This document shows positions 1 through 64,000 of a stretch of DNA of 64,000 bases, in pieces. Position 1 is the first letter of the stretch, and the number at the start of each line of letters is the position of its first letter. A program made the position numbers and the translations under genes. Source of the DNA: an uncultured Methylophaga sp. (lineage in GTDB: Bacteria > Pseudomonadota > Gammaproteobacteria > GCF-002020875); the NCBI GenBank assembly GCA_937877715.1, contig CALEHW010000042.1, positions 1-64,000 on the forward strand, written 5' to 3'. The notes beneath the pieces were generated by a model, which saw nothing but the letters and a program-made list of their open reading frames with translations, was not told the DNA's origin and ran no database searches.

Positions 1-55
1 GATGATATACGGAATCCGTATAGTATCATATTTACTGATTCCGTCTAATATACTG

Positions 56-228
56 ATAAGCGCGGCCGCTTCGCGCCCACGCTTATCGGTGAGCTGAGCA
101 GCAAGCTGCTCCATCATCTTGAAAGGCTCCGCTCCGCTGCGCCTATCAAGACGCTGGAGCAGAAATCTCCCTAATACCGGTTACGAGCAAGCTCGAACCG
201 GATTAGAAAGATTCTGCTCAGCTCACCG
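56..228 (+). repeat. Structured palindromic element, copy 1
   Basis: This 173-nt element is nearly identical to 1120-1293; the only difference seen is one A in the run near 207-210. It starts with a hairpin whose arms are ATAAGCG (56-62) and CGCTTAT (79-85). A perfect 14-bp inverted repeat follows, GGTGAGCTGAGCAG (88-101) against CTGCTCAGCTCACC (214-227), enclosing two further long hairpins, one near 98-162 and one near 170-206. The right end abuts GTTAGGC, an integron core-site sequence, so the boundary falls at the G/TT crossover position. There is no ORF inside. It may be an ORF-less cassette made only of an unusual attC, a MITE, or a structured RNA. Confidence 0.75.
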
Positions 229-252
229 TTAGGCTCAATGGCTGGTTAAACA

Positions 253-1014
253 ATGATTGAAAATTTCACATACACTGATTTATCTGAATCTGTAGAAAAA
301 GAGTTATCATTAATCCTTGGTAGAATTACGCACCATGTTCACCCTGAAGTTGTAAGCTATGTCACAGCAGAAAATATTAGTTATCAATTACGATTTCAAA
401 GTATTTGCCATGAGAAATGTAAATCTGACCAATTTTTTTATCATGATTCTGACTGTGTCTTTCCAGGATTTAGAAGGCCAATAAACAAAGAAAAAAGTGG
501 GAACTGGAAAAATAAAGTAAATCATATGGATGGAACTATCCTTAATGATAATACATTTCCAAGACATATTTGGGCATACCTATCTATGAACAAAGCATAT
601 TCAGGTGGTGCTTCAGGTATGTGGTCTGCTAGTGGATTAGGTAAATTTGAATTAGCGCATATATTTAGTCACAAGCAAGATGAAAGAGCTTTAGAGAAAG
701 AGGTTTTCACAGAGGTAGATGAAAACATGGAGCCTTATGGGTTGTTTACATCTGCTTCTAATGTAGTATTAATACCAAAGGGTTTTGCTAAACCAACTGA
801 CCAAATGAAGACCATCAAAATATGCTTTTATAAAAGACATTTAGAACTTTATGGTAATAATATTACAGGTTTAAAAGGTTTTAATGAAAAGCATGTTCCT
901 GCTTGGTATAGCGAAATTAAATGGCTTGATCCAGAGCTTCCCTGTAATTGGAAAACCAAGGTAGATAATCTATTAAAATATAGAGAGAATTATCTGAGGA
1001 AAAAGTATGCCTAA
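253..1014 (+). CDS. Integron cassette protein, hypothetical (possible HNH-like nuclease)
   Basis: This 253-residue protein is encoded in DNA clearly more AT-rich than the core genes downstream, as expected of a mobile cassette. I do not recognise the family with certainty. A His in FELAHIFSHKQDE (about residues 134-146) followed by Asn and Lys in SASNVVLIPKGFAKPTD (about 172-188) recalls the spacing of HNH-type endonucleases, but the zinc-finger cysteines are missing and the resemblance is weak. The gene starts 22 nt after the GTTAGGC core site. It has no good Shine-Dalgarno; a tiny ORF (ATG GCT GGT TAA, 237-248) ends just before the start and could couple translation. Its stop codon lies inside the first inverse core site of the attC downstream, the usual cassette layout. 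Confidence 0.7.
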   Translation: MIENFTYTDLSESVEKELSLILGRITHHVHPEVVSYVTAENISYQLRFQSICHEKCKSDQFFYHDSDCVFPGFRRPINKEKSGNWKNKVNHMDGTILNDNTFPRHIWAYLSMNKAYSGGASGMWSASGLGKFELAHIFSHKQDERALEKEVFTEVDENMEPYGLFTSASNVVLIPKGFAKPTDQMKTIKICFYKRHLELYGNNITGLKGFNEKHVPAWYSEIKWLDPELPCNWKTKVDNLLKYRENYLRKKYA

Positions 1015-1125
1015 CAAAGCCATCAACTCGGACCCTGCAAAACGGTGCGCCTTGTGGCATTCGCTGCGCTCAATTTTGCCACAAGCCACACCGTTCCGCA
1101 GGTCCGGTTATGGCGGGCGATAAGC
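1009..1125 (+). mobile_element. attC recombination site 1 (integron cassette)
   Basis: The site begins with an inverse core GCCTAAC (RYYYAAC, 1009-1015) followed by AAAGCCATCAACTCGGACC. It has an imperfect palindrome with the arms ACTCGGACCCTGC and GCAGGTCCGGTT and ends GGCGGGC. The sequence closely matches attC site 2 at 2021-2138. Where a core GTTRRRY is expected there is GATAAGC (1119-1125), which is also the left end of the second palindromic element. Either the core is degenerate or the element has entered at the crossover point, the intact GTTATGT then lying at 1293-1299. Confidence 0.8.
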
Positions 1126-1293
1126 GCGGCCGCTTCGCGCCCACGCTTATCGGTGAGCTGAGCAGCAAGCTGCTCCATCATCTTGAAAGGCTCCGCTCCG
1201 CTGCGCCTATCAAGACGCTGGAGCAGAAATCTCCCTAATACCGGTTACGAGCAAGCTCGAACCGGATTAGAAAAGATTCTGCTCAGCTCACCG
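1120..1293 (+). repeat. Structured palindromic element, copy 2
   Basis: This is the second copy of the element at 56-228, 174 nt long because of one extra A near 1271-1274. The 14-bp inverted repeat is at 1152-1165 and 1279-1292, with the same internal hairpins. It lies between the GCGGGCG end of attC site 1 and TTATGTG, as if inserted at the G/TT crossover of a GTTATGT core. Near-perfect identity over the whole length, with different flanks, points to recent duplication or mobility. Confidence 0.75.
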
Positions 1294-1384
1294 TTATGTG
1301 TTACATAGTTGATGGCATTCGACCATAAGTAGTCATCCTAATTAAAGCAGATTAAAAATATAATAGAAAAAATGGAGAGATGTT

Positions 1385-1960
1385 ATGGAAAAGTCAATTT
1401 TTGTATTCGGTATATTTTTAGTTCTAGTTTCATGTGCTCCATTAGAAACACATGAAGCAAACAGTCAAGCATCAACAGTATCGTATCTCAATATGCCTAA
1501 CGTGCTTGAAATAGATGGCAATAAATATACTAAGTACACTAAATGGACCTGTCGAGACTATGTTCACGATGAGAGAATTGCCCTTGAGGTTGTAAAAACT
1601 GATAAAGGCGTGGTGGATGTAATGGGAGGCAATATACATGGTGCTATAGAGGAGGTGCAAAAAGAAAATAATAATGAAATTACTAAAGAGCAAGAAGGAC
1701 GGTTAAAAGTATTATTAGAAGGGGTAGTGCAAGAAGCTTTTAGTAAGTATAGCTTGGGCTATGTTTTATATGATGGAAGCAAAGAGTATGCAAGAACATT
1801 TTATTTGCGAGAAGGTATTAGTCATAGGTGGGAATGGGAAGATGGAAAATATGTCTTTATAATAAAACCAAATGGTTTGGGGCTTTACTACGATTTTACA
1901 AATACGGAAAAAGGTGCTCCTACAAAAGCACATGATATTTTTAAGTGCGAGAAAGTATAA
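1385..1960 (+). CDS. Integron cassette lipoprotein, function unknown
   Basis: This 191-residue protein has a short positively charged N-terminus, a hydrophobic stretch and a lipobox LVSC (Cys about residue 17), so it is predicted to be a lipid-anchored envelope protein. I recognise no enzymatic motif in the mature part. Unlike the first cassette gene it has a good ribosome site (GGAGAG 7-12 nt before the ATG) and a TATAAT -10-like box at 1359-1364, though the -35 region is poor, so it may be transcribed from inside the cassette. The DNA is AT-rich. The cassette is closed by attC site 2. Confidence 0.75.
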   Translation: MEKSIFVFGIFLVLVSCAPLETHEANSQASTVSYLNMPNVLEIDGNKYTKYTKWTCRDYVHDERIALEVVKTDKGVVDVMGGNIHGAIEEVQKENNNEITKEQEGRLKVLLEGVVQEAFSKYSLGYVLYDGSKEYARTFYLREGISHRWEWEDGKYVFIIKPNGLGLYYDFTNTEKGAPTKAHDIFKCEKV

Positions 1961-2020
1961 AAGTAAAATTCAGCAGTTGGCGGTTAGCATCATATTTGAC
2001 TTCATGAAAAGCAGTAAAAC

Positions 2021-2138
2021 ACATAACAAAGCCGTCAACTCGGACCCTGCGAAACTGGGTGGTTTGTGGCATTCGCTTCGCTCAATTTTGCCACAAACCA
2101 CCCAGTTTCGCAGGGTCCGGTTACGGCGGGCGTTATGC
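2021..2138 (+). mobile_element. attC recombination site 2 (integron cassette)
   Basis: The inverse core ACATAAC (2021-2027) is followed by AAAGCCGTCAACTCGGACC. A long palindrome has the arms CTGCGAAACTGGGTGGTTTGTGG and its near complement around 2088-2117. The site ends GGCGGGC-GTTATGC (core at 2132-2138), a form common in chromosomal integrons. It shares its outer parts with attC site 1 while the central arms differ with compensating changes, which is characteristic of attC sites. No integrase gene or attI is visible in the window. Confidence 0.85.
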
Positions 2139-2525
2139 ATTCAAAACAGATGATCGCCTGAACCAGTCAGCCAGATCTTCCTCGGTCAATTCACCATCAG
2201 CCAGTTGCTGAAAAACAATTACGGTCTCTGGTTCGGAGGCATTCAAAGAGTATCCATTTAGCTCCAGAAATATAGACCCTGTGGTTAGGGCAATTCGTTT
2301 GTTTCCATCAACAAAAGGGTGGTTCTTTGCCAGACCATAGCTATATGAGGCTGCAAGATCAAAAATGGAAGTTTCATCATCATAGGTGAAGCGTTGCTGT
2401 GGTCGGTTGAGGGCTGATTCCAGCAGGGCTTGATCACGTATGCCTGTTGCTCCACCATGTTCCGCAAGAAGCATCTGATGGACGGCAATGACAATTTTCT
2501 GAAGAACCCATGCAGGTTCCCTCAT
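2133..2525 (-). CDS. doc: Doc-type Fic toxin of a toxin-antitoxin module
   Basis: This 130-residue protein carries the Doc form of the Fic motif, HPFVDGNKR, at residues 69-77. Doc proteins of this family phosphorylate EF-Tu and so stop translation; acidic Asp73 and catalytic His69 are present, so it looks intact. The N-terminal ATG overlaps the antitoxin stop (ATGA), a normal coupling in such modules. Its stop codon (2133-2135) begins exactly at the G/TT crossover of the attC core at 2132-2138, so the module abuts the end of the cassette array in reverse orientation. Confidence 0.88.
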   Translation of the reverse strand: MREPAWVLQKIVIAVHQMLLAEHGGATGIRDQALLESALNRPQQRFTYDDETSIFDLAASYSYGLAKNHPFVDGNKRIALTTGSIFLELNGYSLNASEPETVIVFQQLADGELTEEDLADWFRRSSVLNA

Positions 2526-2746
2526 TTTGCCAACTCATGGAGCGCATTACGATATTTGTTCATTACCTTTTCAGCTACTTCCAACTGTTTTTCAAAATCC
2601 TGCTGGTATGGTGTGAGGGTCAGCCCTTCGAGTGTATCAACCAGATACAGGAGATCTCCTTTTCCGACCCTGAGCTTAGTCAGTGCCTCTTTTGGGAGTA
2701 CAATTCCCATTGAGTTTCCTATTGTTGTTACTTTTGCTTTTAACAT
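2522..2746 (-). CDS. AbrB/MazE-type antitoxin partner of Doc
   Basis: This 74-residue protein has a SpoVT-AbrB swapped-hairpin DNA-binding N-terminus (KVTTIGNSMGIVLPKEAL, residues 5-22) and a charged helical C-terminus that would bind the toxin. It lies upstream of doc on the same strand and overlaps it by 4 nt. It should both neutralise the toxin and repress its own promoter. The promoter region contains two direct TAATAAC copies about 12 nt apart, a possible operator. Confidence 0.85.
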   Translation of the reverse strand: MLKAKVTTIGNSMGIVLPKEALTKLRVGKGDLLYLVDTLEGLTLTPYQQDFEKQLEVAEKVMNKYRNALHELAK

Positions 2747-2785
2747 GGGCTTATCTCTGTTGCGTTATTACAAATGTTATTACAC

Positions 2786-2814
2786 AGTGTAGTTGTCTCT
2801 AATAAATCAGTCAA
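2786..2814 (-). promoter_or_regulatory. Promoter of the AbrB-Doc module
   Basis: On the minus strand there is TTGACT (2814-2809), a 17-nt spacer and TACACT (2791-2786). This is close to the sigma-70 consensus and lies 40 nt upstream of the antitoxin start. The direct repeats TAATAAC between promoter and start are candidate antitoxin-binding half-sites. Confidence 0.7.
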
Positions 2815-2854
2815 GGGAAGAGAAAGTGGTGTTGAGTGAATTTGAAAATTCATA

Positions 2855-2895
2855 GCATGGAAAACCATGCATTAAATGGATAATTCTGTTATAGT
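2855..2895 (+). promoter_or_regulatory. hipBA promoter and probable operator
   Basis: An inverted repeat GCATGG-AAAA-CCATGC (2855-2870) lies where the -35 region should be, and a -10-like TATAGT is at 2890-2895. Autorepression by HipB at such palindromes is known for the family; this particular operator is inferred. Confidence 0.55.
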
Positions 2896-2927
2896 GAATG
2901 ACAAATCAGGCTTTAATTGGTGTAAAA

Positions 2928-3275
2928 ATGTCATTCTATCATCATACAGACACGGAAATAGCTGAAATCCTCGCTGGTCGTGTCAAACAGTATCGTCTCG
3001 AGAATAGTCAAAGAAGTCTCACGCAGAAGGAGATGGGTGAGCGCACTGGATTATCCAGAGATACCATTCAGCGTCTTGAGAAGAGCGGAAGGGTTTCTGT
3101 TCTCGCATTGATCGCAGTGCTGCGGGAGTTGGGTTTGCTTGATAACCTGGAGATATTAGTTCCTGAGAAACCACCAGTATCTCCCATTGCTGTGGCTAGG
3201 CAGCAAGAAAAAATGAAGTCAAAACGGCAACGAGCAAGAAAGAAGACGGCCAGGGTGATGAACAATGGCCAATGA
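2928..3275 (+). CDS. hipB: HipB-like HTH antitoxin
   Basis: This 115-residue protein has an XRE-type helix-turn-helix at about residues 24-55 (SLTQKEMGERTGLSRDTIQRLE) and a Lys/Arg-rich C-terminal tail. It is the expected repressor and antitoxin for the HipA-like kinase that follows, which it overlaps by 11 nt. I place the start at 2928 because an in-frame ATG at 2898 lies only 2 nt after the apparent -10 box; neither start has a strong ribosome site. It differs from E. coli HipB in its long basic tail. Confidence 0.8.
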   Translation: MSFYHHTDTEIAEILAGRVKQYRLENSQRSLTQKEMGERTGLSRDTIQRLEKSGRVSVLALIAVLRELGLLDNLEILVPEKPPVSPIAVARQQEKMKSKRQRARKKTARVMNNGQ

Positions 3276-4554
3276 TATCGTTGAGGTGTATGCGTGGGGG
3301 AAGAGAATTGGTGCGCTCATTGAGTCTGCAGATCGCCCAGGATTCTATCTGTTTGAATACGATCTTCCGAATATTCGAGATCGTGAATTTTCCCCGCTTT
3401 TTATGGGAGTAGGCACCAAACAGGTTTTTGAGTTCCCGGCACTAGCGACTGAAACCTTTTATGGACTTCCGGGGATGATTGCTGATGCCCTGCCGGATCG
3501 GTTCGGTAATGCCTTGATTGACCATTATATGGAGGAGCGTCAAGGTCTGCCGAGGGAATCGATCACAACGCTTGATCGTCTTCTCTATACGGGAAAAAGA
3601 GCAATGGGGGTGCTGGAATTTGCCCCCGCCATGCCGGTTACTCCTGTCGAGGATCATGCTTTGGCAATGTCTTCACTAGTTGAGGATGCGCGTAGGGCAA
3701 TACGTGGAGAGTTTAGAGAGATTGCTGCAGATCTTATCCAGATCGGAACTTCGGCGGGTGGGGCTCGCCCCAAAGCTGTTATAGGCTGGAACAGGGAGAC
3801 AAAAGATATTGTTGCGGGTCAATTTGATGTACCAGAAGGATATGAGCACTGGCTTTTGAAGTTTGATGGGGTGGGGGAAGATAGAGCTCTTGGTGGGGCG
3901 GAAGGGTATGGACGAATCGAGTACACCTATTACGAGATGGCACAAGAGGCAAAGATCGATATGTCTGAGTGTGATCTCTTGCTGGAGAATGATCGAGCTC
4001 ATTTTATGACTAAACGCTTCGATCGAATCAACAACCATAAGCTGCATATGCAGTCATTCTGCGCAATAGATCACCGTGATTTTAATATCCCCTATACCGT
4101 CGAGTATGATTCCATATTCCGCATAGCCCTAATACTTGGAGTGGGATATCGGGGAAAAGAGCAGCTCTTTCGTAGGATGGTGTTTAATGTGCTGACAAAT
4201 AACTGCGACGATCACACAAAGAACTTTTCATTCTTGATGAGCGAAGATGGTGAGTGGTCTCTTGCTCCTGCCTATGATGTGACCCATGCACACAACCCTG
4301 ACTCAGACAAGTGGACCCGCCAGCACCAAATATTGATTAATGGAAAAGCAAAACCGGAAGAGATCAGCAGACAAGATCTAATGGCGGTTGCGGTTCGCAA
4401 TAGCATAAAGAATCCAGGTGTGATTATTGATGAGATTGCCGAGGCCGCGACTCTTTGGGGTGAGCTCTCAAAAGCCAATGAGGTTCCCCTGGAGCAACAG
4501 CAGCAGATCAGCTCTGAGATAGAGAAACAGCTATCAATAATGGGAAGCACCTAG
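3265..4554 (+). CDS. hipA: HipA-like serine/threonine kinase toxin
   Basis: This 429-residue protein has a HipA N-terminal domain (about residues 1-110) and a HipA kinase domain. Visible signatures are the glycine-rich GTSAGGARPKAVI loop near residue 161, the catalytic-loop motif NCDDHTKNFSF near 313-323, and LAPAYDVT just after it. HipA kinases phosphorylate aminoacyl-tRNA synthetases and induce dormancy; the exact target here is unknown. It overlaps hipB in the -1 frame arrangement usual for coupled modules. The sequence looks intact and closes the accessory region before metH. Confidence 0.88.
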   Translation: MANDIVEVYAWGKRIGALIESADRPGFYLFEYDLPNIRDREFSPLFMGVGTKQVFEFPALATETFYGLPGMIADALPDRFGNALIDHYMEERQGLPRESITTLDRLLYTGKRAMGVLEFAPAMPVTPVEDHALAMSSLVEDARRAIRGEFREIAADLIQIGTSAGGARPKAVIGWNRETKDIVAGQFDVPEGYEHWLLKFDGVGEDRALGGAEGYGRIEYTYYEMAQEAKIDMSECDLLLENDRAHFMTKRFDRINNHKLHMQSFCAIDHRDFNIPYTVEYDSIFRIALILGVGYRGKEQLFRRMVFNVLTNNCDDHTKNFSFLMSEDGEWSLAPAYDVTHAHNPDSDKWTRQHQILINGKAKPEEISRQDLMAVAVRNSIKNPGVIIDEIAEAATLWGELSKANEVPLEQQQQISSEIEKQLSIMGST

Positions 4555-4641
4555 GAGCATGTTAGAGAGAATTGGGCGATTCAAAGGCTGTTTGGTAATA
4601 GGGTAGAATAGACGGCTATTTATTTAGGAAAAAACACCCTC

Positions 4642-7600
4642 ATGTTTGTCGATCGTAGTGAACAACTGAAATCCCTGATGGCTGAGCGCATCCTGATTCT
4701 GGATGGTGCAATGGGGACCATGATCCAGCGCCATAAACTGGAGGAGGCGGACTATCGAGGGGAGCGTTTTGCCGACTGGCATACGGATCTTAAGGGGAAT
4801 AATGATCTCCTTGCACTGACTCAGCCAGCCATCATCCAGGGCATTCATGAGCAGTATCTGGAGGCGGGAGCCGATATCCTCGAGACCAATACCTTCAACG
4901 GTACCCGGGTCTCTATGGCAGATTATGGGATGGAGGATCTGGTTCATGAGATCAACCTCTCTGCCACCCGCCTGGCTCGTGCCGCAGCAGACAAGTATTC
5001 CACCCCAGAGAAGCCCCGTTTTGTGGCGGGGGTGCTTGGGCCAACCGGCCGCACCTGTTCCATCTCCCCGGGGGTGAATGATCCGGGGTTCCGCAATATC
5101 ACCTTTATGGAACTGGTGGAAAACTATAGTGAGGCAGTGGACGCCCTGGTGCAGGGTGGGGCAGATCTGCTGCTGGTAGAGACTATCTTCGACACCCTGA
5201 ATGCAAAGGCGGCACTGTTTGCGATTGACCAGTACTTTGAGGAGAAAGAGATCAGTTTGCCTATCATGATCTCCGGCACCATTACTGATGCCTCCGGTCG
5301 TACCCTATCTGGGCAGACTACAGAGTCGTTCTATAACAGCCTGCGCCACTCCAGACCGTTAACCATGGGTCTAAACTGTGCACTGGGTCCGGATATGTTG
5401 CGTCAATATACAGAGGAGATGTCACGAGTCTGTGAGACCTACACCTCTGCTCACCCTAATGCAGGGTTGCCCAATGAGTTTGGGGAGTATGACCTAACTC
5501 CGGAGCAGATGGCGGTTCATGTCAGCGAGTGGGCCGATGCCGGCTTCCTTAATATTATTGGGGGGTGCTGTGGTTCCAGTCCTGACCATATTCGTGCCAT
5601 TGCCCAGGCGATGGAGGGGAAGTCTCCACGACCACTACCGGAGCTTCCACATGAGTGTCGTCTTGCCGGACTAGAACCACTCAATATTGGTGGTGAATCC
5701 CTCTTTGTAAATGTAGGGGAGCGAGCCAATGTAACCGGCTCTGCAAAATTCAAACAGCTGGTTCTCAATGAGGAGTATGAGGAGGCGCTCGATATCTGCC
5801 GAACCCAGGTGGAGAATGGAGCCCAGGTGGTTGATGTCAATATGGATGAGGGGATGCTGGATGGCAAGGCGGCGATGGTACGCTTCCTCAATTTGATCGC
5901 CTCGGAACCTGATATCTCCAGGGTGCCACTGATGATCGACTCCTCCAAATGGGAGATCATTGAGGCTGGACTACAGTGTTCGCAGGGCAAGGCGATTGTC
6001 AACTCCATCTCCATGAAGGAGGGGGAGGAGAGGTTTCGGGAGTACGCCAGACTCTGCCGCCGCTATGGTGCAGCGATCATCGTTATGGCCTTCGATGATG
6101 AGGGTCAGGCCGATACAGAAGAGCGCAAGGTAGAGATCTGCACCCGGGCCTACCGGATTCTGGTGGATGAGCTCGATTTCCCTGCAGAGGATATTATCTT
6201 TGACCCCAATATCTTTGCCGTGGCGACCGGTATTGAGGAGCATAACAATTATGGGGTCGACTTTATCGAGGCGACCCGCCGCATCAAACAGACACTTCCA
6301 TATGCGATGGTCTCTGGCGGGGTCTCCAATGTCTCCTTCTCTTTCCGTGGAAACAACCCGGTGCGTGAGGCGATCCATGCGGTCTTTCTCTACCACGCCA
6401 TTCAGGCGGGAATGGATATGGGGATTGTCAATGCAGCGCAGCTTGCAGTCTATGATGATCTGCCGGAGGAGCTACGCGGTGCGGTTGAGGATGTAGTCCT
6501 TAATCGGGATCCGGAGGCTGGGGAGCGGCTGGTAGAGATTGCCCCTAACTATCTTGGGGATGGCTCAACAGGGGAGAAGAGAGAGGATCAGGAGTGGCGC
6601 AGTTGGCCGGTCCAGAAACGTCTGGAGCATGCCCTGGTTAAGGGGATTACAGAATTTATTGATGAGGATACAGAGGAGGCCCGTCTTCAATTCGACAAGG
6701 CGCTGGAGGTGGTTGAGGGGCCTCTGATGGACGGGATGAATGTGGTGGGTGATCTCTTTGGGGCTGGCAAGATGTTTCTGCCACAGGTGGTTAAATCTGC
6801 CCGGGTTATGAAGAAATCAGTTGCCTATCTCGATCCATTCCTTGAGGCAGAAAAGGCAGAGTGCGCTGTTGCCAGTCAGGGCAAGATTCTGATGGCCACC
6901 GTAAAGGGAGATGTCCACGACATCGGTAAGAATATTGTAGGGGTGGTACTGCAGTGTAATAACTATGAGGTGATTGATCTCGGGGTGATGGTGCCGGCCG
7001 AAACGATTCTGCAGCGAGCCAGGGAGGAGAGTGTGGACATCATCGGTCTCTCCGGGCTGATTACCCCATCACTGGATGAGATGGTACATCTTGCTAGTGA
7101 GATGACCCGTCAGGGATTCACTATTCCGCTGATGCTGGGTGGGGCAACAACCTCCAAGGCTCATACTGCCGTAAAGGCAGAGCCAGAGTATGAGCATGGG
7201 GTAATTCATGTGGCAGATGCTTCACGTGCAGTGGGGGTGGCGACAACGCTACTTTCGAAGGAACAGAAACCTAAATTTCTTTCAGGGCTACGTGAGGAGT
7301 ATGAGGAGGTTCGCCAGCGGCGTGCCGCCAGGGGGGGCACGAAGAGTCTGGTCACGGTTGGGGAGGCACAGGCCAACCCGTTCCCCATTGAGTGGGAGAG
7401 CTATCAGCCGATACAACCAAATGCTCTGGGAGTAACTGTCTTGGATCAGATCGATCTCAGAGAGGTGGTTCCATATATCGACTGGACCTTCTTCTTCCAT
7501 GCCTGGGAGCTGAAGGGGCGTTATCCCAAAATTCTCGATGATGCCAAAAAGGGAGAGGAGGCACGTAAGCTCTATGCTGATGCAACTGTAATGCTGGAGC

Positions 7601-8325
7601 AGATTATCGGTGAACAGTGGCTCTCGGCCAAGGCAGTAGTTGGACTCTTTCCGGCCAATGCGGTTGGGGATGATATTGAGATCTACGAGGATGAGTCACG
7701 TGGTAGTCTGAAGACAACGATACATCATCTGAGAAAACAGGGTAGACAGCCGGATGGAAGATCCAATGATTGCCTGAGTGATTTTATTGCACCGAAATCT
7801 GCCAACAAGATTGACTACGTTGGTGGTTTTGCATTGACTGCAGGTCTTGGGATAGATGAAAAGATTAGTGAGTTTGAGGCGGACCATGATGACTACAGTG
7901 CCCTGTTGCTAAAGGCGATAGCTGACCGTCTGGCGGAGGCGGCGACTGAGTGGCTGCATGAGAAGGTGCGAAAAGATTTGTGGGGATATGCAGCTGATGA
8001 GTCCCATACTAACGAGGAGCTGATTGGTGAGGACTATTCTGGGATTCGTCCGGCAATGGGTTACCCGGCGTCCCCAGACCATACGGAGAAAGATCTGTTA
8101 TGGGAGTTGCTGGAGGCAGAGAGTAATATAGGTGTCTGGCTCACAGAGTCCAAGGCAATGGTACCAACGGCCTCAGTCAGTGGCCTCTATTTTGCCCATC
8201 CCGAGTCACACTACTTTGCTGTCGGCAAGATCGATAGAGATCAGGTAGAGCAGTATGCTGGGCGAAAAGGGATGGATGTTACGGATGTAGAGAAGTGGCT
8301 TGGCTCAAATTTAGCCTATAAATAG
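4642..8325 (+). CDS. metH: Cobalamin-dependent methionine synthase
   Basis: This 1227-residue protein transfers a methyl group from methyltetrahydrofolate to homocysteine through cobalamin. The domains are in the usual order: homocysteine domain with zinc ligands Cys246, Cys309 and Cys310; pterin domain (about 355-620); cap (about 650-740); cobalamin domain with GDVHDIG, the axial His near residue 758; and the AdoMet reactivation domain with [15 protein letters not shown] near 1136. All key residues are present and the length matches E. coli. No cobalamin riboswitch fits in the 87-nt gap from hipA; a weak TAGAAT -10 box is at 4606-4611. It is separated from its cycle partners metF, metK and ahcY. 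Confidence 0.97.
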
Positions 8326-8344
8326 AGGAAGAGGAGAGTAAAAA

Positions 8345-8833
8345 ATGAGTGAATGTCCATGTGGCTCTGGTAGACCTTATTCAGAGTGTTGTGAACCATA
8401 TCTGAAGGGTGACTCCACCCCAGCAACAGCAGAACAGTTGATGCGTTCTCGATACAGTGCCTACGTGATGGGAGAGGTTGATTACATTCACAATACCTTA
8501 CATCCAGACCATCGGGCAGATCATGATATTGATGCAGCAAGAAAATGGTCCAGTGACTCTGAGTGGATGGGGCTTGAGATTATTGCGACCTCACAAGGCA
8601 GGTATGGGGATGCCAATGGGGTGGTTGAATTCAGGGCGACCTATCGTGATAGGGGTGGTGTCCACCAAGCTCATGAGGTCAGCCGTTTTGAGATGGTTGA
8701 TGGCAGATGGATGTATGTGGATGGTGAGATGCCAAAACCTGAGACAGTTCGTAACAAGGGCAAAAAGGTTGGAAGAAATGAGCCGTGCCCCTGTGGGTCA
8801 GGCAAGAAATACAAGAAGTGCTGTGGGCGCTAA
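8345..8833 (+). CDS. ychJ: YchJ family SEC-C motif protein (UPF0225)
   Basis: This 162-residue protein has a cysteine-rich SEC-C metal-binding motif at each end: [13 protein letters not shown] at residues 5-17 and [13 protein letters not shown] near 149-161. An NTF2-like middle domain lies between them. The arrangement is that of E. coli YchJ. SEC-C motifs bind zinc and in SecA contact SecB and ribosomes; the role of YchJ itself is not established. The start has a good GAGGAAGAGGAG-type ribosome site, and the gene follows metH by 19 nt, so it may be co-transcribed. Confidence 0.9.
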
Positions 8834-8841
8834 CTACTGTA

Positions 8842-9015
8842 TTACCAAGGGACGGGATACCCGAACAGGGCGGCTGTCACTGCCGATACGGTAGTCTCAC
8901 TGAACAGGCCGACTGCTACAAAGAAGAGCATTGCAACAGCTGACAACCCTATTGCTGTTCCGAAGGCTGTACATATGGCCATTTCGACCAGACTAAAATC
9001 TTTTAACCGTTCCAT
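8842..9015 (-). CDS. Possible small membrane protein
   Basis: This would be a 57-residue protein with a charged N-terminus (MERLKDF) and a hydrophobic stretch over about residues 15-50, probably one or two membrane segments. A TTG start at 9030 is an alternative. The ribosome site is weak. Convergent placement with ychJ (gap 8 nt) and the protein-like composition favour a real gene, but I recognise no family. A palindrome TACGTA-GAAA-TACGTA at 9077-9092 lies upstream and could be regulatory. Confidence 0.4.
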   Translation of the reverse strand: MERLKDFSLVEMAICTAFGTAIGLSAVAMLFFVAVGLFSETTVSAVTAALFGYPVPW

Positions 9016-9137
9016 TATGATAGTTGCCAATTAAACTTTATGGGTAAACTCTACTGATGATGGGCAGATGCATCCATACGTAGAAATACGTAAATTTAAT
9101 TTGTGATAATCAATGGAAGTGACCTCAACGATCGCTA

Positions 9138-9590
9138 TTATTGCCCTGGTTTTGAACACTGGGAGCAGGTCCCCAGAAATTCTACTATTGGGCGCTTAGT
9201 TTTGAATCCAGTAACCTTTTCTGCTGACAGAAGGCTCTGTGTGATTTCCCTGTTTTCAATCTCGCAGACCTCACCACAACCGTCACAGATTAGAAATTGA
9301 CTGGAGTGTGGATGCTCAGGATGTGGACATGCCATAAATGCATGAAGGCACTCCAGTTTGTGGATTAGCCCCTGTTTGATTAGAAAATCGAGGGCACGGT
9401 AGACTACGGGTGGTGTTGGATTGTGCGTATCAGACCGCATCTGGTCTAGGATCTCATAAGCGCTTAGTGGCTTGTCTGAGACATAAAGAAGCTCTAGTAC
9501 AGTACGGCGATGGGCAGTTAACCTGACACCACGCACACGACATAGCTTCTCCACATGCCGTAGTGTGTCAGAGAGTTTTTTCTTATCCAT
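9138..9590 (-). CDS. zur: Fur-family zinc uptake regulator
   Basis: This 150-residue Fur-family repressor has an N-terminal winged helix and metal-binding residues in HAFMACPHPEHPHSSQF, with CDGC and a C-terminal CSQC that form the structural zinc site. It is the last gene of znuACB-zur, and its ATG overlaps the znuB end by 8 nt. Linkage to zinc ABC transporter genes identifies it as Zur rather than Fur or PerR. Zinc-loaded Zur would bind the palindrome upstream of znuA, making the operon autoregulated. Confidence 0.92.
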   Translation of the reverse strand: MDKKKLSDTLRHVEKLCRVRGVRLTAHRRTVLELLYVSDKPLSAYEILDQMRSDTHNPTPPVVYRALDFLIKQGLIHKLECLHAFMACPHPEHPHSSQFLICDGCGEVCEIENREITQSLLSAEKVTGFKTKRPIVEFLGTCSQCSKPGQ

Positions 9591-10455
9591 TGCCGGAGCC
9601 GTCTTTTTTGGCGGAGGTGATTGCTACTCGTGCACGGCGTCGATAAATGGCACGTGTTGATAGTGCAGATATTACATAGATGGCACCAGCTAGTAGAATG
9701 ATTGTTGGGCCAGCCGGAAGATCTGGGCCATAGGAGAGAGCCAACCCAGAGACACTGATAATGCCTCCGACAAGAGTAGCAAGAAGCATCATACGTCCAA
9801 TAGAGTGGACGTAGTGTCCAGCAACGGCAGCTGGTAATGTCAGTAGAGCTAGCACCAGAATTAACCCCACCACCTGAATCAGAAGCACAACCGTGACTGC
9901 AACCAGTACCAGTAGTAATAGATAGAAGAGGGTAACCGGGATTCCGCGTAGGCGGGCAAACTCTTCATCAAATACAACTGCCAGGAACTGGCGATGATAG
10001 GCAGTAACAAAAGCCAGCAATGCAATATCCAGGGTAGCCATAAACCATAGGCTTGATTGTGGCACCAGTAGAATATTACCAAACAGAAAACTCATCAGAT
10101 CTGTCTGATAGCCTGGGGTTTTGGATATGAAAAGGATGCCGATTGCCATACCAATTGCCCATAGGGCACCAATCAGTGTGTCCTCCTGTGCTCTCCACTG
10201 TAGCCTTACCCAACCAATAAGCAGTGCGGAGATAATTGCAGCAACAAGGGCTCCGATAAGTGGGTCGTAACCATAGTAGACAGCAGCACCCATTCCCCCC
10301 AACACGGAGTGAGCGATACCCCCGGCAATGAATGCAATACGTTTCACCACAACATATGTACCCATGACGCCACATCCGATGCTTGCCAGAAGGCCTGCAA
10401 TAAGTGCAGACTGTAGAAAGGTATATTCAGTTAGTGCTGTAATAAATTCGCTCAT
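9583..10455 (-). CDS. znuB: Zinc ABC transporter permease
   Basis: This 290-residue integral membrane protein of the ABC-3 family has about eight hydrophobic segments. The motif GGIAHSVLGGMGAAVYYG lies near residues 45-62, and AVVFDEEFARLRG, the cytoplasmic coupling region facing the ATPase, is near 160. It would form the zinc channel of the inner-membrane transporter with ZnuC. A basic C-terminal tail (RAIYRRRARVAITSAKK) follows the last segment. It is 2 nt downstream of znuC and overlaps zur. Confidence 0.93.
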   Translation of the reverse strand: MSEFITALTEYTFLQSALIAGLLASIGCGVMGTYVVVKRIAFIAGGIAHSVLGGMGAAVYYGYDPLIGALVAAIISALLIGWVRLQWRAQEDTLIGALWAIGMAIGILFISKTPGYQTDLMSFLFGNILLVPQSSLWFMATLDIALLAFVTAYHRQFLAVVFDEEFARLRGIPVTLFYLLLLVLVAVTVVLLIQVVGLILVLALLTLPAAVAGHYVHSIGRMMLLATLVGGIISVSGLALSYGPDLPAGPTIILLAGAIYVISALSTRAIYRRRARVAITSAKKDGSGNG

Positions 10456-10457
10456 GA

Positions 10458-11228
10458 TTATCTATACCCATAATGGTGATGTGCCACCATACGTACATTC
10501 TCTCCATACAGGTTCTGTATAACCTGCCCATCAATTGCATCGGTATGGTGACAGACCAGCGTACGATTAATGCAGGCAACCCGTGTAACGTAGCTGGATA
10601 TAAAGGCAATATCGTGGGATACAACAAGAATAGTCATTCGTAGGTTAAGGCGTTTCAGTAGATCGAAGATGTCACTCTCCAGTCGCTGGTCAATATTTGC
10701 TGTTGGCTCATCAAGGATAAGAATGGAGGGGTTGGCAACAAGTGCCCTAGCGAGCAATACACGTTGTAGCTGGCCACCGGATAGGCTGCCAATCTGACGG
10801 TCTATCAGGTTTTCAGCCTCTACCTCTGCTAATGCCCTCTGGGTAGCAACATGGTCAGCCTTGGTGTAACCACCAGGTATCAGTGCGCTGAGCCATCCCT
10901 TATTGGGTCTTGATCCCATTCGTCCAAGTAGTACCAACTGCCCCACGGTAATAGGGAACTCCTTGGAGAAATTTGGGTGCTGAGAGACATAACCTAGCAG
11001 GTGCTGGGCTCTGCGTGGTTTTCTGCCTAATACCTGAATATGACCGGAGTATGGTGTAAGCAGTCCAAGGATCAGTTTCAACAGGGTGCTCTTGCCTCCT
11101 GCATTGGGGCCAACAATACCGATAAACTCACCTTCATCTACTTTTAGGTCAACATCTTCCAGGACACTGGTTGCACCATAGGAGAAGGAGACTCCCTGGA
11201 GATCAATGATAGCCTGTGGCTTATCCAT
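10458..11228 (-). CDS. znuC: Zinc ABC transporter ATP-binding protein
   Basis: This 256-residue ABC ATPase has Walker A GPNAGGKST (residues 40-48), signature LSGGQLQRV, Walker B ILILDEPTA and a switch His in VVSHD. The C-terminus is rich in His (VCHHTDAID and MVAHHHYGYR), fitting a zinc system. It energises ZnuB. The start overlaps the znuA stop as TAATG, so translation is probably coupled. Confidence 0.94.
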   Translation of the reverse strand: MDKPQAIIDLQGVSFSYGATSVLEDVDLKVDEGEFIGIVGPNAGGKSTLLKLILGLLTPYSGHIQVLGRKPRRAQHLLGYVSQHPNFSKEFPITVGQLVLLGRMGSRPNKGWLSALIPGGYTKADHVATQRALAEVEAENLIDRQIGSLSGGQLQRVLLARALVANPSILILDEPTANIDQRLESDIFDLLKRLNLRMTILVVSHDIAFISSYVTRVACINRTLVCHHTDAIDGQVIQNLYGENVRMVAHHHYGYR

Positions 11229-12064
11229 TACCGCATTGCCTCAGAAAGTTGTTGTGCGACAGTGTATAGGTTATTAATGTAGTCGGCAGATAGTGGATCA
11301 ATGGATATTACCTGCCCTTCAATCGCTTCTGCAATCTGCTCTGCAAATTTTCGATTAAGCTGTGGTTGTATGAATATCACCCTTATACCTTCATCTTTTG
11401 CTAGTTTTATCAGGCCGACCAATGTACGTGCCCCGGGATCTTTCTCCTCGTGTTCAATGGCGATCTGGGTCAGTCCATAGTGGTCTGCAAAATGCCCCCA
11501 TACTGGATGAAATACCATAAATTTACGGTTTGATTTACCCCTAAATATAGCAATGATATCTTGGTTCAGGAGATCTAGTTCAGCGGCAAACACCTTATAA
11601 TTATGTAGATATATCTGTTTATTGGACGGATCTATAGAGATAAGGGCATCTCGAATTTTATGAGCTATTAATTTTGCCTGCAGTGGATTGGTCCAGGTAT
11701 GAATGTCATGCTCCGTCTTGTCATGCTCCGTCTTGTCATGTATGTCCGTGGTATCAATCACTTTCATGCCAGGGTTGGCAGAACGGATTCTATTCATCCA
11801 TGCATCCTCAAAGGGGATGCCTGCACTGATATAGATGGATGCTTTTGTCAGATCACGTATTTGTTTGTGGCTTGGAGTGTAAGTATGGGGGTTCTCTCCA
11901 GTCCCAACCATGGATTGGGTATCTACATATTTCCCGCCAACTCTCTCAACAAAAGTCTCTACAGGGGGTATGCTGACAAAAACTCGCAATGGCTCTGCAT
12001 TAGCCAAAGAGCTGAAGAAGAGCCAAATGATAGCCAGAAGTGGCAATGTTATCTTTGAGTGCAT
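11228..12064 (-). CDS. znuA: Zinc ABC transporter substrate-binding protein
   Basis: This 278-residue periplasmic protein of the TroA/ZnuA family has a signal peptide ending about residue 23 (SLANA). Metal ligands are seen in NPHTYTPS, FHPVWGHFADHYG and the Glu of the EHEEKDPG segment. The His-rich loop typical of ZnuA is reduced to DKTEHDKTEHDIHTW, made by a 15-nt tandem duplication near 11707-11740. It delivers zinc to ZnuBC. It is the first gene of the operon, with a Zur-type palindrome in its upstream region. Confidence 0.93.
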   Translation of the reverse strand: MHSKITLPLLAIIWLFFSSLANAEPLRVFVSIPPVETFVERVGGKYVDTQSMVGTGENPHTYTPSHKQIRDLTKASIYISAGIPFEDAWMNRIRSANPGMKVIDTTDIHDKTEHDKTEHDIHTWTNPLQAKLIAHKIRDALISIDPSNKQIYLHNYKVFAAELDLLNQDIIAIFRGKSNRKFMVFHPVWGHFADHYGLTQIAIEHEEKDPGARTLVGLIKLAKDEGIRVIFIQPQLNRKFAEQIAEAIEGQVISIDPLSADYINNLYTVAQQLSEAMR

Positions 12065-12094
12065 TGGGGTATGGGGTCAGTTGGGTTATGAGAG

Positions 12095-12115
12095 TGTAAT
12101 GTTATAACATCTCAT
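12095..12115. promoter_or_regulatory. Zur box upstream of znuA
   Basis: The perfect palindrome ATGTTATAACAT (12099-12110), within GTAATGTTATAACATCTC, closely resembles the gammaproteobacterial Zur operator (GAAATGTTATANCATTTC type). It lies 31-51 nt before the znuA start and 44-64 nt before mpl on the other strand. Repression of znuACB-zur under zinc sufficiency is the expected role; any effect on mpl is speculative. Confidence 0.8.
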
Positions 12116-12158
12116 TTACCTATAAAAGAGACTATTTAACAGGCTCCCGAGGTACCAT

Positions 12159-13514
12159 ATGCGGATGCATATCCATATTCTCGGTATCTGTGGAACCTTC
12201 ATGGGGGGCGTTGCCCTGCTGGCGCGTGCTGCTGGCCATACAGTTTCTGGATCTGATGCCAATGTCTATCCCCCGATGAGTACCCAGCTTGAGCAGGCAG
12301 GAATATCTCTACAGGAGGGATATGAGTTGGACCACCTTGATCCTGCCCCGGATATGGTGGTGGTTGGCAATGCGATGAGTCGTGGGAATCCTGCTGTTGA
12401 GTATATGCTAGAGCAGGGGATCCCTTATAGCTCTGGCCCGCAGTGGCTGTCGGAGCATGTGCTACAGGATCGCTGGGTGTTGGCTGTTTCAGGTACGCAT
12501 GGAAAAACCACTACCTCGGCCATGTTGGCCTGGATTTTGGAATATGCCGGATTGGCTCCTGGGTTTCTGATTGGAGGGGTTCCGCAGAACTTTGGGGTCT
12601 CGGCACGTCTGGGAGAGACTCCATTTTTTGTGGTAGAGGCCGATGAGTATGACACCGCTTTTTTCGATAAGCGTTCCAAGTTTATCCACTACCGTCCACG
12701 TACCTTGGTCATCAACAATCTGGAGTTTGACCATGCTGATATCTTTGATGACTTAAAGGCGATTCAGCGGCAATTTCACCACCTAGTTCGTACTGTTCCT
12801 GGTAATGGATTGATTATCCATCCTGCTCGGGAATCAGCAGTTGATGAGGTGATTAAGATGGGGTGCTGGACCCCGACAGAGACCATAAATGGTCAGTGGG
12901 ATGCTATCCAGGATGATGCGGCATGGAGCCGTTTTCTTGTCTCCATCGATGGGTCACCACAGCAAGAGGTGGCATGGGAGCTGAGTGGTTACCATAATCG
13001 CTGTAATGCCCTGGCAGCCATTGCTGCAGCCAGGCATGCTGGTGTGCCGGTTCACCATGCCATTGATGCCCTCTCCAAATTTAGGAATGTTCGTCGTCGT
13101 ATGGAGGTTCTGGGAGAGGTAAATGGGGTAACGGTTTATGATGATTTTGCCCACCACCCAACCGCGATTGAGCTAACTTTGGGCGGTCTTCGGGGTAAGG
13201 TAGGAGAAGAGCGGATTCTTGCCATTATGGAGCCGCGCTCCAATACCATGCGAATGGGGATACACCAGCAAACATTGGCGCAATCCTTCAACAAGGCTGA
13301 CAAGGTAATGCTGCTTCAGGACGGTGAGCTGAATTGGAGCCTGCAGCAGATTATGGAGGAGAGCGCTGTTCCTGTCTCTATCTTTGAGACGGTGGATCAG
13401 ATTGTGGATGCTGCCACACAGTGGAGCCGTTCCGGGGACCACATGCTGGTGATGAGCAATGGAGGTTTTGGGGGAATCCATGACAAACTGCTGCAGAGGT
13501 TGGAACAGGAATGA
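12159..13514 (+). CDS. mpl: UDP-N-acetylmuramate:L-Ala-gamma-D-Glu-meso-DAP ligase
   Basis: This 451-residue Mur ligase reattaches the recycled tripeptide to UDP-MurNAc in peptidoglycan recycling. An N-terminal Rossmann domain begins HILGICGTFMGG, the ATP loop GTHGKTTT is near residues 112-119, and the middle domain has the conserved VEADEYDTAFFDKRSKF. The ILGICGTFMGG start distinguishes Mpl from MurC. The start could also be the second ATG at 12165. The stop overlaps the ubiX start by 4 nt. Together with AmpD (48.2 kb) it shows active wall recycling. Confidence 0.94.
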   Translation: MRMHIHILGICGTFMGGVALLARAAGHTVSGSDANVYPPMSTQLEQAGISLQEGYELDHLDPAPDMVVVGNAMSRGNPAVEYMLEQGIPYSSGPQWLSEHVLQDRWVLAVSGTHGKTTTSAMLAWILEYAGLAPGFLIGGVPQNFGVSARLGETPFFVVEADEYDTAFFDKRSKFIHYRPRTLVINNLEFDHADIFDDLKAIQRQFHHLVRTVPGNGLIIHPARESAVDEVIKMGCWTPTETINGQWDAIQDDAAWSRFLVSIDGSPQQEVAWELSGYHNRCNALAAIAAARHAGVPVHHAIDALSKFRNVRRRMEVLGEVNGVTVYDDFAHHPTAIELTLGGLRGKVGEERILAIMEPRSNTMRMGIHQQTLAQSFNKADKVMLLQDGELNWSLQQIMEESAVPVSIFETVDQIVDAATQWSRSGDHMLVMSNGGFGGIHDKLLQRLEQE

Positions 13515-14128
13515 TATGGGATAGGAAGAATACCGTCACCCTGGCAGTAACTGGTGCGTCAGGTGCAGCCTACGGTCTGCGATTATTGGAGCAGTTGATT
13601 GCAGCGGATATTCGGGTTTGGATGATGCTCTCCGATGCAGCACGAATCGTAATGGAGATGGAGATGGGTCTATCTCTTCCTCAATCTGCCGATGAGACCA
13701 GGAAGTTACTTACGGAACGATATGGTGCCAAAGAGGGGCAGTTGTCACTGTTTGGAAGGGGGGAGTGGACGGCACCTGTTGCCAGCGGCAGCAATGCACC
13801 CTATGCAATGGTGGTCTGCCCCTGCTCCATGGGGACGCTCTCTGCCATTGCCCACGGTAGTAGTGATCAGCTGCTGGAACGGGCAGCCGATGTGATGATC
13901 AAGGAGAACCGGAAACTGATTCTGGTTCCCAGAGAGACCCCTTACTCAGCTATTCACCTGGAGAATATGCTGAAGCTTTCCAGGATCGGGGTGACCATTC
14001 TGCCACCCAATCCGGGTTTCTATAACCGGCCGGAGACAATTGGGGATCTGGTCGATTTTGTAGTAGCCAGAGTTCTCGACCAACTGGGTGTCGAACAGAG
14101 TCTGATGCCCCGCTGGGGGGAGGAGTAA
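13511..14128 (+). CDS. ubiX: Flavin prenyltransferase UbiX
   Basis: This 205-residue flavoprotein makes prenylated FMN for the decarboxylase UbiD in ubiquinone synthesis. It has the family N-terminus VTGASGAAYGLRLLEQL (residues 13-29), the PCSMGTLSAIA segment near 105 and the LVPRETPYSAIHLENM segment near 137. It overlaps mpl (ATGA) and ends 3 nt before the convergent sppA gene. UbiD is not in the window. Confidence 0.94.
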   Translation: MIWDRKNTVTLAVTGASGAAYGLRLLEQLIAADIRVWMMLSDAARIVMEMEMGLSLPQSADETRKLLTERYGAKEGQLSLFGRGEWTAPVASGSNAPYAMVVCPCSMGTLSAIAHGSSDQLLERAADVMIKENRKLILVPRETPYSAIHLENMLKLSRIGVTILPPNPGFYNRPETIGDLVDFVVARVLDQLGVEQSLMPRWGEE

Positions 14129-14131
14129 AGG

Positions 14132-15052
14132 CTACATCTCCAGCCTTGAGTTGATGCTCCCCCTTAGTGCACTGGCCAGACTGGCAGCAAACTGGTTGGC
14201 ATACTGTTCGAATAGATCCACCTTCGGCGTATAGTCCACAATCTTATCGATTCCAAACTCCTTTGCAATCTCATGGGTGGAGCGGTGGCCATCAATTAGC
14301 CCAAGGGTCCTCGCCTCTTTACCAACCCAGATTAGTCCTGTAAAAAGATCAGGTGAGTTTGCGAGATGGTCATCTCGTCCCTCCCTTATGCGGTCGATAA
14401 AGATCTGGTGGGTGGTAGAGAGTACATGTTCCTTGAGAAAGTTTTCTGTCTCTGCATCGCGTGGGGAGAATGGATCAAGCAGAGCCTTGTGTTTGCCAGC
14501 AGTCAGTTCACGCTGCTCGATTCCATGCTCTTTCATGGCTCCGATAAATCCGAAACCACCCATCCGTACCCCGATGGAGCCGATTAGTGACACCTCTGTA
14601 GCATGAATCTCATCAGCCGCACTGGCAATGTAGTAACAGGCGGAGGCACAGAGTTCATCAATGGTGACTAGTATTTTCTTCTCTGGGTTCTCCTTCTTTG
14701 CCGTTCTGATTACCTGCCATAGACGTTCTGCCTGGGCGGGTGTGCCGCCAGGTGAATTGAGTTGAAATACAATATGTTTAACCCGCTCATCTTCCACTGC
14801 CTTACGGATAGCGGGGGCAAGAATTTCGGCACTGTTGATGGTCTCACTGCTGATCTCGCCCTGCAGTTTGATAGTGGCAATTCGTTTGGCTGGATCAATC
14901 TGCTCAACCACACCGGCAGAGATCAGGATCAATAGAATTAGGTAACTGATCGCTAGAATATAGAGCACGTTCTTGAACCAACGCCCCTTGCGGATCTCTC
15001 GTTTAACTTCCTGGACTGCGGTGGCCAATTCACTTGACTGGATGGTAGACAC
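14132..15052 (-). CDS. sppA: Signal peptide peptidase SppA-type serine protease
   Basis: With the start at GTG 15052 this gives 306 residues; a GGAG lies 8 nt upstream, while a TTG at 15082 has no ribosome site. One membrane anchor is near residues 29-50. The protease domain of the ClpP/crotonase fold has a probable catalytic Ser in CASACYYIASAADEI and a catalytic Lys in TAGKHKALLDPFSP. SppA enzymes digest cleaved signal peptides in the membrane. The catalytic segment has ACYY where GGYY is more common. It is likely transcribed with the membrane-protein gene upstream. Confidence 0.88.
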   Translation of the reverse strand: MSTIQSSELATAVQEVKREIRKGRWFKNVLYILAISYLILLILISAGVVEQIDPAKRIATIKLQGEISSETINSAEILAPAIRKAVEDERVKHIVFQLNSPGGTPAQAERLWQVIRTAKKENPEKKILVTIDELCASACYYIASAADEIHATEVSLIGSIGVRMGGFGFIGAMKEHGIEQRELTAGKHKALLDPFSPRDAETENFLKEHVLSTTHQIFIDRIREGRDDHLANSPDLFTGLIWVGKEARTLGLIDGHRSTHEIAKEFGIDKIVDYTPKVDLFEQYANQFAASLASALRGSINSRLEM

Positions 15053-15103
15053 TGTTTTTTCTCCGATAGGCAGAGGTTGCAACTCTTGTTGTTGAGTGAG
15101 CCC

Positions 15104-15544
15104 TTATTGTCTCTCTCCAATGGTAAGGGGTAGAGCATTCCCCTTCTCTCGAAACCAGTTGATTGCAGTTAGGATTCCCGGCTGGCGGATGAACCACTGC
15201 TCAACATGATACTTTCCAGGGAAGTGGGTCATCATGATGCCAAGCAGTAGCGTCAGCAGCCCCTGTCCTGGAAGAAAGAGCATCAGGATTCCTGCGATAA
15301 TAAGGAATAGCCCAACTACGTTTCTAGCTAGATGGATCAGAAGGCGAATAACTGGATGCCCCTTGAGTGGCGCAGCTGTCGGCTCTCTGGTGTGATCGAA
15401 ATAGTCTTGTGGAATACGGCCTACCAGCCATGGTAGTGCCGCAATGGAGGCAACCAGCATGACTGCAGACCCAATACCTAACCAGAAAAGCATCTCCTCA
15501 TTAGTGGAGAACCATCTGCTTAGTAACTGCCACCACTCTATCAT
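15104..15544 (-). CDS. PGPGW-type transmembrane protein, function unknown
   Basis: This 146-residue membrane protein has two main hydrophobic regions, about residues 19-42 and 72-103. The second contains LFLPGQGLLTLLLGI, resembling the PGPGW family signature. A soluble tail follows (HFPGKYHVEQWFIRQPGILTAINWFREKG). Function is not known for this family. Its start abuts the hemL stop, so it may be expressed with hemL. Confidence 0.72.
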   Translation of the reverse strand: MIEWWQLLSRWFSTNEEMLFWLGIGSAVMLVASIAALPWLVGRIPQDYFDHTREPTAAPLKGHPVIRLLIHLARNVVGLFLIIAGILMLFLPGQGLLTLLLGIMMTHFPGKYHVEQWFIRQPGILTAINWFREKGNALPLTIGERQ

Positions 15545-16828
15545 CTATTGCAGTGTCGCCAGCACCTTGCGGGCGGCATCAATGGTCGCCTGCAGATCTG
15601 CATCACTATGGGCAGCAGAGACAAAGCCGGCCTCAAAGGCAGAGGGCGCAAGATAGACTCCTTCATCCAGCATGCCGTGGAAGAATTTGCCGAAGCGTTC
15701 GCTATTGCAGACCATTACTTGATCAAAATTTTCAATCTTCTCCTCATCTGTAAAGAAGAGGCCAAACATGCCTCCGATACGGTTGCTGCGCATTGGAATA
15801 TTGTTTTCCGCTGCCGCCTCAAGGATTCCATCAGTGAGAGTTTTTACCTTCTCTTCCAGGTTGGTGAAAAAATTGGGGGCAGAGATCAGCTCCAGGGTTT
15901 TCATCCCGGCGGCCATTGCTAGGGGGTTTCCAGAGAGGGTGCCCGCCTGATAGACAGGCCCCAGGGGTGCAAGGTGTTCCATGATTTCCCGTTTGCCGCC
16001 AAAGGCACCAACAGGCATGCCGCCACCAATCACCTTGCCAAGAGTAGTCAGATCTGGGGTGATGCCAAGCTTGCCCTGTGCGCCACCAAGGCTGACACGG
16101 AAACCGGTCATCACCTCATCAAGAATAAGTATGGTGCCATGTTCATCACAGAGCTCACGCAGCCCCTCCAGGAATCCGTCGACCGGCGGCACGCAGTTCA
16201 TGTTGCCGGCGACCGGCTCCACGATTATGCAGGCAATCTCACTGCCGATCTCGGAAAAGAGTTCACGCACCTGGGTGATGTTGTTGTAGCTTAGGGTAAG
16301 GGTGTGTTCCGCCAATGATGCCGGGACACCTGGTGAGGTTGGTACCCCCAGGGTCAATGCACCGGAGCCTGCCTTGACCAGCAGAGAGTCGGCGTGGCCA
16401 TGGTAGCAGCCCTCAAATTTCAGAATCTTGTCACGACCAGTGTAGCCTCGGGCAAGGCGAATGGCACTCATGGTCGCCTCGGTACCAGAGCTGACCATGC
16501 GTACCAGTTCGATTGATGGAACCAACTCCTTCACTTTCTTTGCCATCTGGGTCTCTATCTCTGTCGGAGCCCCAAAGCTGAGCCCGTTAGCGGCTCCATC
16601 CTGGACGGCCTTGACCACATCTGGATGGGCATGACCGAGAATCATTGGCCCCCATGAGCCCACATAGTCTATATAGCGGTTGTCATCCTCATCATGGATA
16701 TATGCACCATCCGCACTTTTCACATAGACGGGATCACCGCCTACACCCCGGAATGCGCGCACCGGTGAGTTCACACCGCCGGGGATATGTTGTTGGGCCT
16801 CTGCAAAAAGATCGTGTGAACGGGTCAT
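15545..16828 (-). CDS. hemL: Glutamate-1-semialdehyde 2,1-aminomutase
   Basis: This 427-residue PLP enzyme converts glutamate-1-semialdehyde to 5-aminolevulinate in the C5 haem pathway. The start at 16828 has AGAGAG 6 nt upstream and gives the usual N-terminus ([21 protein letters not shown]). The PLP lysine lies in [18 protein letters not shown], and [10 protein letters not shown] holds the PLP-contacting Asp. The length is typical. It is the last gene of the yggS-thiD-thiE-hemL run, 28 nt after thiE. Confidence 0.96.
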
Positions 16829-16856
16829 GATATCTCTCTCTTTCTTCTGTTCGGTT

Positions 16857-17486
16857 TTATTCTGGCTCAAATAGTCTGGCAATGTCCCGGGCAGCCTGTT
16901 CAATATTGGGTGCCCCGAGGACTGAGTGGACTACTGCGACCATATCGGCCCCAGCGTCGATCAGTGGTTTTCCATTACTGCCATCTACTCCTCCAATCGC
17001 AACTATCGGTAGTTGCAGCTCCCCCTTTGCCCTGGTCAACAGTTCTGGTGTAGCGAGAACTGCACCGGGTTTGGTTCGGGAGGGGAAGAACCGGCCAAAG
17101 GCGATATAACTTGCTCCCTGCTCCGCTGCTATCCGTGCACGATCGAGCGAATTGTAGCAGGAGAGGCCGATAATCGCCTCATCTCCAACAATTTTTCGTG
17201 CCTCTTCCACACTGCCATCAGTGCTGCCGAGGTGGACCCCATCTGCCCCGGTCTCTGCCGCCAGGGTTGCATCATCATTGACAATCAGGGGGATTCCAAG
17301 GGGACGGCAGAGGGTGATGAGATCGATAATCTCCCACTGTTTTTGCTCCCGGTTGGCATGTTTGTTACGGTACTGAATAATCCTGGCACCACCTTGAATT
17401 GCCTCAGCCACAGCGATTACGACTCCCACCTTGTCAGTCAGGTGGTGGTCAGTCAACAGATATAGGCCGCTTAGCCGACTGTTCAT
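16857..17486 (-). CDS. thiE: Thiamine-phosphate synthase
   Basis: This 209-residue TIM barrel joins HMP-pyrophosphate and thiazole phosphate to form thiamine monophosphate. Motifs include QYRNKHA (near 42), [32 protein letters not shown] and AIGGVDG. The start at 17486 overlaps the thiD stop by 4 nt (ATGA). It acts directly after ThiD. Confidence 0.94.
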
Positions 17487-18292
17487 TGGAGCTTTTGGTG
17501 TGAGAGACGGCCAGGGAAGTATTGTCCTCTGCCGGGTTGGAAACCGTTGGATAGAGCCTCCCATGTAAAATCCAGCCCCTCAGTAACAGCCTGCCTAACC
17601 GATTTTCCCACTGCAAGGTTGACAGCGATAGAGGAGGAGAGTGTGCATCCGGAGCCATGGTAGTGGTGATCGAGGCGCTGTTGCTGGAGCGAGGTACTCT
17701 CACCATCTGCCGTCAGTAGTAGGTGGTGCACCTGGTCCGGAGATTCACCGGGCAGGGGATCGTCGGTTCCGGTAATCAGCAGGTTGTCACACCCTAGTGA
17801 GATCAGTTCAGCGCCACACGCCTGGATTGAGTCCCCCTCTTGGGCTAGTTGCTGTAACTCCCTGCGGTTAGGGGTTGCGATAGTGGTGCGTGGTATCAGC
17901 AGTGTGCGGATCGCCTGCACCAGTTCACCACTGGAGAGGGTGCCACCACCTCCACCATAAATCACCGGATCGAGCACTACCGGAATCTCGGGGTGCTCTG
18001 TCAACAGTGTGTGGATCGCCTCGCAGATCTCTATACTGCCAACCATTCCTATCTTGATGGCAGCAATTGAGAGGTCATCAAGCACCATCCTTGCCTGCTG
18101 AATTACGATATCAAGTGGGGCGGGGAGGAAGCCTGATACAGAACGGCTGTCCTGAATTGTAAGGGCTGTAATTACGGTGGCTGCGTGCCCACCCAGTACC
18201 CCGATAGTTTCGATATCTGCCTGGATACCGGCCCCTCCGCTGGGGTCATGACCACCAAAAACCAGAACCGCAGGTCGTGTAACCGGTTTCAT
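17483..18292 (-). CDS. thiD: Hydroxymethylpyrimidine/phosphomethylpyrimidine kinase
   Basis: This 269-residue ribokinase-fold kinase phosphorylates HMP and HMP-P for thiamine synthesis. The N-terminal VFGGHDPSGGAGIQADI, the conserved VLDPV segment near 106 and the C-terminal GSGCTLSSSIAVNLA anion-hole motif are clear. It overlaps yggS upstream and thiE downstream by 4 nt each. No TPP riboswitch is seen, as the run starts at yggS. Confidence 0.95.
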   Translation of the reverse strand: MKPVTRPAVLVFGGHDPSGGAGIQADIETIGVLGGHAATVITALTIQDSRSVSGFLPAPLDIVIQQARMVLDDLSIAAIKIGMVGSIEICEAIHTLLTEHPEIPVVLDPVIYGGGGGTLSSGELVQAIRTLLIPRTTIATPNRRELQQLAQEGDSIQACGAELISLGCDNLLITGTDDPLPGESPDQVHHLLLTADGESTSLQQQRLDHHYHGSGCTLSSSIAVNLAVGKSVRQAVTEGLDFTWEALSNGFQPGRGQYFPGRLSHQKLQ

Positions 18293-18969
18293 GACCGTGC
18301 ACCAAAAATATCGGTACCAATACGCACAATGGTGGCGCCCTCGGTAATCGCAGCCTCCATATCTCCAGACATTCCCATGGAGAGGGTATCGAGTTTCAGT
18401 CCGTTCTGGTTCAGCTGTTCCAGCGCCTCACGCAACTGGCGAAATGGGACCCGTTGCTGGGCAAAATCGTCAGAGGGTGCAGGAAGAGTCATCAGACCAC
18501 GCAGCCGGACTCCAGGCAGGGCGGCAATCTTGTCAGCCAGCTGCGGGAGTTCACTGAATGAGACCCCGGATTTGCTTGCCTCACCGCTACTGTTGACCTG
18601 AATACAGATATTGATTGGTCCCCGGTCTGCAGCTCTCTGTTCTCCAAGCCTGCGTGCAATCTTCAGGCGGTCAACCCCATGAACCCAGTCAAAATTTTCC
18701 GCAATGGTACGGGTCTTGTTGGACTGGATGGCGCCGATAAAGTGCCAGACAATTCCGTCGAGGGGGAGGGCCTCGATCTTTTCCAGCGCATCCTGCAGAT
18801 AGTTTTCACCGAAGTGTCGCTGCCCACTGTTGTAGGCCTGCTGCACCATGGATGCAGGTTTTGTTTTGCTTACTGCGAGCAGCTGCACCGAGCCGGAGCC
18901 GCGTCCGCAGTGGAGGGCGGCATCACTAATTCTCCGGTTAATCTGCTGGATCCGATCCTGAATGGCCAT
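18289..18969 (-). CDS. yggS: YggS/PROSC-type PLP homeostasis protein
   Basis: This 226-residue PLP-binding TIM barrel keeps free PLP balanced. The Lys of LLAVSKTKP (about residue 36) is the PLP Schiff-base site, and [14 protein letters not shown] and [10 protein letters not shown] are family signatures. The start at 18969 gives the standard N-terminus; longer versions lack support. It is divergent from recQ and opens an operon ending with the PLP enzyme HemL. Confidence 0.94.
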
Positions 18970-19014
18970 GGAGTGGAGTATACTGATTGTTGGATGATGA
19001 TAGGAGATGATGTA

Positions 19015-20850
19015 ATGGTGAATCAGTACGCCCCGACACCCTCTCCACAAGAGATCCTCCAGGCCAAATTTGGTTACAGTGAGTTTCGCCCTCACCAAGA
19101 GGAGATCATTGCCGATGTAATCTCCCGCCAGGATACATTTATCTTGATGCCGACAGGAGGGGGAAAATCCCTCTGCTACCAGATTCCGGCACTGACATTT
19201 CCAGGAACAGCCATTGTGATCTCCCCCCTGATCTCTCTAATGAAGGATCAGGTGGATGCACTTCAGGCCAACGGCATCAAGGCGGCCTGCTATAACTCCT
19301 CGCTCAAGGAGGCAGATGCACGTCAAGTCTTGGCCCGTTTCCATGGGGGTGAGCTGGATCTTCTCTATGTGGCTCCGGAGCGGCTGATGTCATCAGCTTT
19401 TCTGGCAAGGCTGGAGGAGGTCACTCCCTCACTATTTGCGGTTGATGAGGCCCACTGTGTCTCCCAGTGGGGCCATGATTTCCGTCCAGAATATGTGCAG
19501 CTAGGTGAGTTGCGAGAGCAGTTCCCCGATATCCCCATGGTGGCACTAACCGCAACTGCCGATCCGCAGACTCGCAGGGATATTATGCGGCGTCTCCGGC
19601 TGCAGAGCCCAAAAGTCCACGTCACCGGCTTTGACCGCCCCAATATCCGCTACAGTGCTCTGGAGAAGAGCAAGCCTTTTGAGCAGCTGAAGGCTTTCCT
19701 GAACCGGGTTCATGGCAGCACTGGTATTGTCTATGCGCTGAGTCGCAAACGGGTTGAGGAGGTTGCCGACAAGCTGCAGTTGGCTGGATTTCGTGCCCTG
19801 CCATACCATGCCGGTCTCCCTGCCGCCCGCAGGCTGGAGGCTCATGAGAAGTTCATGCGCGACGAGGTGGATGTTGTGGTTGCAACAGTTGCTTTCGGGA
19901 TGGGGATCGACAAGCCGGATGTGCGCTTTGTGGTCCACTATGATCTGCCGAAGAATATAGAGGGCTACTATCAGGAGACCGGGCGTGCCGGCAGGGATGG
20001 GCTTCCATCCGAGGCGTTGCTGCTATTCGGGGCGCAGGATATGGTGATGGCGCGCCGGTTGGTGGAGAACAGCCATAATAAGGAGCAGAAGAGGATCGAG
20101 ACCCACAAGCTCAACAGCATGATCGCCTTTGCCGAGACCCTGACCTGTCGACGCAGGGTGTTGCTTAACTATTTTGGTGAGGAGCTTGGAGAGGATTGTG
20201 GAAACTGCGACGTCTGCTCCGATCCGCCAGAGTGTTACGATGCGACGGTTGATGCCCAGAAGGTGCTCTCATGTGTCTATCGTGTGGGACAGCGGTTTGG
20301 CATGCGTCATGTGGTAGATGTATTGCGGGGCATGGACAATGAGCGTATTCGCAAGCTACGCCACAATAAGCTGAGCACCTACGGGATTGGTGGTGATCGT
20401 AGTGATGCAGAGTGGACCAGTCTGTTTCGTCAGCTGATCCACAGAGGTTATCTGCTCCAGGATATTGCCAACTACTCAGTGCTGAAGCTGACAGAGGAGG
20501 CCCGTGCGCTGCTGAAGGGGGAGATCCGTCTGGAGTTGGCGAAACCGAGGTTGAGAGAGGTTGGCAGGAAAAAGAGAAAGCTTACTGCTACGGTTGAGGG
20601 AAGAGATGAGTTGCTGTTTGAGATGCTACGAGGATTGCGCAAGGAGCTCTCCACGGACGAGGGGATTGCCCCATTCATGGTCTTTGGGGATGCCACTCTC
20701 ACCCAGATGGTAATACATCTTCCAAAGAATCGTGGAGAGTTTCTTGAGATCAACGGGGTAGGTGAGAAGAAGATGGAGAAGTATGGAGAGCTTTTCCTAC
20801 AGGAGATTGCTGCCTACCGACAGGGCACTTCTGCCGAATCTAATGGGTAG
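19015..20850 (+). CDS. recQ: ATP-dependent DNA helicase RecQ
   Basis: This 611-residue protein starts at 19015, with GGAG 8 nt upstream. Helicase motifs include [10 protein letters not shown] (near 47-56), DEAH (144-147) and the motif VI segment [13 protein letters not shown] zinc-binding region has [25 protein letters not shown] winged helix follows, then a C-terminal HRDC domain (about 530-605). RecQ unwinds DNA 3' to 5' in recombinational repair. A TATACT -10-like box lies at 18979-18984, between the divergent genes. Confidence 0.96.
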
Positions 20851-20867
20851 GAGTGGTGGTGTCTGCC

Positions 20868-22148
20868 TTACCCAGGTTGAGGCTTGCCACGTCTCCGGTT
20901 GGATGCTCTTCTTGGACGTTTGTGTTCTCTCTTCTTGTTAGCTGGTTGTGAACCTCTACCCTGCTGTTGTCGAGAGTTGCGCCCATTCTTGATCGGTTCT
21001 GCCTTGATGGAGGAGTCCACCTCATAGCCGGGAATAATTTCCTGAGAAATCTTGCGCTTGAGTAGCCGCTCTATATCCTTGAGTAGCCCAAGTTCATCTA
21101 TGCAGACCAGAGATGCGGCCTCTCCCTCGTTTCCTGCGCGCCCAGTTCGACCAATACGGTGTATGTAATCCTCAGCTACATTGGGGAGTTCAAAATTTAC
21201 AACATGGGGAAGCTGGTCAATATCCAGCCCTCGGGCGGCAATATCAGTGGCTACCAGAACTCGTATCTCCCCTTTTTTAAAGTCGGCTAACGCTCGGGTA
21301 CGGGCACCTTGGCTTTTGTTGCCATGGATCGCGGCAGCGCGCAGGCCATCCTTCTCCAGCTGCTTTGCCAGTCGGTTGGCGCCATGTTTGGTGCGGGTGA
21401 ATACCAGAACCTGCCTCCAGTTTTGTGAGCCGATCATATGGGAGAGAAGCTCACGCTTGCGCCCCTTGTCTACCGGGTAGACTATCTGTGCTACGGTTTC
21501 TGCAGTGGTATTACGGCGGGCCACCTCAATCATCTCAGGCTCATTCAGCAGATCGTTAGCCAGCTGTTTGATCTTTTTCGAGTAGGTTGCGGAGAAAAGA
21601 AGGTTCTGACGCTCACGTGGTAACAGTTTCAGTATCCTGCGGATGTCATGGATAAACCCCATATCAAGCATACGATCTGCCTCATCCAGTACCAGGATTT
21701 CGACATGGGATAGATTTACCGTTCCTTGCTGAGCATGGTCCAGCAGACGCCCTGGAGTAGCGACCAGGATATCCACACCGTGACGCAGTTTTGTGATTTG
21801 CGGATTAATCTTTACCCCACCAAACACAACGGTTGAACGTAGTGGTAGGTATTTACCATATGTTTCAACACTCTCTCCTACCTGAGCAGCAAGCTCTCTG
21901 GTAGGCGTCAGCACCAGTGCGCGAACAGGTCGGTGCCCTTTACCCTGCGAGTGTTCATGAAGAATTTCAAGCAGTGGCAAGGTAAAGCCGGCAGTCTTTC
22001 CGGTGCCAGTCTGGGCCCCAGCAAGAATATCCTGTCCATTCAGCACTACAGGAATGGCTTGGCGCTGGATAGGGGTGGGTTCGCTGTACCCCTGTTCAAT
22101 TACGGCACGTAGAATATCGGCCGACAGGCCGAGGTTATCAAATGACAT
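20868..22148 (-). CDS. rhlE: DEAD-box RNA helicase, RhlE-type
   Basis: This 426-residue protein has the Q motif ([10 protein letters not shown]), motif I AQTGTGKT (45-52), DEAD near 155, SAT, and motif [13 protein letters not shown] basic Arg/Lys/Gln-rich tail occupies the last 50 residues ([24 protein letters not shown]) and would bind RNA. RhlE helicases help ribosome assembly and RNA decay. It is convergent with recQ, 17 nt apart. The 166-nt gap to pyrK (22149-22314) contains no gene; a TTCAGCC/GGGCTGAA inverted repeat lies about 22169-22213. Confidence 0.93.
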
Positions 22149-22314
22149 GGTTGTCTGGTCGCTCCTGAGTTCAGCCTAACACGGTATTGATCCCTGTTAC
22201 GGTCCGGGCTGAAATCTGTTTAGGGGTAATGACAGGAGGTGGAATACGACCTGAAAGGTGGTGACGTCGACCGAGATGACGCCAGATGCGCGGCATTGTA
22301 GCAGATTGTGGTGG

Positions 22315-23187
22315 TTATGCACCAAATACGGCGGTTGCCTCAAATACGGGCCCGTCTACGCAGACTCTTTTCATGGCCGGCCCTTGCGGGGTTTCGATCT
22401 GTACTACACATCCGGCACAGCCTCCGACACCACAAGCCATGAACTCTTCCAGTGAGACCTGACATGGAAGATCGTATTCACGTGCCAGGGTGGCAACGGC
22501 CTCGAGCATGGGATGAGGGCCACAGCTAAATAGTTCAACTTGGCTCCGTTCTTCAACTGTAAGGGCATCCAGCCAATGTCTGGCAAGATCTGTTACATAG
22601 CCATCATGGGTCCCCGGATAGCCCTGCAGGCTGGCAAGTCGGTTTGGGATGCCCCAATCTTCCAGTAGTGGCATGGAGCCGATGACACCATCCGGCATTC
22701 CTGGAATAACCATTTGTGAAGGGGTTACAGGGAATGGAAAAGGAACCTCTGATCCCAGAATTGCAAATGGTTGATAGCTGGAATCACTACGTAGTGATTC
22801 TGCAATAAAAACCATAGGCGGCATACCGACACCGCCACCAATCAGAAGAGGGCGTTTTCTCTCTGGATGGGGTATAAATGGTCGTCCAATTGGGCCGAGC
22901 AAGCTTAATGGCTCACCAACCTCTCTCTCTGAAAGGGCTGTGGTTCCCCTACCTAGCCTTTTGTAGAGCAGCTCAATGGTGCCACTGTTTTTGTCGGCAC
23001 GCATGATGGATATTGGGCGACGCAGGGTGAATTGTGGGCCACACTCCACGTGGACAAAACTGCCTGGCAGTGCTGTTGATGCAATGTCAGGAGAGTTAAG
23101 TTTTAGAATATGCTGGTCGCCATCCAGGTGGAGATGCTCCAGGATGGTGGTCTCTTCCTTGAAGATGGAATCTCTGTCAGGATTCAT
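22315..23187 (-). CDS. pyrK: PyrK-like dihydroorotate dehydrogenase electron-transfer subunit
   Basis: This 290-residue ferredoxin-reductase-like protein has an FAD-binding barrel (FTLRRPISIM near 53-62), a nucleotide segment GGGVGMPPMVF near 116 and a C-terminal [2Fe-2S] site with CGVGGCAGC plus a later Cys in KRVCVDGP. PyrK passes electrons between class 1B dihydroorotate dehydrogenase and NAD. No pyrD is nearby, so its partner is unknown. It overlaps pyrC' by 11 nt and is the last gene of the pyr run. Confidence 0.88.
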   Translation of the reverse strand: MNPDRDSIFKEETTILEHLHLDGDQHILKLNSPDIASTALPGSFVHVECGPQFTLRRPISIMRADKNSGTIELLYKRLGRGTTALSEREVGEPLSLLGPIGRPFIPHPERKRPLLIGGGVGMPPMVFIAESLRSDSSYQPFAILGSEVPFPFPVTPSQMVIPGMPDGVIGSMPLLEDWGIPNRLASLQGYPGTHDGYVTDLARHWLDALTVEERSQVELFSCGPHPMLEAVATLAREYDLPCQVSLEEFMACGVGGCAGCVVQIETPQGPAMKRVCVDGPVFEATAVFGA

Positions 23188-24442
23188 GGACTACGGCTCC
23201 ACCCATTATCGTATGGGCCACCTTTCCCTGGAGCTCCCAGTTGAGGAAAGGGCTATTTTTTCCGGCACTTTGCAGGTTGTCTGCTGTAACCGTCCACCAC
23301 TCTTCAGGATCAAAAACAGTGATATCGGCACGTTTGCCTCTGCCTAGCGTTCCGGTATCAATCCCAAGAATTTCTGCAGGCCGATTGGTTATCGTTGAGA
23401 TCACATCAGAGATTGAGATCTCATGTTCTTTGGCCAACCTGAGGGTAAGTGGCAGCAGGGTTTCGATGCTGCTTATGCCTGGCTCTGTCTGCTCAAATGG
23501 CGCGGCCTTGGCATCCTCATCATGTGGCTGATGGTCAGAACAGATTGCCTGGATAGTTGAAGAGAGCACCCCATCAACCAATCCTTTACGATCTCTCTCT
23601 GTGCGTAGTGGCGGCAGCACATGGCATAGGCTGTTGAAATCTCCAATATCCATATCTGTGAGATAGAGATGGTGTATCGCAACATCGGCGCTGACCAGAA
23701 GGCCGCTCTTCTGAGCAAGTTCAATCATCTGCAGGGCACGAATACTGGAGATTCCGCAGAAGTGGGCACGTACGCCGGTTTCACGTATCAGTACTAGGTC
23801 GCGTGCAACCCCTGCAGCCTCGGCCGCATCGGGGATTCCCGGCAACCCCAGTCTGGTGCTGACACTGCCTTCATGGACGCAGCCACCGTTACTCAGCCAG
23901 GTGTCTTGTGAGTGGAGAAAGACCGTCATTTCATGGCTGGCTGCATACTCAAGTGCGCGCCGCATTACCAGTGAGTTGCTGACCGCTGGTTGTGCATTGG
24001 AGAAACCGGCACATCCAGCCTCCTTGAGCGCTCCCATATTACTGAGATGTTCTCCATCCAGCCCATGTGTCAATGCGCCGAGGGGGATGATGGAGGCATA
24101 TCCCGCCTCTTTTGCCCGGTTACGGATCAATTCAATAACTGCGGGGGTGTCTATAATTGGTGATGTGTCTGGAGGGATACAGATCGTTGTAACTCCCGCG
24201 CAGGCAGCAGCATGGGTTTCGCTCTCAATTGTACCTTTATGGTTCTGGCCCGGTTCACGCAGACGGGCGCGAAGATCAACCAATCCTGGGCAGACAATCT
24301 TGTCGGTGGCATTAATGGTTGTGTCTGCCTTGAAGCCATCCCTGTTTTCCATGATTCTGCCATCGGCAACCTGGAGGTCACCAATCTGGTCTATACCATT
24401 GGCTGGGTCAATAATGCGCCCGTTCTGGATCAGAATGTTCAC
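23177..24442 (-). CDS. pyrX: Dihydroorotase-like PyrC', probably noncatalytic
   Basis: This 421-residue amidohydrolase-fold protein of the type I dihydroorotase group has lost a catalytic signature. The metal-binding HxH in the usual PGLVDxHxHLREPG motif is replaced: residues 56-65 read [10 protein letters not shown], with Arg at 58 and 60. Other parts (ICSDHQPH near 300) persist. In Pseudomonas a similar inactive PyrC' is a structural partner of aspartate transcarbamoylase, and the same gene order pyrR-pyrB-pyrC' is seen here. A true dihydroorotase must then be encoded elsewhere. It overlaps pyrB by 4 nt. Confidence 0.88.
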
Positions 24443-25413
24443 AGTTCGCCCCCCTGTCCGCTTTGACTCTGCATGGCCATTGAGAGGATGGCCATCCGCA
24501 CAGCGATGCCATTTGTTACCTGCTGAAGGATGACAGAGTGGCCGCTATCTGCGACGGCACTATCTATCTCTACTCCACGATTCATTGGCCCGGGGTGCAT
24601 TATGATTGCGTCATCAGCTGCCAGCTGGAGGCGCTCTTCAGTAAGACCGTAGTATTGGAAATACTCTTTTTTGCTCGGCAGGTGCGCGCCACTCATGCGT
24701 TCATTTTGCAGACGTAGCATGATGATTACATCAACACCGTTTAGACCATCTTCTATATTGGTAGTAACGTGTACGCCCAGGTCCTCTACATGAGACGGGA
24801 TAAGTGTGCGTGGTGCAATAACCCGAACCTCGGGACACCCAAGTGTATTAAGTGCATGTATCTGCGAGCGCGCCACTCGTGAGTGCATTACGTCACCAAT
24901 AATGGCGACCCGCAGACGGGTGAAATCTTCCTTGTGTCTGCGGATAGTAAACATATCAAGCATTGCCTGGGTAGGGTGTGCATGACGTCCATCACCAGCA
25001 TTGATGACACTGATATGGCTGGGGACATTTTTGGCCACAAAGTGTGCTGCACCACTGGCTGCATGGCGTACTACAAACATGTCGATCTGCATTGCAACCA
25101 TGTTTTGCAGGGTGTCGAGCAGAGTCTCGCCCTTGGTGGTTGCAGAGGTGTTTATATTTATATTTAGGACATCTGCCGAGAGTCTCTTCTCTGCGAGATC
25201 AAAGGTGGTGCGTGTTCTGGTGCTGGGCTCGAAGAAGAGGTTGGCAATGGTTTTGCCGCGGAGCAGAGGAACCTTTTTGGCGGTCTGGTTGCCTACACTT
25301 GTGAAGTGTTCTGCTGTGTCTAGTATTTCTGTAAGGAGATTACGGTTCAGCCCCTCAATAGAGAGGAAGTGGTGGAGTTTTCCGTTGGAGTCGAGCTGTA
25401 TATTTCTCGACAT
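24439..25413 (-). CDS. pyrB: Aspartate carbamoyltransferase catalytic subunit
   Basis: The product is 324 residues with the start at 25413, where GGAG is 10 nt upstream. An ATG at 25422 overlaps the pyrR stop but sits too close to that ribosome site. It forms carbamoyl-aspartate, the first committed pyrimidine step. The carbamoyl-phosphate motif [19 protein letters not shown] is near residues 57-75, with [10 protein letters not shown] and [11 protein letters not shown] further on. The N-terminal extension before FLSIEGL fits the class that binds PyrC'. Confidence 0.95.
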
Positions 25414-25418
25414 AAATC

Positions 25419-25937
25419 TCATTCTCCTGACTGCTGAATCCTCAGTTCCAGTGGAACTGGCCCGTTGAGCTTGATTTGCTGCGCGGATTGTACATGAATA
25501 TTGATACCAGTGGTATCGGCATCTATCGGTAGCTCCCTCTCATTGCGGTCAACCAGCACTGCCAACACCACCCGTGCCGGGCGCCCATAGTCAAAAATCT
25601 CGTTGAGTGCGGCACGAATAGTACGGCCGGTGAAGAGTACATCATCCACCAGAATAATCAGTTGCCCGTCAATCTCAAAGGGTAGATTTGATGGTTTGAC
25701 CTGGGGGTGGAGCCCTACCTGGGTAAAGTCATCTCTGTAGAATGAGATATTGAGCTCGCCTAGTGGGTTGGGATTATCCAGTTTCTGGTGCAGCTGCTCT
25801 GCAACCCAGGTGCCGCCGGTATGGATGCCTATCACCTTTGCCTGATCCAGCTGTTCACCCAGCTGACTATGTAGCTGTTCTGCCATTCCGCGGATGAGCT
25901 CATTGACGGATAGCTTTTCCATATCGATTCTATTCAT
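25419..25937 (-). CDS. pyrR: PyrR bifunctional regulator/uracil phosphoribosyltransferase
   Basis: This 172-residue phosphoribosyltransferase-fold protein has the PRPP loop [16 protein letters not shown] near residues 96-111. In Bacillus PyrR binds pyr mRNA and controls attenuation; in gammaproteobacteria its regulatory role is less clear. No PyrR-type antiterminator hairpin is visible in the short junction to pyrB. It overlaps ruvX by 1 nt. Confidence 0.92.
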
Positions 25938-26371
25938 TATGGCTCCAGTGTTTGGTTATTTAGCCAGCTCTGCAAGATTCGGGTTGCAGCAACTGCATCG
26001 ACATCACGCTCCTCGATGGGGCGTCGCTGTCCACTATTGGAGCGAATTATAGACTCTGCTTCGACTGAGGTCAGCCTCTCATCGATTTCATACACTGTCA
26101 GGTTGAAACGTCCACGGAGCTGATTACTGAATTTTCTACAGAGGGTGGTCATCTCCTGCTCCTCTCCATCCATCTGCAGAGGGATACCCACAACGGCAGC
26201 AGCAACCCCCCACTCCTGGAGCAGGGACTCAATCTTGCCCCAGTCAGCATTGCGGCTCTTGCGGATAATGGTGGTTAGAGGTCGCGCAGATCCGGTTAGT
26301 TCATTGCCAATGGCGATGCCGATCTTGTGAGTCCCGGGGTCAAACCCCAGTAGTGTGCGATCTGTTGCCAT
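25937..26371 (-). CDS. ruvX: Holliday junction resolvase-like YqgF/RuvX
   Basis: This 144-residue RNase H-fold protein has acidic Asp in LGFDPGTHKIGIAIG (residues 8-22), Glu in VYEIDERLTSVEAE and a final Asp in ERDVDAVAATRIL. YqgF family members have been linked to 16S rRNA 5'-end maturation and to Holliday junction cleavage. It sits between yqgE and pyrR as in Pseudomonas and overlaps pyrR by 1 nt. Confidence 0.93.
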   Translation of the reverse strand: MATDRTLLGFDPGTHKIGIAIGNELTGSARPLTTIIRKSRNADWGKIESLLQEWGVAAAVVGIPLQMDGEEQEMTTLCRKFSNQLRGRFNLTVYEIDERLTSVEAESIIRSNSGQRRPIEERDVDAVAATRILQSWLNNQTLEP

Positions 26372-26373
26372 GG

Positions 26374-26952
26374 TTAGCCATGTCCCGCTTCCGTGGTAAG
26401 GGTAGAGATATCTATCCCCAGTTGGTTGGCAGAGACCTTCCAGAGTTGGGAGTCTGCAGTATCAAAAATCAGTTGCAGATCTGCAGGCACGCTGAGCCAG
26501 CTGTTTTCCACAATCTCCTGCTCCAGTTGTCCTCCTGACCAACCTGCATATCCCAGGGTGACAATATGTTTCTCTGGCCCCTCTCCGGCTGCGATGGCGT
26601 CGAGAATGTCGCGAGATGCAGTTATACCGATCTCGTTGGTCAGCTTCAGGGTGGATTCCCAGCTACCTATAGGGGTGTGGATGACAAAGCCACGATCAGG
26701 CTGGACCGGCCCCCCAGTGTGGAGGATACGGTCTGTGGCAAGGGGGGCGGTCACCTCTATATCCATCTGTTCAAACAGGTCACTAATGTGGAGACCTGTT
26801 GGGCGGTTGAGGACAAAACCCATCGCCCCCTCCTCATTGTGTTCACAAATCAGAGAGACGGTGTGGTCAAAGTTGCTGTCTTTGAGGGATGGCATGGCGA
26901 TGAGCAGATGGTTGCTCAGATAGTTATCTATTCTCTCTACCTTGTGGTTCAT
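26374..26952 (-). CDS. yqgE: YqgE/AlgH family protein
   Basis: This is a 192-residue protein if started at 26952; a longer TTG-started form would overlap tonB. It has the DUF179 signatures NHLLIAMPSLKDSNF, GAMGFVLNRPTG and the LGYAGWSGGQLEQEI segment. The biochemical function is not established. The yqgE-ruvX-pyrRBC' order is conserved in Pseudomonas and relatives. Confidence 0.92.
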   Translation of the reverse strand: MNHKVERIDNYLSNHLLIAMPSLKDSNFDHTVSLICEHNEEGAMGFVLNRPTGLHISDLFEQMDIEVTAPLATDRILHTGGPVQPDRGFVIHTPIGSWESTLKLTNEIGITASRDILDAIAAGEGPEKHIVTLGYAGWSGGQLEQEIVENSWLSVPADLQLIFDTADSQLWKVSANQLGIDISTLTTEAGHG

Positions 26953-26969
26953 CTCTGCTACCCATTTGA

Positions 26970-27868
<899 letters not shown>

Positions 27869-27872
<4 letters not shown>

Positions 27873-28909
27873 CGGCCACTCTCCAGGATCCTGATCTGGA
27901 GGTGATCCTCCTGTTGCCAGGAGAGTCGTTCCCGCATCTCCTGAGTCATGTGATAGATACCCTCTTCATCGATGATCAGAACATAGCTGATCCCCATCTG
28001 TGCTGCAACTTTGGAGCGCTGTTCAGGAGAAGCTACCAGCAGGGCGGTTGCAGTAGCGTCAGCAGTCATGGCATCGGGGTGAATTACCGTTACCGAGCGA
28101 GTCTCGGATGCAGGCAAGCCGGTATAGGGGTTGATGATGTGGTGGTAACGTATCCCCTCATAGAGGAACATCCGTTCATAATCACCGGAGGTGAAAACTG
28201 ACTCATCCCCGCGGGGCTGGAGTGCGGCAATCGGCTCCCCGCCATTGGGTGAGCGGATACCAATATTCCATGAGCGCCCTCCACGTTCACCAATGGCACG
28301 CAGATCTCCGCCGGTATTGATGATGGCATCATTGATTCCGATCCTCTTGAGCTGGGCAACAGCGCGGTCGATGGCATACCCCTTGGCTATCCCCCCAAGA
28401 TCAATCTTGACATCGCGGTTGCTGCTACTGATTGAGCCATCAACAAACTGCAGATCATCCATTGTCGGGGCACTCATGGTCAGTCTGCGGATCTCCTGCT
28501 GCGAAGGGGGCGGGCCGCTCCACTCCTCACCATGAAACCCCCAGAGCGCGACCAGTTTCCCGATGGCAGGGTTGAACAGATAGCCGCTCTCTCTGGATAG
28601 GGCGGCACTTTTTCTCAACAGGTTGGCAGCCTCATCCGGGATCTGGAGAGGTTTCCCCTCCGCAATAGCCTGGTTGATTTCGCTCAGCAGGCCACCCTTT
28701 TTCCAGGCGTGCCAGCTGTCGTGCATGAGGGCAAAATCATCACGAATCAGGCGGCTCGCCTCTTGGGCCTGCTCCTCAGTTGCCCCCCAGAGCGTGATTG
28801 AGACTACAGTCCCGAAAGCGAGGAACTGATCCTGATAGATCTCCGGCTGACGCTCACATCCCGGGAGTAGAGATAGTGCAAGCAGCAGAGTGGCATAGAT
28901 GCGGGTTAT
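27869..28909 (-). CDS. apbE: ApbE-type FAD:protein FMN transferase (lipoprotein), apparent ATA start
   Basis: The protein attaches FMN covalently to Thr/Ser of flavoproteins such as Rnf or Nqr subunits, outside the inner membrane. Visible motifs are DLGGIAKGYAIDRAV (near 183), NTGGDLRAIG and DAMTADATATALLVA. The first conventional start (28726) would remove the FGTVVSITLWG segment and the signal peptide. In frame upstream lies ATA (28909-28907), GGAG 9 nt before it, then TRIYATLLLALSLLPGC, a lipoprotein signal with lipobox LPGC. ATA overlaps the gshB stop as ATAA, exactly where ATGA overlaps occur at other junctions of this run. From ATA the protein has 346 residues, the family's usual length. 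Confidence 0.85.
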
Positions 28910-29850
28910 TGCTCTACTCTCCGTTCAATGGCATCCATCAAATCTCCCGCAATATTCAGACCATATTGACGGTCCAGTTCACGAATGCAAGTGGGGCTGG
29001 TGATGTTGATCTCGGTCAACCAATCCCCAATCACATCGAGCCCCACAAAGAGCAGCCCCTTCTCCCTCAACAGGGGGGCAACCTGTTCTGCAATCTCACG
29101 GTCTCGTTCGGAGAGGGCGACCCCCACTCCACGGCCCCCAGCAGCAAGATTACCTCTATTCTCCCCCTCTGCAGGAATGCGGGCGAGGGCGTAGGGTACC
29201 GGCTCTCCATCCACCATCAGGATCCGCTTGTCTCCCGCGCTGATCTCTGGAATAAAGCGCTGCACCATGGTGTAGTGCATTCCGTGACCTGTCAGGGCCT
29301 CAATCACCACGCCGGTATTGGGGTCACCCTTGCGTAGCCGGAAGATTGAGGCCCCGCCCATGGCATCCATTGGCTTGAGAATAATATCCGCCTGATCTTC
29401 GAGAAACTGCCGAATCCGGGATCCATTGCTGGTGACTAGAGAGGGCGGCACCAGCTGGGGGAACCATGCGGTGGAGAGCTTTTCATTGTAGTCACGTAGA
29501 GCCTGGGGCCGATTTACTATCAGTGCGCCTCCCTTCTCGGCAAGCTCTAGGAGATGGGTTGCATAGAGATACTCTCGATCAAATGGTGGATCTTTGCGCA
29601 TCAGGATAACATCGAGTTCAGCGAGTGGCAGGGTCTGCTCTCTGCCGAGGATGTACCATTGATGAAGGTCGTCCATAACCTGCAGTCGATGCGTCCTCCC
29701 CTGAACAACCCCTTGGGAGAGAAAGAGATCACTCATCTCCATATAGTAGAGGTCCCATCCTCTTTTTTCCGCCTCCAGAAGCATCGCAAGGCTGCTGTCT
29801 TTGTGTGGGTGGATGTCCTGTATAGGGTCCATGACGATACCTAGTCTCAT
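28906..29850 (-). CDS. gshB: Glutathione synthetase
   Basis: This 314-residue ATP-grasp ligase adds glycine to gamma-glutamylcysteine. It has the N-terminal VMDPIQDIHPHKDSSLAML, an ILKPMDAMGGASIFR loop near 165 and the C-terminal FVGLDVIGDWLTEINITSPTCIREL metal-binding segment. It overlaps gshA by 4 nt, so both glutathione steps are co-translated. Length and motifs are standard. Confidence 0.96.
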   Translation of the reverse strand: MRLGIVMDPIQDIHPHKDSSLAMLLEAEKRGWDLYYMEMSDLFLSQGVVQGRTHRLQVMDDLHQWYILGREQTLPLAELDVILMRKDPPFDREYLYATHLLELAEKGGALIVNRPQALRDYNEKLSTAWFPQLVPPSLVTSNGSRIRQFLEDQADIILKPMDAMGGASIFRLRKGDPNTGVVIEALTGHGMHYTMVQRFIPEISAGDKRILMVDGEPVPYALARIPAEGENRGNLAAGGRGVGVALSERDREIAEQVAPLLREKGLLFVGLDVIGDWLTEINITSPTCIRELDRQYGLNIAGDLMDAIERRVEQ

Positions 29851-31157
29851 TGTGCTATCTCCGTGACAGCATCGCTGCCCTCTCTTGCGGCAGCAAGCAT
29901 TGCAAGACGGGCAATTACCCCATAGGCGTAGAAGCGGTTGGGCTCTGCATCAGGCTCTCTGGTTCGGTCGGGAAGGTTGAGTGGGTTGGCGAAAGAGAGT
30001 GGCTCAAAGTGCATGCCGGGGGCATTCAGGTTTTCATTATAGCCGCGTGAGGTGTGTACTCGATAGAAGCCACCAATTACATGGTGGTTCATCATGTAGA
30101 CCACGGGCTCGGCAACTGCCTGATCCTTGCCGATGGTCTCGAAAGTATAGACCCCCTCCTGAATAATGACATCAGAGACAGCCTGCCCGCCCTTGCTTCT
30201 TGCCATCTTGTTGCGCTGTTTGCGGTTGAGCTCGTGAATCTCACTGGCATCATGGATGGTCATGATACCCATGCCGTAGGTTCCAGAGTCCGCCTTGACC
30301 AGAACAAATGGGGGGTGGTCCACACCATACTGTTCATATTTTTTTCGGATCTCTCCCAGCAGATGATCGACATGGGCTGCCAGGCACTCCTCCCCCTCCC
30401 GGTTCTTGAAGTTGATCTCACCGCACCTCTCGAACAGGGGGTCAATGAGCCATGGGTCTATCTCCAGTAGGGTGGAAAATTCTGCCGCAACCTGGCTGTA
30501 GTGGTGGAAGTGGCCCGATTTTTTACGATGACTCCACCCTAGAGCCAGAGGGGGGATGATTGACTGTTCGATATTATCGAGTATTTGAGGGATCCCGTCA
30601 GAGAGGTCATTATTCATCAGGATGACACAGGGGATGAATTCGTCGAGCCGTAACGTGTTGTCACTGCGCCGGATTGGCTCCAGCAGAATCTCCTCTCCGG
30701 AGGGGAGGGAGATGGTTTCTGGGGTCTGCAGCTCCTCTCGGAGAGAACCGATACGGACCACAAACCCGGCATGCTGGAGAAGTTTTCTCAGGGTTGCAAG
30801 GCTCTCCAGATAAAAGGTATTGCGGGTATGGCTCTCTGGAATGATGAGTATATTGCATGCTGTCGGACATATTTGTTCAACCGCACTCTGGATGGCCTGG
30901 ACGGAGAGGGGAAAGAAGGCGGGGTTTAGGTTGTTGAACCCGGCAGGGAAGAGGTTGGTGTCGACTGGCGCCAGCTTGAACCCCGCATTCCTCAGATCTA
31001 CGGATGTATAAAAGGGGGCTGCACTCTTTTTCCACTCACTGCGAAACCAGCTCTCAATCTGTGGCTGGCGATCCAGCAGATGAGATTCGATCTCCCTGAG
31101 AGGGCCGGTCAGAGCCGTGGTGAGGTGGGGGACAGGTATTGATTGCTGCTGGTTCAT
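29847..31157 (-). CDS. gshA: Glutamate-cysteine ligase, GshA proteobacterial type
   Basis: The product is 436 residues from the ATG at 31157; an upstream ATG at 31193 overlaps rsmE, and neither has a strong ribosome site. The N-terminus VPHLTTALTGPLREIE and segments such as LVKADSGTYGMGIMTI and GGFYRVHTSRGYNENLNAPG identify the group distinct from E. coli GshA. It forms gamma-glutamylcysteine, the first glutathione step, and is directly followed by gshB. Confidence 0.92.
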   Translation of the reverse strand: MNQQQSIPVPHLTTALTGPLREIESHLLDRQPQIESWFRSEWKKSAAPFYTSVDLRNAGFKLAPVDTNLFPAGFNNLNPAFFPLSVQAIQSAVEQICPTACNILIIPESHTRNTFYLESLATLRKLLQHAGFVVRIGSLREELQTPETISLPSGEEILLEPIRRSDNTLRLDEFIPCVILMNNDLSDGIPQILDNIEQSIIPPLALGWSHRKKSGHFHHYSQVAAEFSTLLEIDPWLIDPLFERCGEINFKNREGEECLAAHVDHLLGEIRKKYEQYGVDHPPFVLVKADSGTYGMGIMTIHDASEIHELNRKQRNKMARSKGGQAVSDVIIQEGVYTFETIGKDQAVAEPVVYMMNHHVIGGFYRVHTSRGYNENLNAPGMHFEPLSFANPLNLPDRTREPDAEPNRFYAYGVIARLAMLAAAREGSDAVTEIAQ

Positions 31158-31177
31158 GATCTCTGTCAGGACTGCTG

Positions 31178-31924
31178 TTACAGATCGCCCCATAGGCTCT
31201 GCATGATGGCTATGGCTACAACGGAGGCTGTCTCCGTACGTAGAATTCGTGGACCCATCTGGACCCCATTAAACCCGGCCTCCTCTGCGGCGGCGATCTC
31301 TTGGCGGCTCAGCCCTCCCTCAGGTCCGACTATGATACCAACTCTCCCTATGGTTTGTTGTGATAAAGGGAACCCGGAAAATTTGCTCTTTGCCACAGCA
31401 TCGAGAACAAAGCCGTGTTCTATGGGGTCACTGTCGAGAGAGGAGAGAAAGTTCTGGAAGAGCCGAGGTTCATGGATTTGTGGTATCTGGTTGCGTCCGC
31501 ACTGTTCGCAGGCCGAGATGGCAACCTTCCGCCAATGCAGCAGCCTCTTCTCCAGCCGTTTCCGATCAAGCCTGACTACGGTGCGTTCACAGATCAGGGG
31601 GGTGATCTCCGCAACCCCACTCTCCGTTGCCTTCTGGATGGCGTAGTCCATCCGCTCTCCTTTGGAGATACCCTGAAACAGATGAAGTTTTAGTGGGCTC
31701 TCACGCTCCGGGAACTCTGGTTGAGCTGTCCGTACCGAGACCGTCTGTCTGTCGATAATCTCAACAGCGGCCGGAAACTCCCCGCCGGTTCCGTCAAATA
31801 GGGTCAGAGGGTCGGACTCCCTCAGGCGCAGAACCTGAATGGCATGACGACGTCCATACTCATCCAACATCATCACGGTATCTGGAGTGAGCGGGGTTGC
31901 ACTGTAAATTCTTGGAGTTGGCAT
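31178..31924 (-). CDS. rsmE: 16S rRNA m3U1498 methyltransferase
   Basis: This 248-residue SPOUT methyltransferase has an N-terminal PUA-like domain and a C-terminal knot with IVGPEGGLSRQEIAAAEEAGF and MGPRILRTETASV, which bind SAM. It methylates U1498 of 16S rRNA. The start at 31924 gives the normal N-terminus (MPTPRIYS). A promoter with TATACT at 31941-31936 lies just upstream, so this gene probably opens the long minus-strand run to pyrK. Confidence 0.94.
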   Translation of the reverse strand: MPTPRIYSATPLTPDTVMMLDEYGRRHAIQVLRLRESDPLTLFDGTGGEFPAAVEIIDRQTVSVRTAQPEFPERESPLKLHLFQGISKGERMDYAIQKATESGVAEITPLICERTVVRLDRKRLEKRLLHWRKVAISACEQCGRNQIPQIHEPRLFQNFLSSLDSDPIEHGFVLDAVAKSKFSGFPLSQQTIGRVGIIVGPEGGLSRQEIAAAEEAGFNGVQMGPRILRTETASVVAIAIMQSLWGDL

Positions 31925-31935
31925 AGGGTACGGTG

Positions 31936-31965
31936 AGTATAATGGCTCTCTGAGATTATCGACAA
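31936..31965. promoter_or_regulatory. Overlapping divergent promoters, rsmE and small ORF
   Basis: Minus strand: TTGTCG (31965-31960), 18-nt spacer, TATACT (31941-31936), directed at rsmE. Plus strand: a perfect TATAAT at 31938-31943 directed at the small ORF, with imperfect -35 choices (TTGGAG or TTGGCA). The two -10 boxes share bases, so the two promoters should exclude one another. Confidence 0.55.
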
Positions 31966-32017
31966 ATATCTGAAGAGTTTTCGTGAGATTGCTCAACTGA
32001 CAACCGAAAATGGCTGG

Positions 32018-32200
32018 GTGGATAACGCAACCCTCAAGTTTGAAGTGCTGGAACGTGATGAGAAGAGGGTGCTGATTGAGTTCAGTTTCGAGGAGATTGT
32101 AATGAGTGCCTCAGGATGTACGGTCAATCGGGTGGAGTGTTGGGACAAGGTGGAGCTGCAACTGCAGGGGGAAGAGGTTGTTGGGGTAGCGATCCTGTAG
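32018..32200 (+). CDS. Small acidic protein, possibly 5'-truncated or frameshifted
   Basis: Sixty residues follow a GTG start. The composition is protein-like, with alternating charged and hydrophobic residues (TLKFEVLERDEKRVLIEF), ending VVGVAIL. The open frame extends upstream to 31943 and reads convincing protein (SEIIDKYLKSFREIAQLTTENGW), but no ATG is in that frame. An ATG at 31942 in another frame reads ATG GCT CTC TGA; adding one CT would restore an 86-residue protein starting MALSEIIDKY. The gene may thus be frameshifted or start at GTG with a weak ribosome site. Family not recognised. Confidence 0.5.
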   Translation: MDNATLKFEVLERDEKRVLIEFSFEEIVMSASGCTVNRVECWDKVELQLQGEEVVGVAIL

Positions 32201-32227
32201 TTTTTCGGCAAAAGACAAGGAATACGT

Positions 32228-32257
32228 TTGCAATTACCTATATTACTGAATTATAAT
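32228..32257 (+). promoter_or_regulatory. Promoter of candidate small RNA
   Basis: TTGCAA (32228-32233), 18-nt spacer, perfect TATAAT (32252-32257). Transcription would start about 32263-32265. No ORF with a ribosome site follows before the terminator at 32361-32398. Confidence 0.7.
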
Positions 32258-32262
32258 AACAG

Positions 32263-32398
32263 ACTGAGCCGACGTCTGATTCACCCTCCTCCTCGAATCT
32301 AGGCGTCAATATAAGCTCACACGATGCGCTCTTTTCCCCCAATTTAAAGAGCCGTCACTGCCGCCCTGGACCACCCCGTTCAGAGGCGGTATTTTTTT
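32263..32398 (+). ncRNA. Candidate small RNA with three C-rich loops
   Basis: A transcript of about 135 nt is bounded by a good promoter and a rho-independent terminator in a 266-nt gap. It folds as CAGAC/GTCTG (32260-32278). A second hairpin GATTC/GAATC (32278-32299) has loop ACCCTCCTCCTC. A third, GCTCTTT/AAAGAGC (32328-32352), has loop TCCCCCAATTT. The terminator hairpin has loop GACCACCCCGTT. Several C-rich loops able to pair with G-rich Shine-Dalgarno regions characterise sRNAs such as Xanthomonas sX13 and Rhodobacter CcsR. It need not be homologous to those. Confidence 0.65.
32361..32398 (+). terminator. Rho-independent terminator of candidate sRNA
   Basis: Stem CCGCC-CTG (32361-32368) pairs with CAG-A-GGCGG (32381-32389), followed by seven T (32392-32398). 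Confidence 0.85.
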
Positions 32399-32466
32399 GT
32401 GCGGCACTAATTTGGTGTGCAGATATTGGCTTTATCGTGACTGCGGCCGACGATTATGTTGCATTC

Positions 32467-33000
32467 TTAGCGGGTTGGTCTGCCGTCCATGCTGATCTGG
32501 TTTTTCTCCCTCCAGTACTGGCGTATTCCCTCCGTACCTTTTTTCTCGATCCACTGGTTAAGGGTCTCCCGCTCACCTATCAGTTCCATTCTTGGTACCC
32601 CGAAGCCACAGGAACTATGTACTAGGTCAACCTTCAGCTCAATGAGCTGGCGTGCCCCCACACTATGGGGGAAGTGGTCATAGAGTTCGCTCCATCCCCC
32701 CTCATTAGGATGGGTGGTGGATGCTGTGCCGTAGGTCCGAAGAATCAATGGTTTTTCATCAAACGAGCAGAACATGATGGTCATTCGTGGATCTTCCAGC
32801 AGGTGAGCGGAGGTCTCGTTGCTACTTCCAGTCAGATTAAGCCAGATGATGCGGTTGGGGCTGATCACTCGCAGGGAGTCGAGCCCCTTGGGCGAGAGGT
32901 TGATCCGTCCCCGTTTCGGGGCGGTGGCAACAAAATAGAGATGTTGCTGCCCGATAAACTCGATATGGCGGTCACTCAGTACGGGAAAGAGTTGGCCCAT
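32467..33000 (-). CDS. Pyridoxamine 5'-phosphate oxidase-like flavoprotein
   Basis: This 177-residue split-barrel protein of the PNPOx-like family has the N-terminal region HIEFIGQQHLYFVATAPKRGRINLSPKG (given here in part by its ends, residues 12-39) and SSNETSAHLLEDPRMTIMF, typical of FMN- or F420-type barrels. The substrate is unknown; it is not true PdxH. It lies 5 nt after metF on the same strand, so co-expression with the methyl-cycle genes is likely. Confidence 0.82.
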   Translation of the reverse strand: MGQLFPVLSDRHIEFIGQQHLYFVATAPKRGRINLSPKGLDSLRVISPNRIIWLNLTGSSNETSAHLLEDPRMTIMFCSFDEKPLILRTYGTASTTHPNEGGWSELYDHFPHSVGARQLIELKVDLVHSSCGFGVPRMELIGERETLNQWIEKKGTEGIRQYWREKNQISMDGRPTR

Positions 33001-33005
33001 GGTCG

Positions 33006-33854
33006 CTACTCCCCGACGAGATCCAGGCTATTGAATACTCGCAGTGTTGCTGCCGCCTGGTTCATGGTGTAGAAGTGAAGCCCCGGGGCACCGGCACTCA
33101 ACAGATCCTGGCATAGACGTGTGGTGACCTCCAGTCCAAACGCACGCAGAGAGTCGGTGTCATCACGATAGGCGATGAGCCGTTCCCTGATCCAGCGAGG
33201 AATCTCTGCCCCACACATCTCGGAGAAGCGGGCCAGATTTGTATAGTTGGTGATCGGCATAATGCCGGGGACGATCGGTAGGTCGATCCCCATTGCGGCA
33301 CAATCCTCACCAAAGCGGAGGTAGCCATCGATGTTGTAGAAATATTGGGTAATTGCACTATCTGCACCGGCCTCAACCTTGCGCTTGAAGTTCTGCAGAT
33401 CGGTAAAGGCGTCGGGAGCCTGGGGGTGAAACTCCGGATAGGCGGCCACCTCAATATGGAAATGGTCACCGCTCTCCTCGCGGATAAATGAGACCAGTTC
33501 ATTGGCATAGCGAAAATCCCCAGATGCACCCATGCCAGAAGGCATATCGCCTCGCAGGGCAACGATACGTTGGACCCCCTTTTCCTGGTATCCCTGCAGA
33601 ATCGCGGTAATACCCTCTCGAGTTGCACCAATACAGGAGAGGTGGGGGGCTGCATTAACTCCCTGTTGCTGGATATCCATCACAGCCTCATATGTCCCCT
33701 CCTGGGTGCTACCACCCGCACCAAAGGTGACTGAGGCATAGGCAGGTTTTATGGCGCTGAATAGCTCCTGTTGAGCGGCATGCAGCTTCTCTTTTCCTGC
33801 CTCTGTTTTTGGGGGGAAGAATTCCAGACTAAATTGTGGAGCTGGCTGGGTCAT
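33006..33854 (-). CDS. metF: 5,10-methylenetetrahydrofolate reductase
   Basis: This 282-residue FAD-dependent TIM barrel reduces methylene-THF to methyl-THF, the methyl donor of MetH. It has SLEFFPPKTEAG (residues 9-20), VTFGAGGSTQEGT, ALRGDMPSG and the C-terminal LHFYTMNQAAAT. The length is normal. It lies downstream of ahcY, across a 157-nt gap with a hairpin repeat. No strong ribosome site is seen. Confidence 0.95.
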   Translation of the reverse strand: MTQPAPQFSLEFFPPKTEAGKEKLHAAQQELFSAIKPAYASVTFGAGGSTQEGTYEAVMDIQQQGVNAAPHLSCIGATREGITAILQGYQEKGVQRIVALRGDMPSGMGASGDFRYANELVSFIREESGDHFHIEVAAYPEFHPQAPDAFTDLQNFKRKVEAGADSAITQYFYNIDGYLRFGEDCAAMGIDLPIVPGIMPITNYTNLARFSEMCGAEIPRWIRERLIAYRDDTDSLRAFGLEVTTRLCQDLLSAGAPGLHFYTMNQAAATLRVFNSLDLVGE

Positions 33855-33971
33855 ATATTCTTGTCGTCTCGGTATGGGGAGATTGGGTCATCCTTTTTCA
33901 GTCAGGCGCAACCGATTTTGTTCAAAAGGATAACTCAACCTCCTTGTAATGCCTAGGGAAGCTATGAATAA

Positions 33972-33998
33972 GTCATCCCCGCCTGCGCGGGGGATGAC
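33972..33998. repeat. Intergenic hairpin, REP-like
   Basis: GTCATCCCC (33972-33980) and GGGGATGAC (33990-33998) form a perfect 9-bp stem with a GC-rich loop. The hairpin lies 14 nt past the ahcY stop, in the ahcY-metF gap. It resembles the widespread TCATCCCCGC hairpin repeats of many bacteria. It has no T-run, so it is more likely an mRNA-stabilising or repeat hairpin than a terminator. Confidence 0.6.
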
Positions 33999-34011
33999 CT
34001 GATTAGATTCG

Positions 34012-35421
34012 CTAGTATCTGTAGTGCTCTGGTTTATAAGGGCCTTCTACCGGCACACTGATATAGTCAGCCTGGGTCTGGCTCAGAGTGGTGAGATTGA
34101 CCCCGATCTTCTCAAGGTGGTGGCGTGCGACCTCCTCATCCAGATGTTTCGGCAGGGTATATACCTCATTTTTATACTCACCCTTCTGGTTGAATAGTTC
34201 GATCTGTGCCAAGGTCTGGTTGGTAAAGGAGTTGGACATAACAAAACTTGGGTGGCCGGTGGCACAACCAAGGTTAACCAATCGACCCTCAGCCAGGAGA
34301 ATGATCTTGTTGCCACTTGGCAGGGTGATGTGGTCAACCTGTGGTTTGATGTTCTCCCATTCATATTTCTTCATATTTACAACATCGATCTCATTGTCGA
34401 AGTGACCAATGTTGCAAACAATTGTTTCATGTTTCATCTGCACCATATGGTCGTGGGTGATGACATTGAAGTTACCTGTTGCAGTTACAAAGATGTCGCC
34501 CTGTGAGGCAGCGTCATCCATGGTCACCACGCGGTATCCCTCCATTGCCGCCTGTAGTGCGCAGATAGGATCAATCTCAGTAACCCAGACAGTTGCGCCC
34601 AGACCACGTAGTGACTGGGCGCACCCCTTACCAACATCACCGTAGCCGAGAACAATGGCAATCTTTCCGGCGATCATTACATCTGTCGCACGCTTGATTC
34701 CATCTACCAGTGATTCACGACAGCCATAGAGGTTGTCGAATTTTGATTTTGTAACAGAGTCATTAACGTTGATTGCAGGGAAGGGGAGTGAGCCATCTTC
34801 CTGCATCTGATAGAGACGATGAACACCGGTGGTAGTCTCCTCGGTAACACCCTGAATGTTTTTCAGGATGTTGGAGTACCAGTTTGGGGATTCGCTCAAT
34901 TTATTCTTGATGGCTGCGTAGAGAACCTCCTCTTCCTCGCTGGTTGGGCTGTCCAGTACGGAGATATCACTCTCTGCCTTGGAGCCGAGAATAATAAGCA
35001 GGGTGGCATCACCACCGTCATCAAGAATCATGTTCGGGGTGCCGCCATCGGACCACTCCATGATCTTATGGCTGTAGTCCCAGTAATTCTCCAAAGACTC
35101 ACCCTTGTAGGCAAAGACAGGAATTCCCTGGTCGGCAATGGCGGCCGCAGCATGATCTTGTGTCGAATAAATATTGCACGATGCCCAGCGCACCTCGGCA
35201 CCCAGTGCAGTCAGGGTCTCGATCAGTGCCGCGGTCTGGATGGTCATATGTAGAGAGCCTGCGATACGTGCCCCCTTTAGAGGTTTGTCCTCACCATATT
35301 TTTCGCGCAGTGCCATCAGTCCAGGCATTTCACTTTCTGCGATACGAAGCTCCTTGTGGCCCCAATCCTTGAGGCTCATGTCTGCAATGACATAGTTATC
35401 TGTGGTCTCGATATTGCTCAT
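34012..35421 (-). CDS. ahcY: S-adenosylhomocysteine hydrolase
   Basis: This 469-residue NAD-dependent enzyme splits SAH to adenosine and homocysteine, relieving product inhibition of methylases. [33 protein letters not shown], the NAD loop [20 protein letters not shown] and the C-terminal KPEHYRY are all present. The length includes the extra loop found in many bacteria. Ribosome site GAGGAAAG precedes the ATG. An SAH riboswitch lies about 60 nt upstream. Confidence 0.97.
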
Positions 35422-35480
35422 TTTCTTTCCTCTATTTCATAGTCAATCGATCGAGAGCGCAGTTACGGTATCTACAGCTA

Positions 35481-35531
35481 TCTCAGTCCGGGCCTGGCGG
35501 GGGTGCCGTCGCAGCGCTCCCCGGGCTGAGG
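35481..35531 (-). promoter_or_regulatory. SAH riboswitch upstream of ahcY
   Basis: On the minus strand CTCAG (35530-35526) pairs with CTGAG (35486-35482). The enclosed sequence holds the SAH-element core GGGGAGCGCTGCGACGG and GCCAGGCCCGGA, which I recognise as the conserved SAH aptamer and pseudoknot-forming segment. It lies between metK and ahcY and would raise ahcY (and perhaps metF) expression when SAH accumulates. Confidence 0.92.
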
Positions 35532-35552
35532 TTTTTTGGTTTACAAAATCAC

Positions 35553-36725
35553 CTAAACTCCGGCGGCATCACGTAGTGCATCAGCCTTGTCGGTACATTC
35601 CCAGGTGAACTCTTCCTCTGTTCTGCCGAAGTGCCCATAGGCGGCTGTCTTCTGATAGATGGGACGCAGCAGATCAAGCATCTCGACAATGCCGCGTGGC
35701 TTGAGGTTGAAGTGCTCAAGTACCAGTGCCTCAATTTTGGAATCGTCAATTACCCCAGTACCAAAGGTCTCCACAGAGACCGAGGTGGGGTCAGCAACAC
35801 CGATTGCATAGGAGATCTGAATCTCACAACGCTCAGCGAGGCCGGCGGCAACAATATTCTTGGCAACATAACGGCCTGCATAGGCAGCAGATCGGTCAAC
35901 CTTGGATGGATCCTTGCCAGAGAAGGCGCCACCACCATGGCGAGCCATGCCACCATATGTGTCGACAATAATCTTTCTTCCGGTAAGACCACAGTCTCCA
36001 ACCGGACCACCAATGACAAAGTTGCCAGTAGGGTTGATATGGTATTTGGTGTTGGCATCAAGCCACTCCTCGGGAAGTACTGGACGGATAATCTCTTCTC
36101 GTACAGCTTCTTGCAGATCCTTGTAGGCGATATCCGGGTCGTGCTGTGTAGAGAGAACTACCGCATCAATACCAACCGGCTTGCCATCACTATAGCGGAA
36201 GGTAACCTGGCTCTTGGCATCTGGGCGCAGCCATGGAAGCACACCGTTTTTGCGTAGCTCTGCCTGACGCTCTACCAAGCGGTGGGAGTAGGTGATGGGA
36301 GCGGGCATCAGCACATCGGTCTCGTTGGAGGCGTAGCCAAACATCAGCCCCTGGTCACCGGCGCCCTGCTCATGGCTATCAGACTCATCAACCCCCATGG
36401 CGATATCAGAGGACTGTTTACCGATTGCCGAGAGCACCGCACAGCTTTTGCCATCGAAACCAACATCAGCGGAGTTGTAACCGATATCACACACTACCTT
36501 GCGTACTAATTCCTCGGTATCAACCCAGGCGTTGGTGGTGATCTCTCCAGCCAGAATGACCATACCAGTCTTGACCATGGTCTCGCAGGCAACGCGTGAA
36601 TTTTTATCCTCTTTCAGCAGTGCATCCAGTACCGTATCAGAGATTTGGTCTGCCAGTTTATCGGGGTGTCCCTCGGATACTGATTCTGAGGTAAAAAGCG
36701 TTGTATTGTCTGTGTTGTTACTCAT
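35553..36725 (-). CDS. metK: S-adenosylmethionine synthetase
   Basis: This 390-residue enzyme makes SAM from methionine and ATP. It has [14 protein letters not shown] near residues 17-30, [12 protein letters not shown] near 120-131 and the phosphate-loop [19 protein letters not shown]. The length is slightly above E. coli. Its leader contains a terminator hairpin ending just before the ribosome site, so transcription is probably attenuated. Downstream lies the SAH riboswitch and ahcY. Confidence 0.97.
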
Positions 36726-36743
36726 TGCGGCCTATATCTCCAT

Positions 36744-36779
36744 AAAAAAACCCGCTCAACCAGTTGGCGTGCGGGTTTT
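36744..36779 (-). terminator. Attenuator-like terminator in metK leader
   Basis: On the minus strand AAAACCCGC (36779-36771) pairs with GCGGGTTTT (36755-36747), followed by T through 36744. This is a full intrinsic terminator ending only 18 nt before the metK ATG. Its position in the 5' leader means it must be conditionally bypassed. Confidence 0.8.
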
Positions 36780-36884
36780 AGAATTCTGACCTGCATCGCT
36801 TTAGCCGTATTTTTATAGCGCTCGCAAGCTGAGCTCAAATCAGCGCTATCTACGATTCTCTATGATGAGTGGTTTTTCTGTCAA
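36780..36884 (-). promoter_or_regulatory. metK promoter and structured leader
   Basis: TTGACA (36884-36879) with a -10-like TAGAGA/GAGAAT near 36862-36855. The leader then forms a hairpin with 8-bp arms ATAGCGCT (36849-36842) and AGCGCTAT (36822-36815); an alternative inner pairing GCTGA/TCAGC exists. About 35 nt of linker leads to the terminator. I do not match it to the SAM-I, SAM-II, SAM-III or SAH aptamers. Confidence 0.6.
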
Positions 36885-36928
36885 GTTTTTTTGTAGAATT
36901 GCAAAATAATGAAAGGAGATTACAAGTT

Positions 36929-37486
36929 ATGGTAAGTCTGGAGACCCCTGTTTGTGAGTTCGGGAACGCGGCACCCGGTTTTGAGCTGCCTGATGTTTAT
37001 GGTGCTGTGTGGACACAGCAGAGCCTGAAGGGGGAGAGGGGGTTGCTGGTGATGTTCATCTGTAACCACTGTCCATATGTCAAAGCGATAAGGGAGAGGC
37101 TGGTTCGGGATGCCAAGGAGTTGAAGATGATGGGGATTAATAGCGTTGCTATTATGTCCAACGATCCTGCCCAATACGAGGAAGACTCTCCGGAAAATAT
37201 GAGAAGAGTTGCTGAGGAGTTTGGCTTTCCATTTCCATATCTGTTGGATGAGACTCAGGAGGTTGCCAAGGCATTTGGCGCAGTTTGCACCCCGGATTTT
37301 TTTGGTTATAACGTGGACCTGACTCTTCAGTACCGTGGTCGATTGGATGAGAGTCGAAAAGAGACCTCTCCTGATGGTGTGCGCCGGGATCTTTTTGAGG
37401 CAATGGGAGAGGTTGCAAGGAGCGGGGCCGGGCCCGCAGATCAGATTCCAAGCATGGGATGTTCCATCAAGTGGAAAGATGAGTAA
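36929..37486 (+). CDS. Thioredoxin-fold AhpC/TSA-like redoxin
   Basis: This 185-residue protein starts at 36929, after AAGGAG. N-terminal PGFELPDVYGAVWTQQSLKG is the peroxiredoxin/redoxin opening, and FICNHCPYVKAIRERL holds a Cys-X-X-Cys (CNHC). VAIMSNDPAQYEEDSPENM and FGAVCTPDFFGY follow the group of thioredoxin-family proteins seen in many proteobacteria. It is probably a cytoplasmic thiol reductase or peroxidase; no signal peptide. Divergent from metK. Confidence 0.85.
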   Translation: MVSLETPVCEFGNAAPGFELPDVYGAVWTQQSLKGERGLLVMFICNHCPYVKAIRERLVRDAKELKMMGINSVAIMSNDPAQYEEDSPENMRRVAEEFGFPFPYLLDETQEVAKAFGAVCTPDFFGYNVDLTLQYRGRLDESRKETSPDGVRRDLFEAMGEVARSGAGPADQIPSMGCSIKWKDE

Positions 37487-37752
37487 TATCCATCTTTTAT
37501 AACTGGTTGTTTTTGAGAGTTATTCTGGCGCTGCCCCATTTCCGGTAATGGGGTGATCCAAAATTCTGAATACCTATATCATTTTCATTAGTTGATCAGA
37601 TGCCCAGAGTGGGTGAAAATAACCAGTTACGTTGTGTGCTGAGATTTCACTGAGAGTCTCGATACAATGGATTAAATAACCTTGCCTCGAATGCAATTTA
37701 TATATTTTTGCTTCGAGGTTTGATTTCCAGCTAGAGAAGGGAGAAGTTAGTT
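37487..37752 (+). promoter_or_regulatory. Upstream region of tkt with inverted repeats
   Basis: This 266-nt gap has no gene. It holds CCCCAT/ATGGGG (about 37532-37551); TAACTGGTT (37500-37508) complementary to AACCAGTTA (37620-37628); a -10-like TACAAT at 37663-37668; and a larger inverted repeat CCTCGAA-T-GCAA/TTGC-TTCGAGG (37685-37718) close to the tkt ribosome site. The last could be a 5' leader hairpin or a regulator site. Confidence 0.45.
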
Positions 37753-39741
37753 ATGTCATCAAGAAGAGAACTGGCCAATGCGATTCGTGCATTGAGCATG
37801 GACGCAGTACAGAAGGCCAATTCCGGACATCCAGGTGCCCCAATGGGCATGGCTGATATCGCCGAGGTTTTGTGGAATGGACACATGAAGTTCAACCCAA
37901 CCAATGCCAAGTGGGCAGATCGTGACCGTTTTGTTCTCTCCAACGGACATGGTTCCATGTTGATCTACTCCCTTTTGCACCTGTCTGGCTTTGATCTCAG
38001 TATGGATGACATCAAGAACTTTCGTCAGTTGCATGCCAAAACAGCGGGCCACCCAGAGTATGGTTATGCAGACGGTATTGAGACTACAACTGGCCCATTG
38101 GGGCAAGGCATTACCAACGCAGTCGGTATGGCAATTGCTGAGCGCACATTGGCGGCAGAGTTCAATAAGCCTGACCGTAAGATTGTAGACCACAATACTT
38201 ACGTATTTATGGGTGATGGCTGTCTGATGGAGGGTCTCTCCCATGAGGCATGTGCAATGGCCGGAACCTTGGGTCTGGGCAAACTGATTGCTGTTTGGGA
38301 TGACAATGACATCTCTATTGATGGACATATTTCTGATTGGATGGAGAAGGATGTTGCTGGCCGTTTTGAATCATATGGCTGGCATGTAATTCGCGATATT
38401 GATGGCCACGATGCAGACGCAATCAGTGCTGCGATTGAGGCAGCGAAGAGTGAAACATCCAAGCCTTCACTGATTTGTGCGCGTACAACGATTGGTTTTG
38501 GTTCACCAAACCTCTGTGGTACCCATGATTGCCATGGCGCACCTCTGGGTGCTGATGAGATTGCGGCAACTCGTAAAGAGTTGGGCTGGGAGCATGGTCC
38601 ATTTGAGATTCCAGAAGATATTTATGCTGGCTGGGATCATAAGGAACAGGGTAAGGCTGATGAAGCGGCCTGGCAGGTTCGTTTTGATGCCTATAAGGCG
38701 GAGTATCCAACAGAGGCGGCAGAGTTTAAGCGCCGTATGGCGGGTGATCTGCCGGCAAACTTTGAAGCGGAGATGGACAAGTTCATTGCACAGACTCAAA
38801 CAGACATGCCAAATATTGCCTCTCGCAAGGCATCCCAGAATGCGATTGAGGCGATGGGCCCAATCGTTCCCGAGTTGTTTGGTGGTTCTGCCGACCTGAC
38901 AGGATCCAACCTGACAAACTGGTCTCGTACAGTGAAAGTCACTCCCGATAATGCAAGAGGCAATTATATCTCTTGGGGTGTGCGTGAGTTCGGTATGGCA
39001 CATATGATGAACGGTATGGTTTTGCATGGTGGCTTCAAGGTGTATGGTGCAACATTCTTCATGTTTATGGAGTTCATGCGTAACGCACTGCGTATGTCTG
39101 CATTGATGAAGATTGGTACGATCTATGTGTATACCCATGACTCGATTGGTCTGGGTGAGGATGGACCTACGCACCAACCTGTTGAGCAGTTGGCTACCAT
39201 GCGTGCAATTCCCAACTTCCAGACCTGGAGAGCGTGTGATGCAATCGAGTCAGCAGTCTCCTGGAAGATGGCAATGCTGCGTGGTAACGCACCAACTGCA
39301 CTGGTCTTCTCGCGCCAGAATCTGACTCCAATGGAGCGCAGTGATGAGCAGCTCAAGAATATTGAGAAGGGTGGATATGTAATCAAGGACTGTGATGGTG
39401 ATGCAGATCTGATCATGATTGCAACCGGTTCTGAGGTTGGTCTGGCAGTAGATTCTGCTGCCGCAATGAATGGCGTCAATGTACGTGTTGTCTCCATGCC
39501 ATCTACCGATGCGTTTGATGCGCAGGATCAGGCATATAAGGATTCTGTTCTGACCCCAGGTGTGAAGCGTGTGGCAATCGAGGCTGGTGTTGATAATGGC
39601 TGGCACAAGTATGTTGGTCTTGAAGGTGCAGTTGTCTGCATGGATTCATTCGGTGAATCTGCACCAGCAGGTCAGCTGTTCGAACAGTTTGGATTTACGG
39701 TAGATAATGTAGTTTCTACCGCAAAGAAAGTTTTAGGTTAA
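37753..39741 (+). CDS. tkt: Transketolase
   Basis: This 662-residue thiamine-diphosphate enzyme moves two-carbon units between sugar phosphates in the pentose phosphate and Calvin cycles. It has [30 protein letters not shown], the TPP motif GDGCLMEG and [15 protein letters not shown] near 459. The start has GAGAAGGGAGAAG upstream. It leads a cluster with gap, pgk, pyk and fba, 19 nt before gap. Confidence 0.97.
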
Positions 39742-39757
39742 TTTTAAGGAGCAATAG

Positions 39758-40768
<1,011 letters not shown>

Positions 40769-40782
40769 GTTGAATGTGTGAT

Positions 40783-40817
40783 AAATCAGCCCCCAACTTT
40801 GGGGGCTGATTTGTTTT
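40783..40817 (+). terminator. Rho-independent terminator after gap
   Basis: AATCAGCCCCC pairs with GGGGGCTGATT around a short AACTTT loop, followed by TTGTTTT. The flanking A-rich arm could let it act in both directions. Confidence 0.88.
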
Positions 40818-40892
40818 GGGCTACCTAAACCAATAGAGTTTTTCGCAAATATGAATTTTGCAAAAAACTTTTAAATATTCAGGAGTAATACA

Positions 40893-42074
40893 ATGTCTGT
40901 AATCAAGATGACCGATCTGGGGCTTGAGGGTAAACGTGTACTGATTCGCCAGGATCTCAATGTGCCGATCAAGGATGGTAAGGTAAGCAGTGATAAGCGA
41001 ATTCGTGCATCGATGCCAACTATTGAGCACTGCATAAAGGCGGGTGCGCAGGTTATGTTGATGTCTCATTTGGGACGTCCGACAGAGGGCGAGCCTGCTG
41101 ATGAGTTTTCTCTAAAGCCGGTTGCAGATTATCTGACGGATGCTCTGGGCAGAGAGGTCGCATTGATTGCTGACTATCTGGATAGCGCCCCCTCCATGAA
41201 CGATGGTGATGTGGTTCTACTGGAGAATGTTCGTTTCAATATTGGTGAGAAGAAGAATGATGAGGCACTCTCTGCAAAATATGCCGCACTATGTGATATC
41301 TACGTGATGGATGCATTTGGCACAGCTCATCGTGCACAGGCATCAACTCATGGTGTTGCAAGTGTGGCCCCAACTGCCTGTGCCGGCCCGCTACTTGCCG
41401 GGGAGCTGGATGCTCTGGGTAAGGCGCTGGATAATCCAAAACGCCCTATGGCAGCTATTGTTGGTGGCTCCAAGGTCTCTACCAAACTGACTGTGCTGGA
41501 GTCACTCTCTGGGGTGGTTGATCAGTTGATTCCTGGTGGCGGCATTGCCAATACCTTTATTGCTGCTGCTGGACACAATGTTGGCAAGTCACTGGTTGAA
41601 GAGGATCTTATCCCTGAGGCCCAGCGTCTGATGGAGGCTGCAAGGGTGAAAGGAAATGAGATTCCGGTCCCCACTGATGTGATAGTAGGCAAGGAGTTTT
41701 CGGAATCTGCCGAGGCAACTGCCAAGAAGGTTGAGGATGTGGAGGATGATGACATGATTTTTGATATCGGCCCTGAGACTTCCACCCGTTTTGCCGAGAT
41801 GATGCAGGCGGCAGGTACCGTTGTCTGGAACGGCCCAGTCGGAGTTTTTGAATTTGATCAGTTTGGTGAGGGCACCAAATCACTTGGAATAGCGATTGCC
41901 GAATCTGATGCATTCTCTATTGCCGGTGGTGGTGATACTTTGGCAGCTGTTGATAAATATGGCATCTCTGACAAGGTCTCCTACATCTCTACTGGTGGTG
42001 GCGCATTTCTTGAATTCCTAGAGGGTAAAAAGTTACCTGCAGTAGCGGTTCTCGAAGAGCGCGCAAAAGGATAG
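40893..42074 (+). CDS. pgk: Phosphoglycerate kinase
   Basis: This 393-residue kinase interconverts 1,3-bisphosphoglycerate and 3-phosphoglycerate. It has [11 protein letters not shown] near 18-28, [21 protein letters not shown] and the nucleotide-domain [10 protein letters not shown] with a C-terminal GGGDTLAAV. The ribosome site is CAGGAG 7 nt before ATG. It lies past the gap terminator, so it probably has its own promoter in 40818-40880. Confidence 0.97.
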
Positions 42075-42110
42075 AATGGGGGTTTCATCTATCCGAATAA
42101 TGGGAATGGT

Positions 42111-43553
42111 ATGTTAAGACGCACAAAAATCATTGCGACCCTCGGGCCAGCTACAGACTCGCCAGAGGCGCTGGACAAGCTTATCGAGGCTGGCATTGAT
42201 GTGATACGTCTTAACTTCTCACACGGTACAGAGGAGGAGCATCTGCAGCGTGCAGAGACAGTCCGAAATCGTGCTCGTGCCCACGGTCGTCAGGTTGGTG
42301 TAATCGCCGATCTACAGGGACCAAAAATTCGTATTGGTCGTTTTGAGGGTGGCAGAGTTGAACTGGCTGAGGGAGACTCCTTCCGCATTGATATGGATAT
42401 GGATATCAATGCAGGCAACAGGGAGGCAGTTGGATCCACCTACAAGAGCCTGCACCAGGATATTTCACGCGGGGACTCCCTGCTGCTGGATGATGGCAGA
42501 ATTGTTCTCTGGGTGTCAGATATTGAGGGTGCCAGGATACATTGCCGAGTGACAACAGGCGGAACTCTCTCCGACAACAAGGGGATCAATCTACAGGGTG
42601 GGGGGCTCTCCGCCTCTGCGTTGACTGAAAAGGACAAGAGTGATCTGAAGGTCGCTGCGAAAATGCAGGCGGACTATATTGCAGTTTCCTTTGTGCGTAG
42701 CGGAGATGATGTTCGTGAGGCAAGAACACTGCTGGAGGAGGCAGGTTGGGGGGAGTGCGGAATTATCTCCAAGATTGAGCGCGCAGAAGCCATCTCGGCA
42801 GCTGATGATATTATTGCAGAATCTGACGGCATTATGATTGCACGTGGTGATCTTGGCGTCGAGATTGGTGATGCATCCCTTCCTCCAGTTCAGAAACGAT
42901 TGATCAAGCTCGCTCGCTCGATGGATCGTGTGGCAATAACCGCGACCCAAATGATGGAGAGCATGATCGAAAATCCGATACCTACCCGCGCAGAGGTTTT
43001 TGATGTTGCCAATGCGGTACTGGATGGTACTGATGCAGTCATGTTGTCTGGTGAGACAGCGGTTGGCAAGTACCCAGAGAAGGTGGTCGAGGCGATGGCT
43101 GAGATCTGTCTTGAGGCTGAGCAACAGCGTGTAGCCAAAGTCTCCGGACACAGAATGAATGAACACTTCCGTCGCCGGGATGAGGCCATTGCAATGGCAA
43201 CCATGTATACAGCTAACCATCTTGGAGTCAAGGCAATTGCATCATTGACAGAGTCTGGTGCAACAGCCCTCTGGATGTCGAGAATCAGCTCTGGAATCCC
43301 CATCTTTGCAATGACCCGTGATTTGCAGACTCGCCGCAAGGTGACTCTCTATCGTGGCGTCTATCCGGTCAGCTTTGACCTGACAAACAAGAGCAAGGAT
43401 CAGGTAAATCAGGAGATGATCGATGAGCTGATGCGCCGGGGAGTGGTAAGAGCAGGTGATACTGTTATCCTGACCAAGGGGGATCTGGTAGGTGAGGGCG
43501 GAGGAACCAATACGATGAAGATCTGTCGTGTGGGAGATAATGCTATTTTGTAA
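42111..43553 (+). CDS. pyk: Pyruvate kinase
   Basis: This 480-residue enzyme forms pyruvate and ATP. It has RRTKIIATLGPATDS at the N-terminus, RLNFSHGTEEEH near 34, MIARGDLGVEIG near 243-254 and TATQMMESMIENPIPTRAE. It is 36 nt after pgk. Confidence 0.96.
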   Translation: MLRRTKIIATLGPATDSPEALDKLIEAGIDVIRLNFSHGTEEEHLQRAETVRNRARAHGRQVGVIADLQGPKIRIGRFEGGRVELAEGDSFRIDMDMDINAGNREAVGSTYKSLHQDISRGDSLLLDDGRIVLWVSDIEGARIHCRVTTGGTLSDNKGINLQGGGLSASALTEKDKSDLKVAAKMQADYIAVSFVRSGDDVREARTLLEEAGWGECGIISKIERAEAISAADDIIAESDGIMIARGDLGVEIGDASLPPVQKRLIKLARSMDRVAITATQMMESMIENPIPTRAEVFDVANAVLDGTDAVMLSGETAVGKYPEKVVEAMAEICLEAEQQRVAKVSGHRMNEHFRRRDEAIAMATMYTANHLGVKAIASLTESGATALWMSRISSGIPIFAMTRDLQTRRKVTLYRGVYPVSFDLTNKSKDQVNQEMIDELMRRGVVRAGDTVILTKGDLVGEGGGTNTMKICRVGDNAIL

Positions 43554-43619
43554 CCGTGTGGAATAGATCCTGACGGTTGTGGTTTTGTTTGTTTATAAGT
43601 TAATTTAAGGAGAAGATCA

Positions 43620-44681
43620 ATGCTGATTTCAATGCGTCAATTGCTGGATCATGCGGCTGAGAATGGCTACGGAATGCCTGCATTCAACGTTAATAACATG
43701 GAGCAGGTGCATGCCATTATGCAGGCTGCTGATGAGACCAACAGTCCTGTAATTATGCAGGGTTCAGCTGGTGCCCGTTCTTATGCTGGTGAGCCATTCC
43801 TGCGTCACCTGATCTCTGCTGCGGTTGAGATGTACCCACATATTCCTGTGGTCATGCACCAGGATCATGGCTCCGAGCCAGCAATCTGCCTGCGCTCCAT
43901 TCAGTCCGGTTTTACCTCGGTAATGATGGATGGGTCACTGATGGCAGATTGCAAGACTCCATCAACCTTTGAGTACAACGTTGATGTTACAAAAACAGTT
44001 GTAGATATGGCCCATGCGGGCGGTGTATCTGTAGAAGGTGAGCTGGGTTGCCTCGGATCACTGGAGACTGGTGAGATGGGTGAGGAAGATGGCCACGGCG
44101 CAGAAGGCAAGCTTGATCTGGATATGTTGCTGACTGACCCTGAAGAGGCTGCAACTTTTGTGAAAGAGACTGGTGTTGATGCTCTGGCAATCGCAATTGG
44201 TACTTCTCATGGTGCCTACAAGTTCACCCAGGAGCCAACAGGAGAGGTTCTGCGAATTGATCGAATTAAGGAGATCAATGCACGAATTCCAGATACTCAT
44301 CTGGTTATGCACGGTTCTTCTTCAGTGCCCCAGGAGTGGTTGAAGATTATCAATGACTTTGGTGGGGACATGGGCCAGACTTACGGTGTGCCTGTTTCTG
44401 AGATTGTAGAGGGAATCAAGAATGGTGTACGCAAGGTCAATATTGATACCGATCTGCGTATGGCCTCTACAGGTTCTGTACGTCGCCATCTACAAGAGAA
44501 CCCATCCAACTTCGATCCACGCAAGTTCCTCAAGGAGGCAACCAATGGAATGAAGGAGATTTGCAAAAATCGCTACCAGGAATTTGGTTGCGAGGGAATG
44601 GCAGACAAGATCAAGCCAACCTCACTTGAGGTTATGTTTGGTCGTTATGGATCTGGAGAGCTTGATCCAAAGATCAACTGA
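43620..44681 (+). CDS. fba: Class II fructose-bisphosphate aldolase
   Basis: This 353-residue zinc aldolase has ligands in [11 protein letters not shown] (near 76-86), GHGAEGKLD with the loop before it, [11 protein letters not shown] and VMHGSSSVP. The C-terminal extension [22 protein letters not shown] (ends of the stretch shown by RYGSGELD) fits the CbbA-like group found in autotrophs. It works in glycolysis, gluconeogenesis and the Calvin cycle. It is followed by a strong terminator. Confidence 0.96.
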
Positions 44682-44701
44682 TCGATTTTTGTGTGTCACC
44701 G

Positions 44702-44727
44702 AAAAGGCCCGCAATTGCGGGCCTTTT
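44702..44727. terminator. Bidirectional terminator between fba and pilW
   Basis: GGCCCGCA and TGCGGGCC form a perfect GC-rich stem, flanked by AAAA on the left and TTTTT on the right. It can end both fba (plus) and pilVW (minus). Confidence 0.9.
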
Positions 44728-44733
44728 TGTGGA

Positions 44734-45417
44734 TCAGTGGTTTCTCAGGTGGGTGGTTGTGAGGTAGATTGTACGCAGGTAGCGGTCATTGAAGGGTCCA
44801 TGAGAGGATCCGAGAAGATTGTAGTTCTTCGAATCTATGCTCTCTCTGACTGGGAGCTGGCTGCGTAGCAGTAGTGCAGTTTGAATGGTGTGTACTCTAT
44901 CCCAATCAGGAACGGCATCGGCGGAGAGATAGCGATCAATGGAGCCATCTTGGTCGGTGTCTGCACCGAAACGGAACTGTAGACCATCAATATGGCTGGT
45001 TAGTGTCTGTGGTGTTGGTGATGATGGGCCATTTCCATCACATCTGAAATCACCATTTTCTATATAGTAGCGAATTGAGGTGGCAGAGGAGCCGGCACAA
45101 TCCTTGGCCCCATGGTAGCTGATGGTCAGAGCGTCACTGTTACCCTCCTCGCTGTTATCGGTTGCAGTGAGTGCTGTTCCAGAAAAGCTCTCTGCCGGAT
45201 ACCCGATCTTTTTGAACTCCATGGAGAGAAACTGAATCAGGTGACGCCCCCGTTCATGCAGATCGAGCCACTGTTGTTGATAGCGGAAACTCTCCCTGCT
45301 TTCGATAAACAGTTTGGTGGTGGCAAGCAGAATGGTAAGCCCCAGGGTAATGGATACCAGTAACTCAACCAGGGTGAAGCCACCCCTGCTGGTTCGGTTG
45401 AAGATATTCGCCATCAT
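44734..45417 (-). CDS. pilW: PilW-like minor pilin
   Basis: This 227-residue prepilin has the type IV signal GFTLVELLVSITLGLTILL with cleavage after Gly (about residue 13). The globular part has TSIRYYIENGDFRCDGNG and DGLQFRFGADTDQDGSIDRYL, typical of PilW. It helps prime type IV pilus assembly. The ATG overlaps the pilV stop (ATGA). Usual companions pilX, pilY1 and pilE are missing here. Confidence 0.85.
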   Translation of the reverse strand: MMANIFNRTSRGGFTLVELLVSITLGLTILLATTKLFIESRESFRYQQQWLDLHERGRHLIQFLSMEFKKIGYPAESFSGTALTATDNSEEGNSDALTISYHGAKDCAGSSATSIRYYIENGDFRCDGNGPSSPTPQTLTSHIDGLQFRFGADTDQDGSIDRYLSADAVPDWDRVHTIQTALLLRSQLPVRESIDSKNYNLLGSSHGPFNDRYLRTIYLTTTHLRNH

Positions 45418-45896
45418 CTGGGGTAAAAATGAGATGAGTATGACTGGGTGGCATTACCATCTATCCAGGTTATGGTGATTTTATACTCTGCTTCTGTCGG
45501 GTTGGTAACTGCCCCCTCTCCGGAGGGGAGCAGGATGGCATTTTGCCGATTCCACTCCCGAAAATCAAACCTGGCCATCTCCTCAGGGCTGCAGTGCGAT
45601 TGCTCGCAATCGGTTCCCGAGGGCTCTCCTGAGAGTGCAAGGTAGCTGCCGTCACCAACGGCAGAGGGGTTGGCACGAACTCTCTCCGCCATATCTACAC
45701 CCTGCATGGTGGCCAAGTCGTGGAGAATTGCCCCATGCGATGATTGTAGTGAGAGGGCATAGAGGGCGGCAAGCCCAAGCAGTGCTGTAGTAAGCAGGAA
45801 GAGCGAGATCATGGTTTCAATCAGGGTATACCCTCTCTCGATTCTGCTGGTAGTGGCGGCGCAACTCTCTTCTGTAGTGGTATAGTCTCTGTTCAT
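45414..45896 (-). CDS. pilV: PilV-like minor pilin
   Basis: This 160-residue prepilin starts at 45896. The processing site is [19 protein letters not shown] (cleavage after Gly near residue 23), followed by the hydrophobic helix and [21 protein letters not shown], the PilV-type region. Its start codon overlaps that of the divergent membrane gene at 45895 (CATG), leaving no room for separate leaders. Confidence 0.83.
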
Positions 45897-46629
45897 GAAT
45901 GAATCATTTCGCGGTTTTCTCCATACTCTATCAGGAAGTTTGCGTGATCTTACGCCCATTATTATTGTTGTTGGTTTTTTTCAGACGATGATTCTGCAGC
46001 AACCTGTAGAAGATCTTTCAGAGATTGCAGTGGGCCTTTTTCTGGTGGTATTGGGGTTGACCTTCTTTATTTATGGTCTGGAGATGGGGCTTTTCCCCAT
46101 TGGAGAGGAGATGGCAGAAGCGTTGGCGAAGAAGGGGAGCCTTCCTTGGCTGATGGCTTTCTCTTTTCTGCTTGGTTTTGGAACCACTATTGCGGAGCCG
46201 GCGCTGATTTTGGTGGCTGGTGAGGCAGCTGAGGTGGCAGCGGCAGGGGGGATGATTGGAGATGGAGATGCAGAGAAGCAGGCTTATGCGGATGGATTGC
46301 GTTATACCATTGCCTTCTCGGTCGGTCTGGCTATTCTGGTTGGGGTGGTGCGCATCCTCAAGGGGTGGCCAATTCAATATCTGATCATCGCCGGGTATCT
46401 CGGGGTGGTGGTCATGACCCTGTTTGCGCCAGATGAGATTATAGGCTTGGCCTATGATACAGGGGGTGTGACAACGGGACCAGTTACGGTGCCGTTGGTT
46501 ACTGCATTGGGTGTAGGGTTAGCCAGCAGTATCAGGGGGAGAAATCCGATGACGGATGGATTTGGATTGATTGCATTTGCCTCACTGACACCCATGATCT
46601 TTGTCATGGGTTATGGAATGATAGTTTAG
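45895..46629 (+). CDS. DUF1538 membrane protein, first of a pair
   Basis: This 244-residue integral membrane protein has about six or seven hydrophobic segments. Signatures shared with the next gene are TTIAEPALI (near 96-104), [20 protein letters not shown] and [19 protein letters not shown]. The DUF1538 family is of unknown function; the Gly/Thr-rich loops inside the membrane suggest a transporter. There is no Shine-Dalgarno. A TATAGT -10-like box at 45881-45886 puts the likely transcript start at about the ATG, suggesting a leaderless mRNA. Confidence 0.85.
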
Positions 46630-46630
46630 G

Positions 46631-47413
46631 ATGGAATTACTGGCACTGTTTCAACAGTCACTGCTCTCTACCTTAGGGGATATGATCCCTATTGTTACCA
46701 TCATTTTCGGATTCCAGTTGTTGGCCATTCGCAGGCCTGTTCATAATCTAAAACAGGTGGTCATTGGGTTTTTTTATGCATTACTTGGGCTTTCACTATT
46801 TCTGATGGGGCTGGAGCAGGCGATTTTTCCTCTGGGAGAGCAGATGGCAAGGCAGCTGTCAGATCCCGACTTTATTTCTGGCGGCATAAGTGGGGTGGCT
46901 GAGCAGTTACAGTGGCAGGACTACAAGTGGGTCTATCTATTTGCAGCAGCTATCGGTTTTTCCACTACCATAGCAGAGCCTTCATTGCTGGCTGTTGCCA
47001 CAAAGGCAGAGGATGTATCGGGTGGAGTGGTCTCTGCTGGTGGGTTGCGTATTGCTGTTGCTATTGGAGTTTCCGTTGGAATTACACTAGGCGCCTGGAG
47101 GATTGTAGTAGGGATTCCGCTCTACTATTTCATTGTTTCAGGCTATATTGTGGTGATGGTACAGACCTATTTTGCCCCTAAATTTATTACTGCGCTGGCA
47201 TACGATTCGGGTGGAGTGACTACATCGATAGTGACAGTGCCACTGGTTGCGGCGTTGGGTCTTGGGCTTGCAAGTTCAGTGCCTGGGCGTAATCCACTGA
47301 TGGACGGGTTTGGGTTAATTGCGTTCGCCAGCCTGTTTCCGATTATTGCAGTTTTGGGCTATGTTCAGCTCTCTGGCTGGATGGCGCAGCGTGACGCGAA
47401 TAGGGATGGGTAA
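46631..47413 (+). CDS. DUF1538 membrane protein, second of a pair
   Basis: This 260-residue paralogue of the preceding gene lies 1 nt downstream. It repeats the signatures TTIAEPSLLAVATKAED, YDSGGVTTSIVTVPLVAALG and [19 protein letters not shown]. Adjacent pairs suggest that the two halves form one heteromeric carrier. A stem-loop follows at 47420-47440, before the P-II-like gene. Confidence 0.85.
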   Translation: MELLALFQQSLLSTLGDMIPIVTIIFGFQLLAIRRPVHNLKQVVIGFFYALLGLSLFLMGLEQAIFPLGEQMARQLSDPDFISGGISGVAEQLQWQDYKWVYLFAAAIGFSTTIAEPSLLAVATKAEDVSGGVVSAGGLRIAVAIGVSVGITLGAWRIVVGIPLYYFIVSGYIVVMVQTYFAPKFITALAYDSGGVTTSIVTVPLVAALGLGLASSVPGRNPLMDGFGLIAFASLFPIIAVLGYVQLSGWMAQRDANRDG

Positions 47414-47419
47414 CAGGCC

Positions 47420-47440
47420 TCTCTCCGCGAGGGGGAGAGA
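47420..47440 (+). terminator. Intra-module hairpin, possible leaky terminator
   Basis: TCTCTCC (47420-47426) pairs with GGAGAGA (47434-47440), followed by TTTTA. The short T-run suggests partial termination or mRNA protection between the transporter and regulator genes. Confidence 0.45.
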
Positions 47441-47473
47441 TTTTACAGCTTTGATGATGACAGGAGAAAGAGA

Positions 47474-47821
47474 ATGCATTTCAAATTATTGATCGCATTG
47501 GTCGAAGACGACAAGACGGAGAAGGTGCTACATGCTGCCAGGGAGGCTGGCGCAACTGGTGCCACAGTTATCAACCATGCTCGAGGAGAGGGGTTGAAGG
47601 TGGCCAAGACCTTTCTGGGACTCTCACTGGAGACCAATAGAGACATGTTGATGTTTCTTGTTGAGGAGCATATAAGCCGCCAGATTTTGGAGACCATTGG
47701 AGCGGCTGGTGAATTTGGCAGCCCTGGAACCGGGATGGTTTTTCAGCTTGATGTTGAGGATGTAGTTGGGATCTCGAAACAGATCGAGAGTTTGACAGAT
47801 GTTGTAGAGGAGCAGATATGA
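47474..47821 (+). CDS. P-II-like regulatory protein
   Basis: This 115-residue protein has a ferredoxin-like P-II fold: HFKLLIALVEDDKTEKVLHAAREAGATGATVI at the start (residues 2-33), a T-loop-like HARGEGLK segment and a C-terminal LDVEDVVGISKQ. The GlnB uridylylation Tyr and its context are absent, so it is not a standard nitrogen sensor. P-II-like proteins bind adenine nucleotides and control transporters. Ribosome site GGAG. Its stop overlaps the CBS gene start. Confidence 0.82.
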   Translation: MHFKLLIALVEDDKTEKVLHAAREAGATGATVINHARGEGLKVAKTFLGLSLETNRDMLMFLVEEHISRQILETIGAAGEFGSPGTGMVFQLDVEDVVGISKQIESLTDVVEEQI

Positions 47822-48243
47822 TGGAAAGGAAAAAAGTTGTGCGCGTAAATGAGGTAATGAAAAAGAGTTTCGACATGGTTGATGGTCTTGCCACAATCTC
47901 TGAAGCACTGGTGGAGATGAGTCACGTCGAGAACAAATCGCTGATTGTAGACAAGCGTCATAAGGATGATGAGTTTGGGATCTTGTTGATATCTGACATT
48001 GCTCGGCTAGTGCTAGCCAAGGGGCGTGCCCCGGAACGGGTCAATGTCTATGAGATCATGTCAAAGCCAATCATAACCGTGGATCCGGAGATGGATATTC
48101 GATACTGTGCGAGACTGTTTGAACGCTTCAACCTTTCTCGGGCACCGGTTGTGGATGGTAGAAAGGTGATCGGAATAGTCAGTTTTACCGATATGGTTCT
48201 GAAGGGGATGTGTAAGATTTCCGACTCCTGCAAGAGAGATTGA
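47818..48243 (+). CDS. CBS-domain protein
   Basis: This 141-residue protein consists of two CBS motifs: VNEVMKKSFDMVDGLATISEAL (given by its ends, residues 9-30) with GILLISDIARLVL, and YEIMSKPIITVDPEMDI with APVVDGRKVIGIVSFTDMVL. CBS pairs sense AMP, ATP or SAM in many channels and transporters. Overlap by 4 nt with the P-II-like gene and linkage to DUF1538 genes suggest it co-regulates that carrier. Confidence 0.87.
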   Translation: MMERKKVVRVNEVMKKSFDMVDGLATISEALVEMSHVENKSLIVDKRHKDDEFGILLISDIARLVLAKGRAPERVNVYEIMSKPIITVDPEMDIRYCARLFERFNLSRAPVVDGRKVIGIVSFTDMVLKGMCKISDSCKRD

Positions 48244-48244
48244 T

Positions 48245-48808
48245 TTGAGCCACCTCTCTGTTGATGATTCCGGGTGGATTGCAGGGGCTGAGAGGATTTC
48301 CTCCCCGAACTTTGATGAACGTCCTGCTGGTGAGGTGATCGATATGCTGATTATCCATGGCATCAGCTTGCCGGATGGTGAGTTTGGAACTCCGTACATT
48401 GATCAGCTGTTCACCAACCAGTTGGTGGGGACGGAAGAGAGAGGGTTTGAGATATTGCAGGATCTGCGAGTATCTTCCCATCTGCTTATTCGCAGAGACG
48501 GGCGGCTGGTACAATACGTCTCTCTGGATAGACGTGCCTGGCATGCCGGGGTCTCCTTCTTCCAGGGCAGGGAGCATTGTAATGATTTTTCAATCGGGGT
48601 TGAGCTGGAGGGGAGTGATGAGGTTCCGTATGCCGATGCACAATACGAGCAGCTGGCTGCTGTGATGCGCTGTCTGAGAGAGGCCTATCCCCTGATTACG
48701 AGTGACAGGGTTGTTGGCCATTCAGAGATTGCACCAGGCAGAAAAAGTGATCCGGGGGCAGCTTTTGAGTGGGAGAGAGTGTTCAGAGATATGGAGAGTG
48801 AATCGTGA
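48245..48808 (+). CDS. ampD: 1,6-anhydro-N-acetylmuramyl-L-alanine amidase
   Basis: This 187-residue zinc amidase of peptidoglycan recycling probably starts at TTG (48245), because DSGWIAGAERISSPNFDERP is the normal family N-terminus. It has LIIHGISLP, SSHLLIRRDG, AWHAGVSFFQGREHCNDFSIGVELEG (ends shown; residues 98-123) and VGHSEIAPGRKSDPG, giving three His/Asp zinc ligands. It overlaps ampE by 4 nt. Confidence 0.92.
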   Translation: MSHLSVDDSGWIAGAERISSPNFDERPAGEVIDMLIIHGISLPDGEFGTPYIDQLFTNQLVGTEERGFEILQDLRVSSHLLIRRDGRLVQYVSLDRRAWHAGVSFFQGREHCNDFSIGVELEGSDEVPYADAQYEQLAAVMRCLREAYPLITSDRVVGHSEIAPGRKSDPGAAFEWERVFRDMESES

Positions 48809-49668
48809 CGCTATTGGCAATATTGATGACCCTTGGGATAGAGCGTTTCTATCGTATTCTGGATGAGTATCGTAACCTGGAGTGGTTTTCTCTCTGGACC
48901 CACTGGGTCTCGAGCCACCAGCTGATTCAGGGGCGGTGGGTCGGTGCAGTCTCAGCCCTGCTGACGCTTTTTGCCCCCCTGCTTCTGGTGCAACAGATGC
49001 ATGAGTGGATGGTTGATGGCGGCTGGTTGCCGGAGCTGCTTTTCAGTGTTGTCATTCTTGTCCTCTCTCTGGGCCCCAGGGATCTCCGTGGTCAGGTCGA
49101 GGGGGTGCTGGGGAACTGGTCCCAGGGCGATATTGAGGGTGGAATCCTCAAGGCGGAGGGGTTTCTGGAGGATGAGCTCCCTGAGGGAGAGCAGAAAATT
49201 GTGCGCAGGTTGACCGAGGCGGTACTGGTTGAGGCCAACCAGCGACTATTTTCAGTGCTATTCTGGTTTGTCCTGCTAGGGCCCGCAGCAGGGCTATTGG
49301 TGCGGTTGGGGTTGTTGCTGGAGCAGATACAGAGAAGAGATGAAGAGGATCCGGCACTCTCCATGATCGAGCAGTTGAACAAATTACTGGCATGGCCATC
49401 AGCCCATTTGGTTGCCATCAGTTATGCCATGGTTGGGGACTTCATGTCATCCTTTCGTCGTATCCTGGAGCATGCAGGAGACTGGAACAGTAACAGTAAA
49501 ATATTGCGCCACTCCGGATTGGGGGCGATTCGTCTTGATCCCGTAGCGGATGGGGATGGAGAGGTTGATCTGCAGGAGGTGTGGGATGCGCTGGAGATGG
49601 TAAGAAGGTCCGAGGTGGTATGGGTGGCCATTCTGGCGCTGCTGATTCTCGCCGGATACACCAACTAA
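48805..49668 (+). CDS. ampE: AmpE membrane protein
   Basis: The product has 287 residues from GTG, overlapping ampD (GTGA). N-terminal LLAILMTLGIERFYRI and four hydrophobic segments (about 51-66, 77-90, 146-172 and 270-285) match AmpE, an inner-membrane protein linked to beta-lactamase induction and cell-wall signalling. Its role is not fully known. ampD-ampE is a conserved pair. Confidence 0.88.
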   Translation: MTLLAILMTLGIERFYRILDEYRNLEWFSLWTHWVSSHQLIQGRWVGAVSALLTLFAPLLLVQQMHEWMVDGGWLPELLFSVVILVLSLGPRDLRGQVEGVLGNWSQGDIEGGILKAEGFLEDELPEGEQKIVRRLTEAVLVEANQRLFSVLFWFVLLGPAAGLLVRLGLLLEQIQRRDEEDPALSMIEQLNKLLAWPSAHLVAISYAMVGDFMSSFRRILEHAGDWNSNSKILRHSGLGAIRLDPVADGDGEVDLQEVWDALEMVRRSEVVWVAILALLILAGYTN

Positions 49669-49672
49669 AGAG

Positions 49673-50293
49673 ATGGGTAGAGAGCAGGCTGTTACTACAG
49701 TTGATCTTTTGCGTCATGGAGAGGTGGAGGGGGGTAGCAGATACCGTGGGCAGATCGATGATCCTCTGAGTGAGCAGGGGTGGAGGCAGATGCGCAGTGC
49801 TGTGGGAGAGCGCTCACCCTGGGAGAGAATTCTCACCTCACCGTTAAGTCGGTGCCGCGCCTTTGCTGCTGAACTTTCGCAGAGGGGGCAGCTCCCGATA
49901 GAGGAGCTACCGGACTTCATGGAGATCAGTTTTGGGGAGTGGGAGGGAAAGAGCGCTGCGGAGTTGATAGAGAGCGATTCTGCACTACTCTACCGGTTCT
50001 GGAGTGATCCGCTGAACAATACCCCGCCCGGGGCGGAGACCCTGGCCGATTTCCAGCAACGGGTTGCCGGGCAGTGGGGGCTGATGGTGGAAAGATTCAG
50101 AGGGGAGCATCTGCTGGTGGTCGCACATGCCGGAGTTATCAGGATGATTCTGAGCCATATTCTGGGGATGCCTACGGAGCGGATGTTTCGTATCCATATC
50201 CCCAACGCTGGGATCAGTCGTATTCAGATAGACCATTTTGACGGTGGAGAGCTGCCCAGGCTGCTCTTTCACGCAGGCAAACTAGAGGAATAG
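49673..50293 (+). CDS. Histidine phosphatase, CobC/alpha-ribazole phosphatase-like
   Basis: This 206-residue phosphoglycerate-mutase-fold protein has the catalytic RHGE motif (LLRHGEVEGG, residues 12-21), FGEWEGKSAAEL and the second His in VVAHAGVIRMILSHILGMP. Such enzymes include alpha-ribazole phosphatase in cobalamin synthesis, which would suit a B12-dependent MetH, but no other cob genes are near, so the substrate remains open. Confidence 0.82.
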   Translation: MGREQAVTTVDLLRHGEVEGGSRYRGQIDDPLSEQGWRQMRSAVGERSPWERILTSPLSRCRAFAAELSQRGQLPIEELPDFMEISFGEWEGKSAAELIESDSALLYRFWSDPLNNTPPGAETLADFQQRVAGQWGLMVERFRGEHLLVVAHAGVIRMILSHILGMPTERMFRIHIPNAGISRIQIDHFDGGELPRLLFHAGKLEE

Positions 50294-50296
50294 AGC

Positions 50297-51079
50297 ATGG
50301 GTTGGGCAGGAAAAATATTGGGCGGCGCATTTGGATTCATGCTGGGGGGGCCGTTGGGTGCCCTGATCGGGGCGTCGTTTGGCCACAATTTTGACAAGGG
50401 GATGGGTAGAGCATCCTCGGCCCAGGGGTGGGGTGCGGGTAACCAACAGCGTATACAGACCGCATTCTTTACCGCCACCTTTTCGATTATGGGGCATGTA
50501 GCCAAGGCGGATGGCAAGGTAACTGCCGATGAGATCCGCATGGCACGTGCTGTTATGGATCATCTGCAGCTTGATGCCAATCTGCGCAAGGTCGCAGAGA
50601 GACTCTTCAATGAGGGAAAAAAGAGCTCATTTCCGCTGGATGATCTGCTTCTCCAGTTTCGTCAGGAGACACGCCGGCGTACCACACTGATCCAGATGTT
50701 CATGGAGATTCAAATCCAGGCAGCCTATGCCGATGGGGTTCTGCACCCTGCGGAGAAGAAGATTCTGCTCCATATCAGTTCTGCACTCGGTATTCCACGT
50801 GCCCTCTACGATCAACTGGAGTCAATAGTTCGGGCTGGCGGTGGAGGGCAGCGGGGCACAACCCAAAAACCGACACTGGAGCATGCCTATGAGACCTTGG
50901 GGGTCAAGTCCGGGGCTACGGATGCCGAGGTGAAACGTGCCTATCGGCGACTCATGAGCCAACATCACCCGGATAAGCTGGTCGCCAAGGGGCTGCCTGA
51001 GGAGATGATGAAGATGGCGTCGGAGAAGACCCACCAGATCCGGATGGCCTACGAGGCAATTCGGGAGGCCAAGGGATAG
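50297..51079 (+). CDS. djlA: DjlA-type TerB/J-domain co-chaperone
   Basis: This 260-residue protein has three parts: a glycine-zipper N-terminus (GGAFGFMLGGPLGALIGASFG) that inserts in the inner membrane, a TerB-like helical domain (about 50-165) and a C-terminal J domain with HPD near residue 224. DjlA stimulates DnaK at the membrane. It follows the phosphatase by 3 nt. Confidence 0.9.
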   Translation: MGWAGKILGGAFGFMLGGPLGALIGASFGHNFDKGMGRASSAQGWGAGNQQRIQTAFFTATFSIMGHVAKADGKVTADEIRMARAVMDHLQLDANLRKVAERLFNEGKKSSFPLDDLLLQFRQETRRRTTLIQMFMEIQIQAAYADGVLHPAEKKILLHISSALGIPRALYDQLESIVRAGGGGQRGTTQKPTLEHAYETLGVKSGATDAEVKRAYRRLMSQHHPDKLVAKGLPEEMMKMASEKTHQIRMAYEAIREAKG

Positions 51080-51201
51080 AAACCGGCGAGCGTGCCATCA
51101 CCTTCGCAAAGATTGATATCAGCCTCATGGGGGCTGAAAAGTCCCCTCTCATCATGTAAAGTTCCCCTTTTAAGCACCCTAAGTTTATTGAAGGAATCAC
51201 T

Positions 51202-51891
51202 ATGAAAGATAATCTGATTGCCCCCTCCATCCTCTCGGCAGATTTTGCAAGATTGGGCGAGGAGGTTGATAATGTGTTGGCAGCAGGTGCCGATGTTGTC
51301 CATTTTGATGTAATGGATAACCACTATGTGCCCAATCTAACCATCGGTCCCCTAGTCTGTGATGCCCTGCGTAGCCACGGGGTAACGGCAGATATTGATG
51401 TACATATGATGGTCAAGCCGGTAGATCGCATAATCCCCGACTTTGCCAAGGCGGGCGCCACCTACATCACTTTCCACCCAGAGGCCTCGGAACATATTGA
51501 CCGCTCTCTTGCTTTGATCAGGGAGTCAGGTTGCAAATCTGGTCTGGTGTTCAATCCTGCTACTCCACTGAGCCATCTCGACTATGTAATGGACAAGGTG
51601 GATGTGATTCTGCTGATGTCGGTAAACCCCGGTTTTGGTGGGCAGAGCTTTATCCCCGCCACCATGGACAAGTTGCGTGCAGCACGCAAGAGGATCAAGG
51701 AGAGTGGTTATGATATTCGTCTCGAAATTGATGGCGGCGTCAAGGTGAACAATATTCGCGAGATTCGCGAGGCCGGGGCAGATATGTTTGTGGCCGGTTC
51801 CGCAATTTTTGGCGCAGTAGAGGATTCCGATCCCCACCACTACGATACAGTAATTGGTGAGATGCGCGCAGAGCTGGCGAAAGCTGGATAA
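51202..51891 (+). CDS. rpe: Ribulose-phosphate 3-epimerase
   Basis: This 229-residue TIM barrel interconverts ribulose-5-P and xylulose-5-P. It has [48 protein letters not shown] and [10 protein letters not shown]. It opens the rpe-gph-trpEGDC block, an order known in other gammaproteobacteria. The ribosome site is GAAGGAA. Confidence 0.96.
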
Positions 51892-51897
51892 TCCACC

Positions 51898-52572
51898 ATG
51901 CCCCAGTTGAAACTTCCATCAATGGTGTTGATTGATGTTGATGGAACACTGGTTGACAGTGTCCCGGATATTGCCTGGTGTGCGGATGAGATGCTGAAAC
52001 AGGTCGGCATTCCTGCACGTGGAGAGGGGCGTGTTCGTCATTGGGTTGGTAATGGTGTAGAACGTCTGGTGCAGCGTGCGTTGACAGACTCACTTGATGG
52101 CGATCCTGACCGGGAGCTCTTTGAAAAGGCATTTCCAATATTTTCGGAACTCTATGCCGAGAACAGTAGCAGACGTAGTGTGCTCTACCCTGGTGTCAGG
52201 GAGGGGCTGGTCTGGCTTGAGAGTCAGCCACTGCGCATTGGTTGTGTAACCAATAAGGCGGAGAGATACACGCTCCCCATTCTGGCAGATCTTGGAATTG
52301 CAGACCATTTCGAGATTGTGGTGAGCGGAGATACACTGCAGGTAAAAAAACCGGATCCTGGCCCACTGCTGCATGTGGCCGATTTTTTTGGGGTTGATCC
52401 AGAACAATCGCTAATGATTGGGGACTCAATGAGTGATGTGAAGGCATCACGTGCTGCTGGTTTCTCTATTGTCTGCATGTCCTACGGATATAATCATGGA
52501 GAGGATATCAGAGACTATAATCCAGATTCAGTGATCGATTCGATGGCTGAGCTTCCGTCTCTTTTCATCTAG
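51898..52572 (+). CDS. gph: Phosphoglycolate phosphatase
   Basis: This 224-residue HAD phosphatase has the motif [11 protein letters not shown] (residues 13-22), VTNKAE in motif II, the Lys in [11 protein letters not shown], and [16 protein letters not shown] in motif IV. It removes phosphoglycolate formed in DNA repair or, in Calvin-cycle organisms, by Rubisco. It is between rpe and trpE with gaps of 6 and 2 nt. Confidence 0.94.
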
Positions 52573-52574
52573 CA

Positions 52575-54065
52575 ATGAAGCAGCAGCTATTTAATGATCT
52601 TGCTGCAGAGGGGTACAGGCGTATTCCGCTTACCCGCGAGATCATGGCTGATCTTGATACCCCGCTCTCAGCCTACCGCAAGGTGGCCGAGGGGCCGTGG
52701 AGCTATCTCTTCGAGTCAGTGCAGGGGGGAGAAAAGTGGGGCCGTTACTCCATTATCGGGCTGCCTGCAACGACCATTTTGCGAGTTCGGGGTCACGACA
52801 TCACCATCGAGACAGATGGAGAGGAGGTTGAGTCACTGCAGACCCCGGATCCACTGGGCTGGGTAGAGTCATATCGTAAAAGTTTCAGGGTGGCAGAGTG
52901 TGATGGTCTCCCCCGTTTTACCGGTGGACTGGTGGGCTGTTTTGGCTACGACACGGTGCGCCTGATTGAGGAGAGGCTTACGGAGATGCCGGAGGTGGAT
53001 CCTCTGGACAACCCAGATATTGTGCTGATGGTCTCCGAAGAGGTACTGGTTTTTGACAACCTCAGTGGCAAACTGCACATTGTCATCCATGTTGATCCGC
53101 AACAGGAGGATGGCTGGTTGCAGGGGCAGCAGCGTCTGGATGAAATTAGTGCCAGACTGGCACAGCCAGCCTCCGTGATGGATGAGGTTGTGCCACGTTC
53201 GGTCAAAGAGGAGGACTTTGTGTCAGGATTCGAGCGAGACAAATTCGAGTCAGCTGTAGAGCGGATCAAGGAGTATATTGTCGAGGGAGATGTGATGCAG
53301 GTTGTAATCTCGCAACGCCTCTCGATCCCGTTCCATGCCCCGCCACTCAACCTCTACCGTGCACTGCGTACTCTCAATCCGTCACCATACATGTTTTATC
53401 TGCAGATGGATGAGTTCCATGTGGTCGGTTCATCACCTGAGATTCTCACCCGTGTAGAGGATGGAATGGTGACGGTGCGCCCTATTGCGGGAACTAGGCG
53501 CCGCGGCCATACTGAGGAGGAGGATCTGGCGTTGGAGAAAGAGCTGCTGGCAGATCCAAAGGAGTTGGCGGAACATCTTATGCTGATTGATCTGGGGCGT
53601 AACGATGTGGGTCGCGTAGCAGAGATCGGTAGTGTCGAACTGACCGAGAAGATGAAGATTGAGCGTTACTCTCATGTGATGCATATTGTCTCCAACGTTA
53701 CAGGAAAACTGAAAGAGGGGATGAGCGCCATGGACGCTCTGCGTGCCACCTTCCCTGCTGGAACCGTTAGTGGTGCCCCAAAGATCCGCGCCATGGAGAT
53801 AATTGATGAGCTGGAGCCGGTCAAACGTGGGATATATGCCGGTGCCGTAGGTTATATTGGCTGGAACGGAAATATGGATACCGCAATAGCAATCAGAACA
53901 GCAGTGATCAAGGGGGGTGAACTCCATATTCAGGCGGGAGCTGGGGTGGTGCATGATTCCGTTCCACGCCTGGAGTGGAAGGAGACAATGAACAAGGGGC
54001 GTGCCCTATTCCGTGCAGTCGAGATGGCTGAGGCTGGATTAGAGCAGAGGAAGGGTGGCTGTTAA
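52575..54065 (+). CDS. trpE: Anthranilate synthase component I
   Basis: This 496-residue chorismate-using subunit has the N-terminal feedback region ([20 protein letters not shown], near 32) and the catalytic part [38 protein letters not shown] and [14 protein letters not shown]. It pairs with TrpG, 2 nt downstream. No trp leader peptide or attenuator fits in the 2-nt gap from gph. Confidence 0.96.
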
Positions 54066-54067
54066 CC

Positions 54068-54643
54068 ATGTTGTTGATGATCGATAATTACGACTCTTTT
54101 ACCTACAATCTGGCACAGTATTTTGGAGAGCTTGGGGCTGAGGTGGAGGTCTACCGCAATGATCAGGTTACGGTGGATGAGATTCGGAGACTGAATCCGG
54201 AGCGTATTGTCCTCTCCCCCGGACCATGTACTCCAAATGAAGCGGGGATATCCCTGGAGGTGGTTAATCAGATGGCTGGAGAGCTCCCTATACTTGGGGT
54301 CTGTCTTGGTCATCAGACCATTGGCCAGGCTCTGGGCGGGGAGATTGTCCATGCTGGAGAGATCATGCATGGCAAAACCTCGATGATCCACCATAGTGAC
54401 AGAGGGGTATTCAAGGGGCTCTCGAATCCAATGGAGGCGACCCGCTACCACTCGCTGGTCGTAGAGAAGAGCAGCCTGCCAGATCTGTTCGAGATTACTG
54501 CGTGGACCGAGAACGAGGATAGCTCAATGGATGAGATCATGGGTATTCGTCACAAGAAGTTGGATATCGAGGGCGTTCAGTTTCACCCAGAGTCAATCTT
54601 GACGACAGAGGGTCATGCTTTGCTAAAGAATTTTTTAGAGTAG
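54068..54643 (+). CDS. trpG: Anthranilate synthase component II (glutamine amidotransferase)
   Basis: This 191-residue class I amidotransferase has the catalytic Cys in [15 protein letters not shown] (near residue 79), [12 protein letters not shown] and the His-Glu pair in [10 protein letters not shown]. It supplies ammonia to TrpE. The same subunit often serves PabB. Confidence 0.96.
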
Positions 54644-54667
54644 TTGAGATAACAGAAGGATAGAGAG

Positions 54668-55690
54668 ATGGATATTCAGGCAGCAATTCAGACTGTAATC
54701 GACAGACATGATCTAAGCCGGGAGCAGATGCAGTCGGTTATGCAGACCATCATGACCGGGGAGGCAACCCCTGCACAGGTTGGCGGATTTCTTGTCGGTC
54801 TGCGGATGAAGGGGGAGACAGTAGACGAGATCACTGCGGCCGCCTCGGTGATGCGTGAACTGGCAACACCGGTTGCAGTTTCCGGTGACCATATGGTCGA
54901 TACTGCCGGCACCGGTGGGGATGGTGCCAAGACCTTCAACATCTCCACCGCTTCGACATTTATCATTGCAGCGGCTGGGGGACAGGTTGCCAAACATGGC
55001 AACCGCTCCATCTCCAGTAGCTCAGGCAGTGCAGATCTGCTTGAGGCTGCCGGGGTAAAGCTGGATATTTCACCAGAGCAGGTTGCAGAGTGCATCAACG
55101 AGGTTGGTGTCGGCTTTATGTTTGCGCCTATGCACCACAGTGCGATGAGGCATGCAATTGGTCCGCGCAAGGAGATGGCTGTCCGTACGGTATTCAACCT
55201 GCTGGGGCCGCTGACAAATCCGGCAGGGGCTCCAAATCAGCTGATTGGTGTCTTTGATGCGGCGTGGGTAGAGCCATTGGCGCAGGTGCTGAAGCAGCTG
55301 GGCAGCAGACATGTCATGGTGGTTCACGGTGATGACGGGTTGGATGAGATTACTGTTAGTGGGGCGACACAGGTGGCAGAGCTCAAGGATGGGAAGGTTA
55401 GTACCTATACCATTACACCAGATCAATTTGGCATGAATAGTTCATCACTTGATTCACTTGCTGTAGAGAATGCAGGCGAGAGTCTGGCTATTGTACAGGG
55501 TGTGCTGGATGGGGAGAGCGGTGCTGCTAGCGATATTGTTGCGCTTAATGCAGGTGCCGCTATATATGTTGCCGGGTTGACCGCTTCGTTGAAGGATGGG
55601 GTAAAACGGGCGCAGGAGGTGATTGCCAGCGGAGAGGCCCGGGCTAGACTGGACGGATTGGTTAGCTGTTCTCAACAACCGTTAGTGTAG
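54668..55690 (+). CDS. trpD: Anthranilate phosphoribosyltransferase
   Basis: The 340-residue enzyme has the PRPP-binding [19 protein letters not shown] (near 78-96), [15 protein letters not shown] and [14 protein letters not shown]. It performs the second tryptophan step. Confidence 0.96.
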
Positions 55691-55697
55691 TTTTGTC

Positions 55698-56495
55698 ATG
55701 AATGATGCCCCAGATATCCTTAAAAAGATAATTCGCCGAAAAAGCGAAGAGATCGCGGCACGTTCCAGTAAAATCGGCACAGAAGAGCTGATTTTGCGGG
55801 CGGCTGACGCCCCTGGTGTGCGTGGGTTTGTCGAATCTATGCGTCGCAGGATCGCTAACGGTGATCCGGCAGTTATTGCCGAGATCAAAAAGGCCTCTCC
55901 TAGCAAGGGTCTGCTGCGTAAAAACTTTATTCCGTCCGAGATTGCAGAGAGTTACGAGAGAGGAGGGGCGGCGTGTATCTCCATACTGACTGACCAAGAT
56001 TTCTTTCAGGGGCATGAAGATTATCTGATTGAGGCACGTGGCGCCTCTATGCTGCCAGTTATCCGTAAGGATTTTATTATTGATCCATATCAAGTTTATG
56101 AGGCTCGCGCGATTGGTGCTGACTGCATTTTGTTGATTGTTGCAGCACTTGAGGATGGACAGATGGCGGATCTCTCTGCATTGGCTCAGGAGTTGGGGAT
56201 GGATGTTCTGGTCGAGGTTCATGATCGGGCCGAGCTGGAGCGCGCACTACCTCTGCAGCTACCGCTTATGGGGATCAATAACCGTAACCTGAGAACCTTC
56301 GAGACCTCCCTGCAGACCACGCTTGAGCTACTGGATCAGATTCCGCAACAGACCATTGTGGTCACCGAGAGCGGGATCCACCAGAGAGAGGATGTACAGT
56401 TGATGCGAGACCATCAGGTCAATGCCTTTCTGGTTGGCGAGGCATTTATGCGGGCAGAAGATCCGGGGATGCAGCTTAGGGAGCTGTTTTATTAA
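55698..56495 (+). CDS. trpC: Indole-3-glycerol phosphate synthase
   Basis: This 265-residue monofunctional TIM barrel has [12 protein letters not shown] (Lys near 58), [16 protein letters not shown] and [12 protein letters not shown]. It is not fused to TrpF. trpF, trpB and trpA are not in the window, so the pathway is split. Confidence 0.96.
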
Positions 56496-56516
56496 TTTGA
56501 TAGGGAGAGCAGTGGA

Positions 56517-56957
56517 ATGAAAATGAAATCATCAATAAAGTGGACCGGCGGAATGCAGTTTGTCGGAGAGAGTGGCAGCGGACACTCTATGGTGATAGAT
56601 GGTGCCCCGGAGGTGGGGGGGCGCAATACAGGTATGCGCCCCATGGAGATGGTGCTGCTGGCAGCTGGCGGCTGCACTGCAATGGATGTGGTCTTTATTC
56701 TCAACCGTGCACGTCAGCCACTCGATGAGTGCTGGATCGAGGTTGAGGGTGAGCGGGTGGAGGAGATCCCCAAGGTTTTTGAAAAAATCCACCTCCACTA
56801 TGTAATTGTTGGGGATGGGCTGGATGAGAGCAAAGTGCAGCGTGCGGTCGATATGTCGGCCGAAAAATACTGCTCTGTCTCCCACATGTTGAGGAGTAGT
56901 GTCGAAATCACCCACGATTTTGAGATCAGACTATCGGCTGGAGAGGCGGATTCCTGA
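56517..56957 (+). CDS. OsmC/YhfA-like protein
   Basis: This 146-residue OsmC-fold protein has both reactive cysteines: LAAGGCTAMDVVFIL (near 53) and SAEKYCSVSHML (near 121). OsmC enzymes reduce organic peroxides; the shorter YhfA branch is less well studied. The start could be 6 nt later. It is the last gene before the tRNA cluster. Confidence 0.85.
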   Translation: MKMKSSIKWTGGMQFVGESGSGHSMVIDGAPEVGGRNTGMRPMEMVLLAAGGCTAMDVVFILNRARQPLDECWIEVEGERVEEIPKVFEKIHLHYVIVGDGLDESKVQRAVDMSAEKYCSVSHMLRSSVEITHDFEIRLSAGEADS

Positions 56958-56995
56958 AATTAGTGCAAAAAACTCAATGAATAAGTGAATATTGG

Positions 56996-57024
56996 TTGAC
57001 AGCGGTGGAGCAGATCAGCAAAAT
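56996..57024 (+). promoter_or_regulatory. Promoter of tRNA-tuf transcript
   Basis: TTGACA (56996-57001), 17-nt spacer, CAAAAT (57019-57024), 17 nt before tRNA-Tyr. It probably drives the three tRNAs and tuf. Confidence 0.65.
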
Positions 57025-57041
57025 ATCGCCTCTTGTTTTTC

Positions 57042-57126
57042 GGAGGGGTTCCCGAGTGGCCAAAGGGGGCAGACTGTAAATCTGCTGGCTCCGCCTTCGG
57101 TGGTTCGAATCCACCCCCCTCCACCA
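57042..57126 (+). tRNA. tRNA-Tyr (GTA)
   Basis: Acceptor GGAGGGG/CCCCTCC, long variable arm, anticodon GTA in CTGTAAAT, T-loop TTCGAAT and encoded CCA. The long variable arm is normal for bacterial tRNA-Tyr. Confidence 0.97.
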
Positions 57127-57182
57127 GTTAAGCAGAAGATGGGTTTTGTTGGGCGATTGGGTCCATTGGTAATGGTTATTCA

Positions 57183-57256
57183 GCGGGTGTAGTTCAATGG
57201 TAGAACTTCAGCCTTCCAAGCTGATTATGTGGGTTCGATCCCCATCACCCGCTCCA
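57183..57256 (+). tRNA. tRNA-Gly (TCC)
   Basis: Acceptor GCGGGTG/CACCCGC, anticodon loop CTTCCAA with TCC, T-loop TTCGATC and encoded CCA; 74 nt. Confidence 0.97.
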
Positions 57257-57276
57257 GATTCGGCGGGGCTGAATAT

Positions 57277-57352
<76 letters not shown>

Positions 57353-57431
57353 GTTTTAGTGGTGACAGTGGTTTTTGTTGGTTGTAATTGATTGTATCTA
57401 GTTGAATATTAAATAGTTGGGAGTTGAGACG

Positions 57432-58622
57432 ATGTCCAAGGAAAAGTTTGAGAGAACCAAACCGCACGTAAACGTAGGCACCATTGGTCACGTAGACCAC
57501 GGCAAGACCACACTGACCGCTGCGATCACAAAGGTAATGGCAGAAGCGCAGGGTGGAGAGTTCAAGGACTATGCTGATATCGACAATGCTCCGGAAGAGC
57601 GTGAGCGTGGTATCACCATTGCTACAGCGCACGTAGAGTATGAGACAGAGAATCGTCATTACGCTCACGTAGACTGCCCAGGACACGCCGACTACGTCAA
57701 GAACATGATTACTGGTGCGGCCCAGATGGACGGAGCGATTCTGGTTGTATCTGCAGCAGACGGACCCATGCCCCAGACTCGTGAGCACATTCTGCTGTCA
57801 CGTCAGGTTGGTGTACCTCACATCATCGTATACCTCAACAAGGCAGACCAGGTAGATGACGAAGAGCTGCTTGAGCTGGTAGAGATGGAAGTACGTGAGC
57901 TTCTCGATGAATACGACTTCCCTGGTGACGACACTCCAATCGTAACCGGATCAGCCCTTAAGGCCCTTGAAGGAGATGAGAGCGACATCGGCGTTCCCTC
58001 CATCATGAAGCTTGCAGAGGCGATGGACAGCTACTTCCCTGAGCCAGAGCGCGCAGTTGATGGTGACTTCCTGATGCCGATTGAGGACGTATTCTCAATC
58101 TCCGGACGAGGCACAGTAGTAACTGGTCGAATCGAGCGCGGTATTGTAAAGGTTGGAGAAGAGATTGAAGTCGTAGGGGTCAAGGACACATCCACTACTA
58201 CCGTAACCGGTGTAGAGATGTTCCGTAAGCTTCTCGACCAGGGAGAGGCTGGCGATAACGTTGGCATTCTCCTGCGTGGTACCAAGCGCGAAGAGGTAGA
58301 GCGTGGGCAGGTACTGGCCAAGCCAGGATCGATCACCCCGCACACCAAGTTTGAGGCAGAGATCTACGTACTAAGCAAGGAAGAGGGTGGACGTCACACT
58401 CCATTTTTCACCAACTATCGTCCTCAGTTCTACTTTAGAACTACAGACATCACTGGTGCAGTAGACCTTCCAGAGGGTACCGAGATGGCGATGCCAGGTG
58501 ACAACCTGAAGATCACTGGCACCCTGATTAATCCGATTGCAATGGAAGAGGGGCTACGTTTTGCGATCCGTGAGGGCGGCAGAACTGTAGGTTCTGGTGT
58601 TGTTTCGAAGATTATCGAATAA
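57432..58622 (+). CDS. tuf: Translation elongation factor Tu
   Basis: This 396-residue GTPase brings aminoacyl-tRNA to the ribosome. G1 GHVDHGKT is near 19-26, then [17 protein letters not shown], and the C-terminal domains with [13 protein letters not shown] and [14 protein letters not shown]. The start at 57432 has GGGAG 8 nt upstream. It is a possible target of the Doc toxin at 2.1 kb. Confidence 0.98.
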
Positions 58623-58652
58623 TCTCATTATAAACAACAAGTTACACCAAGG

Positions 58653-58682
58653 GGCGTGGCCCGTTTTTTACGGGTCACGCCT
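58653..58682 (+). terminator. Terminator-like hairpin after tuf
   Basis: GGCGTG-GC-CCGT and ACGG-GT-CACGCC form a long stem with a T-rich loop. The following T-run (CCGTTTTG) is short, so readthrough to tRNA-Trp-secE is possible. Confidence 0.65.
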
Positions 58683-58712
58683 CCGTTTTGAGGTTCCAAG
58701 AAGCAAGATAAA

Positions 58713-58788
<76 letters not shown>

Positions 58789-58876
58789 TTTATCGCAACT
58801 GGAACAGAGTTGGTTGTTTTTAGGATAGAACGGATAAAACTACGAGCAGTGCTCGCGGTCATCCAAGGATAAACTG

Positions 58877-59218
58877 ATGGCAGACAAGATTAAATTGGCA
58901 GTTGCGATTCTGATACTGATGACAGGTATGGCGGCGTTCTATCTGTTGTCAGAGCAGTCGACGCTGCTGCGTACACTTGGTCTGCTTGTTGTAGTTGGTA
59001 TCAGTGCGGCAATTGCACTGCAGACTGAGGTGGGGCGTTCCGGCTGGAGTTTTGTGGCTGGCGCCAGGGTCGAGGCCCGCAAGGTGGTCTGGCCAACCAG
59101 AAAAGAGACCACTCAGACAACTCTGATGGTTGTGGTTATGGTGGTAATTGTTGGAATCCTGTTGTGGCTGCTGGATATGGGTCTGGTCTGGGCAGTCAGG
59201 GTATTTACAGGGAGCTAG
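58877..59218 (+). CDS. secE: Preprotein translocase subunit SecE
   Basis: This 113-residue membrane protein has three hydrophobic segments, as in E. coli. The conserved cytoplasmic region VEARKVVWPTRKETTQTTLMV precedes the last segment (here residues 73-93). It clamps SecY in the protein-export channel. It is 7 nt before nusG. Confidence 0.95.
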   Translation: MADKIKLAVAILILMTGMAAFYLLSEQSTLLRTLGLLVVVGISAAIALQTEVGRSGWSFVAGARVEARKVVWPTRKETTQTTLMVVVMVVIVGILLWLLDMGLVWAVRVFTGS

Positions 59219-59225
59219 ATAGATC

Positions 59226-59762
59226 ATGACAAAGAGATGGTATGTGGTGCACGCCTATTCCGGGTTTGAGCATCAGGTTGAACGCTCCCTGAAGGAGCGT
59301 ATCGCTCGGGAGGGGATGGAAGAGTCATTTGGCGAGATCCTGGTCCCATGTGAAGAGGTTGTGGAGATGCGTCCAGACGGGAAGAAGCGCAAGAGTGAGC
59401 GTAAATTCTTCCCTGGTTATGTACTGGTGCAGATGGAGATGAATGATCAGGCCTGGCATCTGATCAAGGATACCCCGAAGGTGATGGGTTTTATCGGCGG
59501 CACAGTGGATCGTCCGGCACCGATTACAGAGAAGGAAGCAGAAAATATTCTGCAGAGAATTCAGGACGGTATTGAGAAGCCGCGCCCCAAGGTGCTCTAT
59601 GAGGCGGGGGAGATGGTACGCGTGGTCGATGGACCATTTGCGGACTTCAATGGTGTAGTGGAAGAGGTCAATTACGAGAAGAGCAAGCTGACTGTGTCGG
59701 TTCAAGTATTTGGGCGCTCTACTCCGGTTGAGCTTGACTTTGGACAGGTTGCCAAAGGGTAA
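59226..59762 (+). CDS. nusG: Transcription termination/antitermination factor NusG
   Basis: This 178-residue protein has the NGN domain ([20 protein letters not shown], residues 4-23; [13 protein letters not shown]) and a KOW domain ([21 protein letters not shown], near 127). It binds RNA polymerase and links it to Rho or the ribosome. Confidence 0.97.
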
Positions 59763-59785
59763 TAAATTTTAAACTCCGGATAGTT

Positions 59786-59813
59786 TTGTCAGACTATACG
59801 GGAGTAGTATAAC
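59786..59813 (+). promoter_or_regulatory. Promoter upstream of rplK
   Basis: TTGTCA (59786-59791), 16-nt spacer, TATAAC (59808-59813). The GC-rich leader that follows (59814-59870) may hold the L1-binding autoregulatory site known for rplKA in other bacteria; that is inferred. Confidence 0.65.
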
Positions 59814-59880
59814 GGGGAGCCGACCGGGGCCTTATAGAGAGGCGGCCATCGGCGTTTGTACCCATATTTAGGAGAGTAAA

Positions 59881-60324
59881 ATGGCAAAGAAGATTCAGGC
59901 CTACATCAAACTGCAGGTTGCTGCTGGTGAGGCAAACCCAAGTCCACCTGTTGGTCCCGCACTGGGTCAGCATGGCGTCAATATCATGGAGTTCTGCAAG
60001 GCCTTTAATGCGGCTACCCAGAGTTTGGAGAAGGGGATGCCCGTCCCTGTGGTTATTACGGTCTATAGCGATCGTAGTTTCACCTATATCACCAAGACAC
60101 CACCAGCATCCATTCTGCTCAAGAAGGCGGCTGGCATCAAGTCTGGTAGCGGCGAACCAAACATGAAGAAGGTTGGTACAGTAACTCGTGCTCAACTGGA
60201 GGAGATTGCAACCACCAAGATGGTTGATCTCAATGCAAATGATATGGATGCAGCGGTACGCATCATTGCCGGTAGTGCACGTAGCATGGGGCTGAATGTA
60301 GAAGGTGTGGAGGGAATGTCCTGA
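59881..60324 (+). CDS. rplK: 50S ribosomal protein L11
   Basis: This 147-residue protein has the normal [37 protein letters not shown] region (residues 7-43) and the C-terminal rRNA-binding domain ending [12 protein letters not shown]. It is a few residues longer than E. coli L11. The stop overlaps the rplA start (TGATG). Confidence 0.97.
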
Positions 60325-61019
60325 TGGCCAAGATGACTAAAAGAGCAAAGGCTATTGCTGAGAAGGTAGAGAACGGAAAGCAGTATGGTGCTACCGAGGC
60401 GTTTGACCTGCTGAAAGATATCTCTTCTGTAAGATTTCAGGAAGCTATCGATATAAGCATTAATCTTGGGGTTGATCCACGCAAGTCTGATCAGGTGGTT
60501 CGTGGAGCTACAGTACTTCCCAATGGTACCGGCAAGACAGTTCGCGTTGCCGTGTTTGCCCAGGGTGCGAATGCAGATGCAGCTAGGGAGGCTGGTGCAG
60601 ATATCGTCGGTATGGATGATCTTGCGGCAACCATCAAGGGTGGAGATCTCGATTTTGATGTAGTAATTGCCTCACCAGATGCAATGGGTGTTGTTGGTCA
60701 GCTGGGACAGATTCTGGGTCCTCGAGGATTGATGCCAAACCCCAAGGTAGGAACTGTCAGTCCGGATGTTGCTGGTGCAGTTAATAACGCAAAATCTGGT
60801 CAGGTTCGTTACCGTACGGACAAGGGTGGAATTATTCACTGCTCAATTGGCAAGGTCGATTTCTCGGCTGATCAATTGATCGGTAATTTGCAGGCGCTGT
60901 TGGTAGATCTCAACAAGAAGAAGCCAAGTGCTGCAAAAGGTGTTTTTGTGAAGAAGATCACTGTCTCCACAACCATGGGGCCAGGATTGTCTCTGGATAG
61001 AGCCTCTCTGGAGGCGTAA
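60324..61019 (+). CDS. rplA: 50S ribosomal protein L1
   Basis: This 231-residue L1 has [33 protein letters not shown] and the C-terminal [13 protein letters not shown]. It forms the mobile L1 stalk and can repress its own operon through the leader. Confidence 0.97.
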
Positions 61020-61288
61020 CTGACGCTAACACAGCGTCGAAAAGAACTTTGCACTGTTGATGAACCGGAATGGGGATTCAGCAGTCGTCAAAGACCGTGG
61101 GTTCCTGAGAAGGTTTAATGTTTGCTGAATGGTAAACGCCCACGCAGACGGTGCTCAGAAATTCTGTTGTGCCGTTGGGTGAGTGGTTTGATTCGTAAGA
61201 GATAGACCACTCTTGGTGCGCATTTTGCGCGAAGGGGTAGAGAGACCATTATGGTTGAACTGCTCTTTGTTAGTAAGGAGAAATGTAC
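61020..61288 (+). promoter_or_regulatory. L10 leader (rplJ autoregulatory region)
   Basis: This 269-nt gap has no ORF. It contains pairing segments including GACCGTGGGTTCCTGAGAAGG and GTAAACGCCCACGCAGACGGTG (in 61096-61155), resembling the L10(L12)4-binding leader of rplJ, and a hairpin TGGTGCGCATTTTGCGCGA near 61216-61233. L10 binding here represses rplJL in E. coli. Confidence 0.7.
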
Positions 61289-61816
61289 GTGGCACTGAAT
61301 CTTGAACAGAAGAGAGCCGTCGTTGCAGAGGTTGGTGAAGTTGCAGCCTCCGCACTCTCCGTTGTTGCGGCTGAGTATCGTGGACTCACCGTGGAAGAAC
61401 TGACCGAGTTGCGAGTCAAATCTCGTGAGGCCGGTGTGCAAATTCGAGTTGTTAAAAACTCCCTAGCACGTCGGGCATTCGAAGATACAGGCTATGCATG
61501 CATGAACGAGGCGCTGGTTGGGCCTCTGATTCTTGGTTTCTCTCAGGAGGATCCGGGTGGTGCAGCTCGTATAATGAAGGATTTTGCCAAGGGGCATGAC
61601 AAGTTGATTGTCAAAGCACTCTCCTTGGGAGACTCCTTGATGGATGCTTCCCAGTTGGACGCGGTTGCAAGTCTGCCTACTTATGATCAGGCGATCTCAA
61701 TGCTGATGAGTGTGATGAAGGCACCGGTTGAGAAGTTTGTTCGTACCCTGGCAGAACCACACAGCAAGATGGTTCGTACCGTTGCAGCTATTCGTGATAT
61801 GAAAGAGGCGGCGTGA
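61289..61816 (+). CDS. rplJ: 50S ribosomal protein L10
   Basis: This 175-residue L10 starts at GTG (61289), with AAGGAG 8 nt upstream; an ATG 6 nt earlier is too close. It has the N-terminal ALNLEQKRAVVAEV and VVKNSLARRAFEDT. It anchors L7/L12 dimers to the ribosome. Confidence 0.96.
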   Translation: MALNLEQKRAVVAEVGEVAASALSVVAAEYRGLTVEELTELRVKSREAGVQIRVVKNSLARRAFEDTGYACMNEALVGPLILGFSQEDPGGAARIMKDFAKGHDKLIVKALSLGDSLMDASQLDAVASLPTYDQAISMLMSVMKAPVEKFVRTLAEPHSKMVRTVAAIRDMKEAA

Positions 61817-61901
61817 GGACTGGAGCAGTTCGGTTTAGGTAACAACGTTTGTAGTAAATGATGACACAACAGTAATTTTTTAAGTATTTAGGAGAGATAA
61901 A

Positions 61902-62282
61902 ATGGCAGTAAGTAAAGACGATATCCTGGAAGCCATTTCCAACATGAGTGTAATGGAGGTCGTAGAACTGATCTCTGATATGGAAGAGAAGTTTGGCGTA
62001 TCTGCAGCAGCAGCGGTAGCCGTTGCGGCGGCTCCAGCTGGTGGTGATGCTGGCGGTACAGCTGAAGAGCAGACAGAGTTTGATGTGGTTCTGGCCAGCT
62101 TTGGTGAAAACAAGGTTGCAGTAATCAAGGCAGTTCGTGGCGCTACAGGTCTTGGCCTGAAAGAGTCCAAAGCCCTAGTTGAGTCTGCACCTGCTCCTGT
62201 CAAGGAGGCAGTCTCCAAGGATGAGGCAGAAGAGCTCAAGAAGACTTTGGAAGAGGCGGGCGCATCCGTCGAGGTCAAGTAA
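61902..62282 (+). CDS. rplL: 50S ribosomal protein L7/L12
   Basis: The 126-residue acidic stalk protein has an N-terminal dimer domain, an Ala/Gly-rich hinge ([19 protein letters not shown]) and a C-terminal factor-binding domain with [20 protein letters not shown]. Confidence 0.97.
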
Positions 62283-62349
62283 CAACTCTTGACAAACCAA
62301 TCGCAGATTTGGTCTTGCACAGTAATTTGTGCAGCATAAATTGCGATCT

Positions 62350-62379
62350 GGCTGGCGGCTTTTTGCCGCCGGCCTTTTT
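62350..62379 (+). terminator. rplL-rpoB intercistronic attenuator hairpin
   Basis: GGCGGC-TTTTT-GCCGCC followed by GGCCTTTTT. A partial terminator at this junction tunes the ribosome-protein to RNA polymerase ratio in E. coli. A second inverted repeat AAAACCC/GGGTTTT lies at about 62425-62447. Confidence 0.75.
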
Positions 62380-62488
62380 GCGCTGTTAAGGCAGGAGTTA
62401 TTCCTGCATCTGCAGCGACCCGTAAAACCCGCATCATTGGGGTTTTGCATTTAGTGACACAGGCAATATATATAGAGGGTTCCATCCA

Positions 62489-64000
62489 ATGGCATACGCA
62501 TTCACCGAGAAGAAAAGAATTCGCAAGAGCTTTGGTAAACGTCCAGATGTAATGAAAGTTCCTTACCTGCTGGCGATCCAACTTGATTCGTTCCGGGATT
62601 TTCTGCAGATGGGAGTTGCTGTAGAGGAGCGCAAGAGCAGCGGCTTGCAGGCGGCATTCAATTCGATTTTTCCGATCGAGGCCTACTCAGGAAATGCGGC
62701 GCTGGAGTATGTAAGCTACCGTCTTGGAACCCCTGCATTCGATGTGAAGGAGTGTCAGCAGCGTGGCATGACCTATGCGGCCCCACTGCGAGTCAAGGTG
62801 CGCCTGATCATCTATGACAAGACATCAAAAAAGAACAAGATAGTCAAGGATATCAAGGAACAGGAGGTCTATATGGGCGATATTCCGCTCATGACCGACA
62901 ATGGCACCTTTGTGGTGAACGGTACCGAGCGAGTGATTGTCTCGCAACTGCACCGCTCTCCTGGTGTCTTCTTTGAGCATGACAAGGGCAAGACCCACTC
63001 CTCCGGAAAACTGCTCTTCTCGGCGCGTGTCATTCCCTACCGTGGTTCGTGGCTCGATTTTGAGTTTGACCACAAGGACCTTCTGTACGTCAGAATAGAC
63101 CGCCGCAGAAAACTGCCGGCAACAATTTTGCTGCGAGCACTGGGACTCTCCACTCAGGATATGCTCTCCAAGTTTTTTGAAACAGACCGTTTCTTCTGTG
63201 GCAAGGATGGGATCAGCTTTGAGGTAATTCCAGAGCGTCTGCGTGGTGAGATTGCCGCATTCGATATCAAGACTGGAAAGAAGGTGTTGGTTGAGACAGG
63301 GCGCAGAATCACTGCACGCCATATCCGTGAGATGGAGAAGGTTGGAATTACCTCTCTGGAGGTTCCACAGGGGTTTGTCATCGACAGAATCCTAGGGGAT
63401 GATCTGATCAATACCGATACTGGTGAACTGATCGCCTCTGCAAATGATGAGATTACGGAAGAGGTGCTGGAGCAGATCCTAGAGTCAGATATTTCTGAAT
63501 TCAACACCCTGTTTGTGAATGAGCTGGATCGTGGTGCCTACCTTTCGGATACCCTGAGAAATGATAGTGCTGCCAGCCAGCTGGAGGCACAGGTGGAGAT
63601 CTATCGGATGATGCGTCCCGGTGAGCCACCAACCCAAGAGTCGGCAGAGAATCTGTTTCACAGCCTCTTCTTCACCATGGATCGTTACGACCTCTCCAAC
63701 GTAGGACGGATGAAGTTCAACCGTCGTCTCTCCCGCGACAAGTTGACTGGTGAGGGGATCCTCTCCAATGATGATATCGTTGATGTAATGAAGGAATTGA
63801 TAAACATCAAGGATGGTCGTGGGGTGGTCGATGATATCGATAACCTTGGTAATCGTCGTATCCGTAGTGTTGGTGAGATGGCAGAGAACCAGTTCCGTAT
63901 TGGTCTGGTGCGAGTGGAGCGTGCAGTCAAAGAGCGACTCAATATTGCAGAGTCGGAGGGGTTGATGCCGCAGGAATTGATCAATGCAAAACCAATATCT
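62489..64000 (+). CDS. rpoB: DNA-directed RNA polymerase subunit beta, 5' part
   Basis: The start at 62489 (GAGG 9 nt upstream) gives [20 protein letters not shown] as the N-terminus, as in gammaproteobacterial RpoB. The frame stays open to the window end, covering about 504 of roughly 1350 residues, ending before the rifampicin region. Segments such as [25 protein letters not shown] and [21 protein letters not shown] (ends shown) confirm it. Confidence 0.98.

Follow-up and report, generated by a model that had tools for sequence, protein, structure and literature searches.

A gene-less element at integron crossovers of an uncultured Methylophaga, probably a cassette made of a recombination site only

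Several mobile elements have specialised on integrons, including IS1111-attC elements, group IIC-attC introns and integron-associated MITEs, all of which carry or depend on an enzyme of their own. In addition, Loot et al. (2024; cited in PMC12901181) reportedly described the insertion of cassettes into genomes at attG. Sites of the attG kind are short and of the GNT type. The open literature further contains gene-less cassettes, mostly promoter cassettes, reports of off-target activity of the integron integrase (IntI) and cases in which an altered attI serves as attC. An element like the one presented here was not found in that open literature, outside which most subscription papers lie. Integron cassettes lacking an open reading frame (ORF) are known, for example, from Vibrio and from an oral metagenome (PMC11014356, PMC6557892). 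According to published work, the extrahelical bases and the unpaired spacer of folded attC sites are needed for recombination (PMC12901181), play an important part in recognition (PMC3053210) and direct the choice of strand (PMC8946536). As for the core, the second base is lax for IntI1, and cleavage at G^AT has been reported (PMC10127599).

The window, i.e., the whole stretch of 64,000 nucleotides (nt) analysed here, opens inside a chromosomal integron of the genome G000. The integrase gene intI is located on another contig (C1:610-1551; 470 bits to TIGR02249), and the array is ordered intI - attI - E1 - cassette A - E2 - cassette B - further genes, where E1 and E2 are two copies of a short element, E. 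The parts of the array within the window are the following.

1 to 55, plus strand: attI of the chromosomal integron, cut by the contig edge and equal to the reverse complement of C1:1-55, with intI divergent on contig C1
56 to 228, plus strand: element copy E1, inserted at the attI crossover
229 to 1119, plus strand: gene cassette A, with an ORF at 253-1014 and a canonical attC at about 1009-1119
1120 to 1293, plus strand: element copy E2, between cassettes A and B, with one extra A
1294 to 2132, plus strand: gene cassette B, with an ORF at 1385-1960 and a canonical attC at about 2021-2132

The start of cassette A, TTAGGC, is complementary to its own R'' (GCCTAAC), and that of cassette B, TTATGTG, to its own R'' (CACATAAC). 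The attC of cassette B is 87% identical to that of cassette A, and the bottom strands of both fold with bulged bases. As both cassettes keep their own R''/R' rule, their boundaries are fixed independently, and E1 and E2 are thus separate units rather than parts of the gene cassettes. Contigs of this assembly dovetail by 55 nt, and the break between C1 and C42 falls at a 55-mer ending exactly at the attI crossover (window 1-55, C1:1-55), as expected if cells differ in sequence after attI, which suggests a mixed population and hints at recombination by the integrase. Right after the attC of cassette B, the minus strand of window 2133-2746 encodes a Doc-type toxin (TIGR01550) and an antidote (TIGR02609), a unit that starts with TTATGC and is perhaps a further cassette on the other strand. 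Window 2898-4554 encodes a small HTH protein and, after it, one of 429 aa; judged by eye, the two resemble a HipBA pair. Elsewhere in G000, CRISPR-type repeats (GTGTTCCCCACACCCGTGGGGATGAACCG) stand at the ends of contigs C1 and C34 (L153, L158) and are probably one broken array.

An earlier note on this DNA had described the two element copies as near-identical, devoid of ORFs and ending exactly at the crossover G with different flanks, and these observations are borne out. E1 is 173 nt and E2 174 nt long, and a single A inserted in E2 is the sole difference. The right-hand junctions are G^TTAGGC for E1 and G^TTATGT for E2, the left flanks are unrelated, and no credible ORF overlaps the element. 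In total, the genome holds five full and two broken copies. The three full copies beyond the window (C54:10365, C17:28145 and C13:82447) are 100% identical to E1, while the broken ones comprise an internally shortened copy consisting of hairpin 1 and a simple stem (C19:2175) and a 39-nt remnant (C54:45495). The junction is always G^TTA, and the orientation is always the same. All genomes used are draft assemblies, and with an apparent k of 55, shorter than the 173-nt repeat, the joins depend on read pairs; those at C17 and C54 are backed by collinearity of the flanks with relatives. A multihaem cytochrome-like gene has the shortened copy (L035:2166-2230) at its 3' end, where the TTA junction overlaps the stop codon.

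On its left side, each of the three outer full copies is preceded by 46-61 nt of attI-related sequence, and TTA follows on the right. Compared with one another and with attI, these attI-like flanks show 82-89% identity, whereas the three copies and E1 are 100% identical, indicating that E is younger than the sites and reached pre-existing sites recently. The earlier note had looked to copies outside integrons with unrelated junctions as evidence against an attC role; the full copies display the opposite, attI-like junctions, and only the shortened copy (L006) has a flank that, compared with background, lacks attI similarity beyond CTG^TTAG. In the same type of comparison, the flank of the 39-nt remnant ranks within the top 0.8% for resemblance to attI, and the attI sites of two further E-bearing integrons, G095 and G225, rank within the top 0.1% and 0.4%, respectively.

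No E is present anywhere in G004, the nearest relative searched. Over 1.55 kb, contig C3 of G004 matches the C13 locus collinearly at 88%; the orthologous site there is unoccupied, given as ...ATAATATACTG^TTA and ...AATATACTG^TTA, with three right-flank bases before the contig ends. A second attI-like site of G004, at its C34:1185, is also without E (CTG^TTAGGC, in full ...AATATACTG^TTAGGC). At the G004 counterparts of the C17 and C54 loci, attI-like sequence is absent altogether, showing that the attI-like sites themselves come and go. Such sequences of 46-61 nt are scattered outside the integron in the two related genomes (L001 on C54, L003 on C17 and L004 on C13 in G000; L056 and L061 in G004), and about 159 nt of the attI-like region is common to two loci.

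Relatives of E occur in two other integrons. No E was found in 94 related genomes, where a 36-nt match in G022 (L008/L038) has no second half, lies at a gene start and was taken as chance. Exact-pattern scans of IMG/VR returned nothing, and distant BLAST searches of E variants against plasmids and phages returned none. When contigs of 85,000 species were scanned, a first E pattern gave no match and a second found one further contig, belonging to the MAG G095 (L092). Its array carries three copies in the order attI-E-A-E-B-E, the first exactly at attI and copies b and c following attC sites, and its integrase is 47% identical to the G000 intI product. One more gene-less unit may precede copy b, and the boundaries of E are independent of it. 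The last 20 bases of L099 (the end of G095:C364) look like an Illumina adapter, making the end of the third copy unreliable. The G095 array also contains an Acido-Lenti-1 RNA on the minus strand (L092:7238-7283; 45.5 bits, above the gathering score). A model, R1, combining E with two of the G095 copies and run on 33 integrase loci, found one more relative in G225 (35.9 bits, E-value 1.6e-5), which is located exactly at attI and has a quite different sequence with the same architecture, its ends being placeable only within TT. Weak model matches on the reverse strand reflect the palindrome being read backwards. E is thus found at the attI of three integrons. A strict alternation of E and cassettes does not hold, as G000 has no E after cassette B and none was seen after the first cassette of G225. 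All three E-bearing integrons encode an integrase (L037:160-1554, L092:4841-6235, L138:4451-5815) that is about 455-464 aa long and extended at its N terminus by about 145 aa; the extension matched no Pfam model in the two integrases scanned. A strict tie between E and such integrases was likewise rejected, since G402, G447 and G423 have the extension with E undetected; several loci have little upstream sequence.

In its predicted fold, E opens with a 31-nt hairpin; a 15-bp stem with two hairpins inside it comes immediately after. In E1, these parts are as follows.

56 to 86, plus strand: hairpin 1, in which ATAAGCG (56-62) pairs with CGCTTAT (80-86), comprising the R' start and an R''-like core
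87 to 101, plus strand: left arm of the 15-bp stem, CGGTGAGCTGAGCAG, from the fold
106 to 162, plus strand: inner hairpin B, from the fold
164 to 213, plus strand: inner hairpin C, from the fold
214 to 228, plus strand: right arm of the stem, CTGCTCAGCTCACCG^, an attC-like L'-spacer-R' arm ending at the crossover G and, near the crossover, common to the canonical attC arms of G095

A 14-bp terminal inverted repeat with nested hairpins had been proposed for the two copies; the two nested hairpins are indeed present, yet the repeat is 15 bp long, and its left side is not terminal, as hairpin 1 precedes it. CGCTTAT, which pairs with the initial ATAAGCG, occupies positions 25-31 of E, and the stem starts immediately thereafter. 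With DNA parameters, the fold reaches -69.1 kcal/mol, compared to -31.6 +/- 3.5 for shuffles (z -10.8), and z ranges from -9 to -11 across foldings of E, far beyond chance. The structure is conserved between the integrons. Between G000 and G095, four base pairs differ in both partners and none in just one. Among the 19 outer pairs (hairpin 1 and stem) compared between G000 and G225, 9 are changed on both sides, 0 on one side and 0 are broken. The latter changes take in the core itself, from GATAAGC/GCTTATC to ATTGCAG/CTGCAAT. All helix changes exchange Watson-Crick pairs for Watson-Crick pairs, and when RNA energies are used, a fold of 65-69 pairs contains 0-1 G-U pairs. Judged from these small numbers, the pattern would be that predicted for a DNA fold, whereas an RNA would be expected to tolerate G-U pairs.

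By its position and geometry, E resembles a cassette. IntI crossovers (G^TT) bound it as G|E|TTA, either at attI or between cassettes, and its start is complementary to an internal R'', with ATAAGC/GCTTAT in G000 and G095 and TTGCAG/CTGCAA in G225, or, counting the longer pairing, ATAAGCG/CGCTTAT and, in G225, TTGCAGG/CCTGCAA. An attC-type L box is present 5-6 nt from the crossover (GCTCAGC-TCACC-G^, compared to GCTTAGC-TCACC-G^ in a G095 attC), and the R' arm, GCTCAGCTCACCG^, is almost equal to its counterpart in one canonical attC of the G095 array, GCTTAGCTCACCG^. When the ends of E are joined in silico, the last G and the first ATAAGC form a continuous helix with the stem, placing the crossover mid-helix. 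This geometry would be that of attC in a free cassette, with GCTTATC as R'' and G^ATAAGC as R'. Of the three readings offered in the earlier note, the ORF-less cassette with an unusual attC is therefore the best supported, with the correction that GCTTATC pairs perfectly with the first six bases and last G of E itself (G^ATAAGC), and not mainly with the neighbouring GTTATG/GTTAGG.

E nevertheless departs from a canonical attC. The core RYYYAAC ... GTTRRRY is replaced by GCTTATC / G^ATAAGC, one base off in each, so that the core is GAT rather than GTT, which is less of a problem given the G^AT cleavage reported for IntI1. Moreover, the folded element has neither extrahelical bases nor an unpaired central spacer, as the 15-bp stem and hairpin 1 are fully paired beside the crossover. 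Lacking these two defining features, E should not be filed as a canonical attC, and its perfect stem leaves the choice of strand, and hence the uniform orientation, without explanation, which counts against a role of IntI. Weighing these points, we consider E to be a gene-less cassette consisting of a recombination site only, a non-autonomous mobile element of integrons that is probably moved by IntI (probability roughly 0.7).

It could be envisaged that E is excised as a circle, its ends joining as ...CACCG^ATAAGC.... One strand of the circle would then fold up, its uninterrupted helix spanning at least 22 bp around a central crossover. With hairpin 1 closing one end and the multi-hairpin head the other, this structure would stand in for attC. 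The integron integrase would exchange this folded strand with attI or an attI-like chromosomal site between G and TTA, yielding attI-G|E|TTA, and repeated insertion at attI, with E alternating with gene cassettes, would build attI-E-A-E-B. The simplest role for E is that of a selfish hitch-hiker. More tentatively, but quite conceivably, E may be the founder of a family of minimal selfish elements parasitising integron integrases, an integron counterpart of MITEs, in which a closed-dumbbell site without extrahelical bases would be usable by IntI and would spread via arrays and chromosomal attI copies.

Alternatively, E could be a MITE-like element moved by another enzyme, e.g., a hairpin-recognising HUH transposase (IS200/IS605 or REP-type) inserting after TAA on the bottom strand and favouring integron sites by chance. 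The earlier note had similarly considered a MITE targeting attC. Such an element would be consistent with the hairpins at either end of E, the absence of a target duplication, the short and conserved junction (TAA^C on the bottom strand), the copies outside the integron and the lack of extrahelical bases, which speaks against ordinary attC use. Yet, matching the specificity of IntI, every full copy occupies attI, an attI-like site or a cassette boundary, and a TAA target alone cannot account for four attI or attI-like sites out of a whole genome. All G095 copies and the G225 copy found also sit at integron crossovers, the complementarity of the start of E to R'' obeys the cassette rule, and obvious transposon terminal inverted repeats are not displayed by the copies, making this explanation unlikely.

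An RNA or transcription element, such as a structured leader, attenuator or promoter ahead of each cassette gene, is considerably less probable still, so that the structured RNA suggested in the earlier note is disfavoured. E does lie upstream of a gene in the G000, G095 and G225 arrays, and promoters are frequent in gene-less Vibrio cassettes (PMC11014356). However, E was found to contain neither promoter- nor terminator-like sites, and at C17 and C13 the genes flanking the element converge, leaving no gene downstream of it in sense. The two-sided Watson-Crick changes and near absence of G-T pairs argue in the same direction. Both window copies match the Clostridiales-1 RNA of Rfam at 41.9 bits, below the gathering score of 48, but the match is absent on the G095 homologues and was rejected as a hairpin artefact. 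That E belongs permanently to the attI platform of one type of integron, and was copied around the genome together with attI, is hardly credible. E does adjoin attI in three integrons, and at three other loci its neighbour is attI-like sequence. Yet the G402 and G447 integrons have the same kind of attI without E, which is thus not part of attI, and E2 as well as G095 copies b and c come after attC instead. Moreover, E remains identical where the attI-like flanks diverge by 11-18%, and the orthologous G004 site is empty.

If E is indeed a cassette moved by IntI, extrahelical bases, an unpaired spacer and GTT would not be strictly needed for a cassette, and the rules of attC recognition, along with cassette-finding software, would change. 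Integrons would then carry non-autonomous parasites of their own, and IntI would scatter DNA to chromosomal attI-like sites in nature and not in the laboratory only. E is small enough for direct testing by a standard recombination assay.

Compared to known systems, E is, like ORF-less cassettes, a gene-free unit that stands in an array beside intI and has cassette crossovers at either end. However, those cassettes consist of a body and an attC, often with a promoter. In E, only a short hairpin loop could count as a body, the recombination site is fully paired, and identical copies exist beyond the array. Like the canonical attC sites of cassettes A and B, E has a start complementary to R'', an L'-spacer-R' arm ending at G^ and a single-strand fold, but its core reads GAT where theirs is GTT, its head is branched and multi-hairpin, and it has neither extrahelical bases nor an unpaired spacer. 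Insertion at attG likewise places cassettes outside the integron at IntI-type sites, although the sites of E are 46-61-nt attI copies and not short GNT-type sequences. Finally, in contrast to IS1111-attC elements, group IIC-attC introns and integron MITEs, E is positioned exactly at the IntI crossover and encodes nothing.
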